A DNA stretch of 64,000 nucleotides from Parcubacteria group bacterium ADurb.Bin192 (GTDB taxonomy: Bacteria; Patescibacteriota; Patescibacteriia; 2-12-FULL-60-25). The position numbers and the translations under genes were made by a program. The DNA is taken from positions 1 to 64,000 of the forward strand of contig MWCR01000002.1 of assembly GCA_002070095.1 (NCBI GenBank), written 5' to 3'. The stretch's first letter is position 1. Every line of letters begins with the position of its first letter. Below the pieces are notes generated by a model, which did no database searches, was not told where the DNA came from, and was given only the letters and a program-made list of their open reading frames with translations. Positions 1-64,000 of the stretch are shown here, piece after piece.

Positions 1-2622
1 GCTGGCAAGCGGCCTGTAGAACTCCTCGGCGGGACGGAACCAATTCAAGGTGCTGTCACCATTGCTGGTTCCGATGTCCGCAATCCAGTCCCAACCATCA
101 AATGATTGGGATGACAGCAGATACTTGAAGGAAGACCGCTTGATCAAGGACATAAGCTCTTTACGTCCGGGGTACGTCTGAGACACCCAGCTTGACCCGT
201 TGCGCTGGAAACTGACTGCCTGCGCGTCTTGATTGGTATCAAGATAGAAACCGCCAACCATCACATCGCAAGCCGAAGTACCAGCAATCGATTCGAGACT
301 GCCCTTGAATACAGGCAATCCGACCTTGGCCCAGCTGATACCGTCCCAATGCGCCAGGGCAGCTGTCTGCTCGGAGGTCTGCTGGTGCCAATCGTAACCG
401 GAAGCGTAGACATTGGTCGTACCGGTAGCGTAAAACCCGGTTACATAGAACACTCTGTCGTTAGCCTCCAAGTAAGGCGTTTTGGTCAAGACCGTGCCGT
501 TCCACTTGAACACAGACGTAGGCCTCACACCTGTCCAGCTATTCCACTTGAATCCGAAGATCCAAACGTTCGAAGCGTCGAAGGCCCAGGCGGTCGTGGA
601 AGCGTAGCCCTCGGCTGACGGTGTGTTCAGACGCTGGAACTGCGAACCCGTCCACTTGGCCAGCACGATACTGCCCTGCGGCGCGTTGTGCTGGTTGTAA
701 ACCAAGTACACGTTATTCTGCACGCAGGTGATGGAGGTGCCTTCAGGCTTGCCCGGTACCGGAATCGGAACCGCAGTCCAGGTTCCGGTAGTCTTGCGCA
801 TGACCTCGATCTGATCATAGTCCCCGGTCACGACCCATTGGTCGCTGTCCGAGAAAGCACAGCCCTGCAAAACCCGCTTGGGCAGTTGTTGCGTGCTCCA
901 AGCCGAGCAATTCAAGGCGTCTCCGGTCAACTGAACCGACCCGCAAGTACCAAAGTTGTGCGAGCAGGCCGCCGTACCCCAGCAATCCGAATCAGCGCAA
1001 TCAACGTAGCCGTCGCAGTCATCATCCTTGCCATCTCCGCACTTGATCTCCTTGGCCGGCGTCACACACGCGTTCCACTGGCAGGTGGAAGTGTTGCACG
1101 CCTGAACGCCCTGGGAACCGCAAGCGGTCACGCAGGAACGGGTGTTGTTGGGCGTACCCGCGCACTCCATGCCCGGACCGTTGTCCACAATGCCGTCATT
1201 GTTGTCGTCCAGGGCGTTGCAGATTTCCGAAACCTGGCAGTTGGGGGCCAAAGCACAGTCCGGATCCTCACAATCCTTCTTGCCGTCGCAGTCATTGTCC
1301 AAGCCGTCCGAACAATTTTCCGGAGGCGGCTGGCAGGCCTGTGGCTGGCAATTGAGATTGCAGTATTGACTGCCGATAGATCCGCACGTGGTCACGCACT
1401 GGGTAGTGGTGTTGTACACGCAAGCGAATGGTTCATCCACCGCGCCATTACCATTGTCATCCAGCCCGTTGCAAGCATCTCCGATCTGACAAGTGAAAGC
1501 GCCCGGCGCCGAGGAATAGTTCCATTTGAAGGAACAGTCACAGCGGTATGCCGGATCACAAGGATGGTAGGCACCCGCGTACAGGCAATCCCAACCCACT
1601 TGAGGTGGTTCGCAGACGCAGGTGATGTGGTTGGCGCACTGCGGATCATTGCAGTCGGCCTGGTCGTCGCCGTTGTCATCCACGCCATTGTTGCAAATCT
1701 CGGACTGACAGCCGATGAAGTTCATCTGGCAGTCATAGTCCGCGCAGTCAACCTGACCATCGCAGTCATTGTCCAAGCCGTCCGAACAGTTGGACTCCGT
1801 AACTGCAACCTTGGCGCAGGCATTCCACTTGCAGGTAGAGGTGTTGCAAGACTGCGTCCCGGGCAGAGGCGTAGATCCGCACATGAAGACGCAGGACTGG
1901 CTGTTGCCGGCCACACCCGCGCACTCCATGCCCGGACCATTGTCCACAATGCCGTCATTGTTGTCGTCCAGTCCGTTGCAGACATCGATCTTGCAGTTGA
2001 CCGCTTGATAGCAATCCGGATCTTCACAATCCTTCTTGCCATCCCCATCGTCATCCGCGTTGTTGTCGCAGACTTCGGGCGGGGGCGGGGGCGCGTCGAA
2101 CGTACCGGTCTCTTGCACCTGTCCGCCGTCAACATCTGCATCCGGTTCAGCTTCGGGCTGCACATCGGGCACATCCGCGTCGGCGTCAGGTCCGGCGTCA
2201 ATCTGGGGACAGCCGGCATGCGAAATACCTGAATCGCTGTTCATGGCCCACAGGCCTTCCCAGCAAATCAAGTCTCCGCACAGCAAACCTTCGGGCGAAC
2301 ACGGATCACAAACACTGTGTTCACAATCCGCATCCGGCTCCGCGTCCACATCCGGTTCAGCTTCGGGCTGAACATCGGGCGCATCCGCGTCGGATTCAGC
2401 ATCCACACCGGTGTCATTCCCAACTTCCTTGGCATCCGGTTCGGCTTCGGGTTGAGCGTCAGGCACATCTGCATCCGTGTCAGGTCCGGCGTCACCGGCC
2501 TCGGGTTGAGGGTTGGGGTTATAATTTTGCGTTTCCGCTCCTCCGCCGCAACCCACCAGGGCCGCCGCGACGAACAGAAGACAAACCAACACAGCGATCA
2601 GCTTGGTTGAGTTACGGTTCAT
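1..2622 (-). CDS. Cys/Asp-rich surface lipoprotein with MopE-type modules (partial, 3' end off window)
   Basis: The frame is open from ATG 2622 to the left edge (874 codons, no stop), so the C-terminus lies outside. AGGAGG sits 5 nt before the ATG. Residues 1-25 are a lipoprotein signal: basic start, hydrophobic core, lipobox L22-V-G-C25. Residues 26 to about 180 form an Asp/Pro/Glu-rich linker with three near-copies of a DADxPDxQPEAEPD repeat. Residues about 183-560 hold eight Cys-rich modules of two alternating kinds: CSDGLDNDCDGxxDCxDxDC, and CNxLDDNxDGxVDNGPGMEC followed by a Cys-rich tail. These resemble the putative metal-binding motif of MopE-type proteins, with DxDxDG loops that suggest Ca2+ binding. 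Residues about 565-874 carry W-x-G/HWDGxSW-type beta repeats like those in deltaproteobacterial or myxobacterial surface proteins. The DNA looks richer in G+C than its neighbours, which could mean transfer. Function is unknown; a surface adhesin or binding protein is an inference. Confidence 0.85.
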   Translation of the reverse strand, partial: MNRNSTKLIAVLVCLLFVAAALVGCGGGAETQNYNPNPQPEAGDAGPDTDADVPDAQPEAEPDAKEVGNDTGVDAESDADAPDVQPEAEPDVDAEPDADCEHSVCDPCSPEGLLCGDLICWEGLWAMNSDSGISHAGCPQIDAGPDADADVPDVQPEAEPDADVDGGQVQETGTFDAPPPPPEVCDNNADDDGDGKKDCEDPDCYQAVNCKIDVCNGLDDNNDGIVDNGPGMECAGVAGNSQSCVFMCGSTPLPGTQSCNTSTCKWNACAKVAVTESNCSDGLDNDCDGQVDCADYDCQMNFIGCQSEICNNGVDDNGDDQADCNDPQCANHITCVCEPPQVGWDCLYAGAYHPCDPAYRCDCSFKWNYSSAPGAFTCQIGDACNGLDDNGNGAVDEPFACVYNTTTQCVTTCGSIGSQYCNLNCQPQACQPPPENCSDGLDNDCDGKKDCEDPDCALAPNCQVSEICNALDDNNDGIVDNGPGMECAGTPNNTRSCVTACGSQGVQACNTSTCQWNACVTPAKEIKCGDGKDDDCDGYVDCADSDCWGTAACSHNFGTCGSVQLTGDALNCSAWSTQQLPKRVLQGCAFSDSDQWVVTGDYDQIEVMRKTTGTWTAVPIPVPGKPEGTSITCVQNNVYLVYNQHNAPQGSIVLAKWTGSQFQRLNTPSAEGYASTTAWAFDASNVWIFGFKWNSWTGVRPTSVFKWNGTVLTKTPYLEANDRVFYVTGFYATGTTNVYASGYDWHQQTSEQTAALAHWDGISWAKVGLPVFKGSLESIAGTSACDVMVGGFYLDTNQDAQAVSFQRNGSSWVSQTYPGRKELMSLIKRSSFKYLLSSQSFDGWDWIADIGTSNGDSTLNWFRPAEEFYRPLAS

Positions 2623-2633
2623 GTTATCCTCCT

Positions 2634-2692
2634 GCGCTTTTTTAGCGCTTTATTCCATTGTCGAGTTACGACACTGCCTCCAAAAATTGGAG
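2634..2692 (-). promoter_or_regulatory. Two hairpins in the 5' leader of the lipoprotein gene
   Basis: Stem 1 pairs 2678-2683 (ctccaa) with 2687-2692 (ttggag). Stem 2 pairs 2634-2638 (gcgct) with 2644-2648 (agcgc) and lies directly upstream of the AGGAGG ribosome-binding site. Such a stem could shape access to the site or protect the transcript. A regulatory role is inference. Confidence 0.35.
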
Positions 2693-2705
2693 CGAGCAAT
2701 GTACT

Positions 2706-2734
2706 ACTACAGCATAAAACAAGGCCCGTGTCAA
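2706..2734 (-). promoter_or_regulatory. Putative sigma70-like promoter of the lipoprotein gene
   Basis: On the minus strand TTGACA (2734-2729) is followed by a 17-nt spacer and TGTAGT (2711-2706). The -35 matches consensus and the -10 is weak. It would give a leader of roughly 75 nt carrying two hairpins, unlike the very short leaders elsewhere in the window. Confidence 0.5.
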
Positions 2735-2785
2735 GGCAAGACAGGCAAAATAAAATTACGAATTACGAATTATAAATTATTAATT

Positions 2786-2815
2786 AAAAAAACTTGGAAT
2801 ACTCCAAGTTTTTTG
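2786..2815. terminator. Bidirectional rho-independent terminator
   Basis: An 8-bp stem, 2791-2798 with 2803-2810 (aacttgga/tccaagtt), has a 4-nt loop and is flanked by an A run and a T run, so it can act on either strand. It lies 15 nt past the stop of the minus-strand gene at 2831 and separates that gene from the lipoprotein gene. Confidence 0.8.
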
Positions 2816-2830
2816 GCTTAATTATATCTT

Positions 2831-3535
2831 TTATTCCAATTCAATACCCGTATCTTCGGAAACTTCTTCTTCCACCGCAGACTCTTCGATCGGCGGCGGG
2901 ACAGGTTCAGGTTGAACGACTATTTCAGGTTGTTGATAAACAATCACCTCTTTGGCTGAAAAACTTTCTTTTAATTTAATATCTTCATCAGCTGTGACAG
3001 ATACATTCTGACCGGCTTTAATGTCTTTAAGAGAAATTGTCTTTTCCGTATACGGCAGCGGAGGCGGCACATCACCGGTATTACGGGACCAAGCCTCGAT
3101 TTTCCTTGATTGTTCTTCCGGAGACAAAGGCGTTCTCATGAGAAATTTAGTCTGCTCATCCACCATGGCCGTGCGCTTTAAAGAAACACCGTCCACGATT
3201 TCATCCACATCCAAATTGTCAGCCAAAACCACCAATTGTTTGTCATTGATGGACTCAACCGTGCCGGACAAGCCCATGACAGGCATGCCTTCGGGCAAGG
3301 GCGCCATTCTTTGATATTTGGATCTGGCGGCCAAATAACCGGCCTTATATCCGTCCTCAAATGATTGGCCAAACAAAACCTGATCTATGGCCGGAATGCC
3401 CGAGCCGCCGCTTGAAGACAGACGTTTATTTTGAACCCAAGAATTCAAAATAATCAAAATTAAAGCCGTAAACACCACGGACACACAGAGTATGACCAAG
3501 ATGTACCGGCTCAAGGAGACTTTGTCGTTATTCAT
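2831..3535 (-). CDS. Unrecognised single-pass membrane protein (234 aa)
   Basis: I do not recognise this family. A short basic/polar N-terminus is followed by one strong membrane helix (about residues 11-31), then a Ser/Gly-rich stretch and an extracytoplasmic part. Around residues 85-200 are two beta-like stretches (LSGTVESI...LVVLADN and the KAGQNVSVTADEDI region) that resemble the small beta-barrel folds often labelled DUF5666 in candidate-phyla genomes; that link is tentative. The C-terminal 45 residues are Pro/Glu-rich and end acidic. The ATG at 3535 is the first in the frame, with no clear Shine-Dalgarno sequence. It lies 43 nt after the next gene upstream, probably in one transcript, and ends at a clear terminator. 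Confidence 0.7.
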   Translation of the reverse strand: MNNDKVSLSRYILVILCVSVVFTALILIILNSWVQNKRLSSSGGSGIPAIDQVLFGQSFEDGYKAGYLAARSKYQRMAPLPEGMPVMGLSGTVESINDKQLVVLADNLDVDEIVDGVSLKRTAMVDEQTKFLMRTPLSPEEQSRKIEAWSRNTGDVPPPLPYTEKTISLKDIKAGQNVSVTADEDIKLKESFSAKEVIVYQQPEIVVQPEPVPPPIEESAVEEEVSEDTGIELE

Positions 3536-3578
3536 AAATCATTGTTAATTCCATGGAAAAGCCAAAGGCCTTCCCTTG

Positions 3579-4106
3579 TTAATCGTTTTTAGCTTTGGGC
3601 CCCAAGGCCATAACCGCGATCGGCGCTATCAACCAAGCTGATTTGCCAAGATCGCTGATAAAAAAATCGCGCGTAAACTGACTGAAAGAGGCTAATATTT
3701 CGTTGGGCAAAAAGGACATGGTGATGCTTATCAGCAAACCGATTTGTAAAATACTGAACAAAATAACCTGCCACCATCTGCCGGAAGCATTGTTTTCACC
3801 AATCGTTTTTAGCAAAGCGCTGCGTGACAGCAAAAAAAACAAAACCACAAACACGCCCAAGAAAAATGAAATCTTGAGCACCACGCTTTCATTGATATTG
3901 AAGGCCAAATTTATCTGATTGATAATGGGCGCGTTGCCCACTACGGCCAAAGCCATATAAACCGCCACCATGATGACTATGATCCTGTCTCTGCCCAAAG
4001 AAAAGCCGTACAATAAAGAACCGATAACAAAAAATAAAAAGACAAAAAGATCCCAACTTGGCGCCGCCCAATTGATATTGGCTATAAAAGCCGAAACTGA
4101 ATCCAT
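3579..4106 (-). CDS. Unrecognised polytopic membrane protein (175 aa)
   Basis: The protein is almost wholly hydrophobic, with four or five likely membrane helices (about residues 18-36, 43-58, 75-95, 112-134 and 155-170) joined by short loops, and a basic C-terminus (GPKAKND). I see no catalytic motif and cannot name a family. It is the promoter-proximal gene of a two-gene unit with the single-pass protein at 2831-3535. The start at 4106 is supported by an extended -10 element only 8 nt upstream, which would make the mRNA nearly leaderless. Confidence 0.7.
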   Translation of the reverse strand: MDSVSAFIANINWAAPSWDLFVFLFFVIGSLLYGFSLGRDRIIVIMVAVYMALAVVGNAPIINQINLAFNINESVVLKISFFLGVFVVLFFLLSRSALLKTIGENNASGRWWQVILFSILQIGLLISITMSFLPNEILASFSQFTRDFFISDLGKSAWLIAPIAVMALGPKAKND

Positions 4107-4114
4107 ACCAAGAC

Positions 4115-4123
4115 ATTATAGCA
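4115..4123 (-). promoter_or_regulatory. Extended -10 promoter element, near-leaderless start
   Basis: The minus strand reads TGC-TATAAT, an extended -10 with a consensus hexamer at 4120-4115. Only 8 nt separate it from ATG 4106, so transcription should begin at or 1-2 nt before the start codon. No good -35 is visible, which extended -10 promoters tolerate. Confidence 0.6.
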
Positions 4124-4129
4124 CACCTG

Positions 4130-4746
4130 AAAACGCACATCACGTCCTTCGTCGCTCGTCCCAGTCGTCCTACGTCAAAACCGATATTGTCATTCCCGGC
4201 TAAACGGCTGATAGGCTTAATCAGCTAAATAATTAAATCGGGAATCCACCTTAAGCAACAATCAATAACAAACACACGTCCTACAACATGAAACACGTAG
4301 CATGTAACATGCAACAAACAACACAACGTCCCGCGTCTGCCCCGTAAAGGAGCGTAGCGGATTCTACGGGGTCCCGCGTCACCACCTCCATTGTCATTCC
4401 CTTGCCGCGCCCACCAGAGCTTTATCGATGAAGCTTAGGTGGGAAAAAGGGAATCCAGCACTTAAGAAACTGGATCCCCGCGTTCGCGAGGATGACAAAA
4501 AGAGGGACGTCATCCTGAATTCAGTTCAGGATCTCATAACTAAATCATTAAAATATCCTAATTCAAAACCAACGTTGTCGTTGCGAGGAATGAGTCCGAC
4601 GAGTGCCACGGCACGGCGTTCGCGAACTCCGTGCCGTGGCAATCTCGCTTGCAAGTTAGTTATCAAAGCAGATTGCCGCGTCATGATTACATTCCTCGCA
4701 ATGACAAATGATTTTAGCAACTGAATCCCTCATTTAAATAAATTTT
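4130..4746. repeat. Gene-free field of palindromes and ACGT/CATGT-word arrays
   Basis: No credible gene lies in these 617 bp. From left to right: an ACGTCC-type word array (4138-4180); the junction acgtcaaaaccgatattgtcatt (4172-4194); a palindrome with arms attcccg/cgggaat (4192-4255); a CATGTAAC/ACGTCCCGCGTC array (4266-4382); a palindrome with arms about 4396-4455; a CCCGCGTTCGCGAGG hairpin near 4475-4495; a stem atcctgaa/ttcaggat (4512-4519/4525-4532); and a nested 129-bp palindrome (4577-4705). Related elements recur at 5843, 6192, 42487 and 49276. They look like REP/MITE-like dispersed repeats. Confidence 0.8.
4577..4705. repeat. Nested REP-like palindrome
   Basis: Outer arms 4577-4592 and 4690-4705 (gtcgttgcgaggaatg/cattcctcgcaatgac) pair over 16 bp with one G-T wobble. 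Inside, 4605-4616 pairs perfectly with 4629-4640 (gccacggcacgg/ccgtgccgtggc), and a 10-bp palindrome gttcgcgaac lies at 4618-4627. A related element at 49417-49550 carries the same cacggcacgg insert. Confidence 0.8.
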
Positions 4747-5835
4747 TTACAGCCCGGACTTATTCAGTTCCTCCAAAAGCTTCTTCTGCTCACGAGTCAG
4801 CTTGGCCGGCACATAGGGCAAGGCGGTTACCAGATGATCTCCCCGGCTTTTGCCATTGGTATACGGAATGCCTTTGCCGCGCAGTTTAAAAATCGTACCC
4901 GCGGTCGTAGCGGCCGGAATTTTCAAATCAACCGGACCGTCAATGGTTTCAATATCAATGGATCCACCTAAAGCCATGACGGAAAACGGCACCTGAACGG
5001 CAGATAATATATCATTGCCCGCCCTCTCAAACACCGGATCTTTAGCTACTCTGACTCGAACATATAAATCACCGGCCAGTCCATCTCGCCCCGGAAACTC
5101 TCCTTCTCCGCTGACTCTCAAGGCTTCACCGTCATTCATACCGGCCGGAACCCGTATCTTTAAAGTCTTCTCGGTTTTATCCATACCCGTGCCGCTGCAA
5201 TGCCGACAGGGTTTTTCAATACGCTGACCAGTGCCTTGGCAATCCGGGCAAGCCACCACCGTATTCATAACACCAAAAATGGTGCGCTGCGTTTGTTGCA
5301 CCTTGCCCCGCCCCCCGCAAGTTTGGCAAGAGGATATTTTACCTACAGGGTCAGAACCTGTCCCCTTGCAAATGGGGCAAGGCGCGGGTTTATACAAACG
5401 TATCTCTTTCTCAACTCCAAAAACAGCCTCTTTAAAGCTTAATCTGATTTCTGTTTCAATGTCCCGCCCCCGCTTTTTTTTACCGCCCCGGCCGCCAAAG
5501 CCGAACATACCGCCCAAAACATCACCCAAATCACCGAAATCATCAACATTGATATTAAAACCCTGTCCAAAATCAAAACCCCCGAAGCCTTGAGCTCCGT
5601 TAAACCCGCCAAAGCCGCCCTGCTCAAAAGCAGCGGAACCGAATTGATCAAACTGCGCGCGCTTTTGTTTGTCGCCCAAAACCTGATAAGCTTCGTTCAC
5701 ATCCTTAAACTTCTGCTCATCTCCTCCGTTTTTATCCGGATGATATTGATGCGCCAAACGACGGTAAGCTTTTTTAATCTCTTCTTCCGAGGCATTTTTT
5801 TTCAAGCCCAGAATTTTATAATAATCTTTGGACAT
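4747..5835 (-). CDS. dnaJ: Chaperone DnaJ (Hsp40)
   Basis: DnaJ is the co-chaperone that stimulates DnaK ATP hydrolysis and delivers unfolded clients. The order is classical: a J domain (residues 1-66, HPD at 32-34), a Gly/Phe-rich linker to about 125, a zinc domain with four CxxCxGxG repeats (CPICKGTG, CQTCGGRG, CPDCQGTG, CRHCSGTG) and a C-terminal client-binding/dimer region. The length (362 aa) is normal for a type I DnaJ. I start it at 5835: AGGA lies just upstream and DnaJ proteins normally begin MSKDYY. The longer frame to ATG 5847 reads into a palindromic repeat. It is the last gene of the heat-shock cluster. Confidence 0.97.
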   Translation of the reverse strand: MSKDYYKILGLKKNASEEEIKKAYRRLAHQYHPDKNGGDEQKFKDVNEAYQVLGDKQKRAQFDQFGSAAFEQGGFGGFNGAQGFGGFDFGQGFNINVDDFGDLGDVLGGMFGFGGRGGKKKRGRDIETEIRLSFKEAVFGVEKEIRLYKPAPCPICKGTGSDPVGKISSCQTCGGRGKVQQTQRTIFGVMNTVVACPDCQGTGQRIEKPCRHCSGTGMDKTEKTLKIRVPAGMNDGEALRVSGEGEFPGRDGLAGDLYVRVRVAKDPVFERAGNDILSAVQVPFSVMALGGSIDIETIDGPVDLKIPAATTAGTIFKLRGKGIPYTNGKSRGDHLVTALPYVPAKLTREQKKLLEELNKSGL

Positions 5836-5842
5836 GTTTCCT

Positions 5843-5918
5843 GTCATTGCGAGCGATAGTCGAGAAATCCCTTAGATCAATCACCTCAAGCGATCTCTCC
5901 GCTGCGGTCGAGATGACA
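5843..5918. repeat. REP-like element between the DUF3467 gene and dnaJ
   Basis: The element runs from gtcattgcgagcgatagtcg to ggtcgagatgac, with inverted ends (gtcat/atgac and cgatctctcc/ggtcgaga halves). It fills nearly the whole gap between two genes of one transcript, so it is likely transcribed. Confidence 0.6.
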
Positions 5919-5920
5919 AT

Positions 5921-6187
5921 TTAGTTATTCAGTAATTTCGGTTCACCCGCTTCTTGAATCGGACCGAATTGTTTTTCGTACTTGTTAATATTGTCTTGCA
6001 TGGCATGCACAATGCGCTTCATGTGCGCCGGGCTCACGATCAGGCGCGAAACCAGCTCACCCATGGGCGGATGCGCGAACATAAAATCGAGCACAAATTC
6101 TTCTTTGGCATGCATCACCTGCATCATGTTGGCGTACCTGCCCTGCAAAAGATCGTCAGGGGCTTTAATGTTTAATTCGTTGGACAT
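5921..6187 (-). CDS. DUF3467 family protein (88 aa)
   Basis: This small soluble protein matches DUF3467 by its whole pattern: an N-terminal beta strand, GRYANMMQV, an acidic stretch leading to FVLDFMFAHPP, then VSRLIVSPAHMKRIVHAM and an amphipathic helix ending QFGPI. The family has no known biochemical role. Its place between dnaK and dnaJ in the CIRCE-controlled cluster suggests co-expression with the chaperones, but repeats on both sides mean it could have its own signals. The ATG at 6187 is the only sensible start. The length is usual for the family. Confidence 0.85.
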   Translation of the reverse strand: MSNELNIKAPDDLLQGRYANMMQVMHAKEEFVLDFMFAHPPMGELVSRLIVSPAHMKRIVHAMQDNINKYEKQFGPIQEAGEPKLLNN

Positions 6188-6191
6188 ATAT

Positions 6192-6339
6192 TATGATCGT
6201 CGCACGTCGCACGTCGCACGTCTCCCGATGCTGCGATCGGGATCCCGACCGAGTGTACGTTTTTTTGCGAGTGTCGGAACCAATCGTCCCACGTCAAGTT
6301 GAACAGACGCAGGACGCGGGACGAGCGACGCAGGACGTA
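6192..6339. repeat. ACGT-word array with tandem GTCGCAC copies
   Basis: Three perfect tandem 7-mers gtcgcac lie at 6199-6219, followed by gatcgggatcccgac (a near-palindrome) and an ACGTC/GACGCGGGACGAGCGACG array to 6339. The same gacgcgggacgagcgacg string recurs at about 42759 and 42871. It lies inside the dnaK-dnaJ cluster. Confidence 0.7.
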
Positions 6340-8265
6340 TTAGTCTTTCTTCTCTTCAAAATCAGCTTCTTTGGGCTGGTCGGCCTTTGGTTCCTCGGTT
6401 GATTCCTCAGCCTTCGGTTGTTCAGCCGGTTGCTCAGCTTGCTGTTGCTGTTGATACATAGCGGCGCCCACTTTTTGCGCTACGGTCGCCAATTCATCAG
6501 CCGCTTTTTTGATAGCTTCAACATCTTCCGAGTCTTTCAACTGTTTTAAAGCTTCCAATTTTTCTTCGGTCGCCTTCTTGTCTTCAGCGTTAACCTTATC
6601 GCCCGCTTCTTTGAGCATCTTTTCCGTGGTATAAACCATGGTTTCAGCCATGTTCTTGGTTTCAATCAATTCTTTGCGCTTTTTATCTTCAGCCGCGTGC
6701 GCTTCCGCGTCCTTTTTCATGCGCTCAATTTCTTCTTTGGACAAATTAGTGGAAGCGGTAATGGTTATCTTAGCCTCTTTATTGGTAGCCTTATCCATAG
6801 CTTTGACGTTTAAAATGCCGTTGGCATCAATATCAAAAGCCACTTCTATTTGAGGCACACCGCGCGGAGCCGGAGGAATTCCGGACAGGGTAAAACGGCC
6901 CAAACTTCTATTATCAGCCGCCATTTCACGCTCGCCTTGCAAAACCACGATCTCGACGGATGTCTGACCATCGGCCGCCGTGGAAAAAATCTGTTGCTTA
7001 GAGGTTGGGATGGTGGTATTGCGCTCAATCAGTTTGGTCATGACTCCGCCCATGGTTTCCAAGCCCAAAGACAAAGGCGTAACATCCAAAAGCAATAAGT
7101 CTCCTTTGATGTCGCCCTGCAAATTGCCGGCCTGCACAGCGGCTCCGATAGCCACCACTTCATCCGGATTCACGCTCACATTGGGTTTTTTGCCGAAAAA
7201 CTTCTCAACCGCGTTTTGCACCAACGGCATGCGCGTCATGCCGCCCACCAAAATGATTTCATTGATATCATTAGTGGACATCTTGGCATCTCCCAAAGCT
7301 TTCTTGCATGGTTCCAAAGTTTTATCCACCAAATCACCGACCAATTCTTCCATCTTGGCGCGCGTCAGCTTGAGCATCAAGTGTTTAGCTCCGCTTGAAT
7401 CGTTGGCGATGAAAGGCTGATTCAGTTCAGTCTCCATGGCCGTGGATAATTCTATCTTGGCTTTTTCAGCCGCGTCTTTAATGCGTTGTAAAGCAATCGG
7501 GTCATTGGACAGATCCAAACCTTCTTGCTTTTTAAATTCATCAATGGCCCATTTGATAATCACCTGATCAAAATCATCACCGCCCAAATGAGTATCTCCG
7601 TTGGTAGCTTTAACTTCCACCGTATTCTGTTGCGTAGCCTCATCAAAAGCCACCTCCAAAACAGACACGTCAAAAGTGCCGCCGCCCAAATCGTAAACCA
7701 CAATTTTTTCATCTTTCTTGCGGTCAAAGCCATAAGCCAAAGCCGCGGCCGTGGGCTCATTAATGATACGTTTGACCGTTAAGCCGGCAATCTCTCCGGC
7801 GACCTTAGTGGCCTGTCTCTGCGCGTCGTCAAAATAAGCGGGCACAGTAATAACCGCCTCCGTGATTTTTTCACCCAATCTGGCCTCGGCATCAGCCTTA
7901 AGTTTTTGCAAAACCATGGCCGAAATTTCTTCGGGTGAATACTCTTTGCCGTTCATGACCACTTTGACCGCGTCTCCCTGTTGCGTGATCTTGTAAGACA
8001 GCCAATTCTTGTCGCGCTGTACTTCCGCGTCATCCCAGCGCCGGCCAATCAAGCGCTTAACCGAAAACAAAGTATTTTGCGGATTAACGGCGGCCTGTCT
8101 TTTGGCCAGCTGTCCGATAAGTCTTTCGTTATTTTTGGAAATGGCCACCATGGACGGCGTGGTACGCGCCCCTTCGGCATTTTCTATGATTTTGGGCTGA
8201 CCTCCTTCAACCACAGCCATACAGGAATTGGTGGTTCCCAAATCTATACCCAGTATTTTGCTCAT
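6340..8265 (-). CDS. dnaK: Chaperone DnaK (Hsp70)
   Basis: This is the ATP-dependent Hsp70 that binds exposed hydrophobic segments and works with DnaJ and GrpE. The nucleotide-binding domain has the phosphate-1 loop [10 protein letters not shown] near the start, [10 protein letters not shown] around residue 195 and a phosphate-2 motif ([10 protein letters not shown]) around 340. The substrate domain follows from about 390 ([12 protein letters not shown]) and the helical lid ends in a Gln/Glu/Lys-rich tail typical of Gram-positive-like DnaK. Length (641 aa) is normal. The start at 8265 gives [10 protein letters not shown]. The 232-bp gap upstream, toward hsp20, is AT-rich with one REP-like fragment (about 8408-8480) and no obvious gene. 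Confidence 0.99.
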
Positions 8266-8497
8266 AATTATCTGATTAAACTATTAGATATAAAATATTA
8301 AATTATTAAATTCAGGAAAACTTCGTTATTTATCTTCATGTATAAATTAGCGCGGCCTCACCTGATTTGTTATTTTTATTTGTAATTTGTTATTTAAGTA
8401 TTTCAGCGCCATGCCCGGCGCGATCCGAAACCCATCAAGCATAGATTCCGGACGGCGCGGGAATGACTGTTAGGTCATGCCCGTCAGATGATTTAAC

Positions 8498-8932
8498 TTA
8501 GTCCGTATTTTTGACGTCAATTTTGACTGCTTTTGCCTTAGCTTCCGGCGACTTGGGGATAGTGACTCTTAAGATGCCGTTCTCAAAACCCGCTTCCGCC
8601 TTATCGTCCTCTATACGCTTAGGCAAGGTGATTTGGCGAAACACTTGGCCGGAACGAATTTCACGACGATAATAATTTTTTTCGTCCACCTCGGTTTTGC
8701 GCTCGCAAGAACCTTTTATAGTTAAAACACCGTTCTCAATTTCCACACTGACCTTTTTGGGGTCTGCTCCTGGCAAGGTGGTTTCCACGATAACCGAATC
8801 CTTGGTTTCATACATATCAACCGGCGGAACCAATCCTCCTTTTGAGGTTAGCGCCATGGGAGCATCTTTAAAGAACTCATCGAAATTTTCGAAAGGCTCA
8901 AAAAACGGAGCCCATTTGATTATAGATGACAT
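8498..8932 (-). CDS. Small heat-shock protein, Hsp20/alpha-crystallin family
   Basis: This is an ATP-independent holdase that keeps unfolding proteins soluble for DnaK. The alpha-crystallin domain spans about residues 37-130: DMYETKDSVIVETTLPGADP, then VSVEIENGVLTIKG, and the typical strand pair with GxL (ENGILRVTIPK) near 121. A short N-terminal arm is rich in Phe. The C-terminal tail carries VKI, which can serve as the I/V-x-I/V anchor in oligomer assembly. At 144 aa it is full length. It sits between grpE and dnaK, as in other CIRCE-type clusters. Confidence 0.95.
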   Translation of the reverse strand: MSSIIKWAPFFEPFENFDEFFKDAPMALTSKGGLVPPVDMYETKDSVIVETTLPGADPKKVSVEIENGVLTIKGSCERKTEVDEKNYYRREIRSGQVFRQITLPKRIEDDKAEAGFENGILRVTIPKSPEAKAKAVKIDVKNTD

Positions 8933-9070
8933 ATGTTTGATTATGGATTATCCCGCACAACGATAAAGTATATGTTGCGGTGCCCACCATAGCTATGGCG
9001 TAGGCGGAATCGGGATCCCAATAGTAGTATCGGGAAGAATTAAAATCCTGATTTGTTATTTTATAATTAA

Positions 9071-9637
9071 TTATTTATTATTTGGTTTTGTTAATTGGTT
9101 TACAATTACTTTAGCCGGACGCAACACCTTGCCGTTTAATTGCCATCCGGGCTGAATAACCTTAAGAATCGAATCATGAGGTTTGGTTTCATCCTCCTCC
9201 TTTCCCACGGCATTGTGTTTTTCCGGGTCAAAAGCGCCGTCCGTGTCCACGCCTTTTAAACCGATTGATTCAAAAGTCTGTTCCCATAACTGCCTGACCG
9301 CTTTAATACCCACCAGCCAGCTGTCCATCTTTTTCTTATCCTGTTCCGGCAGTCCATTCGTATCCGGCAAGTAGCTCAAAGCCATTTCAAACTGATCTAT
9401 GGCCGGCAAAAGTTCATGCAATAAATTTTCATTGGCATAAACAGTGTATTCTTGTTTCAACCTGTCCAAATCTTTTTTCAAATTAGCGTAATCCGCTTGT
9501 GCTCTTTGCCAGCCGGCCAAATATTCAAAACATTTGGGACAATCCGCTCCTTCCGGCTTAGCCTCGGGCGCGTCCGTGACCGAGCCCTCCATCATTTCAT
9601 TCTCTTGATCAGAGATATCGTTTTTATGTTTCGTCAT
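9071..9637 (-). CDS. grpE: Nucleotide exchange factor GrpE
   Basis: GrpE drives ADP release from DnaK. An acidic, low-complexity N-terminus (about 1-40) leads into a coiled coil (WQRAQADYANLKKDLDRLKQ, about 44-63) and then the beta domain, with the family pattern GV...FDPEKHNAVG and VIQPGWQLNGKVLRPAKV near the C-terminus. At 188 aa the length is normal. The start at 9637 overlaps the end of hrcA by 14 nt, so the two are likely translationally coupled. A CFEYL-type Cys pair near residues 33-36 is less usual in GrpE. Confidence 0.97.
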   Translation of the reverse strand: MTKHKNDISDQENEMMEGSVTDAPEAKPEGADCPKCFEYLAGWQRAQADYANLKKDLDRLKQEYTVYANENLLHELLPAIDQFEMALSYLPDTNGLPEQDKKKMDSWLVGIKAVRQLWEQTFESIGLKGVDTDGAFDPEKHNAVGKEEDETKPHDSILKVIQPGWQLNGKVLRPAKVIVNQLTKPNNK

Positions 9638-10325
9638 ATTTTTTTTCTGAAATTAACAGCTGAATTTTTTTCATAATGGCCGTGGCTTGAGCATAATCCA
9701 TGCGCATGGGGCCCAAAATACCGATCATGTAACCGGGCGGCAATGAAACCACCACGGATCCGCACAAAGAACCGAACGGGCAATCAGCGCCGATTAAAAC
9801 GGTCGGATGTTCGAATCTGACACTCCTCAACTTGGCCAGTACGTCATCCATCTTATCCAAAACATCACTCAAAGAAACGATGCGGTTCCAGTCTTTGAAT
9901 TCAGGCTGGGCAAACAAATTGGACAAACCCGTATAATAACTGTCATGCGAGCCGATACCCACCACCGCGGCATTTTGCGCCATTTCGGCCACAATTTTAG
10001 CCAATGATTTTACAGCCCGGTGCTCTTCATTGCTTTGTTTTAAAGCTTCGGTCAAATCCAGGCCTTCTTTACGCGACAAGGTGTAAACCGGCATCAAATT
10101 CTCGATAAAATATTTATATCCTTTCTCGGTCGGTAAACGACCTGAAGAGGTATGCGGCTGCATAATGTATTCCAAATTTTCCAATTCGGAAAAATAATTA
10201 CGCACCGTAGCCGGACTTACGTTCAATTTATAATTATCAACCAAAGACTGCGAACCTACCGGCTCCCCGGTTTTGACTGCCTTGTCTATCACCAAACCCA
10301 AGACCTGATTCAGACGTTCATGCAT
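9624..10325 (-). CDS. hrcA: Heat-inducible transcription repressor HrcA (short form)
   Basis: HrcA binds CIRCE and represses chaperone genes until heat or unfolded protein inactivates it. Residues 1-75 form the winged helix (VGSQSLVDNY, VSPATVRNYFSELENLEYI, SSGRLPTEKGYKYF). A GAF-like region follows and the C-terminus has the family pattern GVVVSLPPGYMIGILGPMRMDY-like segment with GPxRMDY. At 233 aa it is about 100 residues shorter than the usual HrcA of roughly 340, with the central insert region reduced. I use ATG 10325; the in-frame GTG at 10337 would lie inside the CIRCE element. It is autoregulated through the perfect CIRCE just upstream. Confidence 0.93.
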   Translation of the reverse strand: MHERLNQVLGLVIDKAVKTGEPVGSQSLVDNYKLNVSPATVRNYFSELENLEYIMQPHTSSGRLPTEKGYKYFIENLMPVYTLSRKEGLDLTEALKQSNEEHRAVKSLAKIVAEMAQNAAVVGIGSHDSYYTGLSNLFAQPEFKDWNRIVSLSDVLDKMDDVLAKLRSVRFEHPTVLIGADCPFGSLCGSVVVSLPPGYMIGILGPMRMDYAQATAIMKKIQLLISEKKYDET

Positions 10326-10330
10326 AAATA

Positions 10331-10357
10331 TTAGCACTCGAACATATTGAGTGCTAA
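10331..10357. promoter_or_regulatory. CIRCE operator (HrcA binding site)
   Basis: This is a perfect inverted repeat TTAGCACTC (10331-10339), a 9-nt spacer, and GAGTGCTAA (10349-10357), identical to the CIRCE consensus. It begins immediately downstream of the -10 box and covers the expected transcription start, so bound HrcA would block initiation. It is 5 nt upstream of the hrcA ATG. Confidence 0.98.
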
Positions 10358-10358
10358 T

Positions 10359-10387
10359 AGCATACTGATTTACGGAATTAACGTCAA
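10359..10387 (-). promoter_or_regulatory. sigma70-like promoter of the heat-shock cluster
   Basis: TTGACG (10387-10382), a 17-nt spacer and TATGCT (10364-10359) lie on the minus strand. Transcription should start within CIRCE, leaving a leader of about 27 nt without a clear Shine-Dalgarno sequence before hrcA. Confidence 0.85.
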
Positions 10388-10432
10388 GGCTGTATTTTTT
10401 AGCTTAAATAAAACAAAAAAGTATCCACAATT

Positions 10433-11674
10433 CTATTCGTATTGCAGGGCTTCTATTGGATCCAAATCAGAAGCTCGCTTGGCCGGAAAATAACCGAACA
10501 CCACTCCGATCAAGGTCGAAACCGTTAAACCCATAACCACCCCATCCATAGGAATGGTAAAAATCCAATTAGGCGACTGCAACTCTTGTAAAAGCTTAAT
10601 TCCAGACCAAGACAATCCAATGCCGGCCGCCACCCCGATCAATCCGCCGGTGAGACACAGCATGATAGCCTCATATAAAAATTGACTTCTAATATCCGCT
10701 TTTTTAGCGCCCAAAGCCTTTCTTAAACCGATCTCTCTGGTTCTTTCCGTCACCGTCACAAACATAATGTTCATAATACCTACCCCTCCCACCACTAAAG
10801 AGATGGCCGCAATTGAAGCCAGCAAAACCTGTAAAATACTACCAATCATGCCCGCGGCCGCGGCCGTATCTTCCTGCCCGGCAATAAAAAAATCATCTTT
10901 GGATAAATCCCCTTCCGGATTATCCAAGTTATGATTCTCGCGCAATAAGACTCTGATCCTCTCCTTGGCCTCATCCGTCTCCAGCCCAGAAATCTTCAAG
11001 TACATGAATTGCAATCTGTCTTTATTCGTATCTTGCATCAGGGCCGTAGTGGGCACGTAAACACTTTTATCCAGATTAGTAAAAAAACGAGTACCGGCCT
11101 CATTCATGACCCCTATCACACGATAAGCTTTTTTTTGTATCTTAATCCTTTTATTGATCGGATCTTCTTGGCCGAATAAATCATTGGCCACATCCTTGCC
11201 CAAAACGGCTACTTTGGCAGCCGAATCAAAGGCGTCTTGCGAGATAAATGAACCCTGGCTCAATGTGGTATTAAAAATCAGCATATCATCCGGACTCACG
11301 CCCGATATTCGAGTGGTAATGGTCGAAGCCTCATATTCAACTAAAAAGTCGGATATAACACTGGCGTTAATGGCGCTTACCCAGCTTTGTTTTTTTAATT
11401 TTTCATAGTCTTTCAAGGTCAATGTCTGCTTAACCGTCATGGTGGGCGGCCCACTGCCCGTGCCTCCGTCGCCCGGGCCATTGCGGACGATCAACAAGTC
11501 AGAGCCAAAAGACGAAACTTGAGATAAAATGTAATTTTCCGCCGCCTGACCCACGGACAACATCAAAATAACGGACATGACGCCAATAACGATGCCCAAC
11601 ATAGTTAAAGCCGCCCGCCGGCGGTTGCGTACTAAATTATCCAAACTTATTTTTATAACATCCGTAAATTTCAT
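10433..11674 (-). CDS. ABC transporter permease, MacB/FtsX type (second copy)
   Basis: This is a membrane subunit of the MacB/LolCE superfamily, which moves substrates mechanically rather than through a channel. It has an N-terminal helix (about 20-42, LTMLGIVIGVMSVILMLSVG), an extracytoplasmic MacB core domain to about 280, and a C-terminal FtsX domain with three helices and the family signature VGGVGIMNIMFVTVTERTRE, GLRKALGAKK. It ends with the FPAKRASDLDPIEALQYE motif typical of the family. Length (413 aa) is normal. It is clearly paralogous to the permease at 11677, 2 nt upstream, so the pair probably forms a heterodimer with one ATPase. The natural substrate is unknown. Confidence 0.93.
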   Translation of the reverse strand: MKFTDVIKISLDNLVRNRRRAALTMLGIVIGVMSVILMLSVGQAAENYILSQVSSFGSDLLIVRNGPGDGGTGSGPPTMTVKQTLTLKDYEKLKKQSWVSAINASVISDFLVEYEASTITTRISGVSPDDMLIFNTTLSQGSFISQDAFDSAAKVAVLGKDVANDLFGQEDPINKRIKIQKKAYRVIGVMNEAGTRFFTNLDKSVYVPTTALMQDTNKDRLQFMYLKISGLETDEAKERIRVLLRENHNLDNPEGDLSKDDFFIAGQEDTAAAAGMIGSILQVLLASIAAISLVVGGVGIMNIMFVTVTERTREIGLRKALGAKKADIRSQFLYEAIMLCLTGGLIGVAAGIGLSWSGIKLLQELQSPNWIFTIPMDGVVMGLTVSTLIGVVFGYFPAKRASDLDPIEALQYE

Positions 11675-11676
11675 AT

Positions 11677-12909
11677 TTAATCTCCGCTCCTTAAGGCCAC
11701 GATAGGATCCAAATCAGCCGCTTTTTTGGCGGGCGCATATCCAAAAATCAAACCTATGGCTGTAGACACGATCACTCCAAAGCTGACGCCCTGCAAAGAA
11801 ACAATATAATCCCAGCCCGGCAAATAACCGTTGATAATCTGGATGATCAACCAAGCCAAGGAACTGCCTAAAACCACGCCGCCCACTCCCCCGGCTAGAG
11901 TCAAAATAACGGATTCGGTGATAAATTGATTCAATATTTCTTTCTGTTTGGCGCCTAAAGCTTTTCTTAATCCGATTTCTTTGATCCTCTCGGTCACGCT
12001 CACGTACATGATATTCATAATACCAATCCCGCCAACCAAAAGAGAAATGGCGGCTATGGCGGCCAACAATATCTGCAAAACACCGGTTATCTGCTCCACG
12101 ATCTGTACCGCATCTTCTTGGCTGGCCACATAAAAATCATCTTTGGATAAATCCCCTTCCGGATTATCGATGTTGTGCAATTCACGCATCAAGACCTCCA
12201 GCCTGAACTTGGCTTCTTCCAAAGGCAAAGGTGTTTTAACACTGATGAATTGATACGTATCATAATTGTAGTTTTCCATCATGGTGGTGGCCGGGATAAA
12301 CACCATCTCATCCAAATTTTGAAAAAACTTAGTGCCTAATTTATCCAAAACGCCGATCACGCGGTAATTCGTTTTGCCTAATTTCAATCTTTTACCTACG
12401 GCATTGCCCTGCCCGAAATACACTCTCTCGATATCATAACCGATAACCGCCACCTGCGCCTTGCTGTCCAACTGATCCTGCGCGAAAAATACACCTTCCT
12501 TCAGCTTATAATTGCTGATGATCAAGTCATCCGGCGTGGTACCGGTAACGTTTATGTTTTTATTTTTACCGTCCACCCGCAGCAAATCCATCTGAAAAAT
12601 ATTACCGGTCGCAGCCTCCACCCAAGATTCTCTTTTAATTCTTCTTAAATCACTGTGTTTCAAGGTCTGCTCCACAAAGGGCGATGGATTATTAGTCTGC
12701 CCTTCCAGCGTGCCGCTTTCCATGAACAAGACATCCGAACCAAAGCCGGAAACTTGAGATAAAATGAATTTTTGCGCCGATTCACCGATGGATAAAGCCA
12801 AAATAACGGCTGTAATGCCGATAACAATGCCCAGCATGGTCAACAAAGATCTGCCCTTGGTTCTAAGCAGACTTTGATATGAGCTGGCGAATAAATCATT
12901 AATCTGCAT
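11677..12909 (-). CDS. ABC transporter permease, MacB/FtsX type (first copy)
   Basis: It has the same architecture as its neighbour: an N-terminal helix (about 19-41), an extracytoplasmic core domain, and a C-terminal FtsX domain (IMNIMYVSVTERIKEIG, LRKALGAKQKE) ending in YAPAKKAADLDPIVALRSGD. The two permeases share long identical stretches (SGFGSD/SSFGSD, HN-IDNPEGDLSKDDF), showing local duplication. Length is 410 aa. It lies 4 nt after the ATPase gene and 2 nt before the second permease. A tandem heterodimeric arrangement like LolCE is inferred; whether it exports lipopeptides, peptides or lipoproteins cannot be read from the sequence. Confidence 0.93.
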   Translation of the reverse strand: MQINDLFASSYQSLLRTKGRSLLTMLGIVIGITAVILALSIGESAQKFILSQVSGFGSDVLFMESGTLEGQTNNPSPFVEQTLKHSDLRRIKRESWVEAATGNIFQMDLLRVDGKNKNINVTGTTPDDLIISNYKLKEGVFFAQDQLDSKAQVAVIGYDIERVYFGQGNAVGKRLKLGKTNYRVIGVLDKLGTKFFQNLDEMVFIPATTMMENYNYDTYQFISVKTPLPLEEAKFRLEVLMRELHNIDNPEGDLSKDDFYVASQEDAVQIVEQITGVLQILLAAIAAISLLVGGIGIMNIMYVSVTERIKEIGLRKALGAKQKEILNQFITESVILTLAGGVGGVVLGSSLAWLIIQIINGYLPGWDYIVSLQGVSFGVIVSTAIGLIFGYAPAKKAADLDPIVALRSGD

Positions 12910-12913
12910 GCGA

Positions 12914-13666
12914 TTACTTTAGTAATTCTCCATCTTTGGCGATACGGCGGTTCTTAATCGACTCATCCGCGGTTATTCGTCCATCCAAAATTCTCAATAC
13001 TCTTTCCGCATGTTCGGCCGTGTATGTCTCATGCGTCACCAAAATAATGGTCACGCATCTTTCCAAATTCAGAGCCTGCAAAATTTCCATCACTTGAGTG
13101 CCTGATTTTGAATCCAAATTACCGGTCGGTTCATCCGCAAAAATAACCGAAGGCTCTCTGATAAGCGCGCGCGCGATAGCCACTCTTTGACGCTCTCCGC
13201 CCGACAACTGATTGGATAAGTTATTGGTTCTGTGGGTCAAACCCACGGCCTCAATCGCTTTCTTGGCCAGCGCGTCCCGTTTGGCTGAAGGTATATCAGA
13301 ATACAAAAGAGGCAATTTAACATTTTCCAGGACAGAAGCTTTCGGCAGCAAATTAAAGGCCTGAAAAACAAAACCTATTTTCTCACCGCGCATGTAAGCC
13401 AGCTCATCATCAGACAGACTGCTCACGTCCCGGCCCTCAAACAAAAAAGTGCCGGCTGAAGCCTTGTCCAAAAAACCCAGTATGTGCATCAAGGTTGATT
13501 TACCGGATCCGGATGGACCCATGATGGCTAAAAACTCTCCTTTATTCACTCTAAAATTGACTCCGTGTAAAACTTTAGTGATTATCTCGCCGTTTTCGTA
13601 TTGTTTTTCCAAATCCTTAACTTCAATAACAGCGTCTTGTTTACACTGGTCGTTATTCTTTGTCAT
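12914..13666 (-). CDS. ABC transporter ATP-binding protein (MacB/LolD type)
   Basis: This is the nucleotide-binding subunit that powers the two following permeases. Visible motifs are Walker A GPSGSGKST (about residue 50), a Q-loop in GFVFQAFNLLP, signature LSGGERQRVAIARAL, Walker B VIFADEPTGNLD and a switch His in LVTHE. Spacing and wording match the MacB/LolD/FtsE branch. Length (250 aa) is slightly above the usual 220-235 because of a polar C-terminal tail. It lies 5 nt after the adaptor gene and 4 nt before the first permease. Confidence 0.95.
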   Translation of the reverse strand: MTKNNDQCKQDAVIEVKDLEKQYENGEIITKVLHGVNFRVNKGEFLAIMGPSGSGKSTLMHILGFLDKASAGTFLFEGRDVSSLSDDELAYMRGEKIGFVFQAFNLLPKASVLENVKLPLLYSDIPSAKRDALAKKAIEAVGLTHRTNNLSNQLSGGERQRVAIARALIREPSVIFADEPTGNLDSKSGTQVMEILQALNLERCVTIILVTHETYTAEHAERVLRILDGRITADESIKNRRIAKDGELLK

Positions 13667-13671
13667 ACAAC

Positions 13672-15516
13672 TTATTTTCCAATCTTTTCGCTCAAGATGA
13701 CCGCTTGTCCGACCGACAGGCCATGCAAAACCTGCACCCGGCCTTCGTCGCCCCTCAACCCCAGCTCGATCTGCTTGGTCTCGGGTTGATTATCAACCAA
13801 AATCCTGACCGACTTGGCACCTGTTTCGGCGTCCGTTTTAACCGCTCTGACCGGAATAACAAAAGCATTGTCAGCCACATTGGTCGTCACAATCACGTTG
13901 GCCGTCATACCGGGCTTAATATCCCTGTCGGTTTTTTCCAAAGCCACGCGAATTTTGTAATAAATGGCATCCAATACCTTGGTTTGATCAGGATTTTCAG
14001 CAGTGACCACCCCCTTAAATTTAATTTCATCACCATAAGAATCCAAAGTTATTTCCGCCTCTTGTCCCACCTGCACCTTAACAATATCCGCTTCCGGCAC
14101 TTGAGCTTCAATGTCATAAACCTCGGTGCCGATCATCCTGATCTGAGCCACGTTAGGCGTTATTTGCTCACCAACATCAGAAATCACGTCCGTGATCGTG
14201 CCGTCGACCGGTGCTAAAATCCTGACATTGTTTAAATTATTTTCAGCTTGAGCCAAAGACACATTCGCCTCTTGCAGTTGGGCCCGCAATGGAGCCACAT
14301 CAACCGCCCTGGGCCCGGCCACCTTTAAATCCAAAGCCGCTTGTGCCGAAGACACGGCCGCTTTTTGTATATCCACATTGGTTTCAGCGGCAGCTATTTT
14401 TAAATCAACATTGGTTTTGGCGATGTCATAAGCCACTTCAGCGGCCCTCAAAGCATCCGCTAACCTGGTTTTATCTGATGTATTATTAAGTTCAGCCATA
14501 TCCAAAGCTTGTCTGGCCGCCACCACGCTTGATTTTTGCGATGACACCTGAACGTAATCCGCATCAATGGCGGATTTTTTGGCCGTCAAAGCCGAAGCTG
14601 AAAATTCAGGCGTGGTAATGGAGGCGGCTAATACGGTTTTAACATCCAATAAAAATATTTGAATAGCCCCAATAGCCGCTTCTGTTTTATCAGCCGCGTC
14701 AAGCACGGTCTGCTTGCTTGAATCTGAAGACAACAACTCTATGGCCTTTTCCGCCTCAATCTTCAAGGCTTTAGCCTTTCGGTAACTGTTCTGGGCCGTG
14801 GTCATGGAGCCTTCGTTCAAAATACCCAGAGCGCTGGCGTACATTTTGCTGGAATTGGTGTCGTCCACGCCGGCCACGGAATCACCATCAACCAAAGCCG
14901 TATTCATGGGGCCGACCGTGGTTTTTAATGAAACCCTCGCGCTTTCGACCGCGTTTTTCAACGACTGATCCGTGATAGGTAATGAATTATCATAATTATT
15001 TTTAGCGGTTTCCAAGGCTATTAAAGCGCTCTGCAAATCATTTTGCACCTGTACTTTGGTATTTTCCAAATCAGAGAGCGATTTATCGTAAGCCGCTTCA
15101 GCCTGTTCCAATTGCGCCTCGGCCATCTTAATGGACTGTTCGGATTCTCCAGCCAAGCGCGCGTTTAAATTGGCGCTGGCCATGGCCACCATGGCTTGCG
15201 CTCTTTGCTGTGCGAAATATAAATCATCGGCCTCCAGTTCAGCCAAAACATCTCCGGCTTTAACCTGATCGCCGGTTTTGACGTAAACTTTTTGCAGAGT
15301 ACCGCCCGTCTTAAAAGCCAAATCAATGCGCGCGGCCGGTTTGATTTCGCCGGTCACTTCCACGGTTTGCAATAAACGACGCTGCTCGACTTCGGCCGTT
15401 TCATAGGTTATCTGTTTGGCTTTTTGCGCGTTTTGCCAAAACCAATAACCGCCCAGAGCAACCAATACTAGCGTGATATAAAAAATTTTACTTTTAAAAA
15501 TCTTGGGCATACTCAT
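13672..15516 (-). CDS. MacA/HlyD-type membrane fusion (adaptor) protein
   Basis: This is a periplasmic-type adaptor that connects the ABC permeases with the outside. A membrane anchor (about residues 8-26) is followed by a barrel-sandwich half (VEVTGEIKPAARIDLAFKTG, then VKAGDVLAELEADDL), a very long alpha-helical hairpin rich in Ala/Gln/Glu (about 90-420), the second lipoyl half (VRILAPVDGTITDV near 425) and beta-barrel plus membrane-proximal domains to the end (VRAVKTDAETG). At 614 aa it is much longer than MacA (about 370) because of the enlarged coiled coil, whose length may match the thickness of the cell wall or S-layer. Its ATG overlaps the regulator stop as ATGA (15513-15516). Confidence 0.9.
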   Translation of the reverse strand: MSMPKIFKSKIFYITLVLVALGGYWFWQNAQKAKQITYETAEVEQRRLLQTVEVTGEIKPAARIDLAFKTGGTLQKVYVKTGDQVKAGDVLAELEADDLYFAQQRAQAMVAMASANLNARLAGESEQSIKMAEAQLEQAEAAYDKSLSDLENTKVQVQNDLQSALIALETAKNNYDNSLPITDQSLKNAVESARVSLKTTVGPMNTALVDGDSVAGVDDTNSSKMYASALGILNEGSMTTAQNSYRKAKALKIEAEKAIELLSSDSSKQTVLDAADKTEAAIGAIQIFLLDVKTVLAASITTPEFSASALTAKKSAIDADYVQVSSQKSSVVAARQALDMAELNNTSDKTRLADALRAAEVAYDIAKTNVDLKIAAAETNVDIQKAAVSSAQAALDLKVAGPRAVDVAPLRAQLQEANVSLAQAENNLNNVRILAPVDGTITDVISDVGEQITPNVAQIRMIGTEVYDIEAQVPEADIVKVQVGQEAEITLDSYGDEIKFKGVVTAENPDQTKVLDAIYYKIRVALEKTDRDIKPGMTANVIVTTNVADNAFVIPVRAVKTDAETGAKSVRILVDNQPETKQIELGLRGDEGRVQVLHGLSVGQAVILSEKIGK

Positions 15517-15767
15517 GTTTTGCTATCTTGAACAGCCTCCTGTATTTTAAAACTTATATTTTGAATAAAATCCTGCATTTGATTGAGCGGCAAAAAAGCA
15601 ATCGGGCCATGGCCATGTCCCAAAACAAAAAACTTATCGCCTGTTTTCAATTCATAACGATCCCTGATTTCCTTGGGGATGACCAGCTGCCCGCGCTCAC
15701 CCAAAACCGCCGTGCCCATCACCGCATCCTGACAGACCTTTTTGTTTTTAGATGCATCTTTCCGCAT
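15513..15767 (-). CDS. AbrB/SpoVT-type DNA-binding protein
   Basis: This small transcription factor has a swapped-hairpin AbrB fold. The core spans about residues 17-55: TAVLGERGQLVIPKEIRDRY, LKTGDKFFVLG. That pattern is the SpoVT-AbrB domain used by MazE-type antitoxins and transition-state regulators. No toxin gene is adjacent, so a role as local regulator of the transporter is more likely. It is the first gene of the ABC operon and overlaps the adaptor gene by 4 nt. ATG 15767 is favoured because a strong promoter lies 17 nt upstream; no Shine-Dalgarno sequence is visible. Confidence 0.85.
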   Translation of the reverse strand: MRKDASKNKKVCQDAVMGTAVLGERGQLVIPKEIRDRYELKTGDKFFVLGHGHGPIAFLPLNQMQDFIQNISFKIQEAVQDSKT

Positions 15768-15784
15768 AAGTATGAATTATCAGA

Positions 15785-15813
15785 ATAGTAAGATAGATGG
15801 CGTTTATTGTCAA
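15785..15813 (-). promoter_or_regulatory. sigma70-like promoter of the AbrB-ABC operon
   Basis: A consensus TTGACA (15813-15808), a 17-nt spacer and TACTAT (15790-15785) lie on the minus strand. The -35 overlaps the TGA stop codon of the upstream MurL-MurD gene (15810-15812). The expected leader is only about 10 nt. Confidence 0.85.
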
Positions 15814-18332
15814 ACACCCGCCCGGCGCACGCATTGTTTAAAATCATCGCCCTTCTGCTCGAAATTCCTCCACAGACTGTAACTGGGAGAAGCGGTTGAC
15901 AGCAAGCAGATCTTCCCTTGTGACGTCCGCCGGTAAGCGAATTTAACGGCTTCCGCCATGCTGTCCGTACTTAAAACATGAAAACCTTTTTTTGAACGTA
16001 AAATCCTGCGGCCCGTGTCCGGGAACAAAACAATATTTCTGATGCCGGACGATCTTAAAGTTTTTTCCAAATCCGTAAAATCATACCCCCGATCCTCTCC
16101 GCCTAAAAAAATCGTATCCACACGCTTTAAAGCTTTGATGGCCTGAATGGTTGATTCAGGGGTAGTGGAAATGGCATCATCATAAAAATCAATGCCCTTA
16201 AAATTGCCCACAAACTCCAAACGGTGCGGCAAAGGCTTGAAGCCTCTAATGGCGCGTGCCATAACCTCCTCCTTAAGGCCCAACAGACGGCCCATTTTAA
16301 CCGCGGCTTTGACATTGTTTTTGTTATGCCGGCCCAAAAGCGGGATATCCCTGTCTTTCACCGGCAGCTTGACCTCGTTGTATTTGGTGATGGCAATATC
16401 GCCCGGAGCCTGAAATTTAAAGATGTTGCGTTTGGCCGCGTAGTAATTTTTCAAGCCTCCGTGGTAAGGCATGTGCTCGGGAAACAGATTAAGCAAAAGA
16501 GCGGCCTTGGGTGAATACTCTATATCATCCAGCATGTAACTCGAAAGCTCAATCACAAAAATCTCCTTGGGGTCGGTCTTGGTCAACAGAACTTCAAGCA
16601 TGGGACTCCCTATGTTGCCTACCAGCCTTACCTTTTTCCCATCTTCTTTCAGCATGGCGTAGATTAGACTGACGACCGTGCTCTTGCCTTTAGTGCCCGT
16701 TACTCCAACAGTAAAGTTATCGATATTCGCAAAAAACAGATTGGTGGCCGTCACATAGGGAATGGCTACCTTGGTCTTTGGCAGACCCGGAGTTTTAATG
16801 GCCAGATCAAAATCTTTTTGCCTTGATAAATAATCTTTGTCCATTTTTTGATCTAAGACACTTATCTTCAAACCCGGATAAAATTTCTGAACAAACTTTT
16901 TATTGATCTTGCCTTCATGTCCAAAACCCAGAATAGCCACGTTCTCCACGCCCAAAAACCTGAAAGGAGTTGGCAGGGTCGGCGCCAGCGCAGTACGCAT
17001 AACATCCTGTGTCAATGCCTCCGGTTGTTTTATTTTCATCAAAAAAGTATTAACCGCCATCGAATTTTTATATTTCTTTGATGCCAGATAAAGCGCGGCT
17101 CTGGACTCATCAAATGTACCGACGCAATCAAACGGTTTCAGCCGGCCGTAACCCAGCAAATCACGGTAAAGCGGCAACAAAGATTCATTATCCAATAAAT
17201 TTTTATTAAAAATGCGGATCAATTCTTTTTTGGCCGTAAAAGGAGCGAGCATCAAAAAAACAAAAGCGCATTTCGGGCACTGTCCGCACCATAAAGAGTC
17301 CGGGCGCGCTTGATGCACTCTGAAGTTGCGGTTACAGCTCGAGAAAAATGGAAAATATTTTTTATGCCGCGCGAACATTTTAGCCACCCTGATCTCATTA
17401 AACTGCCTCAAGATGGAAAAATACTTAATATGCGGACTAATGAACAGCCGGGTGTATTCCTGCAACAAAGATTCATATTCCATGGACTTGCTCCATTGAT
17501 GATTGATAATCACTCCGCGGTATTTTAAATTGCCAAAATTACTGCTTTGCTCGTTGCCCACCGCCAAATACCTGTATCCGTGCAATCTGGCCGCCAACAA
17601 ACCCAAGAAAGAAAATATGGCTGAAATGGGAATGTGGCCGTTATACGAACCCTCATGAGGTTCGAAAATTTTAGGGTCCAAAAAACGTTTGACGATCAAT
17701 TGCTCGTTTCCGATCGCGCGCATTACGCGCCTGGTCAAAGCATCCTCTTTTTGAGTCTCAACTAAAAAAGAAGTCGTCTCATACCGGCCTTTCAACAATT
17801 CGGCCGCCACAATCGAATCCTTGCCCCCGCCGATACCCAGTAAAACCCGTTTATTAGCCGACCCCAAGTCAAACCCGACCTGTTTTTGAGTAATGACATT
17901 TTTTGAACCCTTTTTAGCGGGAAAGCGGGCTATCATTTTCAAATCCAATTTATTTCTGTACAAAAACTCACCCAAGCCCTTGGCGTAAACCGTATTCCAA
18001 AATTCCGCCTGTTTAACGGAAAGGTTGTAACCGGTCTGTATACTCGGAGGACAATACAGCTTGTAGTAACTGATGCCCAAAATCAAATGCAGGGGCTGTA
18101 AATAAAGATCCAGTTCCTCCGGAGTAATATTTTTTATTTTTTGAGGTAAAACTATTCTGTCCGTAAAAACCATTGATTCACGGTTAGAAAATTCCAGCCG
18201 GTAATTAAACTCAATTGCTTTGCCTGAATCATTCACCTTATAATCAACAAACTTAAAAACTTTGGCCTTGGGCGCAGACTTGTGAGAAAATCGGCCGACG
18301 GTTTTATTTTGCTTATCACCTGGATAAGTCAT
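15810..18332 (-). CDS. MurL-MurD fusion: glutamate epimerase joined to UDP-MurNAc-L-Ala glutamate ligase
   Basis: Residues 1 to about 440 resemble MurL, the ATP-dependent epimerase that converts the terminal L-Glu of UDP-MurNAc-L-Ala-L-Glu to D-Glu. They show a PP-loop-like GIGGGKDS (about 164-171), AVGNEQSSN, and a Cys motif WCGQCPKCAFVF. Residues about 460-840 are a complete MurD-type ligase: GVTGTKGKST ATP loop, VIELSSYML, HMPYHGG, LPHRLEFVG, YDDAISTTPEST, LGGEDRGYDF, and a C-terminal LLSTASPSYSLW. In Xanthomonas a separate MurD2 adds L-Glu and MurL epimerises it, replacing glutamate racemase MurI. Here both steps would sit on one chain in the cytoplasm, just before the lipid stages. The start overlaps the translin-like gene by 17 nt. 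The MurL call rests on motif memory. Confidence 0.82.
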   Translation of the reverse strand: MTYPGDKQNKTVGRFSHKSAPKAKVFKFVDYKVNDSGKAIEFNYRLEFSNRESMVFTDRIVLPQKIKNITPEELDLYLQPLHLILGISYYKLYCPPSIQTGYNLSVKQAEFWNTVYAKGLGEFLYRNKLDLKMIARFPAKKGSKNVITQKQVGFDLGSANKRVLLGIGGGKDSIVAAELLKGRYETTSFLVETQKEDALTRRVMRAIGNEQLIVKRFLDPKIFEPHEGSYNGHIPISAIFSFLGLLAARLHGYRYLAVGNEQSSNFGNLKYRGVIINHQWSKSMEYESLLQEYTRLFISPHIKYFSILRQFNEIRVAKMFARHKKYFPFFSSCNRNFRVHQARPDSLWCGQCPKCAFVFLMLAPFTAKKELIRIFNKNLLDNESLLPLYRDLLGYGRLKPFDCVGTFDESRAALYLASKKYKNSMAVNTFLMKIKQPEALTQDVMRTALAPTLPTPFRFLGVENVAILGFGHEGKINKKFVQKFYPGLKISVLDQKMDKDYLSRQKDFDLAIKTPGLPKTKVAIPYVTATNLFFANIDNFTVGVTGTKGKSTVVSLIYAMLKEDGKKVRLVGNIGSPMLEVLLTKTDPKEIFVIELSSYMLDDIEYSPKAALLLNLFPEHMPYHGGLKNYYAAKRNIFKFQAPGDIAITKYNEVKLPVKDRDIPLLGRHNKNNVKAAVKMGRLLGLKEEVMARAIRGFKPLPHRLEFVGNFKGIDFYDDAISTTPESTIQAIKALKRVDTIFLGGEDRGYDFTDLEKTLRSSGIRNIVLFPDTGRRILRSKKGFHVLSTDSMAEAVKFAYRRTSQGKICLLSTASPSYSLWRNFEQKGDDFKQCVRRAGV

Positions 18333-18876
18333 AACGAATATCTTCGATTTTGCGCAGATGCTGTTTGCTTTGATCGAATTTAGATCTTAACGAACCGGTT
18401 AAGTCCAGCGTCGCCAGCCAATCGACTATTTTTAAAACTGCCTTGTGAGCGGTTTCTACTGATTGGGCATCGTGTTCCGTGGCCCGTAAAACCGAATAAC
18501 GGGCCACTTCACCGGCCAAATCAGCTAAACCGCCGATTACAGCCTCCTCATCTTTGGCAATCTCGTTCGGTAAATAAACTTCACCGGCCAAATAACCTCT
18601 GAAAAATACAGCCTCCGCGTATTCTTCCAGGGCCGAATGATAAGCTGATTCATTGGCCAGACTTGAATTCTTTTTAATCAATGACTGACATTTAGTTAAA
18701 TATTTTTCAGCTTGAGCCAAATCCGCCTCCGCTTTCCGGCCGTCGCCTCGATGCAAAGCAAAAATGGCCACCTTGGCCGTCTTGCGCAGGTCATTGGCCG
18801 TCTGGTCCAAAGCGCGCTTCTCTTGATCATGAATTTTTTTTAACTTTTCCACCTTTTGAAAATTAAACATCTTCAT
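18316..18876 (-). CDS. Translin/TRAX family protein
   Basis: This all-alpha protein of 186 aa matches the translin superfamily: a basic N-terminal helix, the segment EEYAEAVFFRGYLAGE (about 107-122), and GGLADLAGEVARYSV (about 138-152), which matches the GLxDLTGELxR signature. The family binds single-stranded RNA or DNA; eukaryotic translin with TRAX forms the C3PO RNase. The ExxE in EYAEA lines up by eye with TRAX catalytic glutamates, so nuclease activity is possible but unproven. Archaea have homologues; bacterial ones are uncommon. It overlaps its neighbours on both sides (13 and 17 nt), so it is co-translated with a glycosyltransferase and MurL-MurD, an odd pairing. Confidence 0.75.
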   Translation of the reverse strand: MKMFNFQKVEKLKKIHDQEKRALDQTANDLRKTAKVAIFALHRGDGRKAEADLAQAEKYLTKCQSLIKKNSSLANESAYHSALEEYAEAVFFRGYLAGEVYLPNEIAKDEEAVIGGLADLAGEVARYSVLRATEHDAQSVETAHKAVLKIVDWLATLDLTGSLRSKFDQSKQHLRKIEDIRYDLSR

Positions 18877-20008
18877 ATATTTCTGGCTGTAATTGTTGAT
18901 TATAAACTTTTTCCACTCTCCTGGTGACCGACTCCCACGAATACAGACGATGAACTATCTCTTTAGCCCTCTCCCCTCTTTGCTTAACCAAATCCGGATT
19001 TTCCAAAGCCCAGCCCATGGCCGTGCTTAAAGCTTGCACATCGCCCACCGGAATGGCAATGCCCGAATGATCAATTAATTCCAAATTAGGCTGAATATCA
19101 CTCATGATAACCAATTTACCGTAAGACATGGCTTCCAAAATAGCGATGGACAAACCCTCGCTGCGTGAAGGATGAACCATGGCTCGGCAATTGGCAATCA
19201 ACTGTTTTAAAATCTCTCCGCTTTGATGCCCCGTGAACACGATCCGCTTGTCCTTCTTGGACATTCTTTTCAGATCTTCCAAATACTTGGCATCATCAAA
19301 AGCCGCACTGCCCGCTATCACCAACTTATCCTGCGTATCAAGTTCCAAAAAAGCTTTAATCGAATCATCTTGGGCCTTATGCGGCACCAAACGAGCCAAG
19401 TGCAAAAAATACCGGCCTTTTTTAAGACCAAAACGCTTTAATTCGTCTGACCCCGGATTTTTACGCGCCATCTCAACCCCATTGGGAATGTAATAAGTCT
19501 GCCTGCTTCTAAACAGCATGGAGCAAAGCAACTGGATGCTGTGAGAAACCGCAATCGTGGCATGAGGGAGCTTAACCGAGGCCCACTCGGCAAAGGCTAA
19601 GTAAGCCTTGGCCAACAACCCCCATTTCTCATGAAACTGATCACGACTGTGAAAAGTTACAATCACTCTGGAAGGCCGGCTGAAAAGCCGAGGGATCCAA
19701 GCCAAGGTCGCCGGTCCGATGCCGTGATAATGAATAATGTCATAATCTTGAGCAATGGCGTGCCAGCTGGCCAAAAAAACATGGGTAATAGTATCCAGAT
19801 TCTTCCTGTTCCAGGAGGGCAGGGTTACCAATTTCAAACCTTTCCAGGTCTTTTTTTTAAGAGGATTGGCGTACTTTCTGACATAAACAGTCACTTCATG
19901 CCCCCGCCCGGCCAGATGCCAACCCAGCCTCTCTACATGCGCCTCAATCCCGCCGCCCACAGGCCGCAAACCGGGGAGCCCTTTGGCTCCAATCATGGCA
20001 ATCCGCAT
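18863..20008 (-). CDS. Glycosyltransferase, GT4-like (GT-B fold)
   Basis: This transfers a sugar from a nucleotide-sugar to an unknown acceptor. The N-terminal Rossmann half starts MRIAMIGAKGLPG followed by GGGIEAHVERLGWHLAGRGHEV, a pattern shared with WbnK/rhamnosyltransferase-like GT4 enzymes. The C-terminal half has the donor site: YFLHLARLVPHKAQDD, VFTGHQSG, and the E-x7-E motif EGLSIAILEAMSYG near residue 290. Length is 381 aa, normal. It leads a three-gene unit with the translin-like and MurL-MurD genes (13-nt overlap), suggesting a cell-wall or surface-glycan role. A weak promoter (TTGCGC, 17 nt, TATCTA) lies just upstream. Confidence 0.92.
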   Translation of the reverse strand: MRIAMIGAKGLPGLRPVGGGIEAHVERLGWHLAGRGHEVTVYVRKYANPLKKKTWKGLKLVTLPSWNRKNLDTITHVFLASWHAIAQDYDIIHYHGIGPATLAWIPRLFSRPSRVIVTFHSRDQFHEKWGLLAKAYLAFAEWASVKLPHATIAVSHSIQLLCSMLFRSRQTYYIPNGVEMARKNPGSDELKRFGLKKGRYFLHLARLVPHKAQDDSIKAFLELDTQDKLVIAGSAAFDDAKYLEDLKRMSKKDKRIVFTGHQSGEILKQLIANCRAMVHPSRSEGLSIAILEAMSYGKLVIMSDIQPNLELIDHSGIAIPVGDVQALSTAMGWALENPDLVKQRGERAKEIVHRLYSWESVTRRVEKVYNQQLQPEIYEDV

Positions 20009-20148
20009 CTCTTGATTTATTTAGATAAACTTGTTACTATTTTAGCGCAAAATTAAGAACTGCACAAAGCACCGCATATAACACGCAACATGTAACCTAT
20101 GATAATATTGTTACATGCTATACGCTACGTGCTACATGCATGCATCGA

Positions 20149-20223
20149 GCGCCTGTAGCTCAGTGGTAGAGCAGTGGCCTTTTAAGCCAATGGTCGTGGG
20201 TCCGATCCCCACCGGGCGCACCA
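20149..20223 (+). tRNA. tRNA-Lys(UUU)
   Basis: The cloverleaf folds cleanly: acceptor GCGCCTG/CGGGCGC, D-arm GCTC/GAGC, anticodon loop CTTTTAA with anticodon TTT at about 20182-20184, T-stem GTGGG/CCCAC, discriminator A and an encoded CCA. Two oddities: the T loop reads TCCGATC, giving C instead of the near-universal T (pseudouridine) at position 55, and the 27-43 pair is G-A. A terminator follows directly. The upstream 100 bp is a CATGTAAC-type word array. Confidence 0.93.
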
Positions 20224-20259
20224 TCCCCCTTCGCGTTAAGCTTTGGGGGATTTTGTTTT
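20224..20259 (+). terminator. Rho-independent terminator of tRNA-Lys
   Basis: tccccc (20224-20229) pairs with ggggga (20245-20250), followed by ttttgtttt. It starts at the base after the tRNA CCA end. Confidence 0.8.
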
Positions 20260-20354
20260 AAATGAAGACTGAAGGAGTAAGAGTTGCTAATAGACCATCT
20301 TGCTAATGACTAAAATTTATGATAATCATCACACACCAACAAACGGAGGTAATC

Positions 20355-20588
20355 ATGGGGAACTACCTGGCCAAAATACTTGGCATGGCAGTATTCTGCT
20401 TAAGTGCCGTACTGCTGACCTTGACGGTCATAGCCAGAATGAAAACCGGCCAGTTCTCAGCGCTTGATAGCTATGCCATCGCTCTCTCGGGCATGCTGAT
20501 CGGAATATTTTTCAGTACCCTGGGATCGCGGCTGGCTGATCGGCTTTTTTATATTAGACTCGACAAAAAGGAGAATCCTGACCGCTAA
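20355..20588 (+). CDS. Small two-helix membrane protein (77 aa)
   Basis: I do not recognise this protein. It has two predicted membrane helices (about residues 7-29 and 41-60) separated by a short polar loop, and a basic/acidic tail ending KKENPDR. GGAGGT lies 7 nt before ATG 20355, one of the best Shine-Dalgarno sites in the window, so I prefer this start over the in-frame ATG at 20319. The stop codon lies inside the terminator stem, so gene and terminator have been trimmed together. It stands alone between tRNA-Lys and the convergent murG-like gene, a typical place for acquired cargo. Confidence 0.65.
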   Translation: MGNYLAKILGMAVFCLSAVLLTLTVIARMKTGQFSALDSYAIALSGMLIGIFFSTLGSRLADRLFYIRLDKKENPDR

Positions 20589-20602
20589 AAGCGGTTTTTT
20601 TA
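20581..20602 (+). terminator. Rho-independent terminator overlapping a stop codon
   Basis: accgct (20581-20586) pairs with agcggt (20590-20595) around an aaa loop and is followed by seven T. The TAA stop of the small membrane protein (20586-20588) is part of the hairpin. Confidence 0.85.
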
Positions 20603-21706
20603 ATCCTCGTCTTCGGGCAAAAATTTTTGTATCAGCTCGGCCCATTCGGTTCCGTCATCGGTTTTAACCGATCTATGCAATTCATCAGCCAAGCGCCTGG
20701 ACTCATCCGGATGTTTTAGGAGATGGCAAACTTGTTTATAGATATCATCAAATAATCCCGGCCCCTCTTTAACCTCCACCGCACCCAAAGGCAAATGTTG
20801 AGCGTTTCTTTCTTGAGAAGAATTTTTGATTGGCACTAAAATACTTGTTTTGGATAAAGTCGCCAAATCGGTAATGGCTCCCATGCCGGCGCGCGACACC
20901 ACCACATCGGCCGCCGCATAAGCATTCAGCAAATCCTGTTCATCCAAAAATTCTCTTTTCACATAACCCGGACGCTCCAACTCTGCCAGCCCCCTGCCCT
21001 TACCCGTCAGATGAATGATCTGAATTTTGGACAACCATTTGTCCAAATTATTTTCGACCACTTGATTCAAGGCTAAAGAACCAGTTCCTCCGCCCGTAAA
21101 CAACACCACCGGCCGGCGCGCATCCAGGCCAAAATGAGCCGCGGCCATAATCTTTTCCGGCCATCTCAAGCCCACGAATCTGTTGGGAGTGGCTATGCGT
21201 TTTTCATCAGCCTGTCTATTACGATATTTATCCAGGGGCACGGTTAAAAGTTTTTTATGATAAACGAATGTTGTGGTAATCAGCCTGCAATACTTAGCCA
21301 CCAACTTATTGGACAATAATGGGTCATAATCCAGCTGATGAATAACACAAGGTATGCCTCGCTCAGCCGCCAGCCGCATTACAGGCACTTGGGTAAAACC
21401 ACCGGCGCCGATAATGATATGCGGATGCCAGTCATCCAAAAAAATACCGGCCTGCTGTTTGGCTTTATAATAATCAAAAGGCCAAGTCAATAATTTCCAG
21501 GTTAAATAACGAGGCAATTTAGCCGCCCGCAAAGACACGAAAGCCAGGTCCGAGTTTTCAATAATACGTTTTTCCGGCCCGTCCGGCGTGCCTACCCAAA
21601 CAAATTTATCCGCCGGGTGCAAGGCGGACAACTTCTTCTGCAAAGCTAAAAGAGGCACCACGGGGCCCATCGTCCCTCCTCCGACTAAAGCTATGACACG
21701 AGGCAT
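20600..21706 (-). CDS. murG: MurG-like lipid II GlcNAc transferase
   Basis: It transfers GlcNAc from UDP-GlcNAc to lipid I at the inner face of the membrane to make lipid II. It is a GT28-type GT-B enzyme: ALVGGGTMGPVVPLLAL near the N-terminus, GAGGFTQVPVM for the second glycine-rich loop, TGGGTGSLALNQ at the donor domain, and SRAGMGAITDLATLSKTSILVP followed by the NAQHL segment at the UDP-GlcNAc site. I start it at ATG 21706, one nt after the ftsW stop; an upstream frame would read into ftsW. The first loop reads GGGTMG rather than the usual GGTGGH, so the family is clear but the sequence is divergent. Length is 368 aa. Confidence 0.85.
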   Translation of the reverse strand: MPRVIALVGGGTMGPVVPLLALQKKLSALHPADKFVWVGTPDGPEKRIIENSDLAFVSLRAAKLPRYLTWKLLTWPFDYYKAKQQAGIFLDDWHPHIIIGAGGFTQVPVMRLAAERGIPCVIHQLDYDPLLSNKLVAKYCRLITTTFVYHKKLLTVPLDKYRNRQADEKRIATPNRFVGLRWPEKIMAAAHFGLDARRPVVLFTGGGTGSLALNQVVENNLDKWLSKIQIIHLTGKGRGLAELERPGYVKREFLDEQDLLNAYAAADVVVSRAGMGAITDLATLSKTSILVPIKNSSQERNAQHLPLGAVEVKEGPGLFDDIYKQVCHLLKHPDESRRLADELHRSVKTDDGTEWAELIQKFLPEDED

Positions 21707-21707
21707 A

Positions 21708-22808
21708 TTAAGACTGACGACTGATTGAAGCCATGATACCACAAGCCGCGCTTAAGGCAACAAAAGCCGAACTGCCGTAACTGATGAAAGGCAGGGTAAC
21801 GCCGGTGATGGGCATGAGGCCGATCATGGAAGCGATATTAAAAATGGTTTGAATGCCAATCCAGGCTCCGATGCCAACCGCCAAAAAACGCCCAAAGTAA
21901 TCGGGCGCCCGCCGCGCTATGATAAACATGCGGTAAACAAGATAACCGATGGCTGCCAATAAAAGACAGGCCACCAAAAACCCCATCTCTTCGGCAATAA
22001 CCGCAAAAATGGAATCACCGGCCACTTCAGGCAGATACAAATGTTTTTGTCTGGAATGACCATAGCCCAAACCAAACAAACCACCCGAACCGATAGCTAA
22101 AAAAGCCTGATTAATATGATAGCCGATACCTTGCGGATCCAATTCGGGATGTAAAAAAGTTAAAAACCTGGCCGCTCTATAAGGAGTTAATTTAACCAGC
22201 AAGGCTATCAATAAAGCCGAAGCCAAACCAATGGCCGCGAACCAAATGAGCGGCGCGCCGGCTATAAAATAAACCGTTAAAGACGCTCCCACGATCACGG
22301 CCATGGAGCCGGTGTTAGGCTGTAAAATCAGCAGACCCATTATCACGGAGAGTGACAATAAAAACGGAATCAATCCGCCCTCCAAAGTCTTAGCCTCATA
22401 ATCATGCCTCTTGGCCAGCCAGGCGGCCACGTAAATCAGAAATCCCAGTTTAACAAATTCAGACGGTTGGAACGAAATAAAACCCAGTTGAACCCAGCGC
22501 CCGGAACCTCCAAAATGCAGGCCTATACCCGGAATATAAACCAGCAAAAGCAAAACAATCGAACCGATTAAGGCGGCCGGCGCCAAAAATTGCAGTTTGC
22601 GATAATCCAGGCGTGAAAAAATCAAAAACAAAAATGTGCCCGGCAAAAGACCGTAAATTAATTGATGTTTAAAAAAATAAGCTGAATCTTCGAATTTTTG
22701 ATAGCCCAAGGGACCACTGGCCGACAAAAGCATTAATAAACCGAAACCCACAATCATTCCAAGAATCAATAAAAACTTTCGATCTATGGGTTTTTTATCC
22801 TCCCTCAT
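21708..22808 (-). CDS. ftsW: SEDS peptidoglycan polymerase FtsW/RodA
   Basis: This polytopic enzyme polymerises lipid II into glycan strands with a partner class B PBP, at the septum (FtsW) or side wall (RodA). About ten membrane helices are visible. Family motifs: GGSGRWVQLGFISFQPSEFVK, LQPNTGSMAVI, AIGSGGLFGLGYG, the catalytic-Asp loop LPEVAGDSIFAVIAEEMGF, and GLMPITGVTLPFISYGSS. All key residues appear present. Length (366 aa) is normal. Clustered with mraY and murG, FtsW is more likely than RodA. It is 7 nt after mraY and 1 nt before murG. Confidence 0.95.
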   Translation of the reverse strand: MREDKKPIDRKFLLILGMIVGFGLLMLLSASGPLGYQKFEDSAYFFKHQLIYGLLPGTFLFLIFSRLDYRKLQFLAPAALIGSIVLLLLVYIPGIGLHFGGSGRWVQLGFISFQPSEFVKLGFLIYVAAWLAKRHDYEAKTLEGGLIPFLLSLSVIMGLLILQPNTGSMAVIVGASLTVYFIAGAPLIWFAAIGLASALLIALLVKLTPYRAARFLTFLHPELDPQGIGYHINQAFLAIGSGGLFGLGYGHSRQKHLYLPEVAGDSIFAVIAEEMGFLVACLLLAAIGYLVYRMFIIARRAPDYFGRFLAVGIGAWIGIQTIFNIASMIGLMPITGVTLPFISYGSSAFVALSAACGIMASISRQS

Positions 22809-22815
22809 AATCCAA

Positions 22816-23865
22816 TTACTTATCGATGGTATGTATCAAAATACCCAAAGCTGAAAAAATAAAAGAGACCACCCAGAACCGCATGACGATTTTAGGCTCT
22901 CCCCAGCCCAGAGCTTCCAAATGATGATGCAAAGGAGAACTCCTGAAAACTTTTTTGCCGTTTCTTAATTTTTTGGAAATCATTTGCACGATAACCGACC
23001 CGGATTCAATCACAAAGGGCAGTCCGATAATAGGTAAAAGCAACGGCTGATTGGTCAGCATGGCCACAATGCCCAAAACGGTTCCTAAGGCCATGGCACC
23101 CGTGTCTCCCATAAAAAAGGCGGCCGGTGTGATGTTGTGCCACAAAAAAGCCAGCAAAGCTCCAATGATGGCCGCGCAAAAAGCCGCCAAATCAGTCCTG
23201 CCCTGCATAAAAGCAATGGCTGCGTAAGCGCCGAAAGCGGCCATTAAAGTCCCGCCCGCCAGGCCGTCCAAGCCATCGGTCTCATTAACCGAAAAAGAGG
23301 TAGCCACAATGATAAAAATAAAAAACGGAATATACAGCCAGCTGATTTCATAATTACCCGCGAAAGGAATGTGCACCACATCCCAATCGAGCTTGGCGTA
23401 AAACCACCAGGCGCACATGGCGGCCACGGCCGTATAGGCCAAAATGCGATAGCGCTTGCGCAAACCTCCGCCTCTGGGGCCCAAACCGCGCACATTCAAA
23501 TAATCATCCAGCAGACCGATCAAGGCGGCCGCAATCATGGCTCCAAAAGGGACGTAAGTTTGCGTGCGCGACAAAATGTTCCAAGAGCACCAGACACCGT
23601 TCGGATCCAATTGACAGAGGAGCCAAACAAGACCCACCACTAAAACCACGGCCCCCCAAATGACCACACCTCCCATATTGGGCGTCCCGGCTTTATGCGC
23701 GTGCAATTTATTCATAACCGGCGCCGAGGCCGCGTCTCTGATATTTTTTCCCAATTTATACCGGCGCAGTAATTTAATGATGCCGGGCGTACTGATAAAA
23801 GCCACCATGAAGCACAGAAAAGCAAAAGTAATGATGCGCACAATCTCCCAAGTCATGATGGTCAT
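22816..23865 (-). CDS. mraY: Phospho-MurNAc-pentapeptide translocase MraY
   Basis: It attaches phospho-MurNAc-pentapeptide to undecaprenyl phosphate to form lipid I. It is a ten-helix membrane enzyme with the expected cytosolic motifs: DDYLNVRG (Mg2+ site), NETDGLDGLAGG, FMGDTGAMALG, and the His-rich SSPLHHHLEALGWGE loop near residue 320. The N-terminal KAGTPNMGGVV motif is also intact. Length 349 aa is normal. It heads the mraY-ftsW-murG order that is usual for the dcw cluster, though the mur ligases are not here; a MurD activity is fused to MurL at 15810. Confidence 0.97.
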   Translation of the reverse strand: MTIMTWEIVRIITFAFLCFMVAFISTPGIIKLLRRYKLGKNIRDAASAPVMNKLHAHKAGTPNMGGVVIWGAVVLVVGLVWLLCQLDPNGVWCSWNILSRTQTYVPFGAMIAAALIGLLDDYLNVRGLGPRGGGLRKRYRILAYTAVAAMCAWWFYAKLDWDVVHIPFAGNYEISWLYIPFFIFIIVATSFSVNETDGLDGLAGGTLMAAFGAYAAIAFMQGRTDLAAFCAAIIGALLAFLWHNITPAAFFMGDTGAMALGTVLGIVAMLTNQPLLLPIIGLPFVIESGSVIVQMISKKLRNGKKVFRSSPLHHHLEALGWGEPKIVMRFWVVSFIFSALGILIHTIDK

Positions 23866-23872
23866 ATTTATT

Positions 23873-24250
23873 TTAAATATTTATTTTTACTAAATGATAC
23901 AAATGCCAAGACCAAAACAAGGCGGACATGCCGGCCAAAGCCAATAAAGCGAAGCCCGCAATACTGTCTTGACGATAAAGCATAAAACTAAAGAAGATGG
24001 TACCAAAAATCAGAACAATTGGCACGCCGACGATTAAAGCCAGCCAGGGCAAGGATAAAATTTGATCTATCCCCAGATAGACCGTGTAATGCGAAACTAT
24101 ATAACCGGATGACAAACCAGCACGCGTTAAACTAACAGCCGAAATTGTCGAATTGATCAAAAGCGTGGCCAAAATCAACAAACTCATGAACTTCAAAAAA
24201 CGGTTTTCCCAGGCAAACCTAATATTAAAACGCCACTCATCCCACTTCAT
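23873..24250 (-). CDS. Unrecognised membrane protein (125 aa)
   Basis: I cannot name a family. Three membrane helices are likely (about residues 17-38, 60-87 and 92-114), with a charged N-terminus (MKWDEWRFNIRFAWENRF). It lies 7 nt upstream of mraY on the same strand and is probably co-transcribed with it. Similar small proteins of unknown function occur beside wall genes in candidate-phyla genomes, but position is the only hint of function here. An ATG at 24250 is the only good start. Confidence 0.65.
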   Translation of the reverse strand: MKWDEWRFNIRFAWENRFLKFMSLLILATLLINSTISAVSLTRAGLSSGYIVSHYTVYLGIDQILSLPWLALIVGVPIVLIFGTIFFSFMLYRQDSIAGFALLALAGMSALFWSWHLYHLVKINI

Positions 24251-24297
24251 AAGTATATGCTACGACCGGGGCAAGACCGTGTGTAGTGTGGATAATA

Positions 24298-24546
24298 TCA
24301 TTCCACAGCCACCACCTGCTTTATTTGTGGGAAAATAGCTGTAATCGTGGCTTCTATCCCCTCCTTCAAAGTTATTTCAGACATAGGGCAGCCAACACAA
24401 GCTCCATGCAACCTGACTTTGACTATTCCCTGATCTTCATCCACTTCCACCAGCTCGACATCCCCGCCGTGCAATCTTAAACCCGATCTCAGGTCATTTA
24501 AAGCATTTTCTATTTCTTGGCGTAAATTAGCGTTATTTTCACTCAT
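24298..24546 (-). CDS. NifU C-terminal-like Fe-S scaffold/carrier protein
   Basis: This is a stand-alone NifU C-terminal domain (82 aa) of the Nfu type, which can hold a 4Fe-4S cluster between two subunits and pass it to client proteins. The pattern IENALNDLRSGLRLHGGDVELVEV is followed by VRLHGACVGCPMSEITLKEGIE with the cluster CxxC (about residues 52-55). Both cysteines are present. No other Fe-S assembly gene is visible in the window; RlmN is a possible client. It is transcribed away from rpmA from an overlapping promoter, with a near-leaderless start. Confidence 0.92.
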   Translation of the reverse strand: MSENNANLRQEIENALNDLRSGLRLHGGDVELVEVDEDQGIVKVRLHGACVGCPMSEITLKEGIEATITAIFPQIKQVVAVE

Positions 24547-24554
24547 AGAATTTA

Positions 24555-24583
24555 ATCTTAACCCGTTTATTTAGCCTTGACAA
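24555..24583 (-). promoter_or_regulatory. Promoter of the NifU-like gene (near-leaderless)
   Basis: TTGTCA (24583-24578), a 17-nt spacer and TAAGAT (24560-24555) lie on the minus strand. Only 8 nt lie between the -10 and ATG 24546. Its -35 overlaps the -35 of the opposite promoter with a 1-nt offset. Confidence 0.8.
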
Positions 24584-24605
24584 GCCTTGATTAATGGCAT
24601 AAGAT
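24577..24605 (+). promoter_or_regulatory. Promoter of rpmA (short leader)
   Basis: A consensus TTGACA (24577-24582), a 17-nt spacer and TAAGAT (24600-24605). The ATG at 24622 is 16 nt beyond the -10, giving a leader of about 10 nt without a Shine-Dalgarno sequence. Confidence 0.85.
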
Positions 24606-24621
24606 ATCGCCACATAAACAT

Positions 24622-24906
24622 ATGGCACATACCAAAGCAGGCGGTTCTACCAAACTGGGACGCGATTCTCAAGGACAAAGATTGGGCACCAAACTCTATG
24701 CCGGAGAATACGCTAAAACAGGCAACATCATAGTGCGTCAACGCGGCTCCAAAATCAGACCAGGAGTTAATGTTCGTATTGGCAAAGACGACACGTTGTA
24801 CGCCGTAGCTGACGGCTTGGTCAATTTTACCCACAAAAAGGTTAAAACCTTTACCGGCAAACCCAAGAAGACAGTTTACGCCAACGTCAAACCCATTGCT
24901 AAATAA
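24622..24906 (+). CDS. rpmA: 50S ribosomal protein bL27
   Basis: bL27 sits at the subunit interface; its N-terminal tail reaches the peptidyl-transferase centre. The start [16 protein letters not shown] and following [25 protein letters not shown] match the family closely, with Thr where a Lys is more common at position 4. It has no Firmicutes-type cleavable extension. Length is 94 aa. It usually pairs with rplU, but L21 is not adjacent, so it stands alone between a short-leader promoter and a strong terminator. Confidence 0.98.
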
Positions 24907-24912
24907 AAATCC

Positions 24913-24938
24913 AAAAAACGAGCCTAGGCTCGTTTTTT
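24913..24938. terminator. Bidirectional terminator shared by rpmA and pyrG
   Basis: A 12-bp perfect stem (24913-24924 with 24927-24938, aaaaaacgagcc/ggctcgtttttt) has a 2-base centre. It ends rpmA on the plus strand and contains the last codons and stop of pyrG (24924-24926) on the minus strand. Confidence 0.9.
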
Positions 24939-26588
24939 GATACTTAAAGCGGCTTTGATAAATCCTAAAAACAAAGGATGGGGATTCATGGGTCTGGATA
25001 AAAATTCCGGATGAAATTGCGAAGCAATGAAAAAAGGATGGTTCTTCCATTCCACAATCTCCATCAAATTATCATCCGGAGACGTCCCCGAACAAATAAG
25101 TCCGGCTTTTTCCAGTTCAGCCCTGTACTGAAGATTGTATTCATAGCGGTGACGGTGCCTTTCCACCACAAATTCATGTCCGTACAAATTACGGGCCAAA
25201 GAACCCTTGGTCAGTACGCACGGATAATCGCCTAAGCGCATGGAACCGCCGTATCGAGCATTTTTCAACCTTTCTTCTTGCTCGTTCATTAAATGTATGA
25301 CCGGATTTTTAGTCTGCGGGTTTATCTCGGTAGTGTTGGCATCTTTATACCCCAAAACATTGCGAGCCGCTTCAATCACAGCCATTTGCATGCCGTAACA
25401 CAATCCCAGATACGGAACCTTCTTTTCACGCGCATAACGGACAGCCAGCAGTTTACCCTCCACACCCCGATTGCCAAAGCCGCCGGGAATCAAGATGCCA
25501 TCCAGACCTTTAAGTGTTTTATTGACTTCTTTGGGATGCTTTTCCAGATCCTCGCTGTTAATCCAAACCAATTCAGGTTTGGCGCCCAATTGCCAAGAAG
25601 CGTGCTTGATGGCTTCGAGCACGCATAAATACACGTCTCCCAATACAAAATCGCCCGTGGAAAAATATTTGCCTATCACGCCTATTTTGACCGACTTGCC
25701 CGACTGACTGATCTTTTTTGAAAAAGCCGACCATCTGGAATTAAGCGGACAGGTTTGGCGCAGACCAAGCTTAGCCAATATATTCTCGGCCACTTTTTGT
25801 TTTTTAAAAGCGGCCGGCACATCATAGATGGACGCAACATCAGGCGCGGCTATCACGTCTTGTTGAGCCAATCCGCAGTTGCGCCCCAATTTTTCTTTGC
25901 GTACATCATCGATGGCATGCGTGGAACGGGCCACAATCAAATCCGGAAAAAGACCCGTTTCATTCATCAATTTGATAGCGTATTGAGTGGGCTTGGTCTT
26001 CATCTCACCCAAAGTGGCCGGCACAGGCATGTAACTGACCAAAACCGTCAGTACGTCAGCCGGCGCGTCGCGTTTCATCATGCGAGCCGCCTCCAAAAAC
26101 AAGACATTCTGATATTCACCCAAAGTGCCGCCTATCTCCACGATCGTGATATCCGCTTGATTTACTTTTTGAGCCGTTTTAATCCGCTGGATCACTTCGA
26201 GCGGAATGTGCGGCACGGCTTCCACGGTTTTCCCGCCATAGCCCAAAGATCTTTCGCGCTCGATGACAGACTGATAAACCATGCCTGTGGTCATGTAATT
26301 GACCCTAGGAATATCTTGATCCAAAAATCTTTCATAGTTGCCAATGTCTTGATCTGTTTCCAGCCCGTCTTTGGTCACAAAAACTTCACCATGTTCAATC
26401 GGATTCATGGTGCCCGCGTCCACGTTGATGTACGGATCTATTTTCATGGCCGTTACTTTCAAACCGCACTCTTTAAGTAAAGTACCGATGGAAGCCGTGA
26501 CCACTCCTTTGCCCACTCCACTCATCACTCCGCCCACTACAAAAATCGTCATACGACGATTTTTTGAATTTTTTATGCTTTTCCCCAT
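24924..26588 (-). CDS. pyrG: CTP synthase
   Basis: It converts UTP to CTP with ATP and glutamine. The synthetase domain (to about residue 275) opens with TIFVVGGVMSGVGKGV and has MKIDPYINVDAGTMNP and EHGEVFVTKDG. The glutamine amidotransferase domain follows (about 305-550): GGFGNRGVEGK, nucleophile Cys in YLGLCYGMQMAVIE, and the His/Glu dyad in QFHPEF. The length (554 aa) is near typical. Starts at 26588 and 26552 are both possible; the first has an extended -10 10 nt upstream and would be near-leaderless, the second trims a basic 12-residue tail. The end overlaps a shared terminator. Confidence 0.98.
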   Translation of the reverse strand: MGKSIKNSKNRRMTIFVVGGVMSGVGKGVVTASIGTLLKECGLKVTAMKIDPYINVDAGTMNPIEHGEVFVTKDGLETDQDIGNYERFLDQDIPRVNYMTTGMVYQSVIERERSLGYGGKTVEAVPHIPLEVIQRIKTAQKVNQADITIVEIGGTLGEYQNVLFLEAARMMKRDAPADVLTVLVSYMPVPATLGEMKTKPTQYAIKLMNETGLFPDLIVARSTHAIDDVRKEKLGRNCGLAQQDVIAAPDVASIYDVPAAFKKQKVAENILAKLGLRQTCPLNSRWSAFSKKISQSGKSVKIGVIGKYFSTGDFVLGDVYLCVLEAIKHASWQLGAKPELVWINSEDLEKHPKEVNKTLKGLDGILIPGGFGNRGVEGKLLAVRYAREKKVPYLGLCYGMQMAVIEAARNVLGYKDANTTEINPQTKNPVIHLMNEQEERLKNARYGGSMRLGDYPCVLTKGSLARNLYGHEFVVERHRHRYEYNLQYRAELEKAGLICSGTSPDDNLMEIVEWKNHPFFIASQFHPEFLSRPMNPHPLFLGFIKAALSIKKRA

Positions 26589-26598
26589 ACGGGATTAG

Positions 26599-26607
26599 AG
26601 TATACCA
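26599..26607 (-). promoter_or_regulatory. Possible extended -10 promoter of pyrG
   Basis: The minus strand reads TGG-TATACT with the hexamer at 26604-26599, 10 nt before ATG 26588. No convincing -35 is seen. Confidence 0.4.
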
Positions 26608-26618
26608 CAAACGAAAAA

Positions 26619-27161
26619 CTAGGTCGCCCTGCCCCGGCCGGATGCTTTGTCTTTATTTTCATCTTCCACAATCAAACGCAGGGCCTTGGCCAATAATCTA
26701 TCCATGTTTCTGTAACTTAAGGTGGCGAACGCTCTATCCGCCCTAACCCAGGCGGCCTCCACGATCCCTTCGGTTCCCGGAAGTTTATACACAGCCTCGG
26801 CCGGAGCTTCGAATAAGAAAAAATGAACCACCTTTGAAATAGCCTTAACCGGACCTTGATACCTTTCCATGTATCTGAAAGCGGTTGAACCCAAAGGCGC
26901 CAAATAACGCAATTCATTGATGCCCGTCTCTTCTTTAATCTCTCTGATAGCCGCTACCACATAAGATTCACCCAGCTGTTGTTTGCCTTTTGGAAAAGTC
27001 CAACGTCCATCTTCTCTTTTTAAAAAGAAAATCTCTATGCGTCCATTTTTTCTGCGAAAAATAATGCCCCCGGCGGATATTTGCCGCATGGGTCTAGCCA
27101 AACCTCTGGCACTTCTGCCGTGATAACCCGGCTTACGGGGTTTGCGGGGTGCCGGTGGCAT
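26619..27161 (-). CDS. Nudix hydrolase
   Basis: It hydrolyses a nucleoside diphosphate linked to some group X; the substrate cannot be read from sequence. The Nudix box is intact: GKQQLGESYVVAAIREIKEE followed by TGI, matching Gx5Ex7REUxEExGU. The preceding RWTFPKG and the ISAGGIIFRRKNG start of the fold fit an Ap4A-hydrolase/MutT-like group. The start is uncertain: ATG 27161 overlaps the protease gene by 29 nt and gives a basic Pro/Arg-rich N-terminal tail; the next ATG (27089) starts right at the fold; a longer frame reaches 27233. It is in a unit with the CtpA-type protease. Confidence 0.85.
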   Translation of the reverse strand: MPPAPRKPRKPGYHGRSARGLARPMRQISAGGIIFRRKNGRIEIFFLKREDGRWTFPKGKQQLGESYVVAAIREIKEETGINELRYLAPLGSTAFRYMERYQGPVKAISKVVHFFLFEAPAEAVYKLPGTEGIVEAAWVRADRAFATLSYRNMDRLLAKALRLIVEDENKDKASGRGRAT

Positions 27162-28458
27162 GGTGGGCGACGAAGACATCTGGGTCGATGAGGTATTCGA
27201 TCGCTTTATCGAGTTGGGGGTCGAGATTTTCATTATAATCTTCTATGGTTCTATCGACTTCAAAATCCGGTTTTATACCGCTCTTATTAATGGATCTGCC
27301 CTTGGGCGTCAACCATTCGGCTATGGTTACCTTTATAGCACTGCCGTCATTAAATTCAGTGTAATCCTGAACCGAACCCTTGCCATATGAGGTCATGCCC
27401 ATGATCTTAGCCAGTCCATAATCCTGTAAAGCGCCGGCCACGATTTCCGAGGCTGAAGCCGAACCTTGATTGATCAAAACCACGGTCGCCACTCCATTCA
27501 AACGCCCGCCGGCCGTACCTCTGAACTCATCCACGATTTTACCCTTGCGCCTCTCGGTAACCACCACTTGCTTTCCGGTCCATTCTCCGGCCATGGCCGT
27601 TGACCTGTCCAAATAACCGCCCGGATTATTTCTCAAATCCAAGATCAAGCCCTTAATGTTTTTGGATAAAACTTCAGTCACCGCGTTTTTAAATTCCACG
27701 TCCGTATCTTGATTGAAATTTGAAACTTGAATCATGGCAATATTGTCTTTGGGCCAAGTTAAACGCACGCTCTTAACCACTATGGTATCTCTCACAATGG
27801 TCACATCTTTGATATCCGGCTTCTTGCCCGATACCGCTCCCTCTTCATCGACTTCAGCCTTAACCAAGCGACCGATCTGCAGGGTAACGGCCGTTCCTTT
27901 TTCTCCTCTGATCAACATGACCGCTTGTTCGGTCATCATACCTTCGGTACTGGTGCCGTTGATTTGCAAAATATAATCTCCGGCCATCAAACCGGCTTTC
28001 TCGGCCGGCGTGTCCGGTAAAGGGGCTATTACTTGCAATTGTCCGTTTCTGATGCCGATTTCCGCGCCTATGCCTTCGAATTCACCTTTTAAAGAATCGG
28101 TAAATTCTTTGGCCAGTTCAGGTTCAAAAAAAGAAGTGTAAGGATCTTCCAAGGATTCGGCCAAACCCTTCATGGCTCCGTAAAACATTTTCTCCTCCGA
28201 GGCATCTTCGTAGTATTTTAATTTCAATATCTTCCACAGCTCCCAAAATTGTTTAAATTCAATTTCTTCCTCTAAAACATCGGCCGGCGCCTTGGAACCG
28301 ATACCCAGCACCTTCTTGGTTACGGCTCCGGGCGATAAAGCCTCGGTTACGCCGGCACGCCCAATCAACAAGCCGCTCAAAAAAGCAAAAAGAATACAAA
28401 TCAAGACCACAAATAGGCCTTTTCTGCTCTTTTCTTTTTGATATCCCTTAATCGGCAT
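27133..28458 (-). CDS. C-terminal processing protease, CtpA/Prc type (S41)
   Basis: This membrane-anchored serine protease trims or degrades exported proteins from their C-termini. An N-terminal signal-anchor helix (about 15-36) precedes a cap region (KILKLKYYEDASEEKMFYGA), a PDZ domain (about 118-200, GIGAEIGIRNGQL, AGLMAGDYILQINGTS) and an S41 catalytic domain with LRNNPGGYL, the Ser region GSASASEIVAGALQDYG (about 345) and catalytic Lys in SYGKGSVQ (about 372). Both catalytic residues are present. Length (441 aa) is normal. The start is fixed by a promoter with its -10 only 6 nt upstream. Confidence 0.96.
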   Translation of the reverse strand: MPIKGYQKEKSRKGLFVVLICILFAFLSGLLIGRAGVTEALSPGAVTKKVLGIGSKAPADVLEEEIEFKQFWELWKILKLKYYEDASEEKMFYGAMKGLAESLEDPYTSFFEPELAKEFTDSLKGEFEGIGAEIGIRNGQLQVIAPLPDTPAEKAGLMAGDYILQINGTSTEGMMTEQAVMLIRGEKGTAVTLQIGRLVKAEVDEEGAVSGKKPDIKDVTIVRDTIVVKSVRLTWPKDNIAMIQVSNFNQDTDVEFKNAVTEVLSKNIKGLILDLRNNPGGYLDRSTAMAGEWTGKQVVVTERRKGKIVDEFRGTAGGRLNGVATVVLINQGSASASEIVAGALQDYGLAKIMGMTSYGKGSVQDYTEFNDGSAIKVTIAEWLTPKGRSINKSGIKPDFEVDRTIEDYNENLDPQLDKAIEYLIDPDVFVAHHATGTPQTP

Positions 28459-28464
28459 GTGATA

Positions 28465-28493
28465 AGTTTACTCGCCCTTTGGGCGCCAGTCAA
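28465..28493 (-). promoter_or_regulatory. Leaderless promoter of the CtpA-type gene with dyad in the spacer
   Basis: TTGACT (28493-28488), 17-nt spacer, TAAACT (28470-28465); 6 nt then ATG 28458, so transcription should start at the A of ATG. The spacer holds a cgccc-ttt-gggcg dyad (28473-28485), which could be an operator or chance. Confidence 0.75.
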
Positions 28494-28556
28494 ACCTTCA
28501 ATCCGAACCGAAACAACCGCCAAAATCACAAACATCTTTCAACCGCGGCCCGAACT

Positions 28557-28585
28557 TTGCGCTTTCATCTTTATATCTTTATACT
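28557..28585 (+). promoter_or_regulatory. Leaderless promoter of the PEGA-domain gene
   Basis: TTGCGC (28557-28562), 17-nt spacer, TATACT (28580-28585), 8 nt, then ATG 28594. It is divergent from the protease promoter about 65 bp away. Confidence 0.65.
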
Positions 28586-28593
28586 ATATCAGC

Positions 28594-29937
28594 ATGTATA
28601 AAATACCCTTTCACCGCAAAATTTTACCCTGGCTGTTCACTATAATTTTTTTGATTATGGCCCCGGCCGTGGTTTTTTACACCTCGGGTTACAGATGGAA
28701 CCCTAAAAAAAATGCCATAGAACGCAATGGGACGTTGATTGTGGATACTGTGCCGAGCGGCGCCTCCATCAAATTAAATGGCAAAACCATACCTGAAACC
28801 ACGCCGATTACTTTACAAAACATGGCCCCGGGCAGTTATAAAATCGAGCTGGAACTCAAAGACCATCATCCCTGGTCTAAAACGCTTTGGGTTGAACCGG
28901 AAAGAGTGACTTTCGCTTCCGGTGTTTATCTCTGGCCGGTCAACGAACCCGAATATTTAGGTCAATCAGACGCAACCGATCTTTTTGGTGAAGCGAACGC
29001 GTCGTCAGCTTTTTTGATTGCCAAATCGAACACTAATTTGACCAGCATCAGGTTGTTGGACGGAAAAACTTCCAAATCCGATCAGCAGATAGATATTAAA
29101 GAAAATATTGAGATTTTTGAAGTCGAATGGAATCCGATCAACCCATCCCAGGCTTTGGTTCATGGCCATACTTCGAGTACCGTGTCTGTTTGGCTGATTA
29201 ATTTTGAAGATATCAGCGCCAACAAACTGCCCCCGGGCAATTATCATTGGCAAGGCCGGGAGCTGATAGGCTACACTGATGAATATAAATTAACCATCAG
29301 CCGGGATCAAACCGTTTCCAGAGAAAACAAAGCCGCATCCGTCAAAGATGAACTGAACGACTACAAACTACTGGAACTTCCTCAATCCACAGGCTTGATT
29401 CTAACCAAGGGAGAAAACGCTGAAGAAGGCTCCATTTTACCCGTCGGTTCCTGGAGCTTTTGGAGTATTTCGAATGAAACCATAATTCTTAGAGATCAAA
29501 ACAAATGGCTCTGGATAGACACAGCCCAAAATCCAGCCTCTATCAGCCAAGCCTACGGAGATTGGCTGAACGCGGTCAGTGTCAAAAAAAATATTAAATA
29601 CGCCTTTAAACATAACAACGAAGCTTGGATCTGGCAGGAAAACAATCCTGAATTAATCTATCGGCAAAGCGATCCTTTAGTGGGCGTAGCTTGGCACGCG
29701 CAAGGCCGGGACCTGGCCGTGGCCGGCAAAAACGAAGTCATTATGTTTAACTTGGACTCCAGAGACGGAAGGTATAAGACCACCCTCGCCCAATTCGATA
29801 ATCTCCAAGCTATCACCATCTTGCAAGACGCTATTTATATCATCGGTCAAAAACAAAACCAACAAGGTTTGTGGAAATTGGATCTAACAGCTAAAAAACA
29901 AAACGCCATCCGGCCGTTAAGTAATTTGGGACTGTAA
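28594..29937 (+). CDS. Membrane-anchored PEGA-domain protein with beta-propeller-like region (447 aa)
   Basis: An N-terminal anchor helix (about 12-32) is followed by a PEGA domain (about 47-115): GTLIVDTVPSGASIKLNGK, then LQNMAPGSYKIELELKDHHPW. PEGA domains are small surface beta domains found in S-layer and wall-associated proteins. The rest, to 447, is beta-rich with repeated W-containing strands (VEWNPINPSQ, VAWHAQGRDLAVAG), suggesting an irregular propeller. No catalytic motif is seen. I start at ATG 28594, which follows a promoter; the frame extends further upstream without coding signal. It is convergent with rmlA with one base between the stops and no terminator. Function is unknown, probably extracytoplasmic. 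Confidence 0.8.
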   Translation: MYKIPFHRKILPWLFTIIFLIMAPAVVFYTSGYRWNPKKNAIERNGTLIVDTVPSGASIKLNGKTIPETTPITLQNMAPGSYKIELELKDHHPWSKTLWVEPERVTFASGVYLWPVNEPEYLGQSDATDLFGEANASSAFLIAKSNTNLTSIRLLDGKTSKSDQQIDIKENIEIFEVEWNPINPSQALVHGHTSSTVSVWLINFEDISANKLPPGNYHWQGRELIGYTDEYKLTISRDQTVSRENKAASVKDELNDYKLLELPQSTGLILTKGENAEEGSILPVGSWSFWSISNETIILRDQNKWLWIDTAQNPASISQAYGDWLNAVSVKKNIKYAFKHNNEAWIWQENNPELIYRQSDPLVGVAWHAQGRDLAVAGKNEVIMFNLDSRDGRYKTTLAQFDNLQAITILQDAIYIIGQKQNQQGLWKLDLTAKKQNAIRPLSNLGL

Positions 29938-29938
29938 A

Positions 29939-30736
29939 TCACCTCCGCCACTTAACCAAAGATTTAAACTCCGCGTTAAAAGCCGAGACAGCGGCTTCAA
30001 TGTCCGGATGAAAATTCTTTTTGTAATTCGATTGTTTGACGTAATTGGAAGCTTCAAGCAAAGCATCCGGCGTGCCGGCGTCGAAATAGCCGCCTTCAAT
30101 AACCCGAACATCCAATTCGCCGCGTTCCAAATAAGCATGGTGCAAGTCCACGATTTCCAGCTCCCCGCGTTCAGAGGGCTTGAGCTGTTTCGCTATACCG
30201 CAAATGCGATTGTCATAAATGTAAATACCCGGGATGGCAAAATCACTCTTCGGCTTAGCCGGTTTTTCTTCGATGGATATGACCCGGCCGGACTCTTGAT
30301 CAAACTCCACCACTCCAAACCTTTCCGGATCCGGCACCCGCCGGGCAAAAACCCGGCCGCCCCGTTCAAAACTCCGGATATGCTCCGTAAAATCATCTTC
30401 AAATATATTGTCACCCAAAATCATAACCGCCGAATCCTGATCCAAAAAATCTTCCGCCAGAATAAAAGCGTCCGGCAAACCGCGCGGCTCTTTTTGCACA
30501 ATAAATGACAAATTTATGCCGAACGGCCTGAACATGGAACCTAAAAGATTCAAAAAACTGCCGGAATACTCGGGTGCCACAATCATCAGGATGTCTTTAA
30601 TGCCGGCTTTGACCAAAGTGTTCAAGGGATAAAAAATCATGGGTCTGTCATAGACCGGCAGCAACTGTTTGGTTAAAACCGCGGTCATGGGCAACAAACG
30701 AGTACCCGTCCCTCCGGCCAAAATAATACCTTTCAT
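29939..30736 (-). CDS. rmlA: Glucose-1-phosphate thymidylyltransferase (RmlA-like)
   Basis: It joins dTTP and glucose-1-phosphate to dTDP-glucose, the first step to dTDP-rhamnose and related sugars. The nucleotidyltransferase signature is at the start: GIILAGGTGTRLLPMT, followed by KQLLPVYDRPMIFYPL. Further motifs are VMILGDNIFED, FGVVEFD, SIEEKPAKPKS, GIYIYDN and GYFDAGTPDALLEAS. Length (265 aa) is about 25 short of the classical enzyme, missing part of the C-terminal allosteric/dimer helices. It follows rmlB by 1 nt. RmlC and RmlD are not in the window, so the final sugar is uncertain. Confidence 0.93.
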   Translation of the reverse strand: MKGIILAGGTGTRLLPMTAVLTKQLLPVYDRPMIFYPLNTLVKAGIKDILMIVAPEYSGSFLNLLGSMFRPFGINLSFIVQKEPRGLPDAFILAEDFLDQDSAVMILGDNIFEDDFTEHIRSFERGGRVFARRVPDPERFGVVEFDQESGRVISIEEKPAKPKSDFAIPGIYIYDNRICGIAKQLKPSERGELEIVDLHHAYLERGELDVRVIEGGYFDAGTPDALLEASNYVKQSNYKKNFHPDIEAAVSAFNAEFKSLVKWRR

Positions 30737-30737
30737 A

Positions 30738-31760
30738 TTAATTAGATCTCAAGGCCTTTTCATCCCATTCAATTTTACGTTGCCGCAATTTCTCGACCCA
30801 TTCCGGATTATTCAAATACCATTCAATAGTTTGTTTCAAGCCCTCTTCAAACTTGTCACGCGGATACTCGGGCGACCAACCCAGAGACTTTACTTTTGTG
30901 GCATCAATAGCATAACGCCGATCATGCCCCTTCCGGTCTTCCACGAAGTCGATCCTGTCATCACCTTGACCAAAATAGGCCAACAACATGCGGGTCAACT
31001 CCAAATTACTGCGCTCGTTATCTGAACCAATATTGTAGACCTGCCCAGGTTCACCCTTTTGCAATAATAAATCCAGCGCTCGAGCATGATCCGTTACATG
31101 AATCCAATCGCGAACATTCAAACCGTCACCGTAAATCGGTACTTTCTCATTAGCCGATAACCGGAAAATAAATGAAGGAATCACTTTTTCCGGAAATTGA
31201 TAGGGGCCGTAATTATTAGAACAATGCGTGACCACCACCGGCGTACCATGAGTCACAAAATACGCATTACACATTAAATCACCACCGGCTTTGGCGGCCG
31301 CGTAAGGCATGTTGGGCATGATCGGTGTTTTTTCGGTAAACAGATCCTTGGATTCCAAACTCAAAGCACCGTAAACCTCATCCGTGGAAACTTGTACATA
31401 CTTTTTTATATTATTGGCTTTTACCGCCTCCAAAATCATTTGCACACCCAAGCTGTTGGTTAAAACAAAATCCTTACACCCTCCGTGGATCGAACGATCG
31501 ACATGCGTTTCAGCTGCAAAATTTATGACATGATCAACCCCCTGCTCGCGGATGACCTTATTCAAGGCATCCAGATCCGTAATATCGCCTTGCACAAAAG
31601 TGTACCTGGTATCACCAGCCAAATCTTCCAAATTGTCGAGATTGCCGGCGTAAGTCAATTTGTCAAAATTCACAATTTTACAATCAGGATCTTGAGCCAT
31701 TTTGTATCTGATGAAATTGGAACCGATAAAGCCGGCTCCTCCGCATACCAATATAACCAT
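30738..31760 (-). CDS. rmlB: dTDP-glucose 4,6-dehydratase (RmlB)
   Basis: It converts dTDP-glucose to dTDP-4-keto-6-deoxyglucose, using bound NAD+. It is an extended short-chain dehydrogenase: GGAGFIGSNF at the N-terminus, ETHVDRSIHG, STDEVYG with the Thr-Asp-Glu catalytic set, and the YAAAK motif (about residue 150). RDWIHVTDHARALDLLL and YNIGSDNERSNLEL are typical of RmlB. Length 340 aa is normal. It precedes rmlA by 1 nt, so the two enzymes are made together. Confidence 0.97.
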   Translation of the reverse strand: MVILVCGGAGFIGSNFIRYKMAQDPDCKIVNFDKLTYAGNLDNLEDLAGDTRYTFVQGDITDLDALNKVIREQGVDHVINFAAETHVDRSIHGGCKDFVLTNSLGVQMILEAVKANNIKKYVQVSTDEVYGALSLESKDLFTEKTPIMPNMPYAAAKAGGDLMCNAYFVTHGTPVVVTHCSNNYGPYQFPEKVIPSFIFRLSANEKVPIYGDGLNVRDWIHVTDHARALDLLLQKGEPGQVYNIGSDNERSNLELTRMLLAYFGQGDDRIDFVEDRKGHDRRYAIDATKVKSLGWSPEYPRDKFEEGLKQTIEWYLNNPEWVEKLRQRKIEWDEKALRSN

Positions 31761-31792
31761 AATATAAATTTAAAAAATTAACATTATCTAAA

Positions 31793-32206
31793 TCAAAACT
31801 TGAGTACAGCCTTTATTTTCTCGGCCATCATGGCCTGCTCTCCTGCTTCATAAGCCGCACCACGCCAATGAGCATGTCCATCACCGCTTTTACGGGGAAT
31901 GACATGAAAATGCACGTGCGGGATAACCTGCCCCGAAGCCGGGCCGTTGTTTTGGATTAAATTCACCCCTTCGTAGCCCAGATCATGCACCAAAACATTC
32001 ATTATTTTTTGGATTACCAATGAAACAGGGCCGCAACTGTTGGCTCCAAGTTCCCAAAAAAACTCTTTATGCTCTTTAGGAACCACCAAAGTATGCCCGG
32101 GATTAACCGGATTGATATCCAAAAAAGCCACCACCTGCTCATCTTCGTAGACTACTTCAGCCGGGATGGTTTTATTGATTATTTTGCAGAATAGACAGTC
32201 TGACAT
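31793..32206 (-). CDS. HIT-family nucleotide hydrolase/transferase
   Basis: This HINT-branch histidine-triad protein hydrolyses nucleoside phosphoramidates or related adenylated compounds; the substrate is not defined by sequence. It begins CLFCKIINKTIPAEVVYED, with the CxxC zinc-type motif of bacterial HIT proteins, and has LDINPVNPGHTLVVPKEH and the triad PHVHFHVIPR (about residue 100). Length 137 aa is typical. It lies in a same-strand run upstream of rmlB with a 32-nt gap; no functional link to the sugar genes is evident. Confidence 0.95.
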   Translation of the reverse strand: MSDCLFCKIINKTIPAEVVYEDEQVVAFLDINPVNPGHTLVVPKEHKEFFWELGANSCGPVSLVIQKIMNVLVHDLGYEGVNLIQNNGPASGQVIPHVHFHVIPRKSGDGHAHWRGAAYEAGEQAMMAEKIKAVLKF

Positions 32207-32210
32207 ATTT

Positions 32211-32582
32211 TCATTCTATTTTAGAAGAGATGCTCAAATACAGCCACGCGCCCATAATGCCGGCCGCCGAACCCATGAGTAAAAGTGATTTGATATTATA
32301 ATTATCCAGATATAAGGTCAACAAACCCAGTAAAGCCAAGCTAACCAATAAAACCCACAAAATATGCAAATACTTGGTCATCCGCGATCTGACCGGTTCA
32401 TGGGTCAGGCCATAGAACAAAACCCACAAAACCAAAACCGGCAACAGCCAGACAAAGATATTGATAAACGGCAAGACCGCTTTGGGCATCAGCCACTCCA
32501 AAGCCAGCAAGCCCAACAAGACAGCCAGGGCGGCTGATAATGTGCTTTTAATAAACAGAATAAACGCTTGATAAACCGGCAT
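32211..32582 (-). CDS. Unrecognised membrane protein (123 aa)
   Basis: The protein has four likely membrane helices (about residues 5-25, 34-54, 70-90 and 98-118) and short polar loops. I cannot assign a family. I choose ATG 32582 (MPVYQAF), 5 nt after the stop of the preceding gene; the longer frame would need a TTG start inside that gene. It lies 4 nt before the HIT gene. The gene context (membrane glycosyltransferase, large surface protein, Rml enzymes) hints at envelope glycan work, which is only an inference. Confidence 0.6.
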   Translation of the reverse strand: MPVYQAFILFIKSTLSAALAVLLGLLALEWLMPKAVLPFINIFVWLLPVLVLWVLFYGLTHEPVRSRMTKYLHILWVLLVSLALLGLLTLYLDNYNIKSLLLMGSAAGIMGAWLYLSISSKIE

Positions 32583-32587
32583 AAATT

Positions 32588-34075
32588 TTATCTGATTCTT
32601 CTCCAAGCTATTTTAGCTTCTTTAAGCAACAAATCCCACCAGCTCTGCAAATCCATGGGTGCCCGCCGGAAAGTTACGGACACTTTTTTTATATCCACGG
32701 CCCCGGCCCGCGAAGCAATGCCCGGCGCGGATAATACCAAGCGCAAAGATCCGGCCTCCGAAACTATAGGAAAGGTTTTTTTAGCCCTCATCCAACCATC
32801 GCCCAAAGCTTCCACTCTTTGGTAGCCCGTCAAAACAGCCTCAATGCCCTCCCGGCTGCCCATGGTGGCCGCGGTCAACCTTCTGGGCTGGGGCTCAAAA
32901 AAAGAACTTTGATCAAAACTGAAATAACCGTCCGCTATCACCCGCACATCGCCGTTGGGCGCGCTTATTCTGACAGGCTCAACCGTTTCATCCGTGCGGT
33001 CTATTCTAACCGGCGTATGCGTCCTTCTGATGATGCCGCTGGCCGAACCCAAACTTATTTCCTGAAAACCCTCTTTATGAAAAGTCTCGGCCACGATATG
33101 GCGCGCGTTGGTCCAAGCGTCCAGCGAATGAGTTGTTGTGGCATAACCCACCACGTCACCGATAACCAGCCTCGGGCCGACCACCCATCTCGGATTATGG
33201 GTTTCAACCCGTCTGATAAAAATATCATCATCCGCCACCACTTTGAGCCTGTAAACACCGGGCGCCAAATCTTTTAAGTCAACGGTCACCGGCGTTAAAG
33301 CGCCGTAGCCCACATCCCGGCTCCCGCTGGTTCCAATGGCGTCTTGATGGACCAAAACATCATTCAGCAAAACCTGAACGGCCACCACTCCCCCGCTGCG
33401 GTTGCGATTTACATCTTGGATGATTATTTTGAAAAAGATTTTTCCATCGGCCGGCACCACCCAAAAATCATGCGCTCCTCTCAAAGATACATTTTTTACC
33501 AATCTTTGATCACTCCAAGAGTCTGACATGACCGGACTGGTGGTAGACGCCAACCAAACAGCCAGCCCCCGAGTGTCGCGGCTCAATAATCTGTCATCAG
33601 CCATGCCCCGAGCCACATAACCTTTTGTCTTTCCTTCCATGGCCACAGCTTTCCACGACTCCAGCTCCAAAACTTCGGAATACCAAGGATACATCTCCAG
33701 CTGCTGACCGGCGCTGTCTTTAACCAAACCGAATTCCAGCAAGGGTTGACGCAGAACTTTGAAATCCATGGCCACTTCGACCGATTCATACGGCCCCGGA
33801 GTCACAATGTTCATGTAAACCGGATCATCCACTATTCTCTGGCCCTTCCAGCCTTCTGCCCGCCCATCAAGCAGGATTGTTCTTTCAGCCGGCAAAAACG
33901 GAAAAACATAAGCATTACCACCCGTTAAATCAGCTTCAATTTTAAACATCCCATCCAGAGGAAACCGCAAAAACAATATCCAAATAAAAACACCGGCCCC
34001 TAACAGCCACGGCATCAGGCACAGCACCGCTATCAACCATTTTGGAACATTAAATTCTTTTATTTTATCAATCAT
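32588..34075 (-). CDS. Unrecognised membrane-anchored protein with beta-sandwich domains (495 aa)
   Basis: It has an N-terminal membrane helix (about residues 13-36) and then a long beta-rich exterior part. Segments such as RTILLDGRAEGWKGQRIVDD, and HDFWVVPADGKIFFKI with VDLKDLAPGVYRLKV (about 250-280), look like carbohydrate-binding or immunoglobulin-like sandwiches. The C-terminus is amphipathic and basic (LLLKEAKIAWRRIR). No known enzyme motif is seen. It lies 4 nt after the GT39-like gene and so is likely its functional partner. I do not recognise the family. Confidence 0.7.
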   Translation of the reverse strand: MIDKIKEFNVPKWLIAVLCLMPWLLGAGVFIWILFLRFPLDGMFKIEADLTGGNAYVFPFLPAERTILLDGRAEGWKGQRIVDDPVYMNIVTPGPYESVEVAMDFKVLRQPLLEFGLVKDSAGQQLEMYPWYSEVLELESWKAVAMEGKTKGYVARGMADDRLLSRDTRGLAVWLASTTSPVMSDSWSDQRLVKNVSLRGAHDFWVVPADGKIFFKIIIQDVNRNRSGGVVAVQVLLNDVLVHQDAIGTSGSRDVGYGALTPVTVDLKDLAPGVYRLKVVADDDIFIRRVETHNPRWVVGPRLVIGDVVGYATTTHSLDAWTNARHIVAETFHKEGFQEISLGSASGIIRRTHTPVRIDRTDETVEPVRISAPNGDVRVIADGYFSFDQSSFFEPQPRRLTAATMGSREGIEAVLTGYQRVEALGDGWMRAKKTFPIVSEAGSLRLVLSAPGIASRAGAVDIKKVSVTFRRAPMDLQSWWDLLLKEAKIAWRRIR

Positions 34076-34078
34076 GTT

Positions 34079-35653
34079 TTAGTCTTCGATTATTCGGATA
34101 TCATACAGGCTTTCATTGCCATCTGTGAACAGATGTTCCAAACGCAAACCGAAAAGCGCCCATTTGGCCAAACCTTCTTGGTTTTGCGTGGTGGTAAATA
34201 AGGCTGCCGGAACATTGTTCCAAAGCATAAAGCTGATCGAATCCGGTTCCGGGATAGGCGAAACGGCCATGAATGCCGGAAAAAAAATTTTATCGCTCCG
34301 ATCCGACACCACGACCGTTTCTTTTTTTAAATGAGCTTTGGCTTGATCTCGAATATCAGCATAGCGCTTAAGCTCGATTTCATTGGCCGCCAGACCCTCG
34401 TTATCTCTGGAGATTGCTGACCATAGACCAAAAGACACCAGAAAGGCCGTCAGACAAAAAGCCAATATCTTAGTGCTCCAATGTCGCTGTAAAACATCAA
34501 TCACATAACCAGCGCAAAAAGCAAAAAGAACTGATAAGGGCAAAATATATCTTAAAAACGAATTACCCAGGCTTGGGTGATTGGCCAAAACATGATCGTG
34601 ATACAGGCCGTTGCCGTAAAAACCAATGACCGTCATGGCCGTCACCGTCATGGCCAGCAACGGCCACTTGCCCAGACCCCTCCATACTCGAGCTCGCCAC
34701 ATCAAAATCACGGCCAGCAAAGCCGTCAAAGTCCAAGGCCATAAATACCAAAAAACATAATGCCTGACATTCCATTCGATATTTCTGGGATGAATAGAAA
34801 ACGGCAAAATTTCCCAAGCCGACACAGCCTGCTCGGTTAAACTGTCCGCGCCTGTTGCCTGAACCTGAACGGTTGAACGTATTTGATAACCGGCCACCAG
34901 CCAACGATCATACGTCTGCCAACCGGCCACCGCGCCCAAACCGGCCAAGGCCAACCACCCAAGGGCGAAAAACCAAACAAGCTTTGTTTGCAACTTATTT
35001 TTTGTGCCTGTTTTTTCACCCCAACTGTACAGCCAAGCGCACAGCGCCACAGGTATCAACCACAGAGCTTCGGTGGGACGAATCATCAAACCCCAACCCA
35101 GAATCGCTCCGCTAAGTAAATACACCCACCAGCTTCTGTGCCGAGTCAGCAAATACCACAGCCAGACAGCCAAACAAGTGATGACTAAATTAGGAAAAAG
35201 ACCCCGATTGGCATATAAAATCACGGTTGGAAAACTCATCCAAACCAGCAGGGTCATAAACTTGGTCGCCGAGGACCAGGTCTTGGGCAGACATTGCCAC
35301 CAAGCCCAAAGAGTCAATAAAGCCAAAAATGGCGTAAAAAACAAAAGACCGTACAATCCGAACGAAGCATAAACCAAGCCCATGGTTATAATCATGCCCA
35401 AAAAACCCACGGGTGCTATTTGACCCTGGCTGATGAGCGGCGTAAAACTGCGCGGAAAAACCCATTCATAAGACTTAACCAGCGGATTATCCAGCTTAAA
35501 ATCACCTGTTTTTACCCAATTTATGGCCGTGATGGCGTTAGCTGTTTCGTCCGGACTCATCCAAACCCCTTCAAAAGCCAAAGGCAGTCTGATCCATTGG
35601 GTAAACAAGGCCAGAATTAAAAAACCGGAAGCTATCCACAGAAAATATTTCAT
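34079..35653 (-). CDS. Polytopic membrane glycosyltransferase (GT39/ArnT-like, GT-C fold)
   Basis: It is predicted to use a polyprenyl-phosphate sugar on the outer face of the membrane. The N-terminal helix is followed by a loop with an Asp-Glu pair (VWMSPDETANAITAINW, about residue 38), the place of the catalytic acidic residue in PMT/ArnT enzymes. About eleven to twelve helices follow, with LMIRPTEALWLIP in the middle and a soluble C-terminal tail (about 410-524). Length 524 aa fits the family. It is the first gene of a unit with the large surface protein, HIT and Rml genes. The exact acceptor (protein, lipid or glycan) is unknown. Confidence 0.8.
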   Translation of the reverse strand: MKYFLWIASGFLILALFTQWIRLPLAFEGVWMSPDETANAITAINWVKTGDFKLDNPLVKSYEWVFPRSFTPLISQGQIAPVGFLGMIITMGLVYASFGLYGLLFFTPFLALLTLWAWWQCLPKTWSSATKFMTLLVWMSFPTVILYANRGLFPNLVITCLAVWLWYLLTRHRSWWVYLLSGAILGWGLMIRPTEALWLIPVALCAWLYSWGEKTGTKNKLQTKLVWFFALGWLALAGLGAVAGWQTYDRWLVAGYQIRSTVQVQATGADSLTEQAVSAWEILPFSIHPRNIEWNVRHYVFWYLWPWTLTALLAVILMWRARVWRGLGKWPLLAMTVTAMTVIGFYGNGLYHDHVLANHPSLGNSFLRYILPLSVLFAFCAGYVIDVLQRHWSTKILAFCLTAFLVSFGLWSAISRDNEGLAANEIELKRYADIRDQAKAHLKKETVVVSDRSDKIFFPAFMAVSPIPEPDSISFMLWNNVPAALFTTTQNQEGLAKWALFGLRLEHLFTDGNESLYDIRIIED

Positions 35654-35704
35654 AAACAGGTAAAATCCTACATCTAAGTTTACATTTATGATAGGTTATA
35701 GGTT

Positions 35705-37153
35705 ATGAAAGGTAAATATTTTACACTCAAACACCTCTTGGCCGGCGCCCTGCTGACAGCCGGGATCTTGCTTGTTCCGGCCGTCAAAGCTCAAACCATA
35801 CCGGACCTGGACCCTGCTTTTAACCCCAATCTGATCATCAGCGATGATGACATGTTTAACGTGCATTCCATGGGCTATGATTATTTTATCAATTTTATTA
35901 AGAGCAAAGGTGTTTTAGCCAGCCTAAAAGTAACCGACATCGACGGCCTGGAAAAAACCGCGGCCGATGTTATCTGGCGCGTGGCCCAATCATATAAAAT
36001 CAATCCCAAATACTTGCTGGTCTTATTGCAAAAAGAACAATCCTTGGTTCAGAACCCCAATCCCAGCGAACGCAGTTTGGATTGGGCTACTGGGTACGCG
36101 GTCTGCGACTCCTGCAGTAAAGACGACCCTTCCATCCAAGAATTTAAAGGCTTCGCCAATCAGCTGGAATGGGCGGCCAAACAACACCGCGAAAAATATT
36201 TGATGCAGTTATTAACTTTCGGAGTCACTATCGCGGGCCGAGGCGTAGGCAAAAGCATGGACATCAACGGTCAAATAGTCACTCCGGCCAATAATGCCAC
36301 GGCCATGCTCTATACTTACACGCCGCACATCAGAGGCAATTACAATCTGTGGCAAATATGGCGCCGCTGGTTTTCCCTGCCTTATCCCAACGGCACGATT
36401 GTCAGGGGCAATCCCAGCCAGCAGGCCTACCTCATACAAAACGGTGTAAAGAAAAAATTCGCCAACGAATCAGTTCTCCTGTCCATGGCCGAGGCTGACA
36501 AGGCCATCAGCGCGTCAGACACGGAGCTGTCCAATTACCCGGACGGTGAAACCATTAAATTCACCAAATATTCTCTGATAAAAACCGAGAAAGATAATCT
36601 CTATCTCATCACGGGCTCTGGCAAACGCCAATTTGAATCCCAAAAAGCTTTTTATAAATTCGGTTTCATAGAGGACGAACTGATCCCGGCCCTGGAAGAA
36701 GACTTGTCCGACTTGGCCCTGCTCCAGCCGATTACCGAAAAAGACATTTTCCCCATGGGCGCTTTGGTTAAAACCAATAAGTCTTCGACGGTTTGGTACG
36801 TTGAAAACGGAGTTAAATACCCGCTATTGGACGAAGTTTTCCTTAAACTGTATTTCACCCGCCGACCCATCAAAACCGTGGCTCACGAAACGGTTGAAAC
36901 CTATGAAACCGGCCAGCCATATACTTTCAACAGCGGAGAACTGGTTAAGGGCAATTCAGATCCCGTGGTCTATGTGGTCGAAGATAACTATTTACGGCCC
37001 ATCCCATCGGAAGAAGTCTTTGAAAAAATGGGTTGGAAGTGGAGCAACATAGTTATTGCTCCGGATCGCGTTATCGCCGTGCAAAACATCGGCCAAGCCA
37101 TAGAACTGCCCCATCTTAATCAACCCGGGACGGTCCAAACAGCCCAAGAATAA
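35705..37153 (+). CDS. Secreted lysozyme-like protein with tandem beta repeats (482 aa)
   Basis: A signal peptide (1-29, cleavage near VKAQ) directs export. Residues about 45-220 look like a lysozyme-superfamily domain: KINPKYLLVLLQKEQSLV resembles the catalytic-Glu helix of lytic transglycosylases, followed by WATGYAVCDSC and an EFKGFANQLEWAAKQHREKY helix. Residues about 235-460 contain three or four copies of a beta repeat with the pattern VYLIxNGxKRxF...SxxxFxxxGF. Such repeats recur in exported candidate-phyla proteins. A peptidoglycan-cleaving role is inferred from fold resemblance; the candidate Glu is in KEQ. It is divergent from the GT39-like gene. Confidence 0.7.
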   Translation: MKGKYFTLKHLLAGALLTAGILLVPAVKAQTIPDLDPAFNPNLIISDDDMFNVHSMGYDYFINFIKSKGVLASLKVTDIDGLEKTAADVIWRVAQSYKINPKYLLVLLQKEQSLVQNPNPSERSLDWATGYAVCDSCSKDDPSIQEFKGFANQLEWAAKQHREKYLMQLLTFGVTIAGRGVGKSMDINGQIVTPANNATAMLYTYTPHIRGNYNLWQIWRRWFSLPYPNGTIVRGNPSQQAYLIQNGVKKKFANESVLLSMAEADKAISASDTELSNYPDGETIKFTKYSLIKTEKDNLYLITGSGKRQFESQKAFYKFGFIEDELIPALEEDLSDLALLQPITEKDIFPMGALVKTNKSSTVWYVENGVKYPLLDEVFLKLYFTRRPIKTVAHETVETYETGQPYTFNSGELVKGNSDPVVYVVEDNYLRPIPSEEVFEKMGWKWSNIVIAPDRVIAVQNIGQAIELPHLNQPGTVQTAQE

Positions 37154-37156
37154 AAT

Positions 37157-37948
37157 ATGATAGTTTTTGCAGCCATAGTCCCTCACTCCCCCCTGCTCCT
37201 GCCCACCATCGGCAAAGAGCATCAGAGCAAGCTGGCCCAAACCCTGGCCGCTTATCAGGAAATTGAACAAGCTCTATATTTGGCCAAAGCCGAAACTTTG
37301 TGCATCATCGCCCCGCACGGCCCGCGCTACCCGGACTCGTTCAGCGCCAACATGGCCGGCTCTTATCAAGGCACTTTAAAGTCTTTCGGCGATTTTTCCA
37401 CCACGGTCAAGGCTAAAAGCGACTACATGTTGATCGATAGAGCGCATCGCAAGATGAGAGAAGAAGGCCTGCCCTTTACCTTGACCTCCAGCGAAGAACT
37501 GGACTATAGCTACTCCATACCTATCATCCTGCTGACCGCTCATTTGCAAAACTGGAAGCTGTTTCCTATTTCACCTTCCATGATGGACGGCAAAGCTCAC
37601 TACGAATTCGGCCGGCAGTTAAAAAGAGTTTTGCACGCCGAAACCAGACGGGTGGCCGTCATCGCCAGCGCCGACCTGTCCCACAAGCTGACAGCCGACT
37701 CTCCGGGAGGTCCTTCAGCCGAAGGGCCTAAGTTCGACGAGGCCGTCAAACAAGCCGTCCAAACCAAAGACCCCAACCACCTTCTGTCCCTGCCGCTAGA
37801 AGTTATTGAAAATTCCGGCCAATGCGGCTATCGTCCTATAACTACCTTGTTGGGTACGCTCGAAAACACGAACTACGAACCAAAAGTTTTGAGTTACGAG
37901 GCTCCTTTCGGCGTAGGCTATCTGGTCGCCAAATACAACATCGGGTGA
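37157..37948 (+). CDS. LigB-family protein (class III extradiol dioxygenase-like / Memo-like)
   Basis: The fold is recognisable from AAIVPHSPLLLPTIGKE at the N-terminus, IIAPHGPRYPDS (about residue 54), and VAVIASADLSHKL (about 175), which place His residues where LigB and MEMO1-like proteins have theirs. In true dioxygenases these bind Fe(II); in the Memo branch the metal role is unclear. Length is 263 aa. It starts 3 nt after the lysozyme-like gene and looks co-transcribed with it. No radical-SAM partner of the AmmeMemoRadiSam type and no aromatic pathway are in the window, so the function is open. Confidence 0.8.
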   Translation: MIVFAAIVPHSPLLLPTIGKEHQSKLAQTLAAYQEIEQALYLAKAETLCIIAPHGPRYPDSFSANMAGSYQGTLKSFGDFSTTVKAKSDYMLIDRAHRKMREEGLPFTLTSSEELDYSYSIPIILLTAHLQNWKLFPISPSMMDGKAHYEFGRQLKRVLHAETRRVAVIASADLSHKLTADSPGGPSAEGPKFDEAVKQAVQTKDPNHLLSLPLEVIENSGQCGYRPITTLLGTLENTNYEPKVLSYEAPFGVGYLVAKYNIG

Positions 37949-37957
37949 CCGCTTACC

Positions 37958-38039
37958 AAATCAAAAATAAAAAATACTCAAATATAAAATCAGGTGACAT
38001 TTCCAAAAATTTTTATTTTAAAATTTTTATTTTTGATTT
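37958..38039. repeat. AT-rich 16-bp perfect inverted repeat
   Basis: aaatcaaaaataaaaa (37958-37973) is matched by its exact complement at 38024-38039. The arms are separated by 50 nt. It fills the gap between the LigB-like gene and the PriA homologue and could act as a weak terminator or fold barrier. Confidence 0.6.
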
Positions 38040-38052
38040 AGTTTAGACAAAC

Positions 38053-39795
38053 ATGTTCATCTCGGTTATTCCCGGCGTCAAAATGCCTTACGGCCATTCT
38101 TTTTTTGACTATCAAGTTACCGAAGGCACGGCCCATATCGGAGATTTGATCATGGTGCCTTTTCGGCAAAAAAAAATCCCGGCCCTGATCTCCAATATAT
38201 CGCCGGTCAGCGACTACGCGGATAAAGTCATTTCCATCAGTCAAGTTCAAAAAATCATAAAATTTCCGGAAATTTTGCCGTCCATCTGTCTAAAAACGGC
38301 TCAATTCAGTCTGGTGTCACCAGCCACTATGCTCAACGCCTGGCTGAGAAAAATACCCAAAAAACTGCCGGATCAAGAACCGCACGTGCTCCCGCGCAAC
38401 CTGCATTGGCCCAAAAACGAGCCTCGCCACCAAAAATTTTACCTGGCCAACAGATATCTGGGTGATCACGGTTTGATCCAAACCGCGCTCAAACAACAAG
38501 CCAACGGCCGTGTTTTGATTATCACGCCTTGGCAATCACGCGTGGCTTATTTACAAAGCAGGCTCAACTGCCCGGGCCTGACTTCCAAAACCGCGGATGG
38601 AGCGGCCTGGAAAATTTGGAATGATTTCCTAGCCAACCCTCACGGCGTACTGATCGCCACTCGTTTGGGCGCCTGGCTCTGTTCCTGCGCTGATATTGTA
38701 ATTATGGATGAACCTGAAAACGATGATTATAAACAAGACGAACTCACGCCCAGATACGACGCTCGGACCATCATCGAAATCACCAAACAGGAAAACCCGG
38801 CTCTGCGCGTCATTGAAATCGGAACCACTCCGAGCCTGAATGTTTTAAAATCCGGTCAATTGCCGGCCACGGAACCTCTGGAACCGGACATGAACATCCA
38901 AGCCTTCTCATCCGCCGGCCGATCCGCCATCAGCTCACTGACGGCGGCTACCTATCTGGAAATGCAAAACGCTTCGGCGGACGGCCGAAAAATACGCGTA
39001 CTGCACGCGGTCGGCGGCTCCAGAGGCCGGATCAGATGCGCTGACTGCGACTGGTTTTTGACTTGCGAGCGTTGCGGCACGGGCATGAATAATTACACGC
39101 AATACGCTCAATGTAAAAAATGCAATGCCAAAACTCCCCTGCCCGCTTCATGCCCCAATTGCCAAGGGTCTAATTTTTCCAAATCCATGATCGGCTGTGA
39201 TGAATTGCAAAAACAAGCGCAAAAAAATTTTCCGGACGCGGATATCAAAGTCATGGATCTGCATGATTGGTCAACAGCCTCCACCCCTGCGGCGTCATTG
39301 CTGATTATCACCGAACTGGCCTTTATCGGCGGCTGGACCGAAGATATCCGCAAAAAAGAAAGATTGGTTACGGCCTTCAGGCGCATCGCGGCTCAAGCCG
39401 TCAACACTCGCAGCCGGCTCATTGTTCAAGGACACGAAGCTTTGCTCGACCAATGTCCAAGCTGGCTCACCCCGGACGGCTTGCTCAAGGTCTGGAAACA
39501 GGAATGGCAGGACAGGGACAGTTTTCACTTTCCGCCGGCTCACCAACTGATAAAATTAATCGTCATCAACCGGCAACAAGATTTAACCGACACGATAAAA
39601 CAGACTCTCAACCGGCCGGACTGGCAAATCAATGGACCATGGCCGGTGGAAAATATGACTAAAACACGAAATCCAAGGCTGATTTATCACCTCCTGCCTC
39701 CTGACTATCTAACCAAGGAGCAAGTCGCGGAGCAAGTGACATGCCTGGTAAAATTAGGTATCATAGATCTTGACCCAATCGCATTTTTCTGCTAA
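38053..39795 (+). CDS. priA: PriA-like replication restart protein without helicase motifs
   Basis: PriA binds stalled forks and reloads the replicative helicase. The N-terminal 3'-end-binding domain (YQVTEGTAHIGDLIMVPF), zinc-binding region with eight cysteines in CxxC pairs (CADCDWFLTCERCG, CKKCN, CPNC, about 330-380) and C-terminal domain (HFPPAHQLIKLIVINR) are present. The Walker A GxTGSGKT expected before VLIITPWQSR is missing: the place reads YLGDHGLIQTALKQ. The DEEH box reads MDEPENDDYKQDE. It is therefore probably a structural PriA without ATPase, as annotated for actinobacterial PriA. Length 580 aa, against about 730 for the E. coli protein. A promoter for def lies in its 3' end. Confidence 0.85.
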   Translation: MFISVIPGVKMPYGHSFFDYQVTEGTAHIGDLIMVPFRQKKIPALISNISPVSDYADKVISISQVQKIIKFPEILPSICLKTAQFSLVSPATMLNAWLRKIPKKLPDQEPHVLPRNLHWPKNEPRHQKFYLANRYLGDHGLIQTALKQQANGRVLIITPWQSRVAYLQSRLNCPGLTSKTADGAAWKIWNDFLANPHGVLIATRLGAWLCSCADIVIMDEPENDDYKQDELTPRYDARTIIEITKQENPALRVIEIGTTPSLNVLKSGQLPATEPLEPDMNIQAFSSAGRSAISSLTAATYLEMQNASADGRKIRVLHAVGGSRGRIRCADCDWFLTCERCGTGMNNYTQYAQCKKCNAKTPLPASCPNCQGSNFSKSMIGCDELQKQAQKNFPDADIKVMDLHDWSTASTPAASLLIITELAFIGGWTEDIRKKERLVTAFRRIAAQAVNTRSRLIVQGHEALLDQCPSWLTPDGLLKVWKQEWQDRDSFHFPPAHQLIKLIVINRQQDLTDTIKQTLNRPDWQINGPWPVENMTKTRNPRLIYHLLPPDYLTKEQVAEQVTCLVKLGIIDLDPIAFFC

Positions 39796-39798
39796 AAT
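39770..39798 (+). promoter_or_regulatory. Promoter of the def operon, inside the priA 3' end
   Basis: TTGACC (39770-39775), 17-nt spacer, extended TGC-TAAAAT (hexamer 39793-39798). The ATG of def is 15 nt further, so the leader is about 9 nt. Confidence 0.8.
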
Positions 39799-39813
39799 CG
39801 CCTATCAACTGAC

Positions 39814-40299
39814 ATGTCTGAAAACTTCCCCATTGTCACTCTCCCGGCCCCGTCCCTGCGCGAACGGTCGCTTGAAATTGATAAACAAGAAGTTACCACC
39901 CCGCAATTCCAAGCTTTCTTGGATAAACTGGAAAAAACCATGGACATAGCCGATGGCATCGGCATCGCCTCCCCGCAAGTCGGCATCAATAAAAGAGTTT
40001 TTATAGCCGTTATCGGCCGCCAAGTCACGGTTTTCATCAATCCTGAAATTACCAAAAAATCAACTTCGCTCACTCAAACCGAAGAAGGCTGTTTAAGCGT
40101 ACCCGGCGTCTTTGGTTTGGTGGAACGCGCCAAACGTATAACCATCAAATTCATGGACCGTCACGGCCGGCGGGCCGAACTGGATTTAAAAAACATGGAC
40201 GCCGTGGTAGCTCAACATGAACTGGATCATCTGGACGGAATTTTATTTATAGATAAAATGACCGAAATCACCCGCGGCCAGATGCCAAACCGGATCTAA
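39814..40299 (+). CDS. def: Peptide deformylase
   Basis: It removes the formyl group from the N-terminal methionine of new proteins and binds Fe2+ or another divalent metal. The three family motifs are intact: GIGIASPQVG, EEGCLSVPG (metal Cys) and QHELDHLDG (HExxH metal His pair). Length is 161 aa. It heads an operon with the Nudix-YwbE fusion and fmt; def-fmt is a common pair since formylation and deformylation depend on each other. Confidence 0.98.
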   Translation: MSENFPIVTLPAPSLRERSLEIDKQEVTTPQFQAFLDKLEKTMDIADGIGIASPQVGINKRVFIAVIGRQVTVFINPEITKKSTSLTQTEEGCLSVPGVFGLVERAKRITIKFMDRHGRRAELDLKNMDAVVAQHELDHLDGILFIDKMTEITRGQMPNRI

Positions 40300-40313
40300 G
40301 AGTCTAAAATCAA

Positions 40314-41051
40314 ATGCGAGTCTTAAAAGTAATTCACGACCAGGAACCCGCCCCTCAGCCGGACACCAATGAACGTTCGGCTGCCAGAGGCATTCTGTTT
40401 GATGAATTCGGCATGATCCCATTGTTATACGTCTCCAAATACAATTATCACAAATTGCCGGGCGGGGGTTTGGAGGTAAATGAAAATCCCGAGCAAGCCT
40501 TAAAGCGAGAAACTCTGGAAGAAGTGGGTTGTAAAATAGAACCAAAACAACCGCTGGGACGAATTATTGAGTACCGCGGTCTTTGGAACATGAAACAAAT
40601 CTCTGATGCCTACTTGGGAACAATAACCGCTAAAGGCTCGCCGCAACTAACCCCTAAAGAAAACGATGAGGGTTTTGTAACGGTTTGGCAGACCCTGGAA
40701 CAAGCTGTAGAGACTCTGGCCAATGACCAACCGCAAAATTATGAAGGACTTTTTATCCAACAAAGAGATCTGGCCTTTTTAAAAGAAGCTCAAAGAGTGA
40801 TTAACCGCCAAAAATCCGAAAGCTCTCATTTGGCATCCAAAAAAACCGAGTCTTCTGCCAAAGGCACCTTAAGGGCCGACATCAAACCCGGGCTCAAAGT
40901 CGCCATTGTGCTCAAAAAAGATCAGCCGACCGGTAAGTTAACCCAGGGCACAGTCAAAGACATCCTAACTTCTTCCCGCGAGCATCATCGCGGTATCAAA
41001 GTCCGCCTGCAAGACGGCCAAGTTGGACGCGTCCAGCAAATATTCAACTGA
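40314..41051 (+). CDS. Nudix hydrolase fused to a YwbE-like domain
   Basis: Residues about 20-150 form a Nudix domain with an intact box (GGLEVNENPEQALKRETLEE then VG). Residues about 190-245 match the YwbE/DUF2196 family: IKPGLKVAIVLKKDQPTGKL, GTVKDILTSS, HHRGIKVRLQDGQVGRVQQI. A Ser/Lys-rich linker (about 163-188) joins them. YwbE is a small basic beta domain with KOW-like look and unknown function, so the C-terminus may bind nucleic acid and target the Nudix activity. I have no record of this fusion. It lies between def (14-nt gap) and fmt (3-nt gap). Confidence 0.85.
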   Translation: MRVLKVIHDQEPAPQPDTNERSAARGILFDEFGMIPLLYVSKYNYHKLPGGGLEVNENPEQALKRETLEEVGCKIEPKQPLGRIIEYRGLWNMKQISDAYLGTITAKGSPQLTPKENDEGFVTVWQTLEQAVETLANDQPQNYEGLFIQQRDLAFLKEAQRVINRQKSESSHLASKKTESSAKGTLRADIKPGLKVAIVLKKDQPTGKLTQGTVKDILTSSREHHRGIKVRLQDGQVGRVQQIFN

Positions 41052-41054
41052 AAT

Positions 41055-41993
41055 ATGCCTTATAAAATCATTTTTTTTGGAACATCTGAATTCTCTACTC
41101 CATCTCTGCAGGCTCTGATAGATGACCCGCGTTTTGAAGTTACGGCCGTGGTCACCAAGCCGGACCAGCCCGTCGGAAGACATCAGTTCTTAACAAAGCC
41201 GCCCGTTAAAATCTTGGCCGAAAAATTTAATATTCCTGTTTATCAATTCCAAAAAATCAAAACACCTGATACTTATCAGACGCTAAGTGATTTACAACAA
41301 AGGCATGGCATAGACGCTTATGTAATTGTGTCTTATGGAAAAATCATCCCTCAAAATATTCTGGATCTGCCCAAAAGAGGCGTCATCAATGTCCATGGCT
41401 CGCTTTTACCAAAACACCGGGGCGCTTCGTGCGTGCAGGCTGCTATCGCGTCCGGCGACCGGCAGACCGGTGTCACCGTTATGTTACTGGATGCTGAAAT
41501 GGATCATGGAGACATCTTAGCGCAAGCGGAAACAGAAATCTCCGAGGCTGAAACAGGGGGTCAATTACATGACCGCTTGGCTCAAATGGGCGGAGAACTG
41601 CTGACCCGCGCTTTGGTTGATTATTTTGAAAATAAGATAACTCCCCAACCGCAAGACCATGCTCTGGCCACTTATTGTAAAATGCTAACCAGAGAAGACG
41701 GCAAAATAGATTGGAACAAGTCAGCCTTGGAGATATGCAACCTGATAAGAGCCTATAACCCCTGGCCCGGAACCTGGTTTGAATGGCAGGGAAAAAGACT
41801 AAAAATCCTAAAAGCCGCGCCCGTCGACCTGTCGAAAAATCTTCAAGCGCCAAACATCGGGCAACTGTTGCAAGACCGAAACCGTCTTTTGGTTTTGTGC
41901 GGCGATCAAAAATTTATCGAAATATTGGAACTCCAGCCCGAAGGCAAAAAACCCATGTCCGGCCAAACCTACTTAGCCGGCCATAAAATCTGA
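41055..41993 (+). CDS. fmt: Methionyl-tRNA formyltransferase
   Basis: It formylates initiator Met-tRNA with 10-formyl-THF. The N-terminal hydrolase domain shows IIFFGTSEFSTPSLQAL, the catalytic set in VINVHGSLLPKHRGAS (Asn, His) and MDHGDIL (Asp), and the C-terminal OB-like domain has YCKMLTREDGKIDW and AYNPWPGTWF. Length 312 aa is normal. Its 3' end overlaps the convergent ogt gene by 21 nt, with no terminator between. Confidence 0.98.
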   Translation: MPYKIIFFGTSEFSTPSLQALIDDPRFEVTAVVTKPDQPVGRHQFLTKPPVKILAEKFNIPVYQFQKIKTPDTYQTLSDLQQRHGIDAYVIVSYGKIIPQNILDLPKRGVINVHGSLLPKHRGASCVQAAIASGDRQTGVTVMLLDAEMDHGDILAQAETEISEAETGGQLHDRLAQMGGELLTRALVDYFENKITPQPQDHALATYCKMLTREDGKIDWNKSALEICNLIRAYNPWPGTWFEWQGKRLKILKAAPVDLSKNLQAPNIGQLLQDRNRLLVLCGDQKFIEILELQPEGKKPMSGQTYLAGHKI

Positions 41994-42458
41994 TCCGGCC
42001 GCGCCTTCATGTTTTAATAAATCAAGCTTCAGCTTTTTACCCCAAGCATAACCGCCCAATTCTCCATTACTCCTGATTATCCTGTGGCAAGGTACGATCA
42101 GGGCTATTTTGTTTTTACTCACGCCCCCGCCCACCGCCCTTACAGCTCCCGGCCTTCCGATCCTTTTGGCCACCTCCGCATACGATGATGTTTGTCCGTA
42201 TTTTATTTGACCAACCTCGCGCCAAACAAGCCTTTGGAAGTCAGTTCCTTGAAATTTACAAGGCAAAGAAAATACCAGACGCCTTCCTTCAAAGTATTCG
42301 TTTAATTGGGAGATGATTTTTTGCGCTAAAACATCATTTTTAGTTTTCGATATTGTACCTCTAACTTGCGTCGTAAAACATAGTTCTGTAATAAAACCTC
42401 CTTGGATAAAAACTTTAATCCACCCCAACGGCGACTTCCAATAAAAAGTTTTGTTCAT
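41973..42458 (-). CDS. ogt: Methylated-DNA-protein cysteine methyltransferase
   Basis: It repairs O6-methylguanine by suicidal transfer of the methyl group to its own Cys. The active site IVPCHRII is present, with upstream FQRLVWREVGQIKYGQTSSY and RAVGGGVSKNKIA helix-turn-helix segments and downstream GGYAWGKKLKLDLLKHE. An N-terminal domain of about 75 residues precedes them. I start it at ATG 42458, where AAGGA is 8 nt upstream; an upstream ATG at 42494 lies in repeat DNA. Length 161 aa is normal. It is convergent with fmt. Confidence 0.95.
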   Translation of the reverse strand: MNKTFYWKSPLGWIKVFIQGGFITELCFTTQVRGTISKTKNDVLAQKIISQLNEYFEGRRLVFSLPCKFQGTDFQRLVWREVGQIKYGQTSSYAEVAKRIGRPGAVRAVGGGVSKNKIALIVPCHRIIRSNGELGGYAWGKKLKLDLLKHEGAAGSDFMAG

Positions 42459-42486
42459 AGTTGTATCCTTACCATCAGCAGACTTA

Positions 42487-42959
42487 TCCGTCATGCTGAA
42501 CTTAGTTCAGCATCCCTCTACTTACCACCTCACTTCTTCCTCTCTACCATCTCGACCCACTCCCTCTTTTGGCATCCATAACAACCGCGGCCGCGAAATC
42601 GGTTTCTTAAGCGAGATTGCCACGCTTCACTCGCAACGACAGTATAACGGTTATGTCATCACGAGGAGTTGGACGACGTGGTGATCTGCTTAGAAGACTT
42701 GCTTATGAGTGAGATTGCCGCGCTTCGCTCGCAATGACAATGTTGGTTTTGACGCGGTACGCGGGACGAGCGACGCGGTACGTTGTTATATGTTACATGT
42801 TATCCCGATACAATAATCAAATATATATTGATCGGGATCCCGATCATGGTGTCGGGATATGTTTTGTGACGTGCGACGCGGGACGAGCGACGATTGGGAC
42901 GTTAGGCATGTGAAAGGACGTTAAGTACGCCCTAGACGCTAGGTACGCTATGTACGTCA
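42487..42959. repeat. Gene-free field of palindromes, direct repeats and ACGT-word arrays
   Basis: No credible gene in 473 bp. It contains a stem atgctgaac/gttcagcat (42493-42501/42505-42513); two direct 29-nt copies gagattgcc...gcaaYgaca (42613-42641 and 42711-42739, three differences); the conserved junction aatgacaatgttggttttgacg (42733-42754); two gacgcgggacgagcgacg-type arrays (about 42750-42785 and 42868-42890); a gatcgggatcccgatc palindrome (about 42831-42846); and a GTACGT/TAAGTACG array up to 42958 next to the polysaccharide cluster. Confidence 0.8.
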
Positions 42960-45410
42960 TCAGTTAATTACAATGTCGGTAGGATTCTCCTGCTCTGATT
43001 TCAAAACTAACAGGCTTTCCAGCCCCAAAATCCAGCCAAAGCCCAACGGATGATCCAGGTAAGGAGTCCAAAAATGAACAACGGCCATAGCCGCCATACC
43101 GCCGACCACTCCGGTTCTAATCCACCAAGCATAACTCGATTTCCAGATTCTCCAGCTAAGCGAAACCAACAGCCAAGCCATAATTATAATCCCAAAAATT
43201 CCAAACTTAATCCAAAAACTCAACCAACCCCATTCAAAAGCATAAGTGGTGTGCCAGCCCTCAACATTGTTTTTTAATATTCTGGGATCCAAACTTTGAT
43301 AAGTCACGGTACTGCCAAAACCGCTACCCAAAATGGGTTCTTGGTTGATCTTTTGCCACATACCCGGCAATAAATTCCAGCGGCTGGCCCCGGCCGCGTC
43401 CGAAACAGTGCCCCGGCTAATGAGCATATCAGCCATACTAACCCGTCCGGCGGACGGCCACGGGAAATAGACTATGCAGGCCGTCAACCAGGCTCCCCCG
43501 GCCGCCACCCCGGCCAGCTTCAATAAACCCGGCCAACTTTTTATTTTAAATTTAACCAGACCCATTAACGCCACCAATCCCAAACCAACGGCCGCGCCCA
43601 ACCAAAAACTGCGCGACAAGCCCACAATCAAAGCTCCAAACAACAAAATTCCTAAAAAATATGACCAATATTCAAGTTTATAACCATCTTTCGTCCGATC
43701 CTCCAAATCATCAGCCGGATCAGCCTCTTTGGATCCAAACCAATGACCGGTCAAAAACATCAAGCCTAACAAACCATAAATTCCGGATTGTAAAAACACA
43801 CGATACAATTGCCCGCCGGCCGGCGTTATCTCCCCCACCCGTGTATCTCGGACAAAGGTATAAACCGTTTCCGCCACGCCATTCAGACCATGACTAAAAA
43901 TGTACAAAACCAGCAACGTCTTAAAACCAAGCCAAGCCGCACCCGCTACGAGCCCGGTCAGCGCCAGCCGGCGCAAATCTTGATGATAGCGGTGAGAAAT
44001 ATCCAAAACCGGCACGAAATACAACAAAAACAACCAGGCGTTCAGATCCTGAAAAATATACGGCTGTTTCAACCAGAAGCCATTGACCAAACCGCTCACA
44101 ATCATCAGCCCTACAAAAACCCACACCTGCAGAATCAACAATTCTTTCAGCCTCCAATATCTCCATATTTTATGCTTGACAGCATTCAAACCCCACCCCG
44201 CCATAAAAGCCCCAAACATAATAATCCGCAAAGAGATCCCCAAGCCCTGCCCGTCCGGTGAAAAATTAAGCAGATACCCAAAACCGCCAATCAATAATTC
44301 CACGGCCACCAGCATCAACGCCACAGCCGGCCGCTTATAAGCCATGACGGCCACGGCCAAGCCGGCCATGACAGCCAATAGACTCCTCATGTCCGGATTC
44401 TGTAGAGTAAAAATGGACAGTAGTTCCAAAATGAGAATGCCGCCTATCCAATAGCCAAAATTGTTAATACGCCGGATGCTCAAAACCTCCACCAAATTTT
44501 TTTTGGCCGCACAAGCTTTGGTCGGATTTTTTAACTTATGACCGGCTCCAAAAAACTTGATAGCGCCGGCCAAGCCGGCCAACAATAACGAAATGGGATG
44601 CAAGATGGTCACCGCCAGCCAAGCCAGCCGCCCATGCCACTTAAGCATGTATTTGCGCAGACTATCGTTCAGATATCTTTGCTTGCGCAAAGTAAAAGCC
44701 TGATCAAAGGATTGCCCGCCATGATGTATAACACTCACCGCCGGCTCGTACCAAACCGTCCAGCCATAAGTCACGGCCTGCATGCAAAAATCAACCTCTT
44801 CATACCAAATAAAATATCTTTGATCCAAGCCCTTAAGCTGATCCCAGCAATCACTTCTGACCAAAAAACAAGCGCCCATGACTTGCTCCACGCTTTGCGC
44901 TTTATCTCTAGCCAGATCGTGACAAAAATATCTTCGCAGAGATTTAAGGCCTGGTAAAAAGTGATGCCATTTGAGTAAAATCAGACTCTGATCCGGCAAT
45001 GCCGGAAAACGCCGGACACTCTCCTGATAAGTTCCGTCCGCATAGACCAACCGCGGACCAATAACGCCGGCCAAAGGTTTAGTGTCCGCCGCCCGCACCA
45101 ATTGAGCCAAAGAATCGGGCGGACACTCGGTATCCGGATTTAACAACAATACATAACGAGCATGATGATTGGCCGCGCCTTGATTGCAAGCATGAGCAAA
45201 ACCCGTATTTTCTTGATTGATGATCAAATCAAAACGCTCATCCAAATCCATGATTTTCCGGACCACGGCCGTGGATTGATCCGCCGAATCATTGTCCACC
45301 ACCACGCAATCCCAATCCAACCCCTGGCAGGCTGACGGCAAAGACAAAAGACAACGCTCCAGCAAATCGGCCACGTTCCAGCTGACGACAACAATCCTTA
45401 GATCTCTCAT
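42960..45410 (-). CDS. Fusion of a GT2 glycosyltransferase and an O-antigen ligase/polymerase-like membrane protein
   Basis: Residues 1 to about 260 are a rhamnosyltransferase-like GT2 domain: IVVVSWNVADLLERCLLSL, VVVDNDSADQST, LLLNPDTECP with DxE/D metal motif, GACFLVRSDCW, and WYEEVDFCMQ. After a linker with one or two helices (about 262-350), residues to about 800 contain ten to twelve helices and the loop LIVGLSRSFWLGAAVG, which fits the Wzy_C/O-antigen ligase superfamily. So one chain may add a sugar inside and join glycans outside. Length 816 aa. Its ATG overlaps the upstream gene stop as ATGA. Confidence 0.82.
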   Translation of the reverse strand: MRDLRIVVVSWNVADLLERCLLSLPSACQGLDWDCVVVDNDSADQSTAVVRKIMDLDERFDLIINQENTGFAHACNQGAANHHARYVLLLNPDTECPPDSLAQLVRAADTKPLAGVIGPRLVYADGTYQESVRRFPALPDQSLILLKWHHFLPGLKSLRRYFCHDLARDKAQSVEQVMGACFLVRSDCWDQLKGLDQRYFIWYEEVDFCMQAVTYGWTVWYEPAVSVIHHGGQSFDQAFTLRKQRYLNDSLRKYMLKWHGRLAWLAVTILHPISLLLAGLAGAIKFFGAGHKLKNPTKACAAKKNLVEVLSIRRINNFGYWIGGILILELLSIFTLQNPDMRSLLAVMAGLAVAVMAYKRPAVALMLVAVELLIGGFGYLLNFSPDGQGLGISLRIIMFGAFMAGWGLNAVKHKIWRYWRLKELLILQVWVFVGLMIVSGLVNGFWLKQPYIFQDLNAWLFLLYFVPVLDISHRYHQDLRRLALTGLVAGAAWLGFKTLLVLYIFSHGLNGVAETVYTFVRDTRVGEITPAGGQLYRVFLQSGIYGLLGLMFLTGHWFGSKEADPADDLEDRTKDGYKLEYWSYFLGILLFGALIVGLSRSFWLGAAVGLGLVALMGLVKFKIKSWPGLLKLAGVAAGGAWLTACIVYFPWPSAGRVSMADMLISRGTVSDAAGASRWNLLPGMWQKINQEPILGSGFGSTVTYQSLDPRILKNNVEGWHTTYAFEWGWLSFWIKFGIFGIIIMAWLLVSLSWRIWKSSYAWWIRTGVVGGMAAMAVVHFWTPYLDHPLGFGWILGLESLLVLKSEQENPTDIVIN

Positions 45411-47221
45411 ATACCATGTTTAGCCCGGATAATTTGCTCCGCTTTTTTATACCCGCTAACCGTTTTTGGTGTCCAGCCGAATATAGGCCAAGGTAAACCA
45501 TAAACAAAAGCCGGCAACCACTTACTCATACCCGCTTGTCGCTCACCTAAAACTTTAAACAAAACTTGCGGTATATACACTCCCCGACTGCCTCTCCCGG
45601 CCACGCTCAACCACAAATCCCAATCTTGAAACTTTTTTAAACTCTCATCAAAAGGTATCAATTGATTGCGCCTAATCAGTGCCGTGGTATGAATGTAATT
45701 AATCCGGCGCAAGGCACTCACGTCCCAGTCTCTGGCTTTAAATAATTTATAGGACCAATAAAAGTCGCCGTAAGCCAAAGCCGCATCCGGTTCTTTTTCC
45801 AAAGCCTCCCGCATCAACCATAAAGCCTGAGGCCGCAAAACAACTTCCGCGTCCAAAAACAAAATAAATTCCGACTTAGTTAATTCAGCTCCTTTGTTTC
45901 TGGCTGCCGGCGCTCCGCTGTTTTTTTCCAATCTAAGATATTTAATGGGCAGTCTGTCTTGATATTTCATGACCACACTCCGCGGATCATCTTCCGACGC
46001 ATCATCAACAACCAAGACTTCAGCCGGTTGCAAAGTTTGCTGACTTAAAGCCTGTAAAGTCAAATCCAATTCCCGGGCATGATTCCAACAAGGAATGACT
46101 ACAGCCATATCATTTTTAAAATCGACAATTGATGAGCCGTTTATCAGCTTATCAAAGTCAATCCATCTGTCAGCCCAATCAAATTCGGATAAAGCGCGCT
46201 GCCGGCCGGCCCGCCCCATCTGTTCACGCAAAGATGCATTGTTCAGCAAACGGGCCAGCGCTTGTTTGACAGACTCAACGGCCGGAGGCACAACCAAACC
46301 CGTGACTCCGTCCAAAACAGCTTCAGCCACTCCCCCTCCCTGTCCCGCAATCACGGGCAGGCCATGCGTCGCGGCTTCCAGATAAACAATACCAAAACCT
46401 TCGATGTCATCCGCTTTTTCCTGCCCCGGCAGACAAAAAATATCAGCCGCCGCGTACCACTTGTTAACCAGCTCATCATCCGCCCGCCTGACCCAAGTAA
46501 CCGGGACCTGCAGCAATTCAGCCAGATCAGACCACGCTTTATACAAAGGACCGTCACCCACCACCGCCAATTGAGCTTCGGGAAACTGTGCCCGCAGCTG
46601 TTCCATGGCCTGAATCAAAGTATCTATACCTTTTCTGTCAACCAACCTGCAGACCGCCAAAACAACCTTGGTTTGCTCATCCAAACCCAGCTCTTCGCGG
46701 CCCAAAACCTTGTCTTTTTTTTGGCCGGGCCAAACACCGGGCGTGATAACCGAATAATGAGCGCCCGGTATAAAACGAGTCAATATACGACCGGTCGCTT
46801 GACTGTTGACGACCATGGCCCGTGCCCGGCCGCACACCCGCTTTAACAGCCATAATTTCCAAGCGCTTTTAACTCTCTGCAAATCAGTACCGTGAAACAA
46901 CAAAACATATTCCGGCCCGCCCAACAGCCGAGCCAGCCAGGCGGCCGTCCCAACCGGAAAAACATGCGACACCAATAAACCTCCCTCCCGCTTAAGATCC
47001 AATATTCTTTTCACCAAAGGCAGCCATTTGGGCCACACCGGCCACCAAAATTTAATTTTTTTGACTTCCGATCCAACCGGCTCCGGATGCTCAATCGGTA
47101 CATAAACGTTCATTCTAAAGCCAGAGGCCGCGGACAAAGAACTTAAATAACGCGCCACGCCGCCCTTCATGGGCGGATAATCAGGAGTTATGCAATTAAC
47201 CCGAGTATTTTTAACCGGCAT
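45407..47221 (-). CDS. Fusion of GT4 and GT2 glycosyltransferases
   Basis: Residues 1 to about 365 are a GT4 (GT-B) enzyme: ITPDYPPMKGGVARYL, LFHGTDLQRV, AVCRLVDRKGIDTLIQAM, and the E-x7-E donor site EGFGIVYLEAATHGLPVIAG. Residues about 376-604 are a GT2 (GT-A) enzyme: MAVVIPCWNHARELDLTL, EVLVVDDASEDD, and FILFLDAEVVLRP with the metal-binding acidic residues. Two sugar transfers on one chain would act in order on a lipid-linked glycan. Length 604 aa. It overlaps the flippase gene by 11 nt and the next gene by 4 nt. Confidence 0.9.
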   Translation of the reverse strand: MPVKNTRVNCITPDYPPMKGGVARYLSSLSAASGFRMNVYVPIEHPEPVGSEVKKIKFWWPVWPKWLPLVKRILDLKREGGLLVSHVFPVGTAAWLARLLGGPEYVLLFHGTDLQRVKSAWKLWLLKRVCGRARAMVVNSQATGRILTRFIPGAHYSVITPGVWPGQKKDKVLGREELGLDEQTKVVLAVCRLVDRKGIDTLIQAMEQLRAQFPEAQLAVVGDGPLYKAWSDLAELLQVPVTWVRRADDELVNKWYAAADIFCLPGQEKADDIEGFGIVYLEAATHGLPVIAGQGGGVAEAVLDGVTGLVVPPAVESVKQALARLLNNASLREQMGRAGRQRALSEFDWADRWIDFDKLINGSSIVDFKNDMAVVIPCWNHARELDLTLQALSQQTLQPAEVLVVDDASEDDPRSVVMKYQDRLPIKYLRLEKNSGAPAARNKGAELTKSEFILFLDAEVVLRPQALWLMREALEKEPDAALAYGDFYWSYKLFKARDWDVSALRRINYIHTTALIRRNQLIPFDESLKKFQDWDLWLSVAGRGSRGVYIPQVLFKVLGERQAGMSKWLPAFVYGLPWPIFGWTPKTVSGYKKAEQIIRAKHGI

Positions 47222-48674
47222 GAATTTGATCTGGCTTAACGAATCTCGAACGTAATTGGTTATAAGTCATTTTAATATCCTTAATCTGCAGCAATCTTAA
47301 ACCCATGGCCGCCAAAATGGCAAAGCCGGCGCCAAAAACAAAGCTGACAGGCAAAGGCATGTAGGCGCCCGCATAGCGCCACACACACCAAGACAAACCC
47401 GCGCCCAACAAGGCTTTTGAGGTAAGTATCAAATAATGCCTCAATCCCCCGGCCATGCCATAAGTAAACATCACTCCCATGGCAAATAACGACCAGAAGC
47501 TGACCACTCCGGCCCAAGCCGCTCCCAGAGGCCCAAATTTGGGCACCAGCACAAAATTTAAGACCGTATTGATAATCATGGTCACCACCATGGCCAAGGT
47601 CTTCAAATGAGCTTTTTGTGTGCCGTTCAACAAAGCGCCTACCGGAAAATCCATAAAAATCGGGATCAAGACCCAGGGCAAAACTTCCATGGCCGGAATG
47701 GAGCCCAAAAATCTTTGACCGTAAAAAAACTCGATCAAACGGGGGGCCAAGGCTGACAAGCCGGCCGCGATCGGAAAACCGGCCAAGGCCATAAATCTTA
47801 AAGACCCGATAAACACTTTTTTCAGCTCTTCATTCTCTTTTTTGGCATAAGCCGAACTCAAAGCCGGATACAAAGCCGCGGTAAAAGTTAAAGGTAAAAA
47901 TTGCATGGCATAAGTCATCTTGTAGGCCACCGCGTAATAACCCACGGCCACGGACCCTTGATAGGCGTGCAGCATCAGACTGTCTATGTAGGAATAAACT
48001 TTCACCGCCAAACCGGCCACCGCAAACGGCCAGGCTTCATAAGCTATCTTTCTTACAAATGACCATTGCCCCGGCAAAATACGAATCTGATATTTTTTAA
48101 GATTTTTGTAAGCCCAAAAAACGTTCCACAAACTGCCAAAGCCCAAGGCTCCGGCCAAACCCATGGGGCCCCAATGCATTAAAGCGGCCGTCACTCCGGC
48201 CAAACCGCTCAATGCCTGGCCGATGAACATGCCCAAGGCCTCGGGTTTAAGATTTTGCCGCCCGCGCAAACTGCCGTACAAAATCAGATGAAAAGCGTCA
48301 GCCGACATGGCCACGCAGGCCAAAGCGATGGTACCCAAGATGACCGGGGGTTGATTGGTCAAGAAACCATAACTCAAAGAAGCCAAAACCGAAATCGGCA
48401 CTAAGAATAACTTCAGACGTAAAGCCGTACCCAATAATTTTTCCGCATCTTCGCGATTGCCGGCCAAAGCTCGGATAATCACGGGCGTCATGCCCAGATC
48501 CGAAAAAACCACAAAAATGGAAGTCACGGACACGCCGAAAAAATACGAACCCGTGATTTCAGGCCCGGTTAAACGGGCGATCAGATAAAAAGCCAAAAAA
48601 GCCACTACCTTTTGCCCCATAGTGGCCATCATCAACCAAATAGTATTTTTAACCAGTGGACTGTCCGTGGACAT
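47211..48674 (-). CDS. Polysaccharide flippase, MOP superfamily (Wzx-like)
   Basis: It moves lipid-linked glycans across the membrane. About 12-14 helices are visible, beginning VKNTIWLMMATMGQKVVAFL, with ARLTGPEITGSYFFGVS, the signature region YYAVAYKMTYAMQFLPLTF, and a Polysacc_synt-type C-terminal half. Length 487 aa is typical. It leads the three-gene surface-polysaccharide unit and gives the export step for what the two fused glycosyltransferases make. A TAATCT -10-like element sits 6 nt before its ATG, again near-leaderless. Confidence 0.92.
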   Translation of the reverse strand: MSTDSPLVKNTIWLMMATMGQKVVAFLAFYLIARLTGPEITGSYFFGVSVTSIFVVFSDLGMTPVIIRALAGNREDAEKLLGTALRLKLFLVPISVLASLSYGFLTNQPPVILGTIALACVAMSADAFHLILYGSLRGRQNLKPEALGMFIGQALSGLAGVTAALMHWGPMGLAGALGFGSLWNVFWAYKNLKKYQIRILPGQWSFVRKIAYEAWPFAVAGLAVKVYSYIDSLMLHAYQGSVAVGYYAVAYKMTYAMQFLPLTFTAALYPALSSAYAKKENEELKKVFIGSLRFMALAGFPIAAGLSALAPRLIEFFYGQRFLGSIPAMEVLPWVLIPIFMDFPVGALLNGTQKAHLKTLAMVVTMIINTVLNFVLVPKFGPLGAAWAGVVSFWSLFAMGVMFTYGMAGGLRHYLILTSKALLGAGLSWCVWRYAGAYMPLPVSFVFGAGFAILAAMGLRLLQIKDIKMTYNQLRSRFVKPDQIHAG

Positions 48675-48942
48675 GCTAAAAGATTACTGTAAATCAAGCA
48701 AAAAGTCTAACTCATGTAGCATGAAACATGTAACATATAACACGAAACAAAAAACGGTGCACGACCAGCCTTTTGGGTATGAATATCAAGTTCTATTATA
48801 CCTATTCTAAACACCAAAATTATTGATGCGCAAAATAGGTGGCACGAGAGTTGAGAGGCGGTGAAATATCGTGCCGAGAGAGGCATGCCTAAGCATGCCG
48901 TACGAATGTTATGGCGTTAGACCGCGCCGCGCGGTTGACCGG
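48675..48942. other. Spacer with CATGTAAC array and GC-rich hairpins
   Basis: I see no gene. A CATGTAGC/CATGTAAC word array lies at 48712-48750. From about 48840 the sequence changes to a GC-rich stretch with aggcatgcctaagcatgcc and accgcg-ccg-cgcggt (about 48927-48941) stems, and a gaccg-ttaac-cggtc-like stem that includes the stop of the next gene. A structured RNA cannot be excluded, but I recognise none. Confidence 0.5.
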
Positions 48943-49164
48943 TTAACGGTCTTGAGCTGACAAATAATCGAGCCAGTCCCCGTGGTCAAAGACCACCGCA
49001 CCTCCTTGATCTATCCAGTATCTTCGCTTACCGGATGGTTTAAGCGCTTTCTGCTGTTCAGACTTTTCAATAAATTTGCGATCATCATCCAATACATTGG
49101 GTTTAATAAGATCATCGCATTTTTCAATTACATAACCTGTCTTTTCTGATTTATTAGCTGTCAT
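48943..49164 (-). CDS. Unrecognised small polar protein (73 aa)
   Basis: This is a hydrophilic protein with many charged residues and a C-terminal KRRYWIDQGGAVVFDHGDW segment. I know no family. I start at ATG 49164, where AAGGAG lies 7 nt upstream, rather than at the earlier in-frame codon at 49179. The Shine-Dalgarno sequence sits in the loop of a small hairpin, which could control translation. The gene stands alone among repeats, and could be recently acquired or decaying. Confidence 0.5.
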   Translation of the reverse strand: MTANKSEKTGYVIEKCDDLIKPNVLDDDRKFIEKSEQQKALKPSGKRRYWIDQGGAVVFDHGDWLDYLSAQDR

Positions 49165-49180
49165 CTTGCTCCTTTGCAAG
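49165..49180 (-). promoter_or_regulatory. Hairpin presenting the Shine-Dalgarno sequence
   Basis: On the minus strand CTTGC pairs with GCAAG around the loop AAAGGA, directly before ATG 49164. The ribosome-binding site is in the loop. Confidence 0.45.
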
Positions 49181-49275
49181 GGCGGCCAAAGCCGCGGTTG
49201 TGGTTTTAACGAACGTTTTGCCTCTCATGACCAATATATCTTTCCGCTGATTAATCGTCAAACAAAAAAACTGGC

Positions 49276-49552
49276 TGATAGCGTACTTAACGCACCTAAC
49301 GTACATCACGTCCATCGCGTACTTAACGTACTTAACGTCGCACGTCACAAAACATGTAACATGTAGCATGTAACAAACAACCCCAACGTCCCGCGTCCTA
49401 CGTCAAAACCAACATTGTCATTGCGAGCGAAGCGTAGGCGGAGCGTGGCAATCTCACTTATAAACTTGCCGTCCAAGTAGATTGCCACGGCACGGCACTC
49501 GCGAGTGCCGTGCCTTAAAATTCGTTCATCCTTGCAATGACAAAAGAGGAGC
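49276..49552. repeat. ACGT/CATGT array joined to a REP-like palindrome
   Basis: GTACTTAACGTACTTAACGT words (49276-49340) run into acatgtaacatgtagcatgtaac (49353-49370), gtcccgcgtcctacgtc, the junction acgtcaaaaccaacattgtcatt (49400-49422) and a palindrome starting gtcattgcgagcgaagcg (49417-49434), holding gccacggcacggcactcgcgagtgccgtgcc (49485-49515), and ending ccttgcaatgaca (about 49538-49550). It is the same mosaic as at 4172-4705. Confidence 0.8.
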
Positions 49553-49586
49553 GTTATCCATTCAAAAGCTAACCCTTGCTATACAA

Positions 49587-49612
49587 AAAAGACCGGCCAC
49601 AGCCGATCTTTT
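49587..49612. terminator. Terminator-like hairpin, probably the original rpsI terminator
   Basis: aaaagaccggc (49587-49597) pairs with gccgatctttt (49602-49612) with one mismatch; T runs follow on both strands. On the minus strand it lies 22 nt beyond a 16-bp copy of the rpsI 3' end (49635-49650), as expected for a terminator displaced by an insertion. Confidence 0.7.
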
Positions 49613-49634
49613 GTCTTTTTGCTTATTTGTTCTT

Positions 49635-49650
49635 TTAGCGCTTTGACCAC
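49635..49650. repeat. Distal copy of the rpsI 3' end (16-bp direct repeat)
   Basis: ttagcgctttgaccac here is identical to 50188-50203, where it encodes the last codons (Trp-Ser-Lys-Arg-stop) of rpsI on the minus strand. The copies are 553 bp apart in the same orientation. Confidence 0.8.
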
Positions 49651-49753
49651 GAGGCGTTTTTTGCTATCCTAGCACCCTCAGACACCCCAAAAGCTTAGCT
49701 TATTTAAGCAAAATTGGCTAGCGAGAAATATTTCGAAGCGCAATATCCAGAAG

Positions 49754-50149
49754 TCAAACAAAAATGTCAGGATGCTTTTGTATATCATCTTCAATTTTTG
49801 TTATTTGATCCTGACGCTCCGTGCCGCGTCGCCCTATCCTGTCCAAAAACCAAGCCCAAATTCTCATCTTACCCAAAAATGTAGCGACTCCGTTGTGAAA
49901 CAACCAATGGAACAGGCCATCCCCTATTCTGTAGAAAAATCTACCAAGATTCGAATCGTCTCCTTCAAACAAAACCCTTAATGCCAGAGTCGGCATCAAG
50001 AGGAAAGGGATATACCCGATCAAGATTTCACCTTCGCTTGCATGAGGAAAAACCGATACCAAAAACATCGCAGGGATAAGGAAACATCCGAGCAGACCAA
50101 GAACCTGTATGGGTCCGGAGTATTTTTGGGCCATGATTACATGATTCAT
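49754..50149 (-). CDS. Unrecognised membrane protein in a flanked insert (131 aa)
   Basis: It has two likely membrane helices (about residues 14-36 and 43-62), then a soluble tail with amphipathic FHWLFHNGVATFLGKMRIWA and an acidic C-terminus. I know no family. I start it at ATG 50149, next to a 10-bp hairpin; ATG 50134 is an alternative, and a longer frame would run into rpsI. The gene is the only one in the 537 bp between two exact copies of the rpsI 3' end, so it may have arrived as cargo of an insertion. Confidence 0.55.
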   Translation of the reverse strand: MNHVIMAQKYSGPIQVLGLLGCFLIPAMFLVSVFPHASEGEILIGYIPFLLMPTLALRVLFEGDDSNLGRFFYRIGDGLFHWLFHNGVATFLGKMRIWAWFLDRIGRRGTERQDQITKIEDDIQKHPDIFV

Positions 50150-50174
50150 CAAACCCGGGGCAAGCCCGGGTTTG
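50150..50174. terminator. Strong GC-rich hairpin just after rpsI
   Basis: caaacccggg (50150-50159) pairs perfectly with cccgggtttg (50165-50174). It follows the rpsI stop by 13 nt and touches the next ATG. There is no good T run on the minus strand, so it may be an attenuator or processing stem rather than a true terminator. Confidence 0.55.
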
Positions 50175-50187
50175 TTTCGTCCAATTC

Positions 50188-50203
50188 TTAGCGCTTTGAC
50201 CAC
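50188..50203. repeat. Proximal copy of the 16-bp direct repeat, within rpsI 3' end
   Basis: ttagcgctttgaccac, identical to 49635-49650. It covers the stop codon and the last four codons of rpsI. Confidence 0.8.
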
Positions 50204-50787
50204 TGCGGGGCTCTGCGCGCTCCCTTAAGGCCAAACTTCTTGCGTTCTTTTTGACGAGGGTCGCGGCTTAAATAGCCCAATTTCTTTAAAGTTTTTCTAA
50301 AAGTCGGATTTAAAACAATTAAGGATCTGGCAATGCCGTGGCGTATAGCCTCGGCTTGTCCGCGGATACCTCCCCCTAGAACCTTCACACTCACATCAAC
50401 TGCCGTATCCTGGCCCACGGCTTTTAAAGGCGCCACCACTTGAGTCCGCAAATCATAAGTCGTGAAATACTCTTCCATGGCCTTGCCGTTAACGCTGACC
50501 GTACCCTTGCCGTTTTTAATCAACCTGACACGCGCGATCGCCCGCTTGCGCCGGCCAACCGAAGGAATGAAAGAACCGCCCTTGGCATTTTTAGCCGCGG
50601 CCTGCTGATCTTTTTCAACCGCCAAAGTAGTCGCTTTAGCCTCTTCCGTGGCCGCCGGTTCTTTTTTGGCCGGGGTCTTTTTAACCGTTTTTACAGCCTT
50701 GGGCTTAACCTCTTTCTTAGCCTTGACCGCTTTAGCCTCGGCTTTGCCGGATACTTCTTTTTCCTCTTTTTTCTTGGGTTCTGTCAT
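50188..50787 (-). CDS. rpsI: 30S ribosomal protein uS9, with long basic N-terminal extension
   Basis: uS9 binds the head of the 30S subunit and its C-terminal tail contacts P-site tRNA. The core from about residue 75 is normal: GRRKRAIARVRLIKNGKGT, VLGGGIRGQAEAIRHGIARSL, and the basic tail GLKGARRAPQWSKR. The first 70 residues are an unusual Lys/Ala/Glu-rich extension. I start at ATG 50787, 1 nt after rplM stops. Length 199 aa, against about 130 usually. Its last 16 bp recur at 49635, suggesting an insertion at its 3' end. Confidence 0.96.
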   Translation of the reverse strand: MTEPKKKEEKEVSGKAEAKAVKAKKEVKPKAVKTVKKTPAKKEPAATEEAKATTLAVEKDQQAAAKNAKGGSFIPSVGRRKRAIARVRLIKNGKGTVSVNGKAMEEYFTTYDLRTQVVAPLKAVGQDTAVDVSVKVLGGGIRGQAEAIRHGIARSLIVLNPTFRKTLKKLGYLSRDPRQKERKKFGLKGARRAPQWSKR

Positions 50788-50788
50788 A

Positions 50789-51172
50789 TTATTTCTCAAA
50801 GGTTAAGCGTTTCATGCGCAGAGCTTGCGTTTTATTCTTGGGCAACATGTATTTAACGGCATGCTTAATGATTTCTTCCGGAGCTTTTTCGCGCAATACT
50901 TTAACCGGTGTTTCTTTGAGCCCGCCCGGACGATTGGATGTTCTGAAATACTTTTTCTGATCCCACTTTTTACCCGTAAAATTCAATTCCTTGACGTTCT
51001 TAACCAAAACACGATCCCCCATATCCATATGAGGTTCATAGTCTGCTCTATGCTTGCCCATCAAGATCATGGCGATCTGCGTAGCCAATCGTCCCACGGG
51101 CTTGCTGGCAGCGTCCACCTCGACAGTCTTGCGTTCTACGGTTTTAATACCGGGTCTTTTCTTCCATGGCAT
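50789..51172 (-). CDS. rplM: 50S ribosomal protein uL13
   Basis: This is an early assembly protein of the 50S subunit. The family pattern is clear: VDAASKPVGRLATQIAMILMGKH, YEPHMDMGDRVLVKNV, GKKWDQKKYFRTSNRPGGLK, and IIKHAVKYMLPKNKTQALRMKRL. Length 127 aa is a little short of the usual 142, with a reduced C-terminus. It sits between rplQ (6-nt gap) and rpsI (1-nt gap), the normal rplM-rpsI order. Confidence 0.97.
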   Translation of the reverse strand: MPWKKRPGIKTVERKTVEVDAASKPVGRLATQIAMILMGKHRADYEPHMDMGDRVLVKNVKELNFTGKKWDQKKYFRTSNRPGGLKETPVKVLREKAPEEIIKHAVKYMLPKNKTQALRMKRLTFEK

Positions 51173-51178
51173 ATTATT

Positions 51179-51535
51179 CTAGTCGTTAACAAATTGAATT
51201 TGAGCCGTTTCAGCGCCGTCACCCTGGCGTTGTCCGAGCTTGATAATGCGCAAATAACCGCCTTTACGTTCCGCGTATCTGGGCCCCAGTTCTTCCAAAA
51301 CCTTATTAACCGCGCTCTCAATGGTTATATAAGAAGCCAACTTACGGCGCGAGGTCAAAGTCTTCTGTTTGCCCGTGGTAATCAACTTTTCCACCACCGG
51401 CTTCACGGCCTTGGCTTTAGCCAAAGTGGTATTCACGTGTTCATGCAAAATCAAAGACGTGGCCAAATTGCGCAACAAAGCTTTTCTGGCGGTACTGTTC
51501 CGATCCAGGGTTTTTCCTTTACGTTGATGTCTCAT
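51179..51535 (-). CDS. rplQ: 50S ribosomal protein bL17
   Basis: bL17 lies near the peptide exit tunnel. The N-terminus reads MRHQRKGKTLDRNSTARKAL, followed by LATSLILHEHVNTTLAKAKAV and ARRKLAS-like segment, and ends with the GGYLRIIKLGQRQGDGAE strand. Length 118 aa is usual. It follows rpoA by 2 nt, the standard alpha-operon order. Confidence 0.98.
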   Translation of the reverse strand: MRHQRKGKTLDRNSTARKALLRNLATSLILHEHVNTTLAKAKAVKPVVEKLITTGKQKTLTSRRKLASYITIESAVNKVLEELGPRYAERKGGYLRIIKLGQRQGDGAETAQIQFVND

Positions 51536-51537
51536 AA

Positions 51538-52236
51538 TTATTCTTCGTACTTCAGATCCTTCAATAAATTAAAATGATCCAAAAGTATATTAACAGCGTG
51601 ATTGCAAGCCTCCAAAGCGTCTATTGAGCCGTCTGTTTCCACGGATAAAACCAGCTTGTCATAATCCGTCTTATCGCCCACGCGAGTAGCTTCCACTTGA
51701 TAGGACACATTCAATACAGGGCTGTACAGCGCGTCTATGCCGATAACACCCAAATCCAATTTTTCTTTTTGCCTTTCTTCGGTGGAGCGATAACCTCTGC
51801 CCGGGCCAATGGTGATTTCCATCTCCAAATTAGCCTGTTTATCGGTCAAAGTCGCGATCACCAACTCCGGATTGACGATTTCCACGTCCGCATTTTTTTC
51901 AAACTCGGCCGCCTTAACCTCCATTTCGCCTTTAACATTCAAACTTAATTTAACCGGCTCTTCTGAATGCAGCTTCATGCGCAGAGCCTTCAAGTTCATG
52001 ATGATCTCCAAAACATCTTCTTTCACGTGAGGTATGGTCGAAAATTCATGATCTACACCTCTAATTTTGACCGCTGTGACGGCTGCGCCGGGCAAAGATG
52101 ACAACAAAACTCTGCGCAAAGCATTGCCCAGGGTTGTGCCATAACCCGGAGTGCAAGGCTCCACGATAAGAACACCCTCATGCGGGCGTTCACCTTGGTT
52201 GAATTGTATTTTTGTGGGAAGAAGAAGAGACTCCAT
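51538..52236 (-). CDS. rpoA: RNA polymerase alpha subunit, lacking the C-terminal domain
   Basis: The alpha dimer is the assembly platform of RNA polymerase. The N-terminal domain is complete: GTTLGNALRRVLLSSLPGAAVT, the VDHEFSTIPHVKEDVLEI loop, IGPGRGYRSTEER, and LSVETDGSIDALEACNHAVNIL. The protein stops after LKDLKYEE at residue 232, right at the end of the NTD. The alpha-CTD (about 80 residues), which binds UP elements and activators, is absent, and the next gene starts 2 nt later, leaving no room for a frameshifted remnant. Promoter control here should not depend on UP elements. Confidence 0.96.
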   Translation of the reverse strand: MESLLLPTKIQFNQGERPHEGVLIVEPCTPGYGTTLGNALRRVLLSSLPGAAVTAVKIRGVDHEFSTIPHVKEDVLEIIMNLKALRMKLHSEEPVKLSLNVKGEMEVKAAEFEKNADVEIVNPELVIATLTDKQANLEMEITIGPGRGYRSTEERQKEKLDLGVIGIDALYSPVLNVSYQVEATRVGDKTDYDKLVLSVETDGSIDALEACNHAVNILLDHFNLLKDLKYEE

Positions 52237-52250
52237 AAGGTTCGGGCGCG

Positions 52251-52880
52251 TTAGCGCGAATAATATTCAATAATGAGTTTAGGTTCAAAAATCTGTTTTA
52301 ATTCTTCCGCCGTCGGCCTGCCCGTTATCTTTATCTCCAAACCCGAATAATCGGCCGTCATCCAAGACGGACACTCATAAGCTTTCATGTCCTCGGCCAA
52401 ACTCTTCCACAAAGACCCCTCTTTTTTGCGGTCCCGAACCTTAATAACATCACCAACCTTAACCTTAAAAGATGGAATGTTAACTTTTTTCCCATTGACG
52501 TTCACTTGGGCGTGAGACACGATCTGCCTGGCCGCGGCCCGGCTTTTGGCAAAACCGGCTCTAAAAACCACATTGTCCAGCCTGGTTTCAAGAAGATTGA
52601 TCAAATTTACTCCGGAATCACCCTTCATTTTAACCGCGGATTCAAAATAATTGGCGAACTGAGTTTCCGACAATCCGTACAGTCTCTTGGCCTTTTGTTT
52701 TTCACGCAGCTGCTTGCCGTAATCCGTGATTCTTGGAGGCCGGCCCGTGCCATGCACGCCGGGCGCGTAAGGCCGTCGGCTGAAAGCGCACTTTGAACCT
52801 ACGCAGCGCGCGCCTTTCAACATTAACTTAGCCCCCTCTCGGCGACATATTTTACAGGATGATGTTTGCGTTCTTGCCAT
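52251..52880 (-). CDS. rpsD: 30S ribosomal protein uS4 (zinc form)
   Basis: uS4 starts 16S rRNA folding and in other bacteria controls the alpha operon. The N-terminus has a zinc set of four cysteines (CKICRREG, ARCVGSKC, residues about 9-31), then RRPYAPGVHGTGRPP and the S4 RNA-binding domain (LETRLDNVVFRAGFAKSRAA, IVSHAQVNVNGKKVNIPSF). Length 209 aa is normal. The zinc-binding (C+) form suggests a good zinc supply or an old lineage of the protein. Confidence 0.98.
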   Translation of the reverse strand: MARTQTSSCKICRREGAKLMLKGARCVGSKCAFSRRPYAPGVHGTGRPPRITDYGKQLREKQKAKRLYGLSETQFANYFESAVKMKGDSGVNLINLLETRLDNVVFRAGFAKSRAAARQIVSHAQVNVNGKKVNIPSFKVKVGDVIKVRDRKKEGSLWKSLAEDMKAYECPSWMTADYSGLEIKITGRPTAEELKQIFEPKLIIEYYSR

Positions 52881-52899
52881 AAAATTATTTCAACATTGA

Positions 52900-53358
52900 T
52901 TACAAACGTCTGGGACGCGGTTTGCGGCACCCGTTATGCGCCATGGGAGTAACATCCTTAATGGAGACCACGTTGATATTATTTATATTAAAAGCTCTAA
53001 TCGCACCTTCTCTGCCCTGTCCCACACCCTTGATGTACAAACTGACATCTTTGATGCCTGACGCTTCAGCTTTTTCTAAGGCACTCTTAACCACCACCGA
53101 AGCCGCGTAAGGCGTAGCTTTTTTAGGACCTTTGAATCCGCAGTGTCCGGCCGTTGACCACGAGACCACATTGCCGTTTAAATCCGCGATCGTAACAATG
53201 GTATTATTGTAAGTCGCCTGAATATAAACATTGGCATGAGCCACTTGTTTGTTGGTTTTGACACCCTTTTTCTTGCCTCTGGGCACCTTCTTGGCTTTCT
53301 TTTCGGCTTGTGGAGCTTCCGCCGCCATAACCGTTGCTGTTGTTTCCGTGGTACTCAT
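52900..53358 (-). CDS. rpsK: 30S ribosomal protein uS11
   Basis: uS11 lies on the platform of the 30S subunit. The core has the usual pattern: HANVYIQATYNNTIVTIADL, GHCGFKGPKKATPYAAS, KGVGQGREGAIRAFN and VTPMAHNGCRKPRPRRL at the end. An extra 35-residue Ala/Glu/Lys N-terminus is longer than usual. Length 152 aa. It follows rpsM by 3 nt. Confidence 0.98.
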   Translation of the reverse strand: MSTTETTATVMAAEAPQAEKKAKKVPRGKKKGVKTNKQVAHANVYIQATYNNTIVTIADLNGNVVSWSTAGHCGFKGPKKATPYAASVVVKSALEKAEASGIKDVSLYIKGVGQGREGAIRAFNINNINVVSIKDVTPMAHNGCRKPRPRRL

Positions 53359-53361
53359 ATT

Positions 53362-53748
53362 TTATGTCTTCTCAAGTTTTCTCTTACCCGATCCCATGGT
53401 CTTTCTGACATTGCCCCGCACACTGCGGCTGTTGGATTTGGTCCTCTGACCTCTGACAGGCAAGGCTTTAACATGCCTGGATCCACGATAACATCCGATT
53501 TCTTTTAATCTTTTGATATTGCTCAAGCGTTCCCGGCGCAGTTCGCCCTCGACCCGGTACTTCTTTTCCACCTCATCGCGCAATTTCTTTTCTTGTTCAT
53601 CATCCAAATCCTTAACCCTGATATCAGGACTGATACCCGCGGCTTTAACAATCAAAGAAGCCCTGGTGGGACCTATACCATAGATATAAGTCAAGGCGAT
53701 AACCAGACGCTTATTTTGAGGCAAAACTACACCAGCTATACGTGCCAT
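53362..53748 (-). CDS. rpsM: 30S ribosomal protein uS13
   Basis: uS13 is in the head and bridges to the 50S subunit. It begins [20 protein letters not shown] and has [38 protein letters not shown], and the basic tail [20 protein letters not shown]. Length 128 aa is normal. It follows rpmJ by 5 nt in standard alpha-operon order. Confidence 0.98.
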
Positions 53749-53753
53749 ATTGC

Positions 53754-53870
53754 TTAACCTTGACGCTGCTTATGCTTTGGGCTTTTTTTGCAAATACAAA
53801 CCACTCGGCCTTTGCGCCGAATTAACTTGCAATCGCGACAAATGGGTTTTACTGATGCTCTTACTTTCAT
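53754..53870 (-). CDS. rpmJ: 50S ribosomal protein bL36
   Basis: This 38-residue zinc protein is easy to miss by length. It reads [20 protein letters not shown] and continues [18 protein letters not shown]. The zinc set C11, C14, C27 and H32 is intact. It lies between infA and rpsM, its standard place. Confidence 0.97.
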
Positions 53871-53971
53871 GTTTGTCGAGCCCGCCTAAGCGGCTAAATA
53901 ATTAGTAAATTAACATTATTGAACTTGACCGCGCCTGCTCCGGAAAATGCCGGGAAAGCCGTACAAGTGGG

Positions 53972-54166
53972 CTATAATCTAAAGGTTATTCTGCCCTTTG
54001 TCAAATCATAAGGCGTAATTTCAACCTGCACCTCGTCTCCGGGGGTTAATCTGATGCGATGCATACGTAATTTTCCCGATAAATGGCACAAAATAGTGTG
54101 CCCATTTTCCAGTTTTACTTTAAAAGTCGCGCTAGGCAAATTCTCCTCCACCACACCCTTAACCAT
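53972..54166 (-). CDS. infA: Translation initiation factor IF-1
   Basis: IF-1 blocks the A site during initiation. It is an OB-fold protein: [56 protein letters not shown] start at ATG 54166, with AAAGGA 7-8 nt upstream, giving 64 aa; an upstream ATG at 54202 would add 12 residues, closer to the usual 72, so either is possible. It is the first gene of the ribosomal operon, with its promoter about 75 nt upstream. The 100-bp gap to rpmJ is AT-rich without a gene. Confidence 0.95.
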
Positions 54167-54241
54167 TAAAAAATCCTTTCCTGTTGAGCTTTTATCATGC
54201 ATAAACAATATAACATGGGCTTATCCACATAATTATGGCTA

Positions 54242-54269
54242 ATTATACAGTATTTACTAAAAATTACAA
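54242..54269 (-). promoter_or_regulatory. Promoter of the infA-rpsI ribosomal operon
   Basis: TTGTAA (54269-54264), a 16-nt spacer and a consensus TATAAT (54247-54242) lie on the minus strand, in the short gap after alaS. The leader of about 70 nt before ATG 54166 is long enough for ribosomal feedback control. Confidence 0.8.
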
Positions 54270-54275
54270 GTTCCT

Positions 54276-56150
54276 CTACCCTAGAACGGCTTTTATCCTC
54301 CTGACTCCGGCACTAACCGCCTCTTCCTTACTGATTTTAAAGCCTCCCAACTCACCGGTTCTGGCCACATGCGGGCCTCCGCAAATCTCCTTGGAATAAT
54401 AGCCGGCTGGATTTTCCGTATCCAAAACCGTATAAACACTGACCTTTTCACCATACTTACTTTCGAACAAACCGATAGCCCCCTTCTCTTTAGCCTGCTC
54501 CACGCTCATCTCTTCTTTGATCACGGGCAAGTCACGTTTAATAATCGCGTTAACCATGGCTTCCACCTGATCTTTTTCTTGATCCGTCATTTTTTGTCCA
54601 TGTGTAAAGTCAAAGCGCAATCTTTGTTCCGTGATATTACTCCCCCTCTGCTCGACATGCGTGCCTAAAACCGACCTCAAGGCCTGATGCAGTAAATGAG
54701 TGGCCGTATGTAATTTGGTTGTCTGCTCCGTGTGATCGGCCAGCCCGCCCTTAAAAGTGCCGGCCGAAGCCGTCCTTGAAAGAGCCTGATGTTTTTTGAA
54801 TTCTTCCTCAAAAACACCCCTGTCCACGCTGCCGCCACGCTCTTTGGCCAATTCTTCGGTTAACTCTATGGGAAAACCATACGTCGCGTACAACACAAAA
54901 GCTTGCTCGCCGGATATTTTGGGAGCCTGTTCTGCCATTTTATCGAACTCTTTTAAGCCTTTTTCCAGCGTTAAATTAAACTTTTCTTCTTCTTTTTTGA
55001 CCTCGTTTAAAATCTTAGCCGCGTTCTGTTCCAACTCCGTATACTCATCTTTATACTGTTCAATCACCGCCTGACAGACAGCCGGAGTAATCAGTACCTC
55101 AACTCCCAATCTTTTAGCCTCGCGGACCGAACGTCTGATCAAACGTCTGACAATATACCCTTGTCCGATGTTGGACGGAACCACACCTCTGACGTCGCCA
55201 ATCAAAAACACCACCGCTCTCAAATGATCAGCGATAATTCTAATGGCTTTGTCTTGATCATCTGTTTGTCCATAATCCAATCCAAAAACTTGCTTTAATA
55301 CCTGAATGATATTTTGCATTTTATCGGTGTCAAAAACCGTAGCACACCCCTGCAAAACGGCCGCCATTCTTTCCAAACCCATGCCCGTATCTACATTGCG
55401 CTGGGCCAAAGGCTCATAAGAACCGTCGTCCCGCTTATTGTACTGCATGAATACATTGTTCCAAATTTCAACAAACCGACCGCAGTCGCAGGCCGGATGA
55501 CAGATGTCGCCAAAAGCCGGATCGTGCTCACGGCGGGTGTCATAATAAATTTCCGTATCAGGACCACATGGACCGGTTTGACCGGCCGGACCCCACCAAT
55601 TATTTTTTTTAGGATAAGGAAAAATCCGCTTGCCGTGCGTTTCGCCGGTCGGCCAATCAATCCCGGGCTGACCGACTTCGGCCGCCATGCCGTGCACCGC
55701 GAATTGCGCTTGCCACATATTGATCGAATCATCGTCCCGAGGAGCATCGGCATCGCCTTCAAAAACCGACACATACAAACGTTCAGGATCCATGGCCAGC
55801 CATTTTTCATTGGTCAATAATTCATAAGACCACTGAATGGACTCTTCTTTAAAATAATCTCCCAACGACCAGTTGCCCAGCATCTCAAAAAACGTCAGAT
55901 GACGGTTATCACCCACCTCATCAATATCATCCGTACGCAGACATTTTTGAGCATTGGCCAGCCTTTTGCCCATGGGATGATCTTGTCCCAATAAGTAAGG
56001 CACCAAAGGCTGCATGCCGGCCGTGGTAAACAGTACCGTCGGATCGTTTTCCGGAATCAATGAAGCCGAAGGCAAGACGGCATGGCCTTTTTCTTTAAAA
56101 AAATCCAAAAACAACCGCCTAATATTATCCGTGGTCAAATTCTTATGCAT
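54276..56150 (-). CDS. alaS: Alanyl-tRNA synthetase, without C-terminal C-Ala domain
   Basis: It charges tRNA-Ala and edits mischarged Ser/Gly. The class II catalytic core is present (FKEKGHAVLPSASLIPENDP, FTTAGMQPLVPYL), then tRNA recognition helices and the editing domain with HTATHLLHQALRSVLG and the second metal motif CGGPHV near the end. It stops at residue 624, just after the editing core (GGFKISKEEAVSAGVRRIKA), so the DHHA1/C-Ala region of the usual 870-residue enzyme is missing. The missing part normally helps tRNA binding and dimerisation. The end precedes the ribosomal promoter. Confidence 0.96.
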   Translation of the reverse strand: MHKNLTTDNIRRLFLDFFKEKGHAVLPSASLIPENDPTVLFTTAGMQPLVPYLLGQDHPMGKRLANAQKCLRTDDIDEVGDNRHLTFFEMLGNWSLGDYFKEESIQWSYELLTNEKWLAMDPERLYVSVFEGDADAPRDDDSINMWQAQFAVHGMAAEVGQPGIDWPTGETHGKRIFPYPKKNNWWGPAGQTGPCGPDTEIYYDTRREHDPAFGDICHPACDCGRFVEIWNNVFMQYNKRDDGSYEPLAQRNVDTGMGLERMAAVLQGCATVFDTDKMQNIIQVLKQVFGLDYGQTDDQDKAIRIIADHLRAVVFLIGDVRGVVPSNIGQGYIVRRLIRRSVREAKRLGVEVLITPAVCQAVIEQYKDEYTELEQNAAKILNEVKKEEEKFNLTLEKGLKEFDKMAEQAPKISGEQAFVLYATYGFPIELTEELAKERGGSVDRGVFEEEFKKHQALSRTASAGTFKGGLADHTEQTTKLHTATHLLHQALRSVLGTHVEQRGSNITEQRLRFDFTHGQKMTDQEKDQVEAMVNAIIKRDLPVIKEEMSVEQAKEKGAIGLFESKYGEKVSVYTVLDTENPAGYYSKEICGGPHVARTGELGGFKISKEEAVSAGVRRIKAVLG

Positions 56151-56190
56151 AATTTCTTTAGAATATACAAGAAACCAATATTAAACAAGC

Positions 56191-56997
56191 TTAGTCAATT
56201 TCACCCTTGACCTCTCTGGCCACGGCCTCTACATGGCCGAGCGGCGAGTCAGCTTCATTTTTATCCACCTGTCTCAAATCGCGGAAAACAAGTTCCGCTT
56301 GATTGACAAAAACCTTCAAAACACTGGGGTCAAAATCCTTGGACCGGTTATCAATATCCTTAACAATCAAAAAAGCTTTCAGACTCCCGCTCCTTTGATC
56401 TGAAGGTACCAGTATTAAACTTTCTCCTTCGTTTTCAAAGCTGGAAATACGATTTTCTTCATGCACCCTCTTCAGCTCTTTATTGGCAATACGCCAATTA
56501 TTGTTATCTTTATGATTAGGAAAATGAAACTCGCCCTCTGTTCGCAATTTATCCAAATGCACGAATCTTAATAAGGCCGGAGCTCCGCCAAAACTAACGG
56601 ACGCGGCCGAGGCCAAAGAATGAAGCAAATCCTTGCTTAATTTCGCTTGTTCGTACATGGAAACACTGGTATCGTTGATCAATTTTTTCAGCAAATCCAG
56701 TTGGCGGTTAACCGAACCTATATACTGATAGGAAGAAACCAACTCTTTTTTAGCCTGTTCGCAAGCATCCATTATTTCCTGATTCTCTTTTTCCTTTTTT
56801 TCCATTAATTTTTCATAAAACATGAAAATGGCAATACCCGTAAATCCAAAAACAAAAATCAAAAACTCCTCAACATGAGTTTCGTGAACTCCGAAATAAT
56901 CCCTGGTCACCAGAGAAGGTGAAAAAACGGCCAACATGAACAAAATCAAATAAGCCAAAGAAATCCATTGAAATTTTTTGGATCTTTGTTCAGACAT
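56191..56997 (-). CDS. Unrecognised membrane protein with coiled coil and GAF-like domain (268 aa)
   Basis: There are two membrane helices (about 12-30 and 45-62), a coiled coil (about 63-125, EKKEKENQEIMDACEQAKKE), then a mixed alpha/beta domain (about 130-245) with a sequence like a GAF domain: LLHSLASAASVSFGG, ESLILVPSDQRSGSLKAFLIV, NQAELVFRDL. It lacks any kinase or cyclase output domain. It could sense a signal at the membrane; this is inference. A TATACT box lies 6 nt upstream of the ATG. The family is not known to me. Confidence 0.6.
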   Translation of the reverse strand: MSEQRSKKFQWISLAYLILFMLAVFSPSLVTRDYFGVHETHVEEFLIFVFGFTGIAIFMFYEKLMEKKEKENQEIMDACEQAKKELVSSYQYIGSVNRQLDLLKKLINDTSVSMYEQAKLSKDLLHSLASAASVSFGGAPALLRFVHLDKLRTEGEFHFPNHKDNNNWRIANKELKRVHEENRISSFENEGESLILVPSDQRSGSLKAFLIVKDIDNRSKDFDPSVLKVFVNQAELVFRDLRQVDKNEADSPLGHVEAVAREVKGEID

Positions 56998-57003
56998 ATT
57001 CGC

Positions 57004-57009
57004 AGTATA
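57004..57009 (-). promoter_or_regulatory. -10 element of a near-leaderless promoter
   Basis: TATACT on the minus strand (57009-57004) lies 6 nt before ATG 56997. No clear -35 is visible. Confidence 0.4.
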
Positions 57010-57012
57010 CTA

Positions 57013-58113
57013 TCACAGATGGTCGATTTGACGAATTACTCCACCGCCCAGGCATTCAGAACCCCGATACACAACCGCGGACTGGCCAATAGCCGCGGCT
57101 TTAACCGGCTGTTTAAACTCAAGACTCATCTCGCCGGCCTTCGACCCCTTTATCAACCGAGCGGCGCAGGCTGTTTGACGGTATCTGACCTGAACCTGCA
57201 CGGACAAGGGCAAGGACGGGCTTTGACCGCTGATCCAATGCAAATCCCCCAGCCTTAAGCGCTTGGCCTGCAGCCAGGGATGTCTATCCGAATCAACCAC
57301 TGTCAGGATATTTTTTTTCAAATCTTTATCGGCCGCATACCAAGCATGCCGGCCCGCAACTTTGATCTGCTGGCGTTGCCCGATGGTATATAAATGCAAA
57401 CCTTGATGTTCTCCCAGCACCTCGCCTTTATCTGAAATTATCCGGCCGGGCTTTGATTTGATCCGCTGTTTTAAAAAATCTTGAAAGTTGATTTTACCGA
57501 TAAAACAAATACCCTGACTATCCGGTTTTTCAGCCGTCGGCAAACCAAAGGCCGCGGCTTTACGCCTGACGGCACTCTTTTGTAAATGACCGATCGGAAA
57601 AATGACGTGAGACAAAGCCTCCTGCGGAACTCGATAAAGAAAATAAGACTGATCTTTATCTTTGTCCAAACCCTTGTACAAATGAGCCTGCCGTCCGTCT
57701 GACTTGATTCTGGCATAATGCCCGGTGGCCATGGCTTCAAAACCCAAAAGCTTGGCCTTTTGCCAAAACATGCCAAACTTAACGTATTCATTGCATAAAA
57801 CGTCTGGATTGGGCGTATATCCGGCTTTATAAGCTTTAATCATGGCCTCCACCACCAGGCGCCGATATTGATCTTCAAAATCAAAAGTCATGAACGGAAT
57901 GTCCAATACCGCCGCGGCTCTCATGGCATCCCTGCGCTCGGACCTCCAACTGCATTCACCGCTGAAAACATCTTTGGTTTGGGACCAATTTTTGATAAAA
58001 CAACCGCTCACGTCAAAACCACGCTCTTTAAGCAAAGCCGCGGCCACCGAAGAATCCACGCCCCCGCTCATGGCCACCAATACTTTATTTTTTTTTAACT
58101 TTCTGCCTGTCAT
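57013..58113 (-). CDS. mnmA: tRNA-specific 2-thiouridylase MnmA
   Basis: It makes the 2-thio group of U34 in tRNA-Lys, -Glu and -Gln. The PP-loop is VLVAMSGGVDSSVAA, with DYRRDAM-like SERRDAMRAAAVLDIP. The catalytic cysteines are both present: NPDVLCNEYVKF (about 105) and GICFIGKI (about 200). ATGHYARI and HLYTIGQRQ also match. Length 366 aa is normal. Its ATG overlaps the rlmN stop by 4 nt. tRNA-Lys(UUU) in this window (20149) is an expected substrate. Confidence 0.98.
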   Translation of the reverse strand: MTGRKLKKNKVLVAMSGGVDSSVAAALLKERGFDVSGCFIKNWSQTKDVFSGECSWRSERRDAMRAAAVLDIPFMTFDFEDQYRRLVVEAMIKAYKAGYTPNPDVLCNEYVKFGMFWQKAKLLGFEAMATGHYARIKSDGRQAHLYKGLDKDKDQSYFLYRVPQEALSHVIFPIGHLQKSAVRRKAAAFGLPTAEKPDSQGICFIGKINFQDFLKQRIKSKPGRIISDKGEVLGEHQGLHLYTIGQRQQIKVAGRHAWYAADKDLKKNILTVVDSDRHPWLQAKRLRLGDLHWISGQSPSLPLSVQVQVRYRQTACAARLIKGSKAGEMSLEFKQPVKAAAIGQSAVVYRGSECLGGGVIRQIDHL

Positions 58114-59126
58114 GACTGATTTTTACCGGCTAATTGACCGCAGGCGGCCTTGATTTGTTCGCCAAAAGATACACGCTGCGTAATTGAGAGCCCGTTCTTT
58201 CTGATATGTTCAAAAAATTCCCGTCTGCGCTTTTCGTCAGTCGCCTTAAAAGTTCCGGTATCATGATATTTAATCAAATTAATATGCGCCAACTGTTTTA
58301 ACGGCCCAAGCAATTTGACCAATTTTTCCGCTTGTTCCAAACCGTCATTGACTCCGTTTAACATGACATACTCAAACATCACTTTTCTGTTGGTGCGCTT
58401 CAAATAGTCTTTGACCGCGTCCATTAGTTTGTCCAGAGAATAGGCCTTGGCCACGGGCATTATTTGAGCACGCAAGAGTTGGTCGGGCGCGTGCAATGAA
58501 ATGGCCAAATTGACCTGCGGAGCCTCTTTGGCCAACCTTTGAATACCCGGGATGATGCCGCAGGTCGAGATGCTGATGTGGCGGGCGCCCAAGCCAAAAT
58601 AATCAGGATGCATCAAAAGACGCAAAGTTTCAAAAACATTGTCCGGATTATTAAAGGGCTCGCCCATGCCCATAAAAACAATATTGGTGACTTTAGCCTC
58701 TTGTTGATTGAGTATTCTGGCGGCTTGGATTACCTGATCCACTATCTCTTCAGCTGACAGATTGCGAGTAAAGCCCAAAGTTCCGGTAGCGCAAAAACCA
58801 CAGCCCATGGCACAGCCCACTTGCGATGAAATACAAACCGTATTCCGGCCGTCTTGGTGCCTGATGATGACGGTTTCGATAAAATGACGATCCTCGGTTT
58901 CCAATAACAATTTAATGCTCGAAAATTCTAGATCCGGTGAAGTTTCAGCTAACTTAAGCGGAGACCAGGCTAAAGACCGGCATTCCAGTCTCAAGTCCTT
59001 GGGCCAGGTGCTTATATCATCCCAAGAGCCTAAAAAATCTTTATAATAAGCCCGCATCGCTTGCTGAAAACGATACTTGGGCGCTTTAAGCTCGTTTAAC
59101 TTGGCTTCAAAATTTTGGTGATTCAT
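58110..59126 (-). CDS. rlmN: 23S rRNA/tRNA adenine C2-methyltransferase RlmN
   Basis: This radical-SAM enzyme methylates A2503 of 23S rRNA and A37 of some tRNAs. The cluster motif CAMGCGFCATG is followed by GNP-like EPFNNPDNV and HISISTCGIIPGI. The second essential Cys is in AACGQL at the C-terminus, and the partner Cys region is also intact. Length 338 aa is normal. It sits 5' of mnmA with ATGA overlap, so two RNA-modification enzymes are co-translated. The 135 bp upstream hold no gene. Confidence 0.97.
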   Translation of the reverse strand: MNHQNFEAKLNELKAPKYRFQQAMRAYYKDFLGSWDDISTWPKDLRLECRSLAWSPLKLAETSPDLEFSSIKLLLETEDRHFIETVIIRHQDGRNTVCISSQVGCAMGCGFCATGTLGFTRNLSAEEIVDQVIQAARILNQQEAKVTNIVFMGMGEPFNNPDNVFETLRLLMHPDYFGLGARHISISTCGIIPGIQRLAKEAPQVNLAISLHAPDQLLRAQIMPVAKAYSLDKLMDAVKDYLKRTNRKVMFEYVMLNGVNDGLEQAEKLVKLLGPLKQLAHINLIKYHDTGTFKATDEKRRREFFEHIRKNGLSITQRVSFGEQIKAACGQLAGKNQS

Positions 59127-59261
59127 AACGTATAAAATCCCGAAGGATGCCCAATCATATGCCCGCCAGACAGATTATGCAAGCCCCGCAGATCGTTTCA
59201 AAAACCATATCAAAAAATCTGATCGATGATTAGAGCAATCAATCAAACTTATCTTCAAGCT

Positions 59262-59942
59262 TTATTTGACCATTTGGAGAGATTCTTTTATCCAGCCGGC
59301 CAAAGACTCCATCAACTTGGGGTCGGCCGTAAACAAATGAATGCCGTGACCAGAATTTTTATAGGGAACAAACATCTTTCTATCGGCGGCCGCCTTTTCC
59401 ACTATCTGTTCGGCCGCCTGAAAAGACTCGGGATCATCCCCATCCGAACCCGCGGCCCACAAACAATGATGCGGCTTGACATACAAAGCCTCCTCGACTC
59501 CGTTAATACCCCGATAATCACCGGGCGACAAAAGCACGGCGCCCGCCAGTTCAGGCGACTGACGGAGCATCAACAAAGACAAATTGGCTCCGATTGAAGC
59601 GCCGACCAACATCACCCTGTCTTTGGAATACTGCTTCTTTTGCAGCCAATCCAGGGCCGCTTGCACATCGTTCAAAGTCTGCAGATGCTGAACATCGTCA
59701 AACTGTTTATAGTCCAATTTGGCACCCGAGTCAGTATTAACACTCTCACCATGCCCGCGCATATCAATTGCCAAAGAAGCCACTCCGTATTTGGACAAAA
59801 CTTGTTGAAAGGCCGCCCAAGAACGCCGGTCAACCGGCATCATGTGCAATAAAATAGCCACTCCGACCGTAGTCGAAGCCGGACTCCATTCCCCCACTAT
59901 CTTGACTCCGTCAAAAGTTGTAAAAGACACTTTTTCTGACAT
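59262..59942 (-). CDS. Alpha/beta hydrolase (serine esterase-like)
   Basis: The fold is clear: AILLHMMPVDRRSWAAFQ oxyanion region, DMRGHGES, the nucleophile elbow GASIGAN (about residue 110), an Asp candidate in SDGDDPES, and a late His in NSGHGIHLF. Length 226 aa. The substrate cannot be told; the family includes acyl-esterases and peptidases. There is no signal peptide, so it acts in the cytoplasm. It lies 4 nt after the VirD4-like gene on the same strand and is probably in that operon. Confidence 0.9.
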   Translation of the reverse strand: MSEKVSFTTFDGVKIVGEWSPASTTVGVAILLHMMPVDRRSWAAFQQVLSKYGVASLAIDMRGHGESVNTDSGAKLDYKQFDDVQHLQTLNDVQAALDWLQKKQYSKDRVMLVGASIGANLSLLMLRQSPELAGAVLLSPGDYRGINGVEEALYVKPHHCLWAAGSDGDDPESFQAAEQIVEKAAADRKMFVPYKNSGHGIHLFTADPKLMESLAGWIKESLQMVK

Positions 59943-59946
59943 AAAA

Positions 59947-62136
59947 CTAAAAAGTTACTCTTTCTCCGGGGCGTAAAGTACCCGAAGAACTTAGCGCGTT
60001 GTTGACCGTCTTGGACGTGTTATTAACTGCTTTTGATTTAAAAACCGTCAGTGTACGCGGCGGTTCATCCAGCAGATCACCATTGTCCGGCTTGGGCGCC
60101 GGCCTGTTGGCAAACTCGCTTTTGTGTTTGCTCTTCCCGCTTCTGATACGCTCGTGCTTGAAAAGTTGATTTGAATTCATTTGAACGGAGTTTTCGACCG
60201 CCTGATCCGCCCCCTTGAATTCGTCTTTTTTAACACCATCGGGCCTGACTGTTTTTTCCATCTTTGGTTTATGATTTTCCAAAGCCCGACCCTTGATTTT
60301 TTTAAGTTCCTCCATGAAACTCAAGGCCTTAACCGGTGGTTCGGATTTAGGTGCAGGCTGAACCGCCGGCGCGGCAACCGGTTCTTTTTTGTTTTCAATG
60401 ACCAGATCTCCTACAATCCTGGGACGATTGGGCTTTTCTTCTTTTTTCTCTTCGTGACCCGCGGACCCGCCCTTCTCCCCTCCGGGCCCGTATTTAACGA
60501 TTTTGGACTTGGTCTTCTTTTCCTCGCGCACGATAGGCATACAGTCCGCGCAAAACATAGGCCGGCTCTTATCCAGCTGAATGGGCATATCCCAAACCTT
60601 GCCGCATCGGTCACAGGTATGACTGTACTTCGGTTTATCCTTCTTGCCCTGTACAGGGGGCTTGACCAAAGCCTGTAAACGCTCCGGAGAAATTTTCAAG
60701 TATTCGACCGGTTCAGACCCGGCAGATTCTTTTTCCTCATCAAGCGCAACACTTTGCTGTAAAGCCGAAGGCGTATAGCCGCCCAACTGCTTTTTCTCTT
60801 CTTCGATATTTGACTCCGCTCCTCTTAAAGTGGCTGCCGCTTCCATGCCGCTCCAGCGCAAAACCTTTTCTTCGATGTTAGACCGAGGCACCGCGTACCT
60901 TTCTCTTGAAACAGCTATAACCTTGGCCGCATTGCCCGAATAAACGGCCATGGGCGGCAAAGTGGTGGCCGAAAAAGGCGTGGTCGCCACTCCATCCACC
61001 ATAAGTTTTAAATAAATGTTGTACTTGGGCAGATTAACCAAATCTTCAGGCGTGAACGTGGGCGTAAATTCCTGTTCCAAAAAAGTGGCGTCCGCGCCCC
61101 CTACTCGAAAAGTCAGTATGGTGCCGGCATTACCCATGACCGCGGCCCTGACCTCTTCGGTCAGCTGTTCGATGTACTGATGAGCCACCGTCAAATTCAG
61201 ATGATATTTTCTGGCTTCAGACAGAATTGAAGCAAAAGATTCGTTGGCGAAATTTTGAAATTCGTCGACAAACAGATAAAAATCGCGGCGGTCGTCTTCC
61301 GGCAAATCCACGCGTTCCATGGCCGCCATTTGCAAACGTGAAATGATCATACCTCCCAATAACCGCATGTTTTCTTCTCCGATCCTGCCTTTGGACAAAT
61401 TAACGATAAAAATCTTGCCGCTGTCCATGATATCGCGCACATCGATGGTGGAACGAACCTGCGACACAATATTTCTAACGATCGAAGCGGACAAAAATTG
61501 GCCCACTTTGTTTTGAATCGGAGCAATGGCTTCAGTCTGATACTTTTCACTCCAAGTGGTAAATTCAGCCACCCAAAAAGTTTTCACGATAGGATCTCTG
61601 ATCTTGGTGATGACGCGCGCCCTGTATTCAGAATCAACCAGCAGACGGTTAATACCCAATAAAGTCGCTCCCGGATAATCCAACAGCGCCAAAACGCAGT
61701 TGAGCAAAATATACTCCATACGCGCGCTCCACACATCCGGCCAAATCTTTTTAAACACGCCCATCAGACCGCTGGCCACCAAATGCTTTTGACTGTCTTT
61801 AACGGTTTCCAGAATATTAAAGCCAACGGGATAGTCCAAATCCGCCGGATTAAAATAAACCACGTCGTTAATGCGGTTGGAAGGTATGTAATCCAATATC
61901 TTTTCGGCCGTGTCGCCGTGCGGATCTATGTAACAAACTCCATGCCCGGCCATGATATCGGACATGACCATGTTTTCCTGCAAAACGGTTTTTCCCATGC
62001 CCGTCTTGCCGATAATATAGATATGCTTTCTCCGATCATCGGTTTTAATGCCAAAACGCCGGCGCTGATTCCTGAAATTGGTTTCAGCGAACAAAGTTAT
62101 CTCATTTTCATGGTCATGATCGTAATTGATGGACAT
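59947..62136 (-). CDS. VirD4/TraG-like ATPase with zinc ribbon (729 aa)
   Basis: It is a P-loop ATPase of the HerA/VirD4/TraG group, which pumps DNA or protein at membranes. Walker A is IIGKTGMGKT (41-50), with YIDPHGDTAEKILDYIP just after, Walker B is YLFVDEFQNF (about 290), and SEARKYHLNLTVAHQY contains the conserved Gln/His sensor region. No N-terminal membrane helix is present, unlike VirD4. Residues about 515-545 form a four-Cys zinc ribbon (CDRCGKVW, CADC). A long charged, Pro-rich tail follows. It begins 3 nt after the membrane partner gene. Confidence 0.88.
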   Translation of the reverse strand: MSINYDHDHENEITLFAETNFRNQRRRFGIKTDDRRKHIYIIGKTGMGKTVLQENMVMSDIMAGHGVCYIDPHGDTAEKILDYIPSNRINDVVYFNPADLDYPVGFNILETVKDSQKHLVASGLMGVFKKIWPDVWSARMEYILLNCVLALLDYPGATLLGINRLLVDSEYRARVITKIRDPIVKTFWVAEFTTWSEKYQTEAIAPIQNKVGQFLSASIVRNIVSQVRSTIDVRDIMDSGKIFIVNLSKGRIGEENMRLLGGMIISRLQMAAMERVDLPEDDRRDFYLFVDEFQNFANESFASILSEARKYHLNLTVAHQYIEQLTEEVRAAVMGNAGTILTFRVGGADATFLEQEFTPTFTPEDLVNLPKYNIYLKLMVDGVATTPFSATTLPPMAVYSGNAAKVIAVSRERYAVPRSNIEEKVLRWSGMEAAATLRGAESNIEEEKKQLGGYTPSALQQSVALDEEKESAGSEPVEYLKISPERLQALVKPPVQGKKDKPKYSHTCDRCGKVWDMPIQLDKSRPMFCADCMPIVREEKKTKSKIVKYGPGGEKGGSAGHEEKKEEKPNRPRIVGDLVIENKKEPVAAPAVQPAPKSEPPVKALSFMEELKKIKGRALENHKPKMEKTVRPDGVKKDEFKGADQAVENSVQMNSNQLFKHERIRSGKSKHKSEFANRPAPKPDNGDLLDEPPRTLTVFKSKAVNNTSKTVNNALSSSGTLRPGERVTF

Positions 62137-62139
62137 ATT

Positions 62140-63480
62140 TTAGACCTGCGGCAAATTATACGGAGGTTCAACCGTTTTGGCTTCACGCTTTTTTAAATGC
62201 GGGGCTTTTACTTGAAAAGTATGCGGAAAATGCCAATAAGTAGCCAGCTCTTCGGTGCACATGTAATGCGGAGGCATGCCGTCCCAGGCCGATCTTGATT
62301 TATAATGAGCAATTAATTTGGTTTTATGCCAATTATTGCGCTTGTCCTTAAAAAACCAAAAACTGCCGCTCAAACCCACTTTGCGCAGTTCAGGCTTAAG
62401 AGACAGCATATCGTTGGCATTCATCTGTTTCATGAAACCCACAAAAGAATTGATGACTTTGGGCTTTTTAAAAACCTGTTTTTTGCCGATATACAAAAAT
62501 CTGATTTTGGTTTTATAAGCTATTTTTGACAACTTGTTTTCCGTGGCCTCCAGCACCTTGCGTTCGCCCGGACTTAAATTGAACATTCTCAAATCCATGC
62601 CCTTATCGTCTTTTTTGGCCGGAGCCGCCGCCGAACCCATAAACTCATTGGCGATCATGATAAACAAATTAAACGGGGCCAGTACTATCTTTTCCAACAA
62701 GCTCGGCTTACTCTCTATTTTTTCTCCTTTCAGCTTTTTAATGACAATCTGGCCTAACTGCTGATACTCCTTCTGTTCAATGGGCACGGCTACGAACTGC
62801 AGCCAGGCTTGTTCACCCGGTCCCAAACGTGAAAAACCTTCCAATAAAACAGCCAAGGGATCTTTCAGCTCGCCGCTCATGGAATGCTCGAAAACCGGAT
62901 AAGTTTTGAGCGGAAAAATATCCGTGCTTAACTTGTTGGGCGCGGGAATCATTTCCGTGCCCCAGGCATCATATTCCGGGTCAGGATATGAAGACGGTAC
63001 TTGTTTGGCATAATCTTCCACTTCTGAAATTTGAGCTTCGGGATATTGAGAATAAATCGAAGCTTCAATCAGATCACGGAACTGCCTGGTGGTAAAAATA
63101 ATAAACTGTATATTGCCCTCAATGGAAACTATCTCAAAAGAAATTTGATCCTGCACCGCTCCTTTAATCCATTTATCAACCCACGAATGGCTGGAATGCG
63201 CTCCGGCCAAATGCGCGAAGATGTTTTCCACACCTCGCAGAGCCTGACCCGGATCTTTTTCTGTGTTCTTGGGCACATCTATGGCCAGCACGATCCATTG
63301 CTTTTGCCTCATGTGCAACGTCTGCCGCCACTCCAGCCAGCCTAATTTAAAAAGATACCAAAAAACATAAATAAAAATCAGCCATCCGCCATGCGTAAAA
63401 ATATAAAACATGGCCTGGAACGGACTGCTTCCCATGCTGTTCAACAAGGCGTTAATATCAAACGCGGCTAATTCCCCCAT
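62140..63480 (-). CDS. Membrane partner of the VirD4-like ATPase (446 aa, unnamed family)
   Basis: One membrane helix (about 26-46) is followed by a soluble part. It has VLAIDVPKNTEKDPGQALRG, FIIFTTRQFRDLIEASIYSQ and YPDPEYDAWGTEM, a central predicted amphipathic region (LLEKIVLAPFNLFIMIANEF, about 268-287) and C-terminal KSRSAWDGMPPHYMCTEELA. I recall this pattern adjacent to HerA/VirD4-like ATPases in candidate-phyla genomes, but cannot name the domain with certainty. The ATPase gene starts 3 nt after it, pointing to one membrane complex. A TAATAT box sits 6 nt before its ATG. Confidence 0.7.
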   Translation of the reverse strand: MGELAAFDINALLNSMGSSPFQAMFYIFTHGGWLIFIYVFWYLFKLGWLEWRQTLHMRQKQWIVLAIDVPKNTEKDPGQALRGVENIFAHLAGAHSSHSWVDKWIKGAVQDQISFEIVSIEGNIQFIIFTTRQFRDLIEASIYSQYPEAQISEVEDYAKQVPSSYPDPEYDAWGTEMIPAPNKLSTDIFPLKTYPVFEHSMSGELKDPLAVLLEGFSRLGPGEQAWLQFVAVPIEQKEYQQLGQIVIKKLKGEKIESKPSLLEKIVLAPFNLFIMIANEFMGSAAAPAKKDDKGMDLRMFNLSPGERKVLEATENKLSKIAYKTKIRFLYIGKKQVFKKPKVINSFVGFMKQMNANDMLSLKPELRKVGLSGSFWFFKDKRNNWHKTKLIAHYKSRSAWDGMPPHYMCTEELATYWHFPHTFQVKAPHLKKREAKTVEPPYNLPQV

Positions 63481-63533
63481 GCCAGTATATTAGCACACAA
63501 TAAAACACGCAGAAAGAGCTAAACCTTGTGATT

Positions 63534-64000
63534 TTATTTCACCCGGGCGGCTTTACGCTGCAAACTGATTTTGTGCCAAGTCACCAGCAAAGGCGTGGCG
63601 ATAAAAATCGAAGAATAAGCACCCGTGGCAATACCCACTATTAAAGCCAAGGCAAAATCTTTGATGCTGTCGCCGCCAAACAAGAAAACCGCCACCAAGG
63701 CCAGCAAAGTCGTAACCGTGGTATTGATTGACCGCCAAATAGTTTGATTCAATGAGACGTTAACGATTTCTTCAAACGTACCCGTGGATCTTTGCAAGTT
63801 TTCGCGCACGCGATCCAGCACCACAATCGTATCATTAATCGAATAACCCATGATGGTTAATATGGCCGCGATAAAAGCCGTCCCGATTTCCACATTGTTC
63901 AGTTTACCTAAAAGCGCAAATAAACCAACGGGAGTAATGATGTCGTGAAAAGCCGTAATAATGGTTATCAAGCCGTATTTCCAAGCTTTAACCGGCACGG
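63534..64000 (-). CDS. secF: Protein translocase subunit SecF (C-terminal part; 5' end off window)
   Basis: SecF with SecD uses proton flow to help SecYEG export. The visible part is the C-terminal membrane half: FHDIITPVGLFALLG, YSINDTIVVLDRVREN, SINTTVTTLLALVAVFLFGG, and GIATGAYSSIFIATPLLV. These match the SecF family, in the RND-like helix bundle. The reading frame continues past 64000, so the N-terminus and the first helix are missing; any SecD would be further right. The gene ends with a short basic tail. Confidence 0.95.
   Translation of the reverse strand, partial: VPVKAWKYGLITIITAFHDIITPVGLFALLGKLNNVEIGTAFIAAILTIMGYSINDTIVVLDRVRENLQRSTGTFEEIVNVSLNQTIWRSINTTVTTLLALVAVFLFGGDSIKDFALALIVGIATGAYSSIFIATPLLVTWHKISLQRKAARVK

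Follow-up and report, generated by a model that had tools for sequence, protein, structure and literature searches.

A fused MurL–MurD gene, predicted to be bifunctional, in the murD position of a Patescibacterium without glutamate racemase

Introduction

Can the bypass of glutamate racemase (MurI) be carried by a single gene, and can such a gene displace the canonical route within one bacterial genus? Almost all peptidoglycan contains D-Glu, and the MurI step that supplies it is a drug target. The MurD2/MurL pathway is a known bypass of MurI that has been described from few genera. In the established cases the ligase, MurD2, and the epimerase, MurL, are separate proteins, with in vitro assays reported for those of Xanthomonas, Micromonospora and Salinispora (PMC8788868, PMC5808125). 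In one review the pair is confined to Gamma- and Alphaproteobacteria and rare actinobacteria, and a 2018 review adds further orthologues of low similarity in cyanobacteria, a fungus and an amoeba (PMC8788868, PMC5808125).

The question is raised by a stretch of 64,000 nucleotides from Parcubacteria group bacterium ADurb.Bin192 (contig MWCR01000002.1, positions 1 to 64,000), referred to here as the window, in which a MurL-like half and a MurD half lie in one reading frame. We consider below the identity of the two halves, the distribution of the fusion, the substrate that its ligase half is likely to use and the way in which the gene came to occupy its present position.

Results

One frame with a MurL half and a MurD half

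The frame is uninterrupted over 840 codons, with zero internal stops. Its principal features are:

15810–18332, minus strand: murL-murD fusion gene, an ORF of 840 aa with an ATG start; stop codon 15810–15812
17025–18269, minus strand: MurL (epimerase) domain, residues 22–436, with a QatC/QueC-like fold (NF041275, E=4.4e-103; QatC Z 18.9 over 322 residues)
17814–17831, minus strand: PP-loop GGGKDS, residues 168–173, conserved across 39 MurL sequences
17268–17336, minus strand: C333-x15-C349-G-x-C352-x2-C355, a possible zinc site like that of QueC; all four cysteines invariant in 39 MurL sequences
15813–16964, minus strand: MurD (ligase) domain, residues 457–840 (TIGR01087, 244 bits; E. coli MurD, Z about 26.5)
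16680–16697, minus strand: MurD ATP-binding P-loop GTKGKS, residues 546–551, with five of the six positions invariant in 12 fused proteins

The N-terminal half aligns to positions 6–414 of the 447 in NF041275, a model whose name refers to Xanthomonadales. Its score of 345 bits lies under the curated cut-off of 700 bits, which is passed in 0 of 380 sampled Patescibacteria genomes, and we therefore term this half a MurL homologue and not a member of the equivalog. The C-terminal half scores 244.1 bits (E=3e-72) on the NCBIfam model TIGR01087, over the curated cut-off of 211.95 bits, and both this score and the predicted fold place it in the MurD family. The Pfam matches of the fused protein comprise the Mur ligase middle and C-terminal domains only (Mur_ligase_M, 2e-20; Mur_ligase_C, 2e-6).

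A second species of the genus, represented by genome G407, carries the same fused frame on a 971-kb contig, with 67% identity over 842 residues. Of the 58 genomes in our phylum sample that match MurL strongly, 12 contain a fused frame, and fused frames also occur at many other loci, so that an assembly chimera is ruled out. A sequence-only reading of the window had proposed a MurL-like half joined to a complete MurD in a single 840-residue frame, and had named HMM comparison of both halves as one check. The two models and the frame in G407 bear this out, and no other PP-loop family matches the N-terminal half better by sequence.

Residues G169, G170, D172 and S173 of the PP-loop are invariant in an alignment of 39 MurL sequences that takes in Rhodanobacter and Devosia, genera reported as pathway users, and the other two of the six positions are nearly so. 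The cysteine pattern of the window is C(x)15CGxCxxC; in other members the first spacer is shorter. Residues G546, K548, G549, K550 and S551 of the ligase P-loop are unchanged across 12 fused proteins, and MurL precedes MurD in every fused protein examined.

An AlphaFold2 model of the whole chain (68 sequences) has a mean pLDDT of 93.8 and a pTM of 0.90, with values below 50 confined to residues 1–16. Its ligase half superposes on E. coli MurD with a Z of about 26.5. For its epimerase half the match is QatC (Z 18.9 and 18.7; rmsd 3.9–4.2; 320–322 of 428 residues; 11–12% identity), which superposes on residues 22 to 426 of the fused protein, and a search of a viral library returned QueC proteins for the same half. 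In the predicted structure the MurL half is thus nearest to the QatC/QueC enzymes, which would suit an adenylate mechanism. The window's MurL half has no match to the QueC family PF06508 (the best among 39 relatives is E=0.0022), and we therefore call it QueC/QatC-like in fold and not a PF06508 member. In hhalign profile comparisons QueC scored no better than MnmA for MurL, and the QueC cysteines were aligned; PADLOC models gave no match to the MurL half.

The signature motifs of QueC are SGGxDS and C(x)8CxxCxxC; QatC retains the second as the variant C(x)19CGxCxxRR (PMC13329287). The MurL half resembles QueC and QatC, the latter a component of the qatABCD defence system, in its predicted fold, in PP-loop and CGxC cysteine motif, and in an expected ATP-dependent chemistry (PMC13279940, PMC13329287), but it has GGGKDS in place of SGGxDS and the substrate predicted for it is a UDP-muramyl dipeptide. 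Neither peptidoglycan nor MurL is found by a word search of these two papers.

Distribution of fused and separate genes

In the sample of 380 Patescibacteria, MurL is matched in 62 genomes and strongly in 58. The murL and murD genes are adjacent in most MurL genomes, often overlapping by a few bases. Among named records, where a query with a single protein found nothing and a query with an alignment found the loci, 41 of the best 80 loci are fused and the others are mostly murL-murD tandems. The fused loci among these best 80 belong to Moranbacteria, Staskawiczbacteria, Falkowbacteria, Peregrinibacteria, Kaiserbacteria and Woesebacteria, and also to TM6, many Bacteroidales and two Bacillota. 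One contig labelled Omnitrophota (L193, JAHJHM010000081.1) carries a fused MurL–MurD that groups inside Patescibacteria; it is probably misbinned, the other possibility being a recent transfer.

A MurL tree built by the careful method places eight fused proteins together (97/92) and has at least five changes between the fused and separate states; a wider, quick tree of named records has ten such changes, seven of them forced by starred branches. On these trees more than one event has occurred, the counts being unable to tell fusion from splitting.

A functional fusion could simply be a joined operon, holding two genes together with no hand-over of substrate, and we see the chances of this as evenly balanced. 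Adjacent or slightly overlapping genes suffice in most MurL genomes, and the repeated changes between states on the tree are also as expected from such a join. On the other side, entire clades retain the fusion, the order of its halves is the same wherever it recurs, and the model fixes the relative placement of the halves confidently (pTM 0.90), though none of this demonstrates channelling. The sequence-only reading had proposed that UDP-MurNAc-L-Ala-L-Glu would be channelled from ligase to epimerase, a proposal that reaches further than these observations.

Substrate-selecting residues of the ligase half

Mutagenesis of Xanthomonas MurD2 identified E197 and R358, at the positions of E. coli D182 and K348, as governing the choice of L- or D-Glu; P433 and F435 also differ from E. 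coli A414 and L416, and E. coli MurD K319T accepts L-Glu (PMC8788868). The corresponding residues of the window are:

16476–16478, minus strand: E619, equivalent to E. coli D182 and Xanthomonas MurD2 E197, an L-Glu selectivity residue (alignment and published mutagenesis)
16170–16172, minus strand: I721, equivalent to E. coli K319 (alignment and published mutagenesis)
16089–16091, minus strand: R748, equivalent to E. coli K348 and MurD2 R358, an L-Glu selectivity residue (alignment and published mutagenesis)
15879–15887, minus strand: P816-S817-Y818, equivalent to E. coli A414, S415 and L416, with MurD2 P433 and F435 at the outer two positions (alignment)

The window thus has the MurD2 residues E619, R748 and P816, with an aromatic residue, Y818, at the fourth site. 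The fused proteins as a group (those of the phylum sample plus G407) were compared with 29 control MurDs from Patescibacteria that carry MurI. Arginine at position 348 is present in 12 of 12 readable fused proteins and in 1 of 29 controls, and glutamate at position 182 in 10 of 13 and 7 of 29, respectively. Proline at position 414 occurs in 8/12 fused proteins against 0/29 controls, and the K319 site is I or L in 11/12 against 0/29. The canonical MurDs of the genus mates are of the D-Glu type (D, K, A or S, and F).

The MurD of Rhodanobacter, a genus listed in a review as bearing MurD2/MurL (PMC8788868), has E, R, P and F at the four sites, so the residue readout performs as expected on a known positive. 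At least five MurL-bearing, MurI-lacking genomes have a canonical K348 MurD (L138 in G353, L089 in G067, L128 in G137, L085 in G303 and L135 in G159). The L-Glu residue set is therefore not universal beside MurL, whether because the rule admits exceptions or because MurD functions in another way in these genomes.

Absence of glutamate racemase and D-amino-acid transaminase

The genome to which the window belongs (1.44 Mb in 69 contigs, completeness score 100%) has no MurI by either of two models, PF01177 and TIGR00067, and zero matches to Aminotran_4, the family of the class-IV D-amino-acid transaminases. It thus resembles the genomes expected of the MurD2/MurL pathway in lacking both glutamate racemase and D-amino-acid transaminase. 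The fused protein is its sole MurD above cut-off. Other Mur-ligase matches, considered as candidates for a second MurD, are MurC, MurE and a MurF-like protein. The sequence-only reading had proposed a search for murI and for a second murD, and the outcome is in its favor. MurB, MurC, MurE and the MurF-like protein are present; the MurF and MurG proteins of this genome fall under the cut-offs of their models.

MurI is matched, at about 100 bits or more, in 115 of the 380 sampled genomes, and MurL and MurI occur together in none (58 versus 115 genomes; Fisher p=1.3e-10, a value that is optimistic owing to the relatedness of the genomes). Exclusion within the genus is separate support. MurL is found in two of the nine species, that of the window and that of G407, both times as the fusion, and MurI is above cut-off in the seven species that lack MurL and missing from these two. 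The earlier expectation of MurI-free peptidoglycan in the lineage thus holds for two of nine species and fails for the genus or family as a whole. Four other genomes with a fusion (G110, G178, G208 and G374) have PF01177 proteins under the MurI cut-off that may be aspartate racemases. In G169 the fused frame is cut by a contig end, and a second MurD-like protein scores 214 bits, its DH motif unseen in the alignment.

These observations bear on a second reading of the fusion, in which the MurD half simply adds D-Glu as an ordinary ligase, the MurL half has decayed or plays another role, and D-Glu comes from an unseen source such as a side activity of DapF or uptake from a host. The function of MurL in Patescibacteria is deduced from characterized homologues, and in Chlamydia DapF is reported as a second source of D-Glu (PMC5885031). 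Moreover, at the thresholds applied, MurI and MurL are both missing from 207 of the 380 genomes, which must have other sources of D-Glu or no need of it. Against this, MurL has kept its PP-loop and cysteine motifs whole, and these are conserved; the window's MurD half has L-Glu residues that the MurDs of its genus mates lack, and MurL and MurI are mutually exclusive, within the genus as well. We regard an ordinary D-Glu ligase as improbable.

The murD slot within the genus

The position of the fusion can be compared across the genus through its neighbors:

18316–18876, minus strand: Translin-family gene, overlapping the start of the fusion and marking the murD slot upstream (PF01997, E=1e-15)
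15513–15767, minus strand: AbrB-like gene, marking the slot downstream (TIGR01439)
20600–23865, minus strand: murG (20600–21742), ftsW (21708–22808) and mraY (22816–23865), later peptidoglycan steps (profile matches; MurG below cut-off)

The order is mraY, ftsW, murG, a glycosyltransferase gene, the Translin-family gene and then either murD or murL-murD; 3′ of the slot, most members of the genus have the AbrB-like gene followed by an efflux cluster. A complete stand-alone MurD is present in G404, G406, G408 and G410, pieces of MurD lie at contig ends in G403 and G405, and no MurD above threshold was found in G409. This common gene order indicates that the fusion is an exact replacement of a stand-alone murD. 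In other genera of the family (G212, G322 and G085) a canonical murD adjoins the same Translin-family gene, in G322 together with the AbrB-like gene, and the canonical murD is therefore most likely the ancestral state of the slot. In G406 and G408, murI has a gene for an RseP-like protease on one side and one for a phosphomannomutase-like protein on the other. These flanking genes lie next to each other in the window's genome (about 130 bases apart) and in G407 (about 45 bases apart), and the old murI site is closed.

The Translin family is best known from eukaryotes; here its gene is the neighbor of murD, or of the fusion, across the genus, and several further genera of the family show the same arrangement. 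Two other lineages, those of L189 (Patescibacteria FK_Sedi_B_Bin.404) and L194 (a Staskawiczbacterium), have the fused gene in a slot unlike that of the window, with mraY on one side and ftsW-murG on the other, which is where murD classically stands.

A quick tree places the MurD half inside a clade made up of fused proteins that belong to other families, apart from the genus-mate MurDs, with SH-aLRT values of 92–100 on the branches concerned. Its identity to the genus-mate MurDs is 25–29%, while the whole fusion is about 60% identical over its length to the fused proteins of Moranbacteria-like records; the nearest named record is JAQTXZ010000001.1, from Patescibacteria group bacterium STC_25. 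By sequence comparison, then, the MurD half has a foreign ancestry. An origin in place, with murL inserted before the genus's own murD and specificity changing afterwards, would account for the shared slot, but the tree and these identities speak against it, and we consider it very improbable.

Three other genes in the window are recorded here. A 580-residue PriA-like protein at 38053–39795 (plus strand) has a partial, weak PriA match (82 bits, cut-off 230) and no Pfam helicase-domain match; from its sequence it is possibly a helicase-dead PriA. A short alanyl-tRNA synthetase of 624 residues at 54276–56150 (minus strand; NF002436, 864 bits) stops after the editing domain, the usual C-terminal part being missing. 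A LigB/Memo-like protein is encoded at 37157–37948 (plus strand; PF02900, E=1e-24; PF01875, E=2e-10; model for AmmeMemoRadiSam system protein B).

Discussion

We consider it very likely that the fused gene encodes a bifunctional enzyme of the MurD2/MurL pathway, that it was acquired from a different lineage and took the place of the genus's own D-Glu-type murD, and that murI was lost. By analogy with the characterized proteins, the single chain would perform both the ligase and the epimerase reactions, and automatic names that call the fused proteins D-glutamate ligases are probably mistaken about the substrate.

According to published work, MurL consumes one ATP with formation of AMP, and its discoverers proposed adenylation of the α-carboxylate; QueC uses ATP and acts on a carboxylate (PMC8788868; PMC13279940, PMC13329287). 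Together these activities suggest that the MurL half adenylates the α-carboxylate of Glu. In the mechanism that we propose, the N-terminal half, with its PP-loop and QueC/QatC-like fold, would consume a second ATP, the most likely use being adenylation of the α-carboxylate of the L-Glu residue, which would acidify the α-proton, and would invert the Glu center before the adenylate is hydrolyzed. The cell would then require neither MurI nor free D-Glu. The adenylate chemistry, a role of zinc, the order in which the changes in the genus took place and any transfer of substrate from one site to the other are our inference.

The closest known system is that of Xanthomonas oryzae, where MurD2 (XOO_1320) and MurL (XOO_1319) supply both domains, with L-Glu-type ligase residues and a genome that lacks MurI; there the two are separate proteins, whereas here one 840-residue chain in a Patescibacterium contains both. 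The canonical MurDs of the four genus mates share the genomic slot and the ligase fold but are stand-alone, carry D-Glu-type residues and coexist with MurI. Other fusions, such as MurC–Ddl and MurE–MurF (NF011171, NF008896), place two Mur-pathway steps on one chain, but these do not pair a ligase with an epimerase or avoid free D-Glu.

In the open-access literature searched we found no account of a fused MurL–MurD, of MurL in Patescibacteria or of the likeness to QatC, and no description of an exchange of murI and MurD for the fusion within a genus; given that limit, we claim no priority.

The likeness in fold to QatC and QueC gives this epimerase, the chemistry of which has been described as unclear, a mechanism that can be tested. 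The murL-murD fusion may also act as a one-gene cassette, by which the supply of D-Glu is exchanged in a single in-place step and murI is then dropped, repeatedly across phyla; we put this forward tentatively, as somewhat less probable than its contrary. A bypass described from few genera as two proteins would here be carried by one bifunctional gene, which occurs in Patescibacteria, Bacteroidales, Bacillota and TM6. Because one genus retains both states, together with the site of replacement and the closed site of murI, the exchange of an essential pathway can be read directly from its genomes.
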